Positions 1 to 32,600 of a DNA stretch of 32,600 nucleotides are shown one piece after another. The notes beneath the pieces are model-generated. The model ran no database searches. It saw only the letters and a program-made list of their open reading frames with translations, and had not been told where the DNA came from. The position numbers were made by a program, and so were the translations under genes. Within the stretch, counting starts at the first letter, position 1, and each line of letters opens with the position of its first letter. Source of the DNA: Candidatus Tayloriibacteriota bacterium (lineage in GTDB: Bacteria; Patescibacteriota; Minisyncoccia; Phycocordibacterales; CAIRYW01); the NCBI GenBank assembly GCA_029288615.1, contig JARIGV010000037.1:1-32600 (forward strand), written 5' to 3'.

Positions 1-78
1 AAAGCGGGCGTTCTCTTTTATATACCTTCTCTCCCATATTTTGGGTGTACAATTAAATAGTTAATATGTAGAAAATAT

Positions 79-450
79 ATGAGTATCGAAAATCCATTTG
101 AAAATTCGCCAAGCGAAGAAGAGATTGAGATGAAAGAAGAAAATGCTGAATCTCCGGACGTAAGCAGAAGATCATTTCTTAAGAAGTTTGGTATGGCATC
201 TATTGCTGTTCTTGCAGGACTCGGAGGAACCGCAGAGGCAGCAGATAAGAAAAAAGAAAAGCATGTCGACCTTCCTCTCGGATATTCAGACGAACAACTT
301 CTCAAGCTTGGATACTCAAAAGAAGATATCTCGCTCTCGCGAAAACAAAATCTTCGTACACCGCCTTTAGGCTATACAGACGAGCAGTTACGAAAACAAG
401 GGTTTAGTGAAGAAGAGATCAAAAGAAGAAACGACGGCATTAAACACTAG
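79..450 (+). CDS. Small exported protein with twin-arginine-like signal (SRRSFLKKFG) and two GY-x-DEQL-x-K-x-G repeats
   Basis: ORF with SRRSFLKKFGMASIAVLAGLGGTAEA signal; repeats LGYSDEQLLKLGYSKEDI and LGYTDEQLRKQGFSEEEI. Confidence 0.75.
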   Translation: MSIENPFENSPSEEEIEMKEENAESPDVSRRSFLKKFGMASIAVLAGLGGTAEAADKKKEKHVDLPLGYSDEQLLKLGYSKEDISLSRKQNLRTPPLGYTDEQLRKQGFSEEEIKRRNDGIKH

Positions 451-1379
451 TTCTCAATTTTCACTGCCACAGATTTCTTTCCTCGAATTCGATCAATAAA
501 ATATTTTACTTTGCATTTTGCCGTACAGAAAATACGGCCGTGTTTTTCGAGACAGTCACGGCAGACAACCAAATGTTTATGGCAACTATTTCGTCCGCAG
601 TGTGAGAAAGTCTCGCATGCATCGTTACAATTCTGACAGCGGCCGATGACTTCCCTTTTTCCGTTTTTATCTCCGCCAAAATCCATCACCACTCGATTGT
701 CGAAAGTGTAGAGTGTTCCAAGAAAATCTTCTCCTGGAAATTTTTCCATGTATTTGTGCATTCCACCGTCGAGCTGGTACACATTCTCAAACCCTTTTTT
801 CTTAAGATACCCAGATGCTTTTTCGCAGCGCACTCCTCCCGTACAGACTGTGAGGATTTTTTTATTTTTTATATTAGAAAGTTTATCGAGCTGCTTTGGA
901 AGATCTCGAAAATTTTCAAGATCAGGATTGATGGAATTTTTAAATCGTCCTACAGCAAACTCGTAATCGTTTCGCATATCAACGACGACGAAGTCTTCAT
1001 TTTTCTTGTACCACTCTTTAAGTTCTTCGGGCTTGAGATGAACTCCCGTGATCTCGTTTGGATCGAGATCATCTTCTCCTAGATGAAGCGATACGATCTC
1101 TGGGCGCACACGCACGCGAAGGCGGGGGAAAGCATTTCCAGTACCGACACTATCTTTTATCTGCACGTCTGCAAAACCCTCGATCTTCCGAAGCTCTTCA
1201 ATATATTTCGCGATATTTTCATTTGTACCCTCAAGCGTTGCATTGATTCCCTCTTGTGCAACGATAACGCGACCAGTGAGGCCGAGTTCCGCGCCAATTT
1301 TCTTATTCCACGTCGAAAGCTTCTCTGGCTCTGCAATGTTGGTGTATTTATAGAAGAGTATGATCGTATGCGTATTCAT
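447..1379 (-). CDS. trhO: Rhodanese-domain tRNA uridine(34) hydroxylase (TrhO/YceA family)
   Basis: N-terminal acylphosphatase-like part, rhodanese CTGGVRCEKASGYL loop, Cys-rich C-terminus. Confidence 0.88.
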   Translation of the reverse strand: MNTHTIILFYKYTNIAEPEKLSTWNKKIGAELGLTGRVIVAQEGINATLEGTNENIAKYIEELRKIEGFADVQIKDSVGTGNAFPRLRVRVRPEIVSLHLGEDDLDPNEITGVHLKPEELKEWYKKNEDFVVVDMRNDYEFAVGRFKNSINPDLENFRDLPKQLDKLSNIKNKKILTVCTGGVRCEKASGYLKKKGFENVYQLDGGMHKYMEKFPGEDFLGTLYTFDNRVVMDFGGDKNGKREVIGRCQNCNDACETFSHCGRNSCHKHLVVCRDCLEKHGRIFCTAKCKVKYFIDRIRGKKSVAVKIEN

Positions 1380-1437
1380 GTGCAGGTAGATTACAAGATT
1401 TCGGGGAAAAAATAAAGCGTTAAAATAAGCAGCAAAA

Positions 1438-1467
1438 AAGCCGCGTCTCCGAAGGAGGCGCGGCTTT
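1438..1467 (-). terminator. Intrinsic terminator downstream of DoxX-like gene
   Basis: AAAGCCGCGTCTCC-GAA-GGAGGCGCGGCTTT, T-run on minus strand. Confidence 0.8.
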
Positions 1468-1476
1468 CAAAAATAT

Positions 1477-2061
1477 TTATGCGTGAGTGTGTCCTTCGTG
1501 AGAGTGGTGAGTGTGAGAGACAGAGCAGGTATCACATCCTCCGCAATCATCGCAACCAATGACGTGGCATACACCACATCGCTCTCCTCCATTTTTGTGG
1601 CATTTACATCGGCAGAAGCGAGCAAGTGACCAGCATCCTGAACCCATAGTAATGAGAGCAAGACACATTGCAATAAGAGAGATCTCTCCTTCAGACTGCG
1701 CAAACACTGCGCGAATCTTAAACCATGGAGTGAGCACCGCTGGATTGAAACCTGCGATAGCACTCAACGTAAATGGTCCTTTCACGAGAATAATCGCCAT
1801 GAGAGCAATAATGAGAAGTGGAATTGCCGCAATGCGAGTAAAGAGTCCAAGCACGAGAAGTGCACCGAAGACTACCTGAGACCATCCGACGAGATAGACG
1901 AAGAAAGGTGCTAGGTGAATCTGAGCGAAGAACTGAGTCGCTTCTGGAATATTGAGAAGAGTATCAGTACCGTGTGAGATGAACACGAAACCAGCCACAA
2001 GCCTTAGGACAAAAAGTCCGAAGCTTCTGTGTGACACCCATGAATGAAATTTTTTGATCAT
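1477..2061 (-). CDS. DoxX-family membrane protein with Cys/His-rich C-terminal tail
   Basis: RLVAGFVFISHGTDTLL...FTRIAAIPLLIIALMAI DoxX-like TM pattern; tail CRCKCHKNGGERCGVCHVIGCDDCGGCDTCSVSHTHHSHEGHTHA. Confidence 0.75.
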   Translation of the reverse strand: MIKKFHSWVSHRSFGLFVLRLVAGFVFISHGTDTLLNIPEATQFFAQIHLAPFFVYLVGWSQVVFGALLVLGLFTRIAAIPLLIIALMAIILVKGPFTLSAIAGFNPAVLTPWFKIRAVFAQSEGEISLIAMCLALITMGSGCWSLARFCRCKCHKNGGERCGVCHVIGCDDCGGCDTCSVSHTHHSHEGHTHA

Positions 2062-2122
2062 GCTTTATTTTTTAATTGCCCAAAGGCTTTCTTATAAGTG
2101 GCTATATTCTACCACTACTTTT

Positions 2123-3850
2123 TTACATTTTCCTAAGTGGAGTAATGCCAAGTGTGGAAAGTCCGGCAGCAAGGACAGCCGAAAATGCTTCAGTAATCGC
2201 AAGCTTATAGCCTGAAGTTACAGTATCGTTTTCATCGACGATCTTTCCTTCTCCGTAAAATGTATTGAATGCTCCTGATAAATCCATAAGATATCCCGCG
2301 AGAATCTGTGGTGAAAGCTCTGTCCACGCTCTCAAGAAAATTTCATGTGCACGTGAAAGCATTTTCTCAATATATGTAGTCTGCCATTCTTTTGGCGCGT
2401 CCATACCGATGTGAATCTCCTTTCCTTTTGAAAGCAAAGAATACGCGCGTACGAGAGCATACTGAAGATAAGGACCTGAGTCTCCTTCAAATGAAAGTGA
2501 TTTTTCTGGGTCAAAGATAATATCTTTTCCAGGAGACTGGCGAAGGATCGAATACTTGATCGCAGCAACTGCAACAGCAGAAGTAATTTCCTTTTTCTCT
2601 ACATCAGTAAGTTCTCTCTCGGCGATCTTTGCCGCCGCATCAACCTCTGTTTCAGAAAGAAGCGATTCACCCGTGATAACATTTCCCTTTCGAGAACTCA
2701 TCTTACCTTCCGCAAAACGCATCATGCCGTGTGAAATATGTTTTAGTTTCTCTGCTTGTTTTGGAAAAAGAAGTGAAACGACACGAGTGATGACACGAAA
2801 ATAATCATTCTGCTCGCTTGCAGTCACAACCACTGAGACATCGTGCTTTGGATAGAGTTCATTTTTCTTTTCAAAAAGACCAAGCTCTTTTGCTTCGTAT
2901 GGAGGCAAACCCTCAGATGTGAGAAATACTCTTGTGTGAAGTCCATGATCTTCTCCTTTAAAAATTATCGCACCTTCACTTTCCTCAAACACTTTTCCAA
3001 TATTTTCTTTTACGATTTTCTTTCCTTCATCAGACACTTCGCTTTCAAAAATATAATTATTGAAATGCGATCCAAGTTTTTTATATATCTCTTCAAAATG
3101 CTCAACGCTCCATGTCTTTCCTTTCTCCCAGTACACACGAAGGTCGTCATCATCTGCAGATCCTGCTTCTACCATTTCAAATATTTTTTTATTGAGTTCT
3201 TTTATTTCATTTGCAGCATTTGGATCTTCTTCGTATGCACGATTACCAAGAACATATGCATCACCAAGGAATTTTGTTTTATCGGTGAGTGAATCTCCGT
3301 TTTCTGGGAAACCCTCTTTGAGTTTTGTCATACCGTAAATCTCTTTTGCCACATGAAGACCAACATCTCCGCCATATGTCATTCTCTTTACTTGAGCTCC
3401 CTGATTTTCAGCAAGACGCGAAAGTGCTTCACCGATAGAGTTGCTCATTAAGTGTCCAATATGGAATGGTTTGAATGGATTTGGATCTGTATATTCAAAA
3501 AGCGCCTCCTTCCCTTTAAGGGCATTACCTTTTACATAATTCTCTTTTTTGGAAACAATCTCTGAAATTTCTTTTGCAAAAAATTCTTTTGAGAGATAGA
3601 AATTAATGAATCCCGCACCAGCGACTTCAACTTTCAAAATATCCGAGGACAAATTTTTTCTGATTTCCTCTACGATCTTTTCGGCAAGTGCTCGTGGATT
3701 TTCTTTTGCTTCTTTTGCAAGAGCCAGCGCAATATTTGTCGAATAATCTCCATGAGAAATATCATCAGGATGTTCGAGGTGAATTTCCTTTGGTGTGAGC
3801 CCTGCTGCAAGCGCAGCATCAGTGATTATTTTTGTTAGTTTTTCTGTCAT
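2123..3850 (-). CDS. argS: Arginyl-tRNA synthetase
   Basis: HIGHLMSNSIGEAL, KMSSRKGN, DALR-type C-terminal region. Confidence 0.95.
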   Translation of the reverse strand: MTEKLTKIITDAALAAGLTPKEIHLEHPDDISHGDYSTNIALALAKEAKENPRALAEKIVEEIRKNLSSDILKVEVAGAGFINFYLSKEFFAKEISEIVSKKENYVKGNALKGKEALFEYTDPNPFKPFHIGHLMSNSIGEALSRLAENQGAQVKRMTYGGDVGLHVAKEIYGMTKLKEGFPENGDSLTDKTKFLGDAYVLGNRAYEEDPNAANEIKELNKKIFEMVEAGSADDDDLRVYWEKGKTWSVEHFEEIYKKLGSHFNNYIFESEVSDEGKKIVKENIGKVFEESEGAIIFKGEDHGLHTRVFLTSEGLPPYEAKELGLFEKKNELYPKHDVSVVVTASEQNDYFRVITRVVSLLFPKQAEKLKHISHGMMRFAEGKMSSRKGNVITGESLLSETEVDAAAKIAERELTDVEKKEITSAVAVAAIKYSILRQSPGKDIIFDPEKSLSFEGDSGPYLQYALVRAYSLLSKGKEIHIGMDAPKEWQTTYIEKMLSRAHEIFLRAWTELSPQILAGYLMDLSGAFNTFYGEGKIVDENDTVTSGYKLAITEAFSAVLAAGLSTLGITPLRKM

Positions 3851-4536
3851 TATTTAAGAATATCTTTTGCTTTCTTCCATATCATCTCATGAATCTCTTC
3901 CCTTGAAAGAAGTTCTCCTTTTGGAGCACAGTCGATAATAGCCCAGTTGAATTTCTTTGCAATATAAAGGTAAGCCTTTGATGCAGCGCGGAGATGTTTT
4001 ATATCACCTTCGTGCATGTCTCTTTTCTTTCCTTTTGTGTAAGCTCTCGCAGCCTTCTCACCCACAAGCTTCTGTCCTACTTCTGGAGGTACATAAAGAA
4101 AAATAACTTTATCAGGTACAGGATTTCCTAAAGTTTTATACTCGAGATCAACGAGCCAGTTAAGGTATGTATCGAGTTTTTTTGTGTTCGTAATCTTGCT
4201 TCCCTGGTGCCCCATGTTTGAAGTGGTGTAACGATTGCTTATGATATGAGTCCCTTTCTCAAGCCACTTCTTCATCTCCTTCGATTTATCAAATCGATCA
4301 AGCGCATAAAAATATGAACCTTGATAAGGGCCAACTTCTTCTGCGGTACCGAATTCACCACGAAGATATTTCTCTACAAAATAAGCAGAGGGTTTTCCGT
4401 ATTGAGGAAAATCTGTAATCTCAAATTTTCTTTTTTCTTTTTTGAGCCTTTCTGCAAGAAGTGCAACCTGTGTGCCCTTTCCAGATCCATCAGTGCCTTC
4501 AATCACAACAAATCGTCCTTTTCTGTTTGATTTCAT
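3850..4536 (-). CDS. tmk: Thymidylate kinase
   Basis: FVVIEGTDGSGKGTQ P-loop, DRFDKS/SNRYTTSN motifs. Confidence 0.9.
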   Translation of the reverse strand: MKSNRKGRFVVIEGTDGSGKGTQVALLAERLKKEKRKFEITDFPQYGKPSAYFVEKYLRGEFGTAEEVGPYQGSYFYALDRFDKSKEMKKWLEKGTHIISNRYTTSNMGHQGSKITNTKKLDTYLNWLVDLEYKTLGNPVPDKVIFLYVPPEVGQKLVGEKAARAYTKGKKRDMHEGDIKHLRAASKAYLYIAKKFNWAIIDCAPKGELLSREEIHEMIWKKAKDILK

Positions 4537-4563
4537 GGGTTTATCTTAGCGTATTTTTAAGAC

Positions 4564-4591
4564 AAAAAAAAATTGCCAGAATATTCTGGCA
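4564..4591 (-). terminator. Intrinsic terminator
   Basis: Perfect palindrome TGCCAGAATATTCTGGCA followed on minus by a long T-run. Confidence 0.85.
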
Positions 4592-4772
4592 GATTATGGG
4601 GAGGAACTACGTGATGCTACACCACGCAAGTACCGGTAAACCGGCAACCGATCCGAGGACGACACGGAACGACACGAAGCGAGCGATAACGCGCGCGCTG
4701 CGAACCAAAGGACTGGGAAGGAGCTGTGCGACCATGACGGAACGATGCGGGAATTGCGGTAGGTATCATTGA
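4592..4772 (-). ncRNA. Candidate GC-rich small RNA (or very short leaderless basic ORF)
   Basis: Minus promoter GTGACA-16-TAATAT (4779-4806), terminator at 4564-4591, GC content visibly above flanks, no convincing protein. Confidence 0.45.
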
Positions 4773-4778
4773 AAAAAT

Positions 4779-4806
4779 ATATTAGCACTAAAATATTTTT
4801 TGTCAC
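4779..4806 (-). promoter_or_regulatory. Promoter for 4592-4772 transcript
   Basis: -35 GTGACA, 16-bp spacer, -10 TAATAT. Confidence 0.5.
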
Positions 4807-4818
4807 GCAGAAACGGTG

Positions 4819-4848
4819 GAAAAAATTAGCTCTGATCTCTCAGAGCTA
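4819..4848 (-). terminator. Intrinsic terminator
   Basis: TAGCTCTGA-GAGA-TCAGAGCTA stem plus T-run on minus. Confidence 0.85.
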
Positions 4849-5041
4849 CATCATCTTTCCCTTGCGACGAACAAGGGGAATTTTCGTATTGAATTTTTTT
4901 TCTCGAGGAAAAAGAAAGGTGCATACCCGGACGCACATGAAGTCGAGCACGATCTAAATCACCATTGTCGGCATCTGCATGTTCGTCTGCATGCGGATCA
5001 AGCTCAATCACGCCACCTTGCGGAAGAGAACGTCGTTTCAT
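4826..5041 (-). CDS. Hypothetical 71-aa protein downstream of glyA
   Basis: ATG ORF ending inside a terminator; possible promoter TTGCTG-16-TATAAC 8 nt before ATG. Confidence 0.4.
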   Translation of the reverse strand: MKRRSLPQGGVIELDPHADEHADADNGDLDRARLHVRPGMHLSFSSRKKIQYENSPCSSQGKDDVALRDQS

Positions 5042-5078
5042 TAGATACTGTTATACACCAAAACAGTATCTCAGCAAA

Positions 5079-6254
5079 TTATTTCCCTCGGAGAACTTTA
5101 TCAATTTTCTCTGCGATCTTTTTGAAGTCTTTTTCTTTCTTACCACGAGTAGTTTCTGCGGCAGTACCAAGACGAATTCCAGACGGATCAACAGGACTTC
5201 TCTTTTCTCCTGGAATAGTATTCTTGTTGACGATGATGCCAGCCTTCTCCAAACGATCACTTGCTTCCTTTCCGCCAATTCCCTTTCCATCCATCCATGT
5301 GTCGACAAGGATAAGGTGTGAGTCTGTTCCACCTGACACAATTCTCCAACCAAGTTTTGCAAGTTCTTTTGCGAAGACTTCAGCATTTTTAATTATTTGC
5401 TTTGCGTATTTTTTAAATGCTGGAGTAGCAGCTTCTGCCAAAGTAACAGCGACAGCTGCGATCTGATTGAGATGAGGTCCACCCTGGAGTCCTGGAAAAA
5501 CAGCTTTATCAATTTTTTTGTCGAGCTCCCTCGAATCTTTTTTCGCATAAATGATTGCAGCTCGTGGACCACGAAGAGTCTTATGTACTGTATGTGTCAC
5601 AACATCAGCATACGCAAATGGTGACGGATATTCTTTCGCCGCAACAAGTCCTGCAAAGTGTGACATGTCCACCATAAGAAGCGCACCACACGCATCTGCA
5701 ATTTCTCTGAATTTTTTGAAATCAACAACGCGAGGGTACGCAGTAAAACCTGCAACAATGATCTGAGGTTTTTCTTTTATTGCTAATTCCTTGAGAGCTG
5801 TGTAATCAATCATCTCAGTCTTTGGATCAACTCCATACGGCACCTGGATCCATGCCTTTCCTGTCATTGATACTTTGTGTCCATGAGTGAGATGTCCTCC
5901 ATCAGTAAGATTCATTCCCATAATTTTTCCTCCAAGCGGCACGAGGGCGAGATACACAGCAAGATTTGCAGGAGAACCTGAAAGACCTTGAACATTCACA
6001 GCCCACTCTTTGTCTTTGAGACCAAAAAGCTTCAGCGCTCTTTCTTTTGCAAGATTCTCTATCTTGTCTGAAAACTCATTTCCACCGTAATAACGATGAG
6101 CTGAATATCCTTCTGCATATTTGTTTGTAAGTTCTGAGCCGAGCGCTTTCAAAACATCTTGTGAGACGTAATTTTCTGAAGCGATGAGATTGATTACTTT
6201 TTTCTGGCGAGCCTTCTCCTGCTTTATAAGTGATTCGATTTTTTTGTCTTTCAT
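5079..6254 (-). CDS. glyA: Serine hydroxymethyltransferase
   Basis: NLIASENYVS, YAEGYSAHRYYGG, THTVHKTLRGPR PLP-lysine motif. Confidence 0.95.
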   Translation of the reverse strand: MKDKKIESLIKQEKARQKKVINLIASENYVSQDVLKALGSELTNKYAEGYSAHRYYGGNEFSDKIENLAKERALKLFGLKDKEWAVNVQGLSGSPANLAVYLALVPLGGKIMGMNLTDGGHLTHGHKVSMTGKAWIQVPYGVDPKTEMIDYTALKELAIKEKPQIIVAGFTAYPRVVDFKKFREIADACGALLMVDMSHFAGLVAAKEYPSPFAYADVVTHTVHKTLRGPRAAIIYAKKDSRELDKKIDKAVFPGLQGGPHLNQIAAVAVTLAEAATPAFKKYAKQIIKNAEVFAKELAKLGWRIVSGGTDSHLILVDTWMDGKGIGGKEASDRLEKAGIIVNKNTIPGEKRSPVDPSGIRLGTAAETTRGKKEKDFKKIAEKIDKVLRGK

Positions 6255-6352
6255 GGGTATATGAAATTAGCCTTTAATTCGTACAACTATGCTGTTTTTT
6301 GCTGCTTAGATCATAGGATTTTAATACACCAATAATACCTCAAATAGCCCTG

Positions 6353-6380
6353 TTGAGAAATCCAGGATAGTGGGTACAAT
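6353..6380 (+). promoter_or_regulatory. thyA promoter
   Basis: TTGAGA-16-TACAAT ending 6 nt before the thyA ATG. Confidence 0.65.
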
Positions 6381-6386
6381 AAGGCT

Positions 6387-7331
6387 ATGAAAAACCCACA
6401 CGATGAGGAATATCTAAAGCTTTTACGCCACATCAAAGAGCATGGCACAGATAGAAGCGAACGCACAGGTGTCGGAACAAGGAGTATTTTTGGCAGCCAA
6501 ATGCGATTCGATCTTTCAAAAGGCTTTCCTCTTCTTACAACAAAAAAAGTTTTCATGAGAGGAATCATTCACGAACTCCTATGGTTTCTCACAGGTGATA
6601 CGAATATAAAATACCTCGTACGAAACGACGTAAAAATCTGGAATGAATGGGCATACCAGGTATATTTGGAAAAAAACAATCTTACGAAAACACTCCCCCG
6701 TTACTCTCCTGAATGGACAGAAAAATTGAATTGGTTTGTTGATCAAATAAAAACGAGCGACGAATTCGCTGCAGCATGGGGAGAGCTTGGTCCGATTTAT
6801 GGAAAGCAGTGGCGCCAATGGGAAACTCCAAAAGGACAATCAATTGATCAGATTCAGAATGTCGTTGATATGCTCAAAAACGATCCTTCTTCTCGCCGCA
6901 TCATCGTGTCAGGATGGAACGTAGGAGAGATATTTGATCTTATCCATGATCACAACCACGCTCCGCCTCCTTGTCATTCCCTTTTCCAATTCCACGTAAT
7001 GAATGGAAAACTGTCTTGCCAACTCTATCAAAGAAGTGCGGACTTCTTCCTTGGTATTCCTTTCAACATTGCCTCATATTCCCTTCTTACGATGATGATG
7101 GCACAAGTCGCAGGACTCGAACCAGGAGAATTTATCTGGACTGGCGCGGACACCCATATCTATCTCAACCATCTTGAACAAGTTGATGAGCAGCTTGGGC
7201 GCGAACCAAAAGAGGCGCCGACAATTAAAATAAATCCAAACGTCAAAAATATCTTTGATTTTAAATTCGAAGATTTTGAAGTTGTTGGCTACGATCCGCA
7301 TCCTGCGATTAAAGCACCTATAGCTGTCTAA
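6387..7331 (+). CDS. thyA: Thymidylate synthase
   Basis: [23 protein letters not shown] active-site Cys, [20 protein letters not shown]. Confidence 0.96.
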
Positions 7332-7335
7332 ACAT

Positions 7336-7833
7336 ATGAAAGTATTTCTCATTGCTGCAATTACTGCGGATGGATTCATCGCAAAAGACAAAAACCAAGT
7401 ATCAACTGCGTGGAACAGCGCAGAAGATAAGAAACATTTTGTAGAACTTACTAAAAGAGCCGGTGTTGTTGTTATGGGTTCTACAACATTTGAAACTTTC
7501 GGACGGCCACTCAAAGACCGTTTGAATATTATCTATTCAAAATCAGGGAAAACATTTGAAGGCACAGAAACGACAGATCTCTCACCGAAAGAACTTATTG
7601 CTTCCCTTGAGGAACGCGGAATGAGCGAAGTAGCAATTTGCGGTGGATCTGCAATCTATACACTTTTTATGGAAGCAGGAGTTGTCGACACACTTTATCT
7701 CACCATCGAGCCAGTCATTTTTGGAAACGGCATAAAGCTTTTTAATAAACCGCTTGATACAAAGCTCGAACTTGTAGCAGAAAGAAAAACAGACACAGGA
7801 ACAATATTCCTTGAATACAAAGTTTTAAAATAA
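7336..7833 (+). CDS. Dihydrofolate reductase family protein
   Basis: LIAAITADGFIAKD, VVMGSTTFETFGRPL, ICGGSAIYTLFMEAG. Confidence 0.85.
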   Translation: MKVFLIAAITADGFIAKDKNQVSTAWNSAEDKKHFVELTKRAGVVVMGSTTFETFGRPLKDRLNIIYSKSGKTFEGTETTDLSPKELIASLEERGMSEVAICGGSAIYTLFMEAGVVDTLYLTIEPVIFGNGIKLFNKPLDTKLELVAERKTDTGTIFLEYKVLK

Positions 7834-7845
7834 ACTTTAGTTAAA

Positions 7846-8949
7846 TTATTTGAAGTGCTTCGCAAGCTTCGGTCCTGTCTGCACGAGATAGTTTGAAGAA
7901 ATGGCGTCGTAGATTTGATCGGGCTCCTCAGCAAGGCGCTCGAATTTTATTTTAGCGATCGGCTGACAGTCCCGAACAACAAGATCTTCGAAAGGCCTTA
8001 CTTCAAGAGTGAACGGTCTTCCCTTTCCTTCACCATTTTTGCCCCAGCCCCATCCTGGATCAAGAAATCCTGCATAGTGTGATCTGAAATCTCCGCTTCG
8101 ATCATCCATCGATGCCATTTCGCATGCAAACATTGGAGGAATACGGATCGACTCTGCTGTTGAGAGAATATAGAAGTGATTTCGTTTGAGATACACATAT
8201 TTACCATTCTTTTTGATTGGTGAAAAAAATTCTCTCCAGTCGTAATGATTTATTTTTGAAAGATCGAGAACTTTGTCTGTATCTTTTGATTCGTATCCCA
8301 AAGTTTTCTGTGCGAGATCGATAGTAAGAAGAAGTGAGCCATCATGGTCACGCATGAGTGAATCGAGATTACTCAAAAGCTTTCCATTGAGATCATATGC
8401 GAGCTTATATTTTTTATGAATGAGTTCGAGCTCGAGATCTCCGAGACGAGTGTCAGCATTAAAGAAGCGGAGCTGATTGAAGCTTAGCCCCTCGTACACT
8501 TTTATATTGAACGTTTTTGGAGCAATCGACACCCAAAGCTCTCCAGAAAATCCTCCCGGAAAAACAGAATCGTAACGAGGAATGCCGTCAGCGAGAAGTC
8601 TCACATGCACATCGATGCGGCCTGATGTTGATTTAGGATTGCAGAATGCATAGACAGATTTTGGAAGCTTCAAAGTCTCACTGAGACGCACCATGTACAC
8701 TTTATTTTTAAGCATTGGCTTATCAATAGAATGTTTTTTGTGTCGTATACGCGAAAGAAGATTTTTTATTTTCTCACCTGCATCAGGAAGAAAGATTCCT
8801 TCTACTTCGTAGCACTCTGTCGAAAGTGTAAGATCGAGAGATGACGGCTTTACGTTTCCTTCTTTGGCGTTCTGGATTGAACCTGCGTCTATAAGGGCTT
8901 CGATAAGCTGGCTTGGAAGTGCACCAATTTTTTTGTTTGTTTCTCTCAT
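7846..8949 (-). CDS. dcd: dCTP deaminase, long two-domain type (start MRETNKK chosen)
   Basis: NPKSTSGRIDVHVRL, duplicated dUTPase-like fold pattern, DDRSGDFRSHYAGFLDPGWG. Confidence 0.75.
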   Translation of the reverse strand: MRETNKKIGALPSQLIEALIDAGSIQNAKEGNVKPSSLDLTLSTECYEVEGIFLPDAGEKIKNLLSRIRHKKHSIDKPMLKNKVYMVRLSETLKLPKSVYAFCNPKSTSGRIDVHVRLLADGIPRYDSVFPGGFSGELWVSIAPKTFNIKVYEGLSFNQLRFFNADTRLGDLELELIHKKYKLAYDLNGKLLSNLDSLMRDHDGSLLLTIDLAQKTLGYESKDTDKVLDLSKINHYDWREFFSPIKKNGKYVYLKRNHFYILSTAESIRIPPMFACEMASMDDRSGDFRSHYAGFLDPGWGWGKNGEGKGRPFTLEVRPFEDLVVRDCQPIAKIKFERLAEEPDQIYDAISSNYLVQTGPKLAKHFK

Positions 8950-8990
8950 AATTATTGCCCTGTTATAATGCGCTATATAATATGACACCG

Positions 8991-9413
8991 ATGAAAATAA
9001 AAATCAAAAGAATGAATCCTGAGGCGAAACTTCCTTCCTACGCCCACCCTGGTGATGTCGGCCTTGATATGTATGCCTTAGAAGGTATGACTGTAAAACC
9101 TGGCGAACACGTGCGTATTTGGAATGGCTTTGCCCTTGAATTCCCTACTGGCTTTGCAGCAATCGTGAAAGATAAATCCTCAATATCGAAAGCCGGCCTT
9201 CACACCATGGGAGGAGTTTTTGATGCAGGATATAGAGGCGAATACAATGTGCATTTAGTGAATCTAAGTGATAAAGAATATACGATTGAAAAAGGTGACA
9301 AAGTCGGCCAACTTGTGATTTTCCCTGTCGCAATTGCAGAGCTTGAAGAGGTCGACGAACTTTCTGATTCTAGCCGTGGCACCGGAGGATTCGGAAGCAC
9401 AGGAAAAAAATAA
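8991..9413 (+). CDS. dut: dUTP diphosphatase
   Basis: HPGDVGLDMYA, KDKSSISKAGLHTMGGVFDAGYRGE, RGTGGFGSTG motifs. Confidence 0.95.
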   Translation: MKIKIKRMNPEAKLPSYAHPGDVGLDMYALEGMTVKPGEHVRIWNGFALEFPTGFAAIVKDKSSISKAGLHTMGGVFDAGYRGEYNVHLVNLSDKEYTIEKGDKVGQLVIFPVAIAELEEVDELSDSSRGTGGFGSTGKK

Positions 9414-9423
9414 AAATAAAAAT

Positions 9424-9445
9424 TCGCTCCTTACATTAGGAGCGA
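9424..9445 (-). terminator. Intrinsic terminator
   Basis: TCGCTCCT...AGGAGCGA with T-rich minus tail. Confidence 0.75.
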
Positions 9446-9618
9446 GTAACGAAACGACCTGCAAAACAAGTGGCTAAGCAGCCAAGGAAACACGGACCGA
9501 ACCATTCGGACGTAGCTAATGGAAAGCCATCCGGTCTGTGTGCTTCGACGACGATTGTAACGGCAGCGAGTGCCAGTACACCACTTATGACATAAAGGAC
9601 AGTTCTTGGGCGGAACAT
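9436..9618 (-). CDS. Small two-TM membrane protein (60 aa)
   Basis: Two hydrophobic segments; terminator at its 3' end. Confidence 0.5.
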   Translation of the reverse strand: MFRPRTVLYVISGVLALAAVTIVVEAHRPDGFPLATSEWFGPCFLGCLATCFAGRFVTRS

Positions 9619-9689
9619 ATTGGGTATTGGGGAGTATTAAAGCTCAACAGCAGACTTTAGTCAAAGAAGTTTATCCACATAAAAAAATA

Positions 9690-9703
9690 GCCGCGAGAGC
9701 GGC
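9690..9703 (-). terminator. Intrinsic terminator
   Basis: GCCGC-TCTC-GCGGC plus T7 on minus. Confidence 0.75.
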
Positions 9704-9704
9704 A

Positions 9705-9923
9705 TCAAGGAATGAAGCGGTAGAAGTTGCGGCGCAAGTTCCAGGCAATCAGAATAAACTGGAAGCCTACAGCCATGGCGACAATGCCCCACAAGAACCA
9801 GTCGGCCGATTTTTGCTCCCAGAGCCAGTCGCACCCGCCAGCAAAGGCAATGAAACCTAGCACAAGAAGTGGCCAGCCAAGTGCACGCAAAATATGCGCC
9901 ATAATGTGAGAGGAACTAATCAT
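9705..9923 (-). CDS. Small membrane protein (start MISSSHIM chosen)
   Basis: Two TM segments (LLVLGFIAFAGG, FLWGIVAMAVGFQFILIAW); TATAAA 7 nt before ATG. Confidence 0.6.
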   Translation of the reverse strand: MISSSHIMAHILRALGWPLLVLGFIAFAGGCDWLWEQKSADWFLWGIVAMAVGFQFILIAWNLRRNFYRFIP

Positions 9924-9949
9924 GTGTTTATTTATACACTGATTTAGGA

Positions 9950-9999
9950 AAAACAAAAGCCGCGCCCACTTTAAGTGTATGGAGCACGGCTTTTGTTTT
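9950..9999. terminator. Long hairpin terminator, plausible on both strands
   Basis: AAAACAAAAGCCG...CGGCTTTTGTTTT. Confidence 0.65.
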
Positions 10000-10001
10000 G
10001 A

Positions 10002-10109
10002 GTTTATTACTTCACTTCGACCCACGCATATTTTTCTGTTGAAAAATTGCGCAGGCTCGCCTCAGCCCGTCGGCTTCCGGCTCGTCGAAGTTTATTACTT
10101 CACTTCGAC
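10002..10109. repeat. Direct repeat of the rplK 3' end (20 bp, copies 10002-10021 and 10090-10109)
   Basis: GTTTATTACTTCACTTCGAC twice, 88 bp apart. Confidence 0.85.
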
Positions 10110-10517
10110 GCCCATTGACCTACATGTACCTTCGATAATGCGAATTGCACCTTCGAGATCTTTTGCATTAAGGTCTACCATTTTCTTTTCTGCGATCTCT
10201 TTGACTTGAGCCTTTGTGATCTTTCCGATCTTCTTCTTGTTTGGCTCTCCAGATCCTTTCTCACCTTTGATAGCCTTGAGAACCATCTGGCTTGCAGGTT
10301 CTGTCTTGTAGACCATAGCGTAGCTTCTGTCATCGAAGACATTCACTACTGTAGGAACAGTCTCTCCTACTCGCTCTTTTGTTTCGTCGTTGAATCGTTT
10401 TACGAATTCACCGATGTTAATACCCGCACCTCCAAGCGCAGGACCGAGCTGCTGACCAGGAACAGCCTTCCCTCCCGGGATCATGAGTTTGAGTTGTTTT
10501 ACGATTTTCTTTGCCAT
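10095..10517 (-). CDS. rplK: Ribosomal protein L11
   Basis: LMIPGGKAVPGQQLGPALGGAGINIGEFVKRFNDET. Confidence 0.97.
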   Translation of the reverse strand: MAKKIVKQLKLMIPGGKAVPGQQLGPALGGAGINIGEFVKRFNDETKERVGETVPTVVNVFDDRSYAMVYKTEPASQMVLKAIKGEKGSGEPNKKKIGKITKAQVKEIAEKKMVDLNAKDLEGAIRIIEGTCRSMGVEVK

Positions 10518-10599
10518 TTTTTTGTTTTATTCTATGGCCTTTAGAGAGAAGCCCTCCAGAATTCTTACTGCGAGGCACTAAAAGCGTTTGTAATCTATC

Positions 10600-11142
10600 T
10601 TAAATCTTTCGTACCTGCAAGAAGTCGAGCTCTACTGGAGTCTCTCGTCCGAACATTGAAACAAGTACCTTAATCTTTCCTCTTTCTTCGTCGACTTCAG
10701 CTACCTTTCCTTCCAAATCTTTGAATGGACCGTCAGCAATTGTGACAATATCATCAACATCAAGATCAATGTTGTGCTTTGGAGTTCCAGAATTCATTCG
10801 GCGGAAGAGTTCATCAACTTCAGTTTTTTCAAGAGGTACAGGGTATACTCCAGAACCTACGAATCCGGTTACGCGTGGAGTGTTTCGCACAACGTACCAT
10901 GAGTCATCAGTTACAACCATATCTACAAGAATGTATCCAGGATAGATCTTTTCCTCTTCCTCTACTCGCTTTGTTCCCTTCATCTTGATCTTCTTTTCTG
11001 TTGGAACAAGTACATTAAAAATCTTGTCCTCCATACCAAGAGACTCAATACGCTGCTTGAGATTTCGGGCTACTGCGTTCTCATACCCTGCATAAGTATG
11101 GATCGCGTACCAATTTCGTTCACCTTCTGCTTGTTTTGACAT
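10600..11142 (-). CDS. nusG: Transcription termination/antitermination factor NusG
   Basis: WYAIHTYAGYENAVARNLKQR, YPGYILVDMV, GPFKDLEGKV KOW motif. Confidence 0.96.
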   Translation of the reverse strand: MSKQAEGERNWYAIHTYAGYENAVARNLKQRIESLGMEDKIFNVLVPTEKKIKMKGTKRVEEEEKIYPGYILVDMVVTDDSWYVVRNTPRVTGFVGSGVYPVPLEKTEVDELFRRMNSGTPKHNIDLDVDDIVTIADGPFKDLEGKVAEVDEERGKIKVLVSMFGRETPVELDFLQVRKI

Positions 11143-11147
11143 AATTT

Positions 11148-11330
11148 TTAGAGATTAAAAATTCGCTCAATGCCGAGGCGGAAAAGATAATCGAAAAGAC
11201 CGAGGTATGCCGCAACAGCGAGAGAAATGATAATAACAAGCGCTGTGAAAAGCGTTGTTTGATGTCGTGTTGGGAAACTAACGTGTGCAATTTCCGCGCG
11301 AACTTCTTTTAAATATTCTGTGATTTTCAT
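11148..11330 (-). CDS. secE: Preprotein translocase subunit SecE
   Basis: Short single-TM protein, EVRAEIAHVSFPTRHQTT, directly upstream of nusG. Confidence 0.88.
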   Translation of the reverse strand: MKITEYLKEVRAEIAHVSFPTRHQTTLFTALVIIISLAVAAYLGLFDYLFRLGIERIFNL

Positions 11331-11367
11331 ATTCGTATACTAAAAAACCCCTGAGGGGTATATTCAT

Positions 11368-11396
11368 ATAATACCTCTTTGGACGTTTCCTGTCAA
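11368..11396 (-). promoter_or_regulatory. secE-nusG-rplK promoter
   Basis: TTGACA-17-TATTAT on minus. Confidence 0.75.
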
Positions 11397-11424
11397 TGCA
11401 TCTCACCTCCTCATTTTGTATAGG

Positions 11425-11461
11425 AAAAGCCCCGCACACCTGACGGTATGCGGGGCTTTTT
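11425..11461 (-). terminator. Intrinsic terminator after the SIMPL-domain gene
   Basis: AAAAGCCCCGCA...TGCGGGGCTTTT. Confidence 0.85.
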
Positions 11462-11485
11462 AGTCTATTTCAGACTATTTTTAGC

Positions 11486-12295
11486 TTATCGAATACGATA
11501 TGTCACCGTTACATTTGATGTGATCTTGTTCTCCCCTTTCTCAATATCTGGAGTTGGTGGAGTTGCTGGTCCTCCGCCAATACCCATAGCTTTTGATTCC
11601 ATAGCATAGTAGATCGGTGTCGGACCTCCGTTTTCAGAGAATGATGTTACACCTGCAAGAGAGACTCCAAGTTCTTTCGCGAGCTCCTTTGCTTTTGCTT
11701 TTGCGTCATCGATTGCCTTTGATCTTGCCTGATCTTGGAGCACTGAAGGATCATCGAAAGTGAATGAGAGTCCGCTGATGTTTGAAACACCAACAGCTCC
11801 AATCTGTGTAAGAAGTGAACCAGCCTTATCAGTATCTCGAACTTTTACTGTGACAGATTGTGTCACTTCATAGCCAACGATTTTTGGATTGCCATTTGGT
11901 GGGCAACCATATGCAGGACAAGCAACTGTACCTGACTGTGAGTAATCATATTTAGGATTCACGCTATACCCCGCTGTTTGAATATCTTTGTCCTCAACTC
12001 CTGCTTTCTTCAAAATTGCGATCGCCTGATTATTTTTGTTTGTCGCTTTCTCCTGTGCGTCTGTTACAGTCGTACCGCTTTCATCGACTGAGAAGCTAAA
12101 TGTAGAAATGTCAGCAACCGCAGACACATCTCCTTCACCTGAAACTGTAATTGTGTTTCCAGGAGTTGAATCTCTTAATGCAGACACGGCTTTTATATCT
12201 GTAAATATTTTTACAAAAATAAAAACTGCGAGAACCACAAGCACTGCAAGAAGTGCATTATGGATTTTCTTTGATGATGTAATGTTTATGTCCAT
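11486..12295 (-). CDS. SIMPL (DUF541) domain membrane-anchored protein
   Basis: N-terminal TM, TITVSGEGDVSAVADISTFSFSV, LSFTFDDPSVLQDQARSKAIDDAKAKAKELA. Confidence 0.85.
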   Translation of the reverse strand: MDINITSSKKIHNALLAVLVVLAVFIFVKIFTDIKAVSALRDSTPGNTITVSGEGDVSAVADISTFSFSVDESGTTVTDAQEKATNKNNQAIAILKKAGVEDKDIQTAGYSVNPKYDYSQSGTVACPAYGCPPNGNPKIVGYEVTQSVTVKVRDTDKAGSLLTQIGAVGVSNISGLSFTFDDPSVLQDQARSKAIDDAKAKAKELAKELGVSLAGVTSFSENGGPTPIYYAMESKAMGIGGGPATPPTPDIEKGENKITSNVTVTYRIR

Positions 12296-12319
12296 ATATA
12301 ATCTATTAATTAATAATGT

Positions 12320-12565
12320 CTATTTGTGTGCAAAGACCCAATTGTCGAATGAGTTGATTGCAGTATCCAGTCTGCTTTTAAGTTCTGGTGTTTCGAAATC
12401 TTCTTCAGGAATTTGTCGGAAGTGTCCAACCATATCAATAGCCGCCTCCAATTCAGCTCCCTCAAGATGATCGTTCTCAAGAAATCCATTAATAGTATGA
12501 ATGTATCCATCAACATTCGTCCCATTCTCTTTTTTCTCAGAACCCATTTCTGGCGCTTCTATCAT
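12320..12565 (-). CDS. Hypothetical acidic 81-aa protein
   Basis: Intact ORF with coding-like composition; no family recognised. Confidence 0.5.
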   Translation of the reverse strand: MIEAPEMGSEKKENGTNVDGYIHTINGFLENDHLEGAELEAAIDMVGHFRQIPEEDFETPELKSRLDTAINSFDNWVFAHK

Positions 12566-12644
12566 ATATTTATTTTAAATTATTCTATAAGCCACCCTTC
12601 GACTTCCGCCATGTATTGCAGGTGTAAGGGTATAGAGAATTATA

Positions 12645-13535
12645 CTACTTTCCTCTTTTGTATGCTTCTACGAGATTTTCGAAAAGTGAGGCTACAGTCA
12701 TAGGCCCAATACCACCTGGCACCGGCGAAATAGCAGCAACGAGCTTCGCTGCTTCTTTAAAATTTACGTCCCCTACAAGCTTTTTAGCTCCGATTTCCTC
12801 CAATGTTTTTTTAGAAGGTGTATTTGTACCAACATCAATAACAATATGTTTTTTTGTAAGAGCTTTTTTTCCGATAAGCCCTGCTTTTCCAGCAGCAACA
12901 ATAATAATGTCGTTTTCTTTACAGACCTTATCGAGATCTTTTGTTTTGCTGTGAGCGATAGTTACCGTCGCATTCTCACGAAGGCAAAGCATTGCCACAG
13001 GTTTTCCAACAAGAAGTGAACGGCCAATGACCAAAACTTTTTTACCTGAAAGCGCAATTTTATTTTCTTTAAGGAGTGAAATGATTCCTTTTGCAGTTGC
13101 TGGAATAAGTCCTGCTGGAACATTTTTTGGATCCGCTCCGCCAAATGCTCTTTCATAGATAAGACCTGCATTTCGTGATGTCAGACCATCGACATCTTTT
13201 GAAGGTGAAATTGCTTCCATAATAGCGAAACGATCGAGATGCTTTGGGATGGGGAGTTGTACGATAATGCCGTGAATATCTGTTCTTTCGTTCAATTCTT
13301 TAATGAGATCGAGAATATCTTTCTCTGCAATATCAAGTGGCAAAATAATGTGATGCACTTTCGCCCCGATCTCTGCTGCAAATTTTTTCTTTCGATCAAT
13401 ATACGCAGACGACTGTGCTACATCCCCTACCTGGATGATGGCAAGCATCGGTGAAGTTGAGAGGTTCGAAATTTCTTTTTTTAATTTCGCTGCGATTTTC
13501 TTTCCAAGTTTTTTTCCGTCAAGAATTTTTGTCAT
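12645..13535 (-). CDS. folD: Methylenetetrahydrofolate dehydrogenase/cyclohydrolase
   Basis: SSAYIDRKKKFAAEIG, GIIVQLPIPKHL, DVDGLTSRNAG, VIGRSLLVGKPVAMLC, PVPGGIGPMTVASL. Confidence 0.95.
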   Translation of the reverse strand: MTKILDGKKLGKKIAAKLKKEISNLSTSPMLAIIQVGDVAQSSAYIDRKKKFAAEIGAKVHHIILPLDIAEKDILDLIKELNERTDIHGIIVQLPIPKHLDRFAIMEAISPSKDVDGLTSRNAGLIYERAFGGADPKNVPAGLIPATAKGIISLLKENKIALSGKKVLVIGRSLLVGKPVAMLCLRENATVTIAHSKTKDLDKVCKENDIIIVAAGKAGLIGKKALTKKHIVIDVGTNTPSKKTLEEIGAKKLVGDVNFKEAAKLVAAISPVPGGIGPMTVASLFENLVEAYKRGK

Positions 13536-13567
13536 AAAAAACACATTAGCACAAATAAAAAAAATAG

Positions 13568-13582
13568 GCGACCATGTCGCCT
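13568..13582 (-). terminator. Intrinsic terminator
   Basis: GGCGAC-ATG-GTCGCC plus T-run on minus. Confidence 0.7.
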
Positions 13583-14377
13583 TTACCACCAAGGTGTAAT
13601 CGCCGAAAGAGCTTTTGATCCTGCTTTGATCTTTTCATCGCCAAGTAAGTTGGCGAGTTTTGCTTGAACCTCATCGAAAAGAATTTGGTCATGCGAAAAA
13701 TCAATCACAAGATCGACAAGCCTATGTGCCCATTTATGTGAGTGACGGTTGTAGAAAACCATATCACTTGAAAGCAGATGTCCGAGATCAAGAACTCGTG
13801 CCAGAACAGACATCATCCCAAGGAATGGTCCGTTCGTGAATTTCTCCACCGGAAGCCCAGACTCCAGGACAAGAGTTCCAAAAGCAAGAGACTGAACACG
13901 AATCAGAGCTTGGACAAACCCCACCGTATCATCGTGTTCCGCGCTCCCCATCGGCACAATAGTCGCCCCGCTCGCCCGAAGAAGCATTTCACACCAGTAG
14001 TGCGACACCGTCAGGCGATGATAATTAACCGCCATACTGTATCCATTCATGCTTTTGACATGTGTGCCAATAAGACGATGAACAAAAACAATTTCTCCTT
14101 CGAAAGGAGCGAGGGCTTCCTCTAGATTTTGCATCAAGCCGCATGCGCTTATAGTAAGCGCGTCTTTTCGTGCGAGCCGGACCAACTTCTCACCAACAGA
14201 GTCGAGTGCCGATATCGGCACAGCGACAAGGATCACTTCTGCCTTTGGTACATACCACCAAGCATCATCTGGGTCCTCGTATGTCTTCGTTGGCACACCA
14301 AGCTCGGTGAAAAATCTCATCCACCATTTTCCTTCCTGACCGTAGCCTAGAATCAAAACTTCATTTGGTATTTTCAT
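13583..14377 (-). CDS. Prephenate dehydrogenase-like NAD(P)-binding protein
   Basis: VLILGYGQEGKWW Rossmann start, VILVAVPISAL, FVHRLIGTHVKSMNGY. Confidence 0.6.
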   Translation of the reverse strand: MKIPNEVLILGYGQEGKWWMRFFTELGVPTKTYEDPDDAWWYVPKAEVILVAVPISALDSVGEKLVRLARKDALTISACGLMQNLEEALAPFEGEIVFVHRLIGTHVKSMNGYSMAVNYHRLTVSHYWCEMLLRASGATIVPMGSAEHDDTVGFVQALIRVQSLAFGTLVLESGLPVEKFTNGPFLGMMSVLARVLDLGHLLSSDMVFYNRHSHKWAHRLVDLVIDFSHDQILFDEVQAKLANLLGDEKIKAGSKALSAITPWW

Positions 14378-14446
14378 AAAAAGAACATTTCAATTGCAAC
14401 AAAATCATAACTGTATGTCGCATAAAAATTGGCAACCGAAATTGCC

Positions 14447-14884
14447 TTATTTCACCGCTGCAAGCTGAGCTTCTGCGATTTCCGTTAGCTCTCTTGCGGC
14501 GCAAGCTATGGTCGTGGAGGATGCATCATGGAGATCGATGGCTTCAATCTCACCGCGTCTGCAACGCTCGAAGAGAGGTTGCAGAGTCGGAACGGTAGCA
14601 CTGTAGATATACCCGACAGACAGAAACACTGGGCCCTCGGTCATCATGAGCATATTACGCGACCTAAAATGAACGCAGTCGTGCGTACCATCTTCACGCG
14701 ACTCGTTTTCCTTTACCGCCACGAGAATACCGAGAGGAATATCATTCTTCTCGAAAGGTTTGCTCGTAGAGATGACCACAAGTTGCACCAGTCCCTTTTG
14801 AAGGGAGAACACGCACTGCTTGCGAATATCTTGAATCTGCGCAGGATTAGATGCACCTACAACTAGAAAGAACTTTGGTTTCAT
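14447..14884 (-). CDS. Hypothetical protein, 145 aa
   Basis: ORF with GGAG 7 nt before ATG and a terminator hairpin (GGCAATTTCGGTTGCC) at its end. Confidence 0.6.
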   Translation of the reverse strand: MKPKFFLVVGASNPAQIQDIRKQCVFSLQKGLVQLVVISTSKPFEKNDIPLGILVAVKENESREDGTHDCVHFRSRNMLMMTEGPVFLSVGYIYSATVPTLQPLFERCRRGEIEAIDLHDASSTTIACAARELTEIAEAQLAAVK

Positions 14885-14940
14885 AATTATTCTCCGACAT
14901 GCGCTCTCCTACATTGAAGTGCGCATTCCGAAAAACAAAA

Positions 14941-14963
14941 GAGCCGGCCCTGAAGGCCGGCTC
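14941..14963 (-). terminator. Intrinsic terminator
   Basis: GAGCCGGCC...GGCCGGCTC with T-rich tail on minus. Confidence 0.85.
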
Positions 14964-14978
14964 TTCATAAGAGAAAAG

Positions 14979-15038
14979 CTAGACCTTCAAGGTCATTGTA
15001 AAGAAGAAATATGCGAATGTGTTAGCTTTTCGTGTCAT
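14979..15038 (-). CDS. Candidate 19-aa leaderless peptide MTRKANTFAYFFFTMTLKV (or sRNA)
   Basis: Dedicated promoter TTGACA-16-TACCAT (15047-15074), ATG 8 nt after -10, terminator at 14941-14963. Confidence 0.4.
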   Translation of the reverse strand: MTRKANTFAYFFFTMTLKV

Positions 15039-15046
15039 TTGCGTAA

Positions 15047-15074
15047 ATGGTATTCTCTTCCCGATTTTTGTCAA
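15047..15074 (-). promoter_or_regulatory. Promoter of micro-gene
   Basis: TTGACA-16-TACCAT on minus. Confidence 0.55.
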
Positions 15075-15078
15075 GAAT

Positions 15079-15852
15079 TTATAGAAGGAAGAAAAAAGCG
15101 ACGATAGAAATGATGATGCGGTACCAACCGAAGACCGCGAAGCTGTGTTTTTGAATATAGCCAAGGAAAGTTCTGATCGCAAAGTATGCAACGACAAATG
15201 ATACAAGAAATCCCCAGATAAGAATTCCGAAATTTCCCGCAAGAATGGTTTTGTAATTTTTAAGAATATCGAGCCCTGATGCTGCGATCATTGTAGGAAT
15301 AGCGAGCATGAAAGAAAATTCAACGATCTCCTTTCGAGAGATTCCCATGAGTCTCCCACCGATAATTGTCGCTGCGGAGCGAGACACGCCAGGAATAAGA
15401 GCAATCGATTGATAGAGACCAACAAAGAAAGATTTTTTATAAGAAATGTCAGAGAAATTTTCTACTCGAATTTTTTCTGTCTGCTTCTTCTCCCATCTGG
15501 CGAAAAGAAGAATTACGATACCTCCAAGGAAAAGCGCAGCAACGACGACAGCATTGCTTCCAAGAAGTGATTTCACGATCTTATATACCGTAAGACCGAT
15601 GACTGCTGTCGGCAAAAATGCAACCAAAACTTTTTTTGAAAGCTCAATGTTTTTGACGAGAGTTTTCGCGTAAAGAATTACCGCAGCAAGAATTGCTCCA
15701 AGCTGGATGATGATCTCAAAGCTTTTGAGAAAATCAGAATCTGGAATATGAAGAAGCGCCGATGTAAGGATCATATGTCCTGTTGAAGAGATAGGAAGAA
15801 ACTCTGTAATACCTTCAACGATACCTAAAATTGTTGCATCAAAATAATTCAT
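15079..15852 (-). CDS. uppP: Undecaprenyl-diphosphatase
   Basis: GIVEGITEFLPISSTGHMIL and IPGVSRSAATIIGGRLMG. Confidence 0.95.
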   Translation of the reverse strand: MNYFDATILGIVEGITEFLPISSTGHMILTSALLHIPDSDFLKSFEIIIQLGAILAAVILYAKTLVKNIELSKKVLVAFLPTAVIGLTVYKIVKSLLGSNAVVVAALFLGGIVILLFARWEKKQTEKIRVENFSDISYKKSFFVGLYQSIALIPGVSRSAATIIGGRLMGISRKEIVEFSFMLAIPTMIAASGLDILKNYKTILAGNFGILIWGFLVSFVVAYFAIRTFLGYIQKHSFAVFGWYRIIISIVAFFFLL

Positions 15853-15866
15853 ATATCTATTGTAAC

Positions 15867-15894
15867 AAAAATCCCGCAGCGAGTGCGGGATTTT
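15867..15894 (-). terminator. Intrinsic terminator at end of export operon
   Basis: AAAATCCCGCA...TGCGGGATTTT. Confidence 0.8.
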
Positions 15895-15897
15895 CTA

Positions 15898-16362
15898 TTA
15901 TTGATTTAATGTTTGAGCAGTTGTTGTAGCAGCTCCTCTACTTTCTGGTCTAATCTGAATTGATGACGCTGTGATTGAACCATCGCCATTTGTCTGTCCC
16001 GAGATCATAACACTCTCTCCGGCACTCACATCTGAGAGATTTCCTGGTACTGTTTTTTGTACTTGTGTTGATGGTGCAAGAAGAATCACTTTCGAGCTTC
16101 CATCCTGTGTCTGAATAGTCACGCTTTGGCTGTCAGATGACACAACATTTCCAACTGTAAATCCGCCGGCCGCTCCTGCACCTCCGCGTCGTGCATTTGC
16201 GCCTCGTGCAAATGTGCCACCACCAAATTGTCCGGCAAATTGCCCAGCCGCTCCTGAAGCTGTTCCCTTTTTACCAGATGCATAGCCAGCCCAGAAACAT
16301 AGCGCAGCAATGATCGCCACAACGACAAACAAAATTATTTTATTCTTTTTATGTATATTCAT
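15898..16362 (-). CDS. Membrane-anchored Gly/Ala-rich protein with DUF5666-like domain
   Basis: N-terminal TM, GAAGQFAGQFGGGTFARGANARRGGAGAAGG, then VVSSDSQSVTIQTQDGSSKVILL. Confidence 0.6.
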   Translation of the reverse strand: MNIHKKNKIILFVVVAIIAALCFWAGYASGKKGTASGAAGQFAGQFGGGTFARGANARRGGAGAAGGFTVGNVVSSDSQSVTIQTQDGSSKVILLAPSTQVQKTVPGNLSDVSAGESVMISGQTNGDGSITASSIQIRPESRGAATTTAQTLNQ

Positions 16363-16396
16363 ATAACTTATTAATTAATAACTTTTATTCACATAC

Positions 16397-17620
16397 TTAC
16401 TCGTATCGGAGCGCCTCAATTGGATTCAGTCCTGCCGCTCGTCGTGCTGGATAATATCCAAAGATAATTCCGATCGCAGCAGATACGCCGAACGCTAAAA
16501 CGATCGACATAATCGATACCTGCGCCTGCAAAATTCCAAAATACGAAACACCGACTGCAATTCCCACTCCGAGCATGACACCGATAAGTCCACCAATACC
16601 CGTAAGCATCACAGACTCCACAAGAAACTGTATGCTGATGTCTTTTTTCTTTGCGCCGATTGCCTTGCGAAGCCCGATCTCACGTGTGCGTTCTGTCACA
16701 GTAGTAAGCATCATATTCATAATGCCAATTCCCCCCACCACAAGTGAGATTCCCGCGACCGCAGCAAGAAGAGTCGTGAAAGTACCTGTAACACTCGAGG
16801 CGGTCGCAACGATATCTGCTTGATTGAGCGTATTAAAATCTGCCTGAGTCGGATCGGAAATATTGTGTCTTGTAAGAAGCAGAGTTGTCACATCATTTTG
16901 CACTGTCGTTGTAACATCAGAACTTGCCGCAGAAATATCGATCTCTGTGAGATATTTATTTCCTGTGAAATATCTTTGCGCGGATGTATACGGCACATAA
17001 ATAGTATCGTCTGTATTTGAAAATCCAGAACCTCCTTTACTTTTTGTCACGCCAATTATTTTAAATTCATTTCCTTTGATGCGAATTGTCTGCCCGAGTG
17101 CATTACCATCCTCACCAAAAAGATCACTTTGCACAGTAGGGCCAACGACCGCAACTTTTGCAGCGCTAGCTACTTGAGCATCGGAAAAGAAATTTCCCGT
17201 ATCGACTTCAACGTTTCTTACTGTTGTATATGAAGGAGTTGTTCCAATGACAGAAGTATTTGTATTTGTCCCTTTTGCTGTCACCTGTTCGCGTGCAGAC
17301 ACATCAAGCGCAACACCAGAAGTATTCTCTATTTGTGTCTGAATTGCCTCACCATCTTCAGCAGTTAGCGTTTGAGCACTTCCTCTTCCTGCTGATGCAG
17401 CGCCACCAAAACTTCTTTGTGCTCCAGGCATGACCATAATAAGATTCGAACCAATCGATTGAATCGAAGCTTGGATCGAAGCTTGTGCTCCCTGACCAAT
17501 TGAAATCATCGCAATCACGGAGCTTATACCAATGACAATTCCAAGCATCGTAAGACCGCTACGGACTTTGTTCCCGGCAAGCGCAGAATATGTCTCATGC
17601 AAAATATCGAATGTGTTCAT
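16397..17620 (-). CDS. MacB-like ABC transporter permease
   Basis: RSGLTMLGIVIGISSVIAMISIGQGAQ, GGIGIMNMMLTTVTERTREIGLRKAIGA. Confidence 0.92.
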   Translation of the reverse strand: MNTFDILHETYSALAGNKVRSGLTMLGIVIGISSVIAMISIGQGAQASIQASIQSIGSNLIMVMPGAQRSFGGAASAGRGSAQTLTAEDGEAIQTQIENTSGVALDVSAREQVTAKGTNTNTSVIGTTPSYTTVRNVEVDTGNFFSDAQVASAAKVAVVGPTVQSDLFGEDGNALGQTIRIKGNEFKIIGVTKSKGGSGFSNTDDTIYVPYTSAQRYFTGNKYLTEIDISAASSDVTTTVQNDVTTLLLTRHNISDPTQADFNTLNQADIVATASSVTGTFTTLLAAVAGISLVVGGIGIMNMMLTTVTERTREIGLRKAIGAKKKDISIQFLVESVMLTGIGGLIGVMLGVGIAVGVSYFGILQAQVSIMSIVLAFGVSAAIGIIFGYYPARRAAGLNPIEALRYE

Positions 17621-17626
17621 AGTGTG

Positions 17627-18343
17627 TTATGAGATTTCGTGACGAGCTTTTCTCTTCACGTGTGTTTTTTTATCACTGACAATCTCCCCGTCTTTTATAA
17701 AAATAATTCGATCCGCATGCTCTGCGACATCTTGCTCGTGCGTAATAAGAACAACAGTACGACCATGCTCTTCATTGAGTTTCTGAAAAGTTCCAAGAAC
17801 TATCTCTCCAGTTTTCGAATCCAAGTTTCCCGTTGGTTCGTCAGCAAGAATCATTGTCGGATTGTTCACAAGAGCGCGAGCAATTGCCACACGCTGGATC
17901 TGTCCTCCAGAAAGCTGATTTGAAAGATGCATGAAGTGACTTTCATTAAGCCCTGCAGCTTTAAGCGCCGCCGCCGCTCGCTCTTCTCTTTCCTTTTCCG
18001 GTACACCAGCATAAATAAGTGGAAGCATTACATTGCGGAGTACTGTAGTGCGCGGCAAAAGATTGAAAGCTTGAAAGACAAAACCGATTTTATCTTTTCG
18101 AATATCTGCAAGTTCGTCGTCAGGAAGCTTCGACACATCTTTGCTGTCGAGCAAATATTTTCCTGATGAAGGCGTGTCGAGGGCACCAAGAATATGCATC
18201 ATGGTCGATTTTCCAGATCCAGACGGACCCATGATCGCAAGAAATTCTCCATCTTTTACATCAAAAGATACTCCTTTAAGTGCTTGAAACTCGTAATCCG
18301 TTCCTTTGTTATAGGTTTTTGTAACGTCTTTGACTTCAATCAT
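17627..18343 (-). CDS. MacB/LolD-like ABC transporter ATP-binding protein
   Basis: [10 protein letters not shown] Walker [27 protein letters not shown]. Confidence 0.95.
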
Positions 18344-18344
18344 A

Positions 18345-20036
18345 TTAACCACCTATACGAACATTCCTTGCTCCTCCTGCGGCACCACCTGCTGCTCGTC
18401 CACCGACGGCGTTTAAGATGCTAGGAGTTTGAGATGTTGTTGTCTTTGATGCAGATGTTGTCTTTATCACAACTTGATCTCCTTCATTTACCCCTGAGAT
18501 TATTTCAGTATTTGTATCATCTGAAAGTCCAACTTCAACAGGAACCTGCTTTGGAGTTTCACTTGTTGTAAATCCTTGTATATTCGTACTTTGAGGTGAA
18601 CTAAATTCTTCAACATATGAGCCAGCTGCATTTGTCTTTACTGCAGAACTTGGCACAACGACAACATCTGCATGGGTGTCAGTAATGATTGCAGCAGAGA
18701 CGGACATTCCTGGAAGAACTCTGCTGTCGTCTGTTGCAAATGCAATTTTTACATCGTATGTCACAACACCTTGAGATACTGTTCCGACGAGATTTATTTC
18801 TGCCACCTGGCCGGCAATTGTAAGTCCGTCGATGGCATCAAATGTAAGAGTCGCTTTGTCCCCTACTTTTATTTTTGAAACATCAACTTCATTGAGTGTA
18901 ATGTCGGCAACTTTATCTTGTGTGATAAATGTACCGATGCTTGTTCCATTTGATACAGGATCTCCTTTCTTCACCGATAGTGCCGCAAGAACACCATCAA
19001 ATGGAGCGCGGATAAATGTATCGTTATATGCTTCTCTCTTCTGTGCGACATTGAGCTCGCTCGACTGAATATCCAATGAATCGGTTCCTTGTATTACTTT
19101 TGAAAGCGATGCCTGCGACTGATTTATATTCTGATCAGATGAAATAATATCGTTTTGTGCACTTGATACAGCATTCGCATCAGATGTGACTTTACTTATA
19201 AGAGATGAAAGACTGCTTTCTGCAGAGGAAACAGCAGATGATGTATCAAGGGTAGAATTCTTTACATATTCAACAGCACTGTTTGTATCTTTAATGGCAT
19301 TGAGCATATTTTGAAGCATCGGATATGTTTCAGAAAGCATACTTGAAATCTCAGCACCGCTTGCAGTGCTTAGAGAATATTTTTCATAATCGAGAAGCAC
19401 GCTTTCATATTGTCTCTTGGCTGCATCGTACTCAGTACCAGCATTTTGAATCTGATTAAGAGCAAGCTGATCTCCAGCAACTTTCTGATTGTTATAAAGA
19501 TATCCGCCCCGTTGATACAAAATTGCATCCATTCCTGAAATGACAGAGGGCATATCAAGAAATGTTGAAACAACAGCACTTGCTCCAGAGCTAAATGCTT
19601 TAGTACTTGAAGTTTGCGCTGTCTGCACAGAATTTTGTGCAGAAATGAGAGAAGCCTGATCAGCTGGCTCCTCTAATTTTTTGAGTGAAAGTTCTGCCGA
19701 CTGAAGTGCGTAGAGAGCATCAGTAGAATCAACAGTTGCAATGAGATCTCCTTCTTTTAATGTATCCCCTACTTTTGCACTTACTGAGGTAATATTTCCT
19801 GAAGCTTTTGACTGAAGAGAAAATTGATTTGAAGCCGACACCTGCCCACTTCCTGTCACCGACGAAACGATTGTTCCCTTTGTTGCAGCAGAGACCACGT
19901 ATGTTGGAGTGACAGTTCCTGCAGTCACCTTTTTATAAAAACTTACTCCGGCAAAAATCACAACGATAGCGATCACAGCTGACCATATTTTGTGAGTAAT
20001 AATAAACGCTTTGATTTTTGTGAAGTAGATATGCAT
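18345..20036 (-). CDS. HlyD/MacA-like periplasmic adaptor (membrane fusion) protein
   Basis: GTIVSSVTGSGQVSASNQFSLQSKASGNITSVSAKVGDTLKEGDLIATVD and FIRAPFDGVLAALSVKKGDPV. Confidence 0.88.
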   Translation of the reverse strand: MHIYFTKIKAFIITHKIWSAVIAIVVIFAGVSFYKKVTAGTVTPTYVVSAATKGTIVSSVTGSGQVSASNQFSLQSKASGNITSVSAKVGDTLKEGDLIATVDSTDALYALQSAELSLKKLEEPADQASLISAQNSVQTAQTSSTKAFSSGASAVVSTFLDMPSVISGMDAILYQRGGYLYNNQKVAGDQLALNQIQNAGTEYDAAKRQYESVLLDYEKYSLSTASGAEISSMLSETYPMLQNMLNAIKDTNSAVEYVKNSTLDTSSAVSSAESSLSSLISKVTSDANAVSSAQNDIISSDQNINQSQASLSKVIQGTDSLDIQSSELNVAQKREAYNDTFIRAPFDGVLAALSVKKGDPVSNGTSIGTFITQDKVADITLNEVDVSKIKVGDKATLTFDAIDGLTIAGQVAEINLVGTVSQGVVTYDVKIAFATDDSRVLPGMSVSAAIITDTHADVVVVPSSAVKTNAAGSYVEEFSSPQSTNIQGFTTSETPKQVPVEVGLSDDTNTEIISGVNEGDQVVIKTTSASKTTTSQTPSILNAVGGRAAGGAAGGARNVRIGG

Positions 20037-20045
20037 ATATTTTTT

Positions 20046-20537
20046 TTAATTACTTTGTGGTGTCCCGGTCGCATACGAAGTAGAAACTCCTTGTGGAGGC
20101 GGAACAAGACGCACCAATTTTGCATCAATTTTTCCATCGTCATCTGGGTTTCCAAGAACAACAACATACTGGTCTGGCGCGATGTCTGTCGTTGACGCTT
20201 CATTTCTAAAGCTTCTGAAAACTGTATCGTCATCGATCATGACAATCTTTTCAATATTATCCGGACCTTCAACAACGAATGTTGGAAGAGACACGCTTAC
20301 AACTTTTCCAATAGCCCCGTGTCCGCCTGGCATATCAGTAAACAAAACATTTGAAGACGAGCGGCGCACTCCAATAAAATTTCTCTGAAAACTATCACCA
20401 AATTTATTTGCATATTCTGCTTTCCGGTAACCGACAAATTCTCCTGCCTGAAAAACAATAATCACAAGAACAAGAGAACCAAGTCCTATAACAATTCTTC
20501 GTACTGCTTTTGATTCGTGTATTTTGCTTAGATCCAT
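20046..20537 (-). CDS. Membrane-anchored hypothetical protein with DUF5666-like segment
   Basis: N-terminal TM; GKVVSVSLPTFVVEGPDNIEKIVMIDDDT. Confidence 0.55.
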   Translation of the reverse strand: MDLSKIHESKAVRRIVIGLGSLVLVIIVFQAGEFVGYRKAEYANKFGDSFQRNFIGVRRSSSNVLFTDMPGGHGAIGKVVSVSLPTFVVEGPDNIEKIVMIDDDTVFRSFRNEASTTDIAPDQYVVVLGNPDDDGKIDAKLVRLVPPPQGVSTSYATGTPQSN

Positions 20538-20558
20538 ATATTTAAATTATTTCTGAAT

Positions 20559-20987
20559 TTATGACACTACTGACATTCCTACAAAATGAACTTTGCTGTC
20601 GCGGATAACTCTCGTTCCCGACCAGATAAAAAGAGCGACGGCTCCCAAGAAAGCCGCGGCAGATAACATCGGGAGTGATTCAAGAAGTGTAAACGCAAAC
20701 TCTTTCCAATATGTAAGAAGTGTTCCCGTATCCGAGAAAGCGAGCGACACATATGAAAACACACCTGAGGAGACCATGCTTTTCCATGCATAGTATGCAG
20801 ACATGATGATAGACGCCATTGAGAGCGCGGCTGTACCCGCAAGAAGAATGAGTCTTCGCTTAAGTGCACTGACGCGGCGCATAAGCACTGCGGTGCAGAT
20901 CTCTCTTTTCTTCTCCTCGCTCATAGGGTGCGCTGCGAGGATTTCGAATATTCTTTTCATATCGCTATCTTTCATAATTGCTTTCAT
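20559..20987 (-). CDS. Membrane protein, possible anti-sigma-like partner
   Basis: Multiple TM segments; directly follows the ECF sigma gene. Confidence 0.55.
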   Translation of the reverse strand: MKAIMKDSDMKRIFEILAAHPMSEEKKREICTAVLMRRVSALKRRLILLAGTAALSMASIIMSAYYAWKSMVSSGVFSYVSLAFSDTGTLLTYWKEFAFTLLESLPMLSAAAFLGAVALFIWSGTRVIRDSKVHFVGMSVVS

Positions 20988-21037
20988 GGTGATGTTTGTA
21001 TATACGTGAAATTTACTAATAAGGTGCACAGAAAGGC

Positions 21038-21619
21038 CTAACCGGGGTCTTCTAACTTTTTTCTAAGAAGCGTGAGAGCTCGGCGGTGCTGACTTTTGAC
21101 TGTGTTAAGAGGCTTATCGAGTGCTTCAGAAATCTCTTCAAAAGACATATCTTCGTTATACCGAAGAAGCATGACAGCTCGATAATGATCCGGTAATTCT
21201 TTTACTACTTTTTCAATAAGTTCCCCTATTTCTTTTTTCTCAAATACTTCATGCGGGAGTGGCTCTTCATCTGATATTTTCTCCTCAAATCGCACATCAT
21301 CGTCCTCTCTTTCCAAAGATGAAAACTGAAGTGGTTTCTTTTTACGCAAAAAATCGATCGCAGTATTTCGAGCAATGCTCATTGCCCATGTTTTGAAATT
21401 ATGTTTATCGTCGTACTTTTTAAAATTCTTCCAAATCTTATAGAAAGATTCCTGCACAATATCAGCCGCTTCATCAGAACCACCGAGAAAGAAATAGATG
21501 AAGTTGTAGAGCGAAGTTGTATATCTTTCAACAAGCACATCAAAAGCCACTTCATTTCCCTGTCTGAATTCAGCAATAAGATCTTGATCTGTTTTATTTT
21601 TATTGTCTGTATCCGCCAT
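21038..21619 (-). CDS. RNA polymerase sigma factor, ECF/sigma-70 family
   Basis: Region 2 DIVQESFYKIWKNFKKYD..FKTWAMSIARNTAIDFLRKKK; region 4 LPDHYRAVMLLRYNEDMSFEEISEALDKPLNTVKSQHRRAL. Confidence 0.94.
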   Translation of the reverse strand: MADTDNKNKTDQDLIAEFRQGNEVAFDVLVERYTTSLYNFIYFFLGGSDEAADIVQESFYKIWKNFKKYDDKHNFKTWAMSIARNTAIDFLRKKKPLQFSSLEREDDDVRFEEKISDEEPLPHEVFEKKEIGELIEKVVKELPDHYRAVMLLRYNEDMSFEEISEALDKPLNTVKSQHRRALTLLRKKLEDPG

Positions 21620-21675
21620 GCAAACGTGATTATAACAGTTTGTTCATATTTTTCTTTTCTTGCTATACTTTTGAC

Positions 21676-21888
21676 ATGAATCCAGATGTCGAAAAAAGAC
21701 TCTCCGAACTTGAGAAAAAAGTTGATGCAATTTTTGTCTCTGTTGAAAAAACTCGAAAATATTTTCTATGGACTGGTATCATCACCGTTGCACTCATTGT
21801 ACTTCCAATGATCGGGCTTATTTTTGCCGTACCATCATTCCTCAACAACTACGTCGGCAATATTAACTCACTCACGAACATAAACTAA
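21676..21888 (+). CDS. Small coiled-coil/single-TM protein
   Basis: MNPDVEKRLSELEKKVDAIF then TM; TATACT 6 nt before ATG. Confidence 0.65.
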   Translation: MNPDVEKRLSELEKKVDAIFVSVEKTRKYFLWTGIITVALIVLPMIGLIFAVPSFLNNYVGNINSLTNIN

Positions 21889-21890
21889 CA

Positions 21891-23375
21891 ATGAGATTTT
21901 CACAAAAAAAAGACCTTAAGATTCTTTTCGTCGGCTCCGAAGCGGTACCTTTTGTAAAAGTAGGCGGACTCGGTGAAGTACTCTACTCTCTTCCAAAAGC
22001 ACTTCGTGAAATCGGTCACGATGCACGTGTTTTTATTCCTTCATATGCGACCATTGATAAAAACGCATTTCCTACAAAATATGTCATAGAAGGTCTAGCG
22101 GTGCCGAATAATGGCAAGGACGATCTCATTTGTAATGTAAGAGAACACACTGATGACAACGGCGTCATCAGCTATTTCCTTGAGAATCAGGAATACTATG
22201 AAAAAAGAGGAAGTGTGTATGGATACGATGACGATGCAGCACGTTGGGCTCTTCTTTCTCGTGGAGTTCTTGAATTTGTTCGCAAATATGGTGACTGGCG
22301 TCCAGACATTATTGTTGCAAACGACTGGCAGGGCGGACTCATTCCAAATTACGCAAAAACTGATTACAAAGATGATCCTACTATTTCAAAAATTCCGATC
22401 GTGTTTGTGATTCACAATATCCACTATCAGGGGCTATTCGATCACAGACATGTGAGTGACTTTGATTACGACGATGGTCAGTCTCAGATCCCTGCTATTA
22501 CGGACTCTGCGCTTCTCAAGAAGAATTTCATGCGCCGCGGTATTCGCTTTGCGGACATCGTCAACACCGTATCGCCAACATATGCACGTGAGATCACCAC
22601 TCCTGAATTTGGAGAACTTCTTGATCCCCTTCTCCAGGAAATGCGTTCAAAACTTTTTGGAATTTTAAATGGTATCAACTACGAGAATTATGATCCAAAA
22701 ACGAATCCTTATATTGAATTTAATTATGATGCAAAACATCTTGAAGAGCGTGCGAAGAACAAAATCGCACTTCAGCAGAAGTTTAATCTTCCCAAAAAAG
22801 ATGTCTTTGTAGCAGCTGTCGTCTCACGTCTTTCTTCTCAAAAAGGACTCGATCTTATCATCAAGTCGATCGATCATCTTCTTGCAAACTTTGATTTCCA
22901 ATTCATCGTCCTTGGTTCTGGATCATCCACATATCACGCACATTTTGAAAAACTTGCTGCCGAATATCCAGAAAAAATTGCAATCCACCTTTCATTCGAT
23001 AACGTACTGCCCCATCTCGTATTCGCAGGCGCAGACTGCATCTTTATTCCTTCAAAGTTTGAGCCATCAGGTCTTACTCAGATGGAATCGATGCGTTATG
23101 GCGCTATCCCTCTTGTACGAAAGACGGGCGGCCTTGCTGATAGCGTAGAAGATTACAATCCGACCGAGCAAACGGGTACAGGATTTGTTTTTGAAAAATA
23201 CGACGAGCATGCATTCTTTGGAGCATGCGTGAGAGCATTTGAGACATATAAATATCCAAAGTTCTGGCAAGGACTTCAGAAGCGAGCGATGGCGGCAAAT
23301 TTCTCATGGGAGAAATCTGCAAAAGAATACGTAAAACTTTTTGAACGAGCGCTCGCTGAAATCAGCAATAAATAA
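21891..23375 (+). CDS. glgA: Glycogen synthase (GT5)
   Basis: FVGSEAVPFVKVGGLGEVLYSLPKAL, DWQGGLIP, FIPSKFEPSGLTQMESMRYGAIPLVRKTGGLADSV. Confidence 0.93.
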   Translation: MRFSQKKDLKILFVGSEAVPFVKVGGLGEVLYSLPKALREIGHDARVFIPSYATIDKNAFPTKYVIEGLAVPNNGKDDLICNVREHTDDNGVISYFLENQEYYEKRGSVYGYDDDAARWALLSRGVLEFVRKYGDWRPDIIVANDWQGGLIPNYAKTDYKDDPTISKIPIVFVIHNIHYQGLFDHRHVSDFDYDDGQSQIPAITDSALLKKNFMRRGIRFADIVNTVSPTYAREITTPEFGELLDPLLQEMRSKLFGILNGINYENYDPKTNPYIEFNYDAKHLEERAKNKIALQQKFNLPKKDVFVAAVVSRLSSQKGLDLIIKSIDHLLANFDFQFIVLGSGSSTYHAHFEKLAAEYPEKIAIHLSFDNVLPHLVFAGADCIFIPSKFEPSGLTQMESMRYGAIPLVRKTGGLADSVEDYNPTEQTGTGFVFEKYDEHAFFGACVRAFETYKYPKFWQGLQKRAMAANFSWEKSAKEYVKLFERALAEISNK

Positions 23376-23376
23376 T

Positions 23377-25077
23377 ATGGAGGAGAAGGACACGCTCTCA
23401 TGGTTTCAAAGCTTTCCTCAAAGCGAAGAATATAAGAAATTTAAAGCATCTCCTGTTGCTTATTTTTCTGCTGAATACGCTCTAGCACCCTACATCCCAA
23501 CCTATGCTGGAGGTCTTGGGGTACTTGCGGGGGATACAGTTCGTGAAGCGGCAGAAAGAAACTTCCCTCTCATCGCTATTGGCCTCATGTATAGCAAGGC
23601 ACAGTATGATCTCACAGAAGATTCTGTCGCATATGTACCGAAAGAAAGCGATGGATTTTCTGTTGCTCGAAATGAAAATGGCGAGCGCATTCTTATTTCT
23701 GTTCCGATTTATCATGAAAAGATTTTTGCTGAGGCGTGGAAATATACAAACAAAAATGAAAGCACTGCACCGATCTATTTTCTAAATACTAATATTCCTG
23801 AAAATGATCCTAGTTCGCGAAAAATAACAGAAAGACTTTATGTCGACGATCGAGAAACACGACTGAAGCAAGAAATCCTTTTAGGTATCGGCGGACACAG
23901 ACTCATTCACGCTCTCGGTATTCACCCTTCTGTCTTTCATCTCAATGAAGGTCACAGCGCATTTCTCGCACTCGAACTTGTTCATCACGAAATGATCCAT
24001 CAGCGCGTCGATTTCTTTACTGCATGTGACTATGCACGAAAGCATATTATTTTTACAAACCACACACTTGTTGCTGCTGGTAATGAGCAATTCGGCGCAG
24101 ATGTTGTTTCTGCAATGATTGCAAAATACGCTGAGGAGATGCAGGTGGCAGTCAGTGACATTGTCTCTCTTGGTCTTCTTCCTGATTCAAATATTTTCTC
24201 GATGACTTCCCTTTCTTTCAGGCTCTCTCGAAAAGCATCCGCAGTAAGCAAGCTCCATGCAAAAAAAGCTCATGAGATCTGGAAAGATAATCCGATGGAA
24301 GAAGTGACAAATGGCATTTATATTCCACTCTGGGACAAAACAAAAAATACATCCCAAATTTCCGGAGTGCACAAAGATAACAAGAAGAATCTTCTTTCAT
24401 TCATTAAAGAAAAAACTGAGAAAGAATGGGCTGAAAATTCTTTTATCATCGGCTGGGCACGTCGCATCGTTCCCTACAAGAGACCGCTTGAACTTTTCTC
24501 TGACATTGAAGGACTTCAGAAACTTATCAAAAATTCTCCGGTGCCAATAAAAATAGTTTTCTCAGGACCAACACGAAACGGCGAACAAGGAAATGAAATG
24601 GTGCAGCGCCTTCGCGAAACAATCGAGGAACATTTTGGTGATTCTGCAGTCTTTCTTCCACACTACAACCTCGATATCGCATCAAAGATGGTTTCGGGTG
24701 CAGACATTTGGCTTAACACTCCCGTTGTTGGTACAGAAGCATGCGGTACAAGCGGCATGAAAGCAGCTCTCAATGGCACACTCGCCCTCTCTACTGCTGA
24801 TGGTTGGATCGCAGAGATTTCTCCTTCTGATGTTGGTTTTATAGTTGATGATCCAAACCTTTCTGAAAAAATAATCACAAAGATCGAGAAAGAAATTATC
24901 CCTCTTTATCTTTTCTCTGACTTTGAAGTCGGTACAGATTCTCCTTGGGTCTCAAAGATGAAGAAAGCTCGCGCGCTCATTCTTAAACAATTCGGTACAG
25001 ATCGAATGCTCCGCGAATATATTGAGAAGCTTTACATCCCCACTCTCGCAGAGAAGCATAAACATTTGTACGAATAA
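23377..25077 (+). CDS. Alpha-glucan phosphorylase family protein (start MEEKDT chosen)
   Basis: YFSAEYALAPYIPTYAGGLGVLAGDT, HLNEGHSAFLALEL, VVGTEACGTSGMKAALNGTL. Confidence 0.9.
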   Translation: MEEKDTLSWFQSFPQSEEYKKFKASPVAYFSAEYALAPYIPTYAGGLGVLAGDTVREAAERNFPLIAIGLMYSKAQYDLTEDSVAYVPKESDGFSVARNENGERILISVPIYHEKIFAEAWKYTNKNESTAPIYFLNTNIPENDPSSRKITERLYVDDRETRLKQEILLGIGGHRLIHALGIHPSVFHLNEGHSAFLALELVHHEMIHQRVDFFTACDYARKHIIFTNHTLVAAGNEQFGADVVSAMIAKYAEEMQVAVSDIVSLGLLPDSNIFSMTSLSFRLSRKASAVSKLHAKKAHEIWKDNPMEEVTNGIYIPLWDKTKNTSQISGVHKDNKKNLLSFIKEKTEKEWAENSFIIGWARRIVPYKRPLELFSDIEGLQKLIKNSPVPIKIVFSGPTRNGEQGNEMVQRLRETIEEHFGDSAVFLPHYNLDIASKMVSGADIWLNTPVVGTEACGTSGMKAALNGTLALSTADGWIAEISPSDVGFIVDDPNLSEKIITKIEKEIIPLYLFSDFEVGTDSPWVSKMKKARALILKQFGTDRMLREYIEKLYIPTLAEKHKHLYE

Positions 25078-25107
25078 ATTCGTGAAATATTTTCTTGTCT
25101 GTATAAT

Positions 25108-25475
25108 CAGATTCAGCGAAAGGAGGAAAAGCCGATGAAAACAACCGGCAACACCCGCTGAATCTGGCCTTCGGTCTCGGTAGTAAAGCTTTTGCACCTC
25201 TTACGGGTATAAACACTAAGAGTGACTCTTCGGAGTTATGCAATTGAGTAAATTCCTTTGGCATAGTCTTACGTGAGCCCCTTCAGACCAGTAGGATGTA
25301 GATTCGTAAAGACTCGAAACGAAAGTTTCACCAAAGAAGAGTCCCGAGCAGTACATTGCGCGTCGATAGACGTACGGAGAAATCCGTGTGGTGCGTGAAC
25401 CATCACGAAAAGGTTATCTCCTTTATGGAGTTCGTGTTCACAAGCGACGGCATACCAATGTCGTCGCTTCTTTTT
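25108..25475 (+). ncRNA. Candidate novel ~370-nt structured RNA
   Basis: TATAAT at 25102-25107, 11-bp perfect 5' stem, several hairpins with GNRA/UUCG-type loops, strong 3' terminator, no protein ORF. Confidence 0.65.
25442..25475 (+). terminator. Intrinsic terminator of the structured RNA
   Basis: AAGCGACGGCAT-ACCA-ATGTCGTCGCTT then CTTTTT. Confidence 0.88.
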
Positions 25476-26241
25476 ATAGCCAACTCTCAATAAGCTTCGC
25501 TGTTTCGTGATGGTCTTTGACCGTAGCAGTATCAATTCCTGCCTCTTTTACTGGATAATCATTACCTCCAAGAAAAATTGCATCTCCCGCATAAATCATA
25601 TCGGAAAGAGAAAGATCTTTTCGTTTTAAAAGATTTGTAAGACCCACCCCCTTGTTAAATCCTTTTGGCAAAATATCGATCGTTGAATTACCTCCGAGTA
25701 CAAAATCAGCTGATGTGATTTTTTTCTCTAGTTCCTCTTTTATGGCAAATCGTTTTTTCTTGTCTGGATCCCAATTTCTTTTTGCTTCAAGCGGTGCGTC
25801 GTGTCCAAGCCCAGATAGTGATACCTGCATGCCGCGGTCCGTCACAATTGGTCCCACTGGGTTTTTTGAGATGTCGTATTTTCCTGATGCAACAATCTCA
25901 TTCAAAGCTGCAATAATGTCTTCTTTATCAAGAAACACAAGATCTTCTTTGAAGCTAAGTTCCCATTTTTTCGTATTTTTATCATATGTAAAACTTTGTG
26001 TTCCATTTGTTGGAAGAAGAATAAGATTTTCTTTTACAGAATCAGTTTCTGGTTCTATGACCGATAAAAGATCCCCTAGCTGAAAGGTAAGTTTTTCAAA
26101 TGCTGCACCTGTAATAATTGCAACTGGAATTTTTCGAAGAAGTTTGGTCAAAATTTCTGCCATATCTTTTTTCATCGGCTGATTATTTTCGGTCAAAGTT
26201 CCATCGAGATCGAATCCTGCAATTTTCTTATTTATTTTCAT
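25474..26241 (-). CDS. HAD-IIB family phosphatase (phosphomannomutase-like)
   Basis: IAGFDLDGTLTENNQPM, VAIITGAAF, GFNKGVGLTNL, YAGDAIFLGGND. Confidence 0.8.
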   Translation of the reverse strand: MKINKKIAGFDLDGTLTENNQPMKKDMAEILTKLLRKIPVAIITGAAFEKLTFQLGDLLSVIEPETDSVKENLILLPTNGTQSFTYDKNTKKWELSFKEDLVFLDKEDIIAALNEIVASGKYDISKNPVGPIVTDRGMQVSLSGLGHDAPLEAKRNWDPDKKKRFAIKEELEKKITSADFVLGGNSTIDILPKGFNKGVGLTNLLKRKDLSLSDMIYAGDAIFLGGNDYPVKEAGIDTATVKDHHETAKLIESWL

Positions 26242-26268
26242 ACATTTTGTACATTAAAGTATAACAAA

Positions 26269-26290
26269 AAATCCCGCCAGAGCGGGATTT
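26269..26290 (-). terminator. Intrinsic terminator
   Basis: AAATCCCGC..GCGGGATTT. Confidence 0.75.
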
Positions 26291-26306
26291 TCTTCTGATT
26301 TTTCCT

Positions 26307-27197
26307 TTAGAAAGCTTTCGATGTATCTCTTACGATTTTAGCATTAATCGTCGATGATCCTTCGCCTTGCCCTCCGAAGATAGTCAATGCATCTCCCGTC
26401 GTAATGCTTGAGACGGAGCTCTTCACATTATTTGACCCAAATATTTTTGCACGACTTACATCAATACTATATGTCGATGTTGCATTACTTACTGTAAGAG
26501 TATTTCCAGAGATCGCTGTAACTGAACCTTCGATGCTTGTTGATCGATGTAATGTGACAATAGTGACCTCTTTTGCAGTCACCGTATTTGTTGAGCTTGC
26601 AAGAGTTCCTGTTACCCTTACCTTAACACCAGAGACAATGTCAGAAAGTGAAGCATTCTGCCCATCTTTTTTAATCACTGTCGTTCCATCTGTATTTACT
26701 GTGTACGATGTCGAAAGTTTCCTTCCTTGGCTTGAAATCGTAAACGATGAACCGTTTACTGATGAGACAGATCCAATGAAGCGATCATGTGCGAAACTTT
26801 TTATTGCACTCCAGACTTTTTGAAATTGCCCATCGAAAATCGCAGTCGCGGTTACATTATTTCCTGAGACAGTTCCCCTAACGACAAGTGTATCGCCAGC
26901 AACAACTTCAGAAAGTGTTGCTGAAGTTTTATTTTTAACAATTTTTGCCGCACTTGCATCGACCGAATATGTTGTGCCGTTTTGAGCGGTAAGCGTAATT
27001 GTATTACCGCTAATTCCAGAAACCGTTCCAGACACAGCAGCAATTCCGTTTGAGGAATGTTTTGTGCGAACAATCGCATGATGTGCACGACTTACTGTTT
27101 CTACAGCCGCAGAAACTTGGGTCGGACTCGAGAATGTGGCGGCGGAAGCAACCACAGCTACAGCTACTAAAGCTTTAAGTTTTGATGTTTTTGACAT
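26307..27197 (-). CDS. Secreted protein with repeated DUF5666-like beta domains
   Basis: Signal peptide; repeats GTVSGISGNTITLTAQNGTTYSVDASAAKI, GSVSSVNGSSFTISS, GSVTAISGNTLTVSNATSTYSIDVSRAKI. Confidence 0.75.
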   Translation of the reverse strand: MSKTSKLKALVAVAVVASAATFSSPTQVSAAVETVSRAHHAIVRTKHSSNGIAAVSGTVSGISGNTITLTAQNGTTYSVDASAAKIVKNKTSATLSEVVAGDTLVVRGTVSGNNVTATAIFDGQFQKVWSAIKSFAHDRFIGSVSSVNGSSFTISSQGRKLSTSYTVNTDGTTVIKKDGQNASLSDIVSGVKVRVTGTLASSTNTVTAKEVTIVTLHRSTSIEGSVTAISGNTLTVSNATSTYSIDVSRAKIFGSNNVKSSVSSITTGDALTIFGGQGEGSSTINAKIVRDTSKAF

Positions 27198-27272
27198 ATG
27201 TGTGAGATTAAGAAACTAATACGACATATATCAAAATGTACGAGCTACAGGAGAAAAAGGTGCGGACAAAAC

Positions 27273-28493
27273 TTAATTTCTATGGTGGAGATTAAGCCTC
27301 TCCAAGACTATAAATCCATACAAGGCTGCAATGAGTGCTGCAATTCCTCCCACTGCAAGAGACCATTGTGCTCCAAACATCTCGCCTATCCAGCCGATAA
27401 AAGGACCACCGATTGCGGTAGACCCAAAAAACGCCATTGACCACAAGGACATCACTCGCCCTCTCATATGAGGCTCACTATTCATCTGCAAAATACTGTT
27501 GCTGAGATTCGCAAAAATAATAAGAAAGAGTCCGATGAAGACAAAAATAAGCAAAACAAAAATAATATTTGTAGAAATGCTTGAAATGATCATGCTGATT
27601 CCAAGAAAAAGTGCCGAGTACACAATTGGTCTTAAACTAGTACTTCCGCTTGAAGCATTGAACAATCCACCGATAAGCATTCCGATACCGAGAGCAACTG
27701 AAAGTGCTGAATACGTACCCGCATCACCATGCAGAACAAAACTTGCAAAAAGAGGAAGCGACGCTTGCCACTCAAAAGAAATAGTGCCGATAATTGCCAT
27801 CATCACAAGGGAGACAAGAAGGATAGGTGTATTTTTTACATAACGAAGTCCTTCACTAATCTGACCCTTTGCTTTTGGTTGTAGCGGCGTGTGATGCAAT
27901 TCATCAGAGTTGATCATGAAAAGAGCAATAAGAACTGCAATATAAGAAATCGCATTAATAATGAAACAAAGGCCAAGACCAACAGAAGCAATAAGAACAC
28001 CTGCAATAGCCGGCCCAATCACACGACACACACTAATAAGCACAGCCCAGAGACTCACTGCATTTTTTATCTGATCTCTCCCCACCATTTCACTCACAAA
28101 CGATTGTCGCACTGGATTATCAATACTGCTTACCAAACCTAAACCAAGTGCAAAAACAAAAACCATCCACAACTGCACGATGTTTGTAAGAATGAGGATC
28201 CCAAGAAAAAGTGCAAGAAGTCCTCCGATACTTTGTGTGATGTAGAGAATTTTTCGTTTTGGAAAGCGGTCAGCAATTACTCCTCCGTATGAACTAAAAA
28301 TAAGTACGGGAAAAAATTGAAATGCAAGAACGGCTCCCAAAAGTGTTCCCGAGCCGGTGAGCTTTAACACTAACCAATCTTGAGCAAGAGACTGCAAAAA
28401 AGTTCCTGACACGGAAATGATTTGCCCGATGTAATACACTCGATAATTGCGAATTTTTAGTGACGAAAATGTTTGATGAAAAAATTCTTTCAT
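27273..28493 (-). CDS. MFS transporter (enterobactin exporter-like/MFS_3)
   Basis: FRxY..GQIISVSGTFLQSLAQDWLVLKLTGSG.LGAVL; SSYGGVIADRFPKRKIL. Confidence 0.9.
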   Translation of the reverse strand: MKEFFHQTFSSLKIRNYRVYYIGQIISVSGTFLQSLAQDWLVLKLTGSGTLLGAVLAFQFFPVLIFSSYGGVIADRFPKRKILYITQSIGGLLALFLGILILTNIVQLWMVFVFALGLGLVSSIDNPVRQSFVSEMVGRDQIKNAVSLWAVLISVCRVIGPAIAGVLIASVGLGLCFIINAISYIAVLIALFMINSDELHHTPLQPKAKGQISEGLRYVKNTPILLVSLVMMAIIGTISFEWQASLPLFASFVLHGDAGTYSALSVALGIGMLIGGLFNASSGSTSLRPIVYSALFLGISMIISSISTNIIFVLLIFVFIGLFLIIFANLSNSILQMNSEPHMRGRVMSLWSMAFFGSTAIGGPFIGWIGEMFGAQWSLAVGGIAALIAALYGFIVLERLNLHHRN

Positions 28494-28510
28494 AGGAATA
28501 AATTGTAACA

Positions 28511-28765
28511 TTAAGCAGGCCGACGGAAATCTCCTTTTAATAAATGTCTGACGTAATGTGAAGGATGTGTATGACGATGGATCAGAGGAAACGCGAGTAT
28601 GCTTTCGATCGAGACGACTAGAGGGAATCGGTCACGAATATTTTGTTCGCCGTCGCAATCAAAATTTCTCGACCCCGGCTCGTCTGTTTTTTCCGCTGAA
28701 AAAACATGACTGCGCCTTCCGATTCCCTCACGTAAAGCGCGCAGATGCTTTACATAGTCGCCCAA
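28511..28765 (-). CDS. Hypothetical 84-aa ORF (TTG start) downstream of tRNA-His
   Basis: Open frame only; contains the 17-bp tRNA-like repeat. Confidence 0.3.
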   Translation of the reverse strand: MGDYVKHLRALREGIGRRSHVFSAEKTDEPGSRNFDCDGEQNIRDRFPLVVSIESILAFPLIHRHTHPSHYVRHLLKGDFRRPA

Positions 28766-28805
28766 AATAACAAAACCCCTTTCGGGGTGTTATTTTGGGC
28801 GACTA
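28755..28805. repeat. 18-bp perfect inverted repeat embracing the tRNA-His 3' end and terminator core
   Basis: TAGTCGCCCAAAATAACA (28755-28772) and TGTTATTTTGGGCGACTA (28788-28805), inner CCCC-TTTC-GGGG. Confidence 0.9.
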
Positions 28806-28869
28806 GAGGGAATCGGACCCTCGATACGGGTTCCACAAACCCGAGTTTTGCCACTAAACTATAGTCGCC
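28798..28869 (-). tRNA. tRNA-His (GUG)
   Basis: Cloverleaf; anticodon loop UUGUGGA; encoded G-1:C73; CCA not encoded. Confidence 0.93.
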
Positions 28870-28925
28870 ATGTATTTCGCTGCTTAGAAACTGCGAAGTC
28901 CCTACTTTATACCAGAAGTGGCCGT

Positions 28926-29231
28926 TTATTTCCAGACTCTAGTCTTATTCACCTCTTCTTTCTTTCGAAAAGCTTCCTCAAAATCTATATCAAACTTATT
29001 TGCAATGTGAACAAGGAAAAGAAACACATCTGCTAATTCAAGTTCTATATCTTCTTTCGTTTTTTTACCTTTCTCGAATTTTCTTGTTGCTTGTGCGAGC
29101 TCTCCTACTTCTTCAACAAGATGGGCAAACAAATCACTTCTACTTTGATTCTCAAACCCCCTTTTACGACACACATCGATTTCGTATTTTTGAAAATCTT
29201 TAAGAGTTGGTTTTTCTGGAAGATGGTCCAT
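28926..29231 (-). CDS. MazG-like nucleotide pyrophosphohydrolase
   Basis: LVEEVGELAQATRK...DIELELADVFLFLVHIAN. Confidence 0.88.
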   Translation of the reverse strand: MDHLPEKPTLKDFQKYEIDVCRKRGFENQSRSDLFAHLVEEVGELAQATRKFEKGKKTKEDIELELADVFLFLVHIANKFDIDFEEAFRKKEEVNKTRVWK

Positions 29232-29668
29232 TATTTTAATTTATTTTTATATTTCTCAAACACTACGGGCACACCAGGATGTAATTCTTCTTTTGCGGGA
29301 ACGGTATCAAAGGTAAACCATTTAACATCATCAAACTTATGTGGCTCGCCATTCTTTACCATGGTCGGATCAACAAAAACTTTAAAATCGAGAGCGATCC
29401 AATGTGTCCTCTTTCCTTCGTGCTCACGATGCATGTCACGATATCCGAGAAATTCAAAATCTAGAATATCAGTACAATATTCTTCTTTTATTTCCTTTCG
29501 AAGTGTTTCTTCAACATTCTCATCGAATTCTATTCCTCCACCACCAATATCCCACTTCCCTCTTTCGTCACGGCAATTTTGGCCTCGTTTCGACATCACA
29601 AAATTCCCTTTGCCATCATGACAGAAATAAATGACCGCAATACCGGTATAGTCGATGCCTTTTTGCAT
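29231..29668 (-). CDS. NUDIX hydrolase (start MQKGID chosen)
   Basis: Nudix box GGGIEFDENVEETLRKEIKEEY; TATAAT 6 nt before ATG. Confidence 0.9.
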   Translation of the reverse strand: MQKGIDYTGIAVIYFCHDGKGNFVMSKRGQNCRDERGKWDIGGGGIEFDENVEETLRKEIKEEYCTDILDFEFLGYRDMHREHEGKRTHWIALDFKVFVDPTMVKNGEPHKFDDVKWFTFDTVPAKEELHPGVPVVFEKYKNKLK

Positions 29669-29710
29669 ATCGCAATTATAGTGTGAAAATCCGTGACCAC
29701 AAATATGTAT

Positions 29711-29738
29711 TTGAAAGTTTCTCAAATATTGGTATAGT
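29711..29738 (+). promoter_or_regulatory. tRNA-Leu promoter
   Basis: TTGAAA-16-TATAGT. Confidence 0.65.
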
Positions 29739-29749
29739 ATCGGGCACAT

Positions 29750-29833
29750 GCGCAGGTGTCGAAACTGGTAGACGAACTACCTTGAGGTGGTAGCGCCCGC
29801 AAGGGCATGGAGGTTCGAGTCCTCTCCTGCGCA
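29750..29833 (+). tRNA. tRNA-Leu (GAG)
   Basis: Class II cloverleaf with variable arm; anticodon loop UUGAGGU. Confidence 0.93.
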
Positions 29834-29846
29834 CACAATAAAAATT

Positions 29847-29873
29847 GCCCGAGTTTTCTCTCGGGCTTTTTCA
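29847..29873 (+). terminator. Intrinsic terminator after tRNA-Leu
   Basis: GCCCGAG-TTTTCT-CTCGGGC-TTTTT. Confidence 0.85.
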
Positions 29874-29883
29874 TACCACTTAC

Positions 29884-30120
29884 TCAAAAGATCGGTCCAT
29901 CAGAGCGATGCGACATTGGCACATAATCCTCTTTTGGAGGAAGTGCCCACGTTACCATGCTATGACTCACTCTTTTGCGCACAACTAATCTTCTCTCCAC
30001 AGTATTGATCTGCTCCCACCCCTCTTCATATTCACCCTCATCAGAACCTAGATCCCACTCTTCATTTCCGGCCTGAGTCTTATAGACGCGACCAACAACA
30101 CCTTGAGCTTTGATTGTCAT
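29884..30120 (-). CDS. Hypothetical 78-aa protein
   Basis: Intact ORF MTIKAQGVVGRVYKTQAGNEEW...; no family recognised. Confidence 0.5.
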   Translation of the reverse strand: MTIKAQGVVGRVYKTQAGNEEWDLGSDEGEYEEGWEQINTVERRLVVRKRVSHSMVTWALPPKEDYVPMSHRSDGPIF

Positions 30121-30234
30121 ATCTTATTAAGTGGCTACAAAGAACTTTGTTTCTGTTCGCCAGACAAAAACAAAACAAGCCCCGAATTGAGGCTTGTTTA
30201 AGATTTCAAATTAGTTAAAGTCAAAAACAAACCC

Positions 30235-30660
30235 CTATTCTGGCTTGTTTTCTGGATGAGATTCAGTGGCGGCTACTTCAGCAACTTCAGGCTCATCATT
30301 TCGCATCATTTCCATTCGCATTCGCTTTGAGATTTCTTTCGCAGCCTTCTTTCGGATGTAGTAAAGCTTTGCCTTGCGAACCTTAGCTCGCTTTGTGATT
30401 TCAACTTTGTCGATAAGCGGAGAGTAGAGAGGAAAAACCTTCTCAACACCGTAGCCTCCAGCAACACGTCGTACTGTAAATGTAGCTCCAGCTTCTGTAC
30501 CGTGCTTTCGTGCAAGGACAAGTCCCTCGAACATCTGAATTCGAGTCTTTCCTTTTTCCTGGATCTTCTGATAGACCTTCACAGTGTCTCCAGATCGAAT
30601 ATCGAGCTTCTTTCGCTCGTCGATATTTACTGGTGAAGTCTTTGTATTTACGGCTGTCAT
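30235..30660 (-). CDS. rplS: Ribosomal protein L19 with acidic C-terminal extension
   Basis: IRSGDTVKVYQKIQEKGKTRIQMFEGLVLARK, FPLYSPLIDKVEITKRAKVRKAKLYYIR. Confidence 0.95.
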   Translation of the reverse strand: MTAVNTKTSPVNIDERKKLDIRSGDTVKVYQKIQEKGKTRIQMFEGLVLARKHGTEAGATFTVRRVAGGYGVEKVFPLYSPLIDKVEITKRAKVRKAKLYYIRKKAAKEISKRMRMEMMRNDEPEVAEVAATESHPENKPE

Positions 30661-30687
30661 AGTGGCAAAGACTATATCAAATAGTCT

Positions 30688-31422
30688 TTATTTAAGCAAC
30701 TCTGAGCTCTTTACTCCCATCTTTTTGAAGGCTTCCTCAAAATCGGCCGGAAATGGAGCCTTTATCTCCCTTTTGCTACCGTCGAGGTCCTCAAAGGAAA
30801 TCCTTCCGGCGTGGAGTGCAAGCCTTTGAAAACCAAGCAGAGCTTCCCTATGAGGTGCATATAAAGGATCGCAAACAATTGAATGATGAATCGCCTTAAG
30901 ATGCACGCGAATCTGGTGGGTACGTCCTGTAAGTGGCCATACCTCAAGGCATGAAACTTCGCTTTCGCTTTTTAGTGTTCGAAATTTTGTATGCGCTTCG
31001 CGAAGCTCGCCCTTAGCCCCAGAACCAGCCACTCTTTTTCCAAGTGCGCCACGGCCTATGGGAAGATCAATCGTCCCTCGCTCCTCAGACATTTTTCCGT
31101 AGACGAATGCAAAATATGTTTTCTTCACCTCTCTGTTTTGAAACTGCTCTTTAAGGTAGGCGTATCCTTCTGGAGTTCTAGCAACAAGAAGCACTCCCGA
31201 AGTGTCTTTGTCGATACGGTGTACAATGCCCGGGCGAAGAATTCTCTCTCCATTTGAAAGGATCATTGGCTCGCCCACCTCAGCAATCTTTGGATATTTT
31301 TCCAAGAGAAAATCGACAACAGTAAAAAATTCATTTTTCCCGTCCGGATGCACAGCAATACCTGCCGGCTTATTCAGAGCCACAACATTTTCATTTTCAA
31401 AAAGAATCTCGATCCTATCCAT
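30688..31422 (-). CDS. RluA/RluD-family 23S rRNA pseudouridine synthase
   Basis: PGIVHRIDKDTSGVLLVART, GRTHQIRVHLKAIHHSIVCDPLY. Confidence 0.94.
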   Translation of the reverse strand: MDRIEILFENENVVALNKPAGIAVHPDGKNEFFTVVDFLLEKYPKIAEVGEPMILSNGERILRPGIVHRIDKDTSGVLLVARTPEGYAYLKEQFQNREVKKTYFAFVYGKMSEERGTIDLPIGRGALGKRVAGSGAKGELREAHTKFRTLKSESEVSCLEVWPLTGRTHQIRVHLKAIHHSIVCDPLYAPHREALLGFQRLALHAGRISFEDLDGSKREIKAPFPADFEEAFKKMGVKSSELLK

Positions 31423-32338
31423 GAATTTCTTTTTTCTTTAGATGTATTTTTGATTTCACAAAGAAGAATCCAACAATGAGGAATGTAACAAGCGGTGACA
31501 ACCATTCTGGGATCGCATGGCCAAATGCATCCATAAGCATAATAATGCCAAGGAAAAGGATTGAGTACATCGCTCCATTTTTAAGATAAATATATTTCTT
31601 GATATTCTCAATATTTCCTACTGTGAGCTGACGAAGGACCACCGCACCAATACCATTTCCAAGAATTATAAGTGGCACAGAAAGTGTGAAAGCGAAAGCG
31701 CCAAGAACTCCGTCGATTGAAAATGTTGCATCGATAATTTCAAGAAAAAGAATTTTCGAGATGTCAGAACGAGCACCGCTTATGAGAGCGGTCTCCTGTT
31801 TTTCTGCATTCTCTTTAAATCCTTGTGTTATGAAAAACGCAGATGAACCAACGACAATTCCAAATCCCATGATCGGATTTATATGAAGTGCTGGCCAGAC
31901 GAGGACACAGAGAAGAAGCGAAGCTGCTGCATAAAACCAAATGCTTTGTGCGTGAAAAAATTTTTCTACTCCGAGACCGTAATGTTTCTCTTCCATAAAG
32001 AGCCAATGGAGAAAAAGAAAAAGAAGAAATACTCCACCTGCTGCAAGGAGGATTGGCGAAGATGCTTCGATTGCGGCATGAATACTTGGATCTCCAGAAA
32101 ATGTCGCAGTAAGAGAACCCCAGAGACCAAGAGAAGGATTTGAGATGAAAACAATGAGCCATGGCAAAAGACCTCGAACGACAAACACTGCAAAAATAAG
32201 TCCCCAGAGAAGAAACCAATTTTTAGCCTTTGTAGACATGCCAGAAAGTACCTCCGCATTGATAACTGCGTTATCGATAGAAGAAATGATCTCGAAAACC
32301 GCGAGACCTAGAACGGTAAGAATGTATGTAAAAATCAT
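31415..32338 (-). CDS. TerC-like integral membrane protein (DUF475 family)
   Basis: FEIISSIDNAVINAEVL and EIIDATFSIDGVLGAFAFT motifs; multiple TMs. Confidence 0.85.
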   Translation of the reverse strand: MIFTYILTVLGLAVFEIISSIDNAVINAEVLSGMSTKAKNWFLLWGLIFAVFVVRGLLPWLIVFISNPSLGLWGSLTATFSGDPSIHAAIEASSPILLAAGGVFLLFLFLHWLFMEEKHYGLGVEKFFHAQSIWFYAAASLLLCVLVWPALHINPIMGFGIVVGSSAFFITQGFKENAEKQETALISGARSDISKILFLEIIDATFSIDGVLGAFAFTLSVPLIILGNGIGAVVLRQLTVGNIENIKKYIYLKNGAMYSILFLGIIMLMDAFGHAIPEWLSPLVTFLIVGFFFVKSKIHLKKKEIHG

Positions 32339-32438
32339 GGAAATAGTGTAGCAGAATTTGATTTTCTAGCGAAACAAGAGAAGACTTCCCTTTTTTCAAA
32401 AAATACTATAGATTAGTGGGTACATTCTAATAAGAAGA

Positions 32439-32464
32439 ATGCGCGATTAGCTGTTTTGGTAGGT
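32439..32464 (+). pseudogene. Truncated tRNA-Val 5'-half copy
   Basis: ATGCGCGATTAGCT repeated 55 bp upstream of the intact tRNA-Val, with decayed D-loop TTTTGGTAGG. Confidence 0.6.
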
Positions 32465-32495
32465 CCATCAGATAATTGCTGAACGTTCTGAATAT

Positions 32496-32568
32496 GCGCG
32501 ATTAGCTCAGTTGGTAGAGCAGCTCGTTTACACCGAGAAGGTCGGGGGTTCAAGTCCCTCATCGCGCA
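32496..32568 (+). tRNA. tRNA-Val (UAC)
   Basis: Cloverleaf, acceptor GCGCGAT/ATCGCGC, anticodon loop UUUACAC. Confidence 0.92.
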
Positions 32569-32600
32569 CAAAATGAAAAACGCCTTGGTTTATTCCAAGG

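Follow-up and report, generated by a model that had tools for sequence, protein, structure and literature searches.

A candidate orphan structured noncoding RNA at the 3' end of a glgA-glgP unit in a small bacterial genome

The longest gene-free gap of the window (the whole stretch of 32,600 nt analyzed here) contains a segment with stable-tetraloop hairpins on the plus strand only, an intrinsic terminator, no plus-strand protein gene 3' to it and no match to a known RNA family. Our favored reading, held tentatively and at close to an even chance, is that this segment specifies a lineage-restricted small noncoding RNA of ~330–365 nt, which forms the 3' end of the glgA-glgP unit and most likely acts in trans. 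More generally, the segment is credible as an orphan structured RNA of an already familiar sort, that of the intergenic or 3' UTR-derived small RNAs, with no known family and no relatives found. Such an RNA could come from a weak promoter of its own or from cleavage of the glgP 3' UTR; its predicted fold opens with a stem-loop, continues through a central multibranched domain and a 3' domain of hairpins, and closes with the intrinsic terminator. It might then pair with other RNAs, or bind a protein or the ribosome; with no same-strand protein gene on its 3' side, action in trans is more plausible than a role as a riboswitch. That the RNA is transcribed, where it begins, that it would act in trans and what it might target are all inferred.

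Genomic setting and predicted anatomy

The source genome comprises 788 kb in 38 contigs, is 98.8% complete and includes the window as its contig 10; the genomes of its order mates span ~0.4–1.2 Mb, and sizes of this order would suit candidate-phyla (Patescibacteria-type) bacteria. About 92% of the window is coding, and its longest CDS-free gap (25078–25473, 396 nt) separates the overlapping glgA and glgP frames from a convergent HAD-type phosphatase gene whose stop codon directly adjoins the terminator of the candidate RNA (Table 1). With a GC content of 0.45, compared with 0.31–0.46 in other gaps of the window, this gap is among the most GC-rich, and long, GC-rich gaps have served as a selection criterion in a published search for structured noncoding RNAs (PMC8632094). 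The preliminary description of this DNA had noted no plus-strand protein ORF in the segment, and we likewise found none that codon usage supported or that matched a Pfam family. Coding scores were negative or near zero with no frame supported, and on these grounds a protein-coding reading was dropped. The next supported plus-strand feature 3' of the candidate is a tRNA at 29750, no supported plus-strand protein gene follows in the remaining window, and no prophage was seen around the segment.

Table 1. Coordinates in the window of the candidate RNA, its predicted parts and the flanking genes
Feature	Position	Strand	Basis
GlgA-like starch/glycogen synthase and glucan phosphorylase (glgA-glgP), overlapping ORFs	21891–25077	+	Pfam PF08323, PF00343
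TATAAT, possible -10 box lacking a -35 box	25102–25107	+	sequence; consensus scan
Candidate structured noncoding RNA, whole (body 25108–25441 plus terminator)	25108–25475	+	gap, tetraloops, fold, no Rfam match
First stem-loop, perfect 11-bp stem (25108–25118/25156–25166), 37-nt loop	25108–25166	+	inverted repeat
Shine-Dalgarno-like AAAGGAGG	25119–25126	+	sequence
Small GCCG/CGGC hairpin in first loop	25131–25134/25146–25149	+	
8-codon ORF MKTTGNTR, start 8 nt past GGAGG	25135–25161	+	
Hairpin CTCTTA/TAAGAG, 13-nt loop	25198–25222	+	mean pair probability 0.75
Central multibranched domain with closing helix GACTCTTC/GAAGAGTC	25224–25343	+	subdomain fold z -2.45
Alternative UUCG hairpin in central domain	25224–25237	+	
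Central domain, hairpin	25232–25256	+	
Central domain, stem TTTGG/CCAAA	25257–25261/25331–25335	+	
Central domain, stem AGTCTTACG/CGTAAAGACT	25265–25273/25305–25314	+	
Central domain, GAAA hairpin	25316–25329	+	
3' domain	25344–25441	+	subdomain fold z -2.15
3' domain, GATA hairpin	25360–25373	+	
3' domain, GAAA hairpin	25374–25387	+	
3' domain, stem GTGAAC/GTTCAC, enclosing CACGAA/TTCGTG and CTCC/GGAG	25395–25400/25436–25441	+	
Intrinsic terminator with 12-bp stem and 4-nt loop, followed by CTTTTT	25442–25469	+	
HAD-type phosphatase, convergent	25474–26241	-	Pfam PF08282, PF03332, PF05116

Most of the secondary structure elements that had been listed from inspection of the letters were recovered. 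The perfect 11-bp stem CAGATTCAGCG/CGCTGAATCTG is present as described and is predicted with a pair probability of 0.99, and the 12-bp terminator lies on the plus strand at the 3' end. Both GAAA hairpins (GAAAC-GAAA-GTTTC in the central domain and ACGGA-GAAA-TCCGT in the 3' domain) and the CACGAA/TTCGTG stem (25404–25409/25431–25436) were confirmed, as was the GATA hairpin, which reads GCGTC-GATA-GACGT and has a loop outside the GNRA class. Some elements needed amendment. The pairing of AGTCTTACG with CGTAAAGACT exists, but at the site given in Table 1 and not around 25243–25300. The hairpin GACTC-TTCG-GAGTT was also found, but it competes with the long-range 8-bp helix GACTCTTC/GAAGAGTC (25224–25231/25336–25343), which the energy model favors by 2.7 kcal/mol (-116.5 kcal/mol for the fold with the helix versus -113.8 kcal/mol with the UUCG hairpin). 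On the opposite strand, a weak terminator-like site (25131–25149, minus strand) lies inside the first loop; HAD phosphatase transcripts extending to this site would run antisense to almost all of the candidate RNA.

Transcript ends and the glgA-glgP message

The TATAAT hexamer reported in the preliminary description is present immediately before the first stem, and a consensus scan found no -35 box with it and no complete sigma-70-type promoter before the segment. A start 6–8 nt past TATAAT would fall at ~25113–25115, within the first strand of the 11-bp stem, so that either the transcript would carry a shortened stem or it would begin at another site. No other plus-strand terminator was predicted in 24900–25600, and none between the glgP stop codon and 25442; glgP transcripts should therefore run into the segment, making it also the 3' end of the glgA-glgP operon.

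Together with the short distance between the glgP stop codon and the first stem (31 nt), the lack of an intervening terminator and of a complete promoter would fit a simpler arrangement, in which the segment is only a long 3' UTR and terminator of the glgA-glgP mRNA, its hairpins protecting or ending the message with no separate RNA being made. We consider this rather unlikely: ~40 nt would suffice for a terminator alone, whereas the gap has 396, no similar segment adjoins the phosphorylase in those order mates that have the enzyme, and the tetraloop-rich, multi-domain fold exceeds what a plain 3' end would need. The separate small RNA that we favor shares with 3' UTR-derived and intergenic bacterial sRNAs its place at an operon 3' end, its intrinsic terminator and its lack of both a normal-size ORF and a same-strand gene on the 3' side. 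Most such sRNAs are shorter and less branched than the candidate.

Departure from chance and the search for relatives

The fold of the whole segment had a z-score of -4.0, which fell to -2.2 when the terminator was removed and to -1.06 when the first stem was removed as well; tiles of the window had a mean of -0.58 (sd 1.33), with one tile at -5.1. Fold energy was rejected as sole evidence because it rests on the first stem and the terminator. The tile with the lowest z-score of those sampled (15541–15908, plus strand) covers the beginning of a BacA-like gene together with the adjoining hairpin AAATCCCGCAGCGAGTGCGGGATTTT.

Individual elements of the segment were more telling. A perfect 11-bp inverted repeat arose in 0.85% of shuffles (P = 0.0085). 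Hairpins with a GNRA or UNCG loop on a stem of 5 bp or more were counted in the segment and in shuffles, giving three on the plus strand and none on the minus strand against a shuffle mean of 0.15 (P(≥3) = 0.0006); this test was prompted by the hairpins listed in the preliminary description, and its P value is near 0.1 if corrected for the whole window and both strands. By the same measure, the RNase P RNA of this genome has five such hairpins, and other clusters of three in the window number none on the plus strand and one on the minus strand, near 21429. Taken together, the tetraloops, the 11-bp stem, the long and GC-rich gap, the lack of coding signal and the terminator indicate that a real plus-strand RNA is probably encoded here. 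For the small RNA reading we counted these features, with the placement of the terminator, the tRNA as next feature and the single copy in the genome; against it we counted the lack of a homologue or covariation, the near-background fold without the first stem and terminator, the corrected tetraloop probability and the lack of a complete promoter.

The same near-background fold, and the failure of every search made to find a homologue, would be expected of decayed or neutral intergenic DNA, left behind by a former gene or mobile element and folding by accident. Strand-specific tetraloop hairpins and a perfect 11-bp stem argue against such an origin, Pfam detected no gene remnant, and the surrounding window is compact; we judge it unlikely.

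The candidate RNA is single-copy in its genome. BLASTN against three family mates and an order-level set of 399 genomes found no homologue, and neither did R1, a full-length covariance model of limited reach built from the one sequence, in ~400 order genomes (overlapping draws), the 41 nearest genomes and 392 genomes of the class. With a family sample of three mates, an RNA confined to the genus would be missed. The short order-level BLASTN matches that did appear (L009–L017; E 2e-4 to 0.009, 19–50 nt) were put down to chance because nhmmer did not confirm them (best E 0.29) and they were scattered over the query. Four weak R1 matches (L043, L044, L071 and L072; 10–16 bits) were likewise set aside as fragments of 22–55 nt without RNA context, L044 and L071 lying within evident reading frames. 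Phages and plasmids gave no BLASTN match, an exact 18-mer scan of GTDB returned two loci, both unrelated, and five exact-pattern scans of IMG/VR returned 24 loci, none of which R1 matched.

Searches anchored on the flanking genes gave the same result: a search for relatives in IMG/VR with the HAD gene returned nothing, a GTDB scan with the phosphorylase returned no relative, and no second copy was found in ~1.5 kb on each side (where the contig permits) of the phosphorylase in 20 order-level genomes, the source genome included. The pairing of glgP with a HAD gene recurs without the candidate RNA in two other genomes (G001 and G251), the HAD gene lying 3' of the phosphorylase on the same strand in G251. 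In the family mate G001 (contig C28, 29321–31729, minus strand), the matches to the HAD phosphatase and to the glucan phosphorylase (L022 and L041) share one open frame of 817 aa, apparently a HAD-glucan phosphorylase fusion that links the two genes flanking the candidate RNA.

With no homologues in which to count covariation, any claim of a new class rests on one sequence. The earlier proposal of an RNA class that is novel or very divergent is upheld as far as a folded plus-strand RNA is concerned, but not as to a class, no syntenic homologues with covarying stems having been found. The candidate RNA is a candidate of one until a homologue set or a transcript is found. To our knowledge the noncoding RNAs of small-genome, candidate-phyla-type bacteria have been little mapped, and a literature search on the noncoding RNAs of such bacteria found no study. 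A gene-free gap of 396 nt in a stretch that is 92% coding, with strand-specific tetraloops and a terminator, makes a good target for RNA-seq and for searches in closer relatives.

First-loop reading frame and known RNA families

The loop of the first stem contains the Shine-Dalgarno-like AAAGGAGG and the 8-codon frame MKTTGNTR, the stop codon of which sits in the 3' arm of the stem. AAAGGAGG is complementary to TCTCCTTT at 25417–25424 (8 bp, one G-U), the chance of such a partner being 0.08, and this pairing is only suggestive of a possible pseudoknot or of masking. The window as a whole has 8 instances of the arrangement GGAGG-N5-10-ATG, compared with 3.7 expected.

At its most ambitious, the segment could represent an undescribed class of stand-alone, multi-domain RNA of ~330 nt from one little-sampled small-genome lineage, with the ribosome site and mini-ORF of the first loop coupling its fold to translation; we hold this to be decidedly unlikely. 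Like OLE, ROOL and GOLLD, the candidate is stand-alone, multi-domain and without an assigned function; unlike them it has no Rfam match, no prophage seen nearby and no homologues, and it is far shorter than GOLLD, many RNAs of which exceed 800 nt (PMC12286853).

A related proposal is a dual-function or peptide-linked RNA, in which a ribosome on AAAGGAGG would translate MKTTGNTR and open the stem, while the 3' TCTCCTTT could mask the site, so that the RNA would sense or titrate ribosomes. The 8-nt spacing of GGAGG and ATG, the stop codon within the stem and the complementarity to 25417–25424 point this way, and there is a published precedent in odc1, a gene-control element with an 11-codon uORF (PMC8632094). 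Against these stand the recurrence of the GGAGG-ATG arrangement in the window, the P value of the complementarity and the lack of conservation. The candidate resembles leader-peptide and uORF regulatory RNAs in having a Shine-Dalgarno sequence and a short ORF within a stem-loop, but in place of a plus-strand gene on its 3' side, on which cis regulation would act, it has a terminator and a convergent gene. We regard the proposal as very unlikely. A cis-regulatory riboswitch or attenuator was rejected on this same gene order, the remainder of the window having no supported plus-strand protein gene 3' of the candidate.

Other small reading frames were seen in the window. At 4600–4772 (plus strand), in a GC-rich gap of 289 nt, GGAGG is followed by a 52-codon ORF (MLHHASTGK...CGNCGRYH), possibly an unannotated small protein or an RNA. 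In an apparent long gap, two small hydrophobic ORFs of ~60–65 aa (9436–9618 and 9705–9902, both minus strand) are probably small membrane proteins.

As the preliminary description had anticipated, the candidate RNA matched no known family. A scan of the segment with Rfam 15 (4227 families, gathering and E-value modes) gave no credible match even to E = 10, the Corona_pk3 and plastid intron matches (E 1.6 and 8) being at chance level; no covariance model of ROOL, GOLLD, OLE or any other Rfam 15 family matched. The same description had set a folded RNA apart from tmRNA, RNase P RNA and SRP RNA, a distinction that our searches bear out. For tmRNA (RF00023) neither Rfam nor ARAGORN gave a match in the segment, and the tmRNA of this genome lies on another contig (C14, 112 bits). 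RNase P RNA (RF00010) was rejected since the segment is unmatched and its ends are unpaired; the candidate is of similar length to the RNase P RNA of this genome and shares with it several tetraloop-capped hairpins, but the genome already has that one, on contig C27 (95 bits, E 3e-30, slightly below the gathering score). SRP RNA gave no Rfam match to E = 10, and the helix-8 core CAGG..GNRA..AGCAG is absent from the window. 6S RNA (RF00013), which requires a rod with a central bubble and paired ends, was also unmatched.

That the segment is nevertheless a very divergent SRP, 6S or other housekeeping RNA under the reach of Rfam is highly improbable: RNase P RNAs of the Candidate Phyla Radiation can fall below Rfam thresholds (PMC8172020), and the 98.8% complete genome gave no match at E ≤ 1e-3 to RF00169 (small SRP) or RF00013, but against this stand the chance level of the two Rfam matches, the missing SRP core, the unpaired 5' and 3' ends and the tmRNA and RNase P RNA found elsewhere in the genome. 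An Rfam scan of ~105 kb from other contigs of the same genome located a LOOT RNA (RF03000; L076, contig C4, 457–581, minus strand) at 88.1 bits and E 4e-15.
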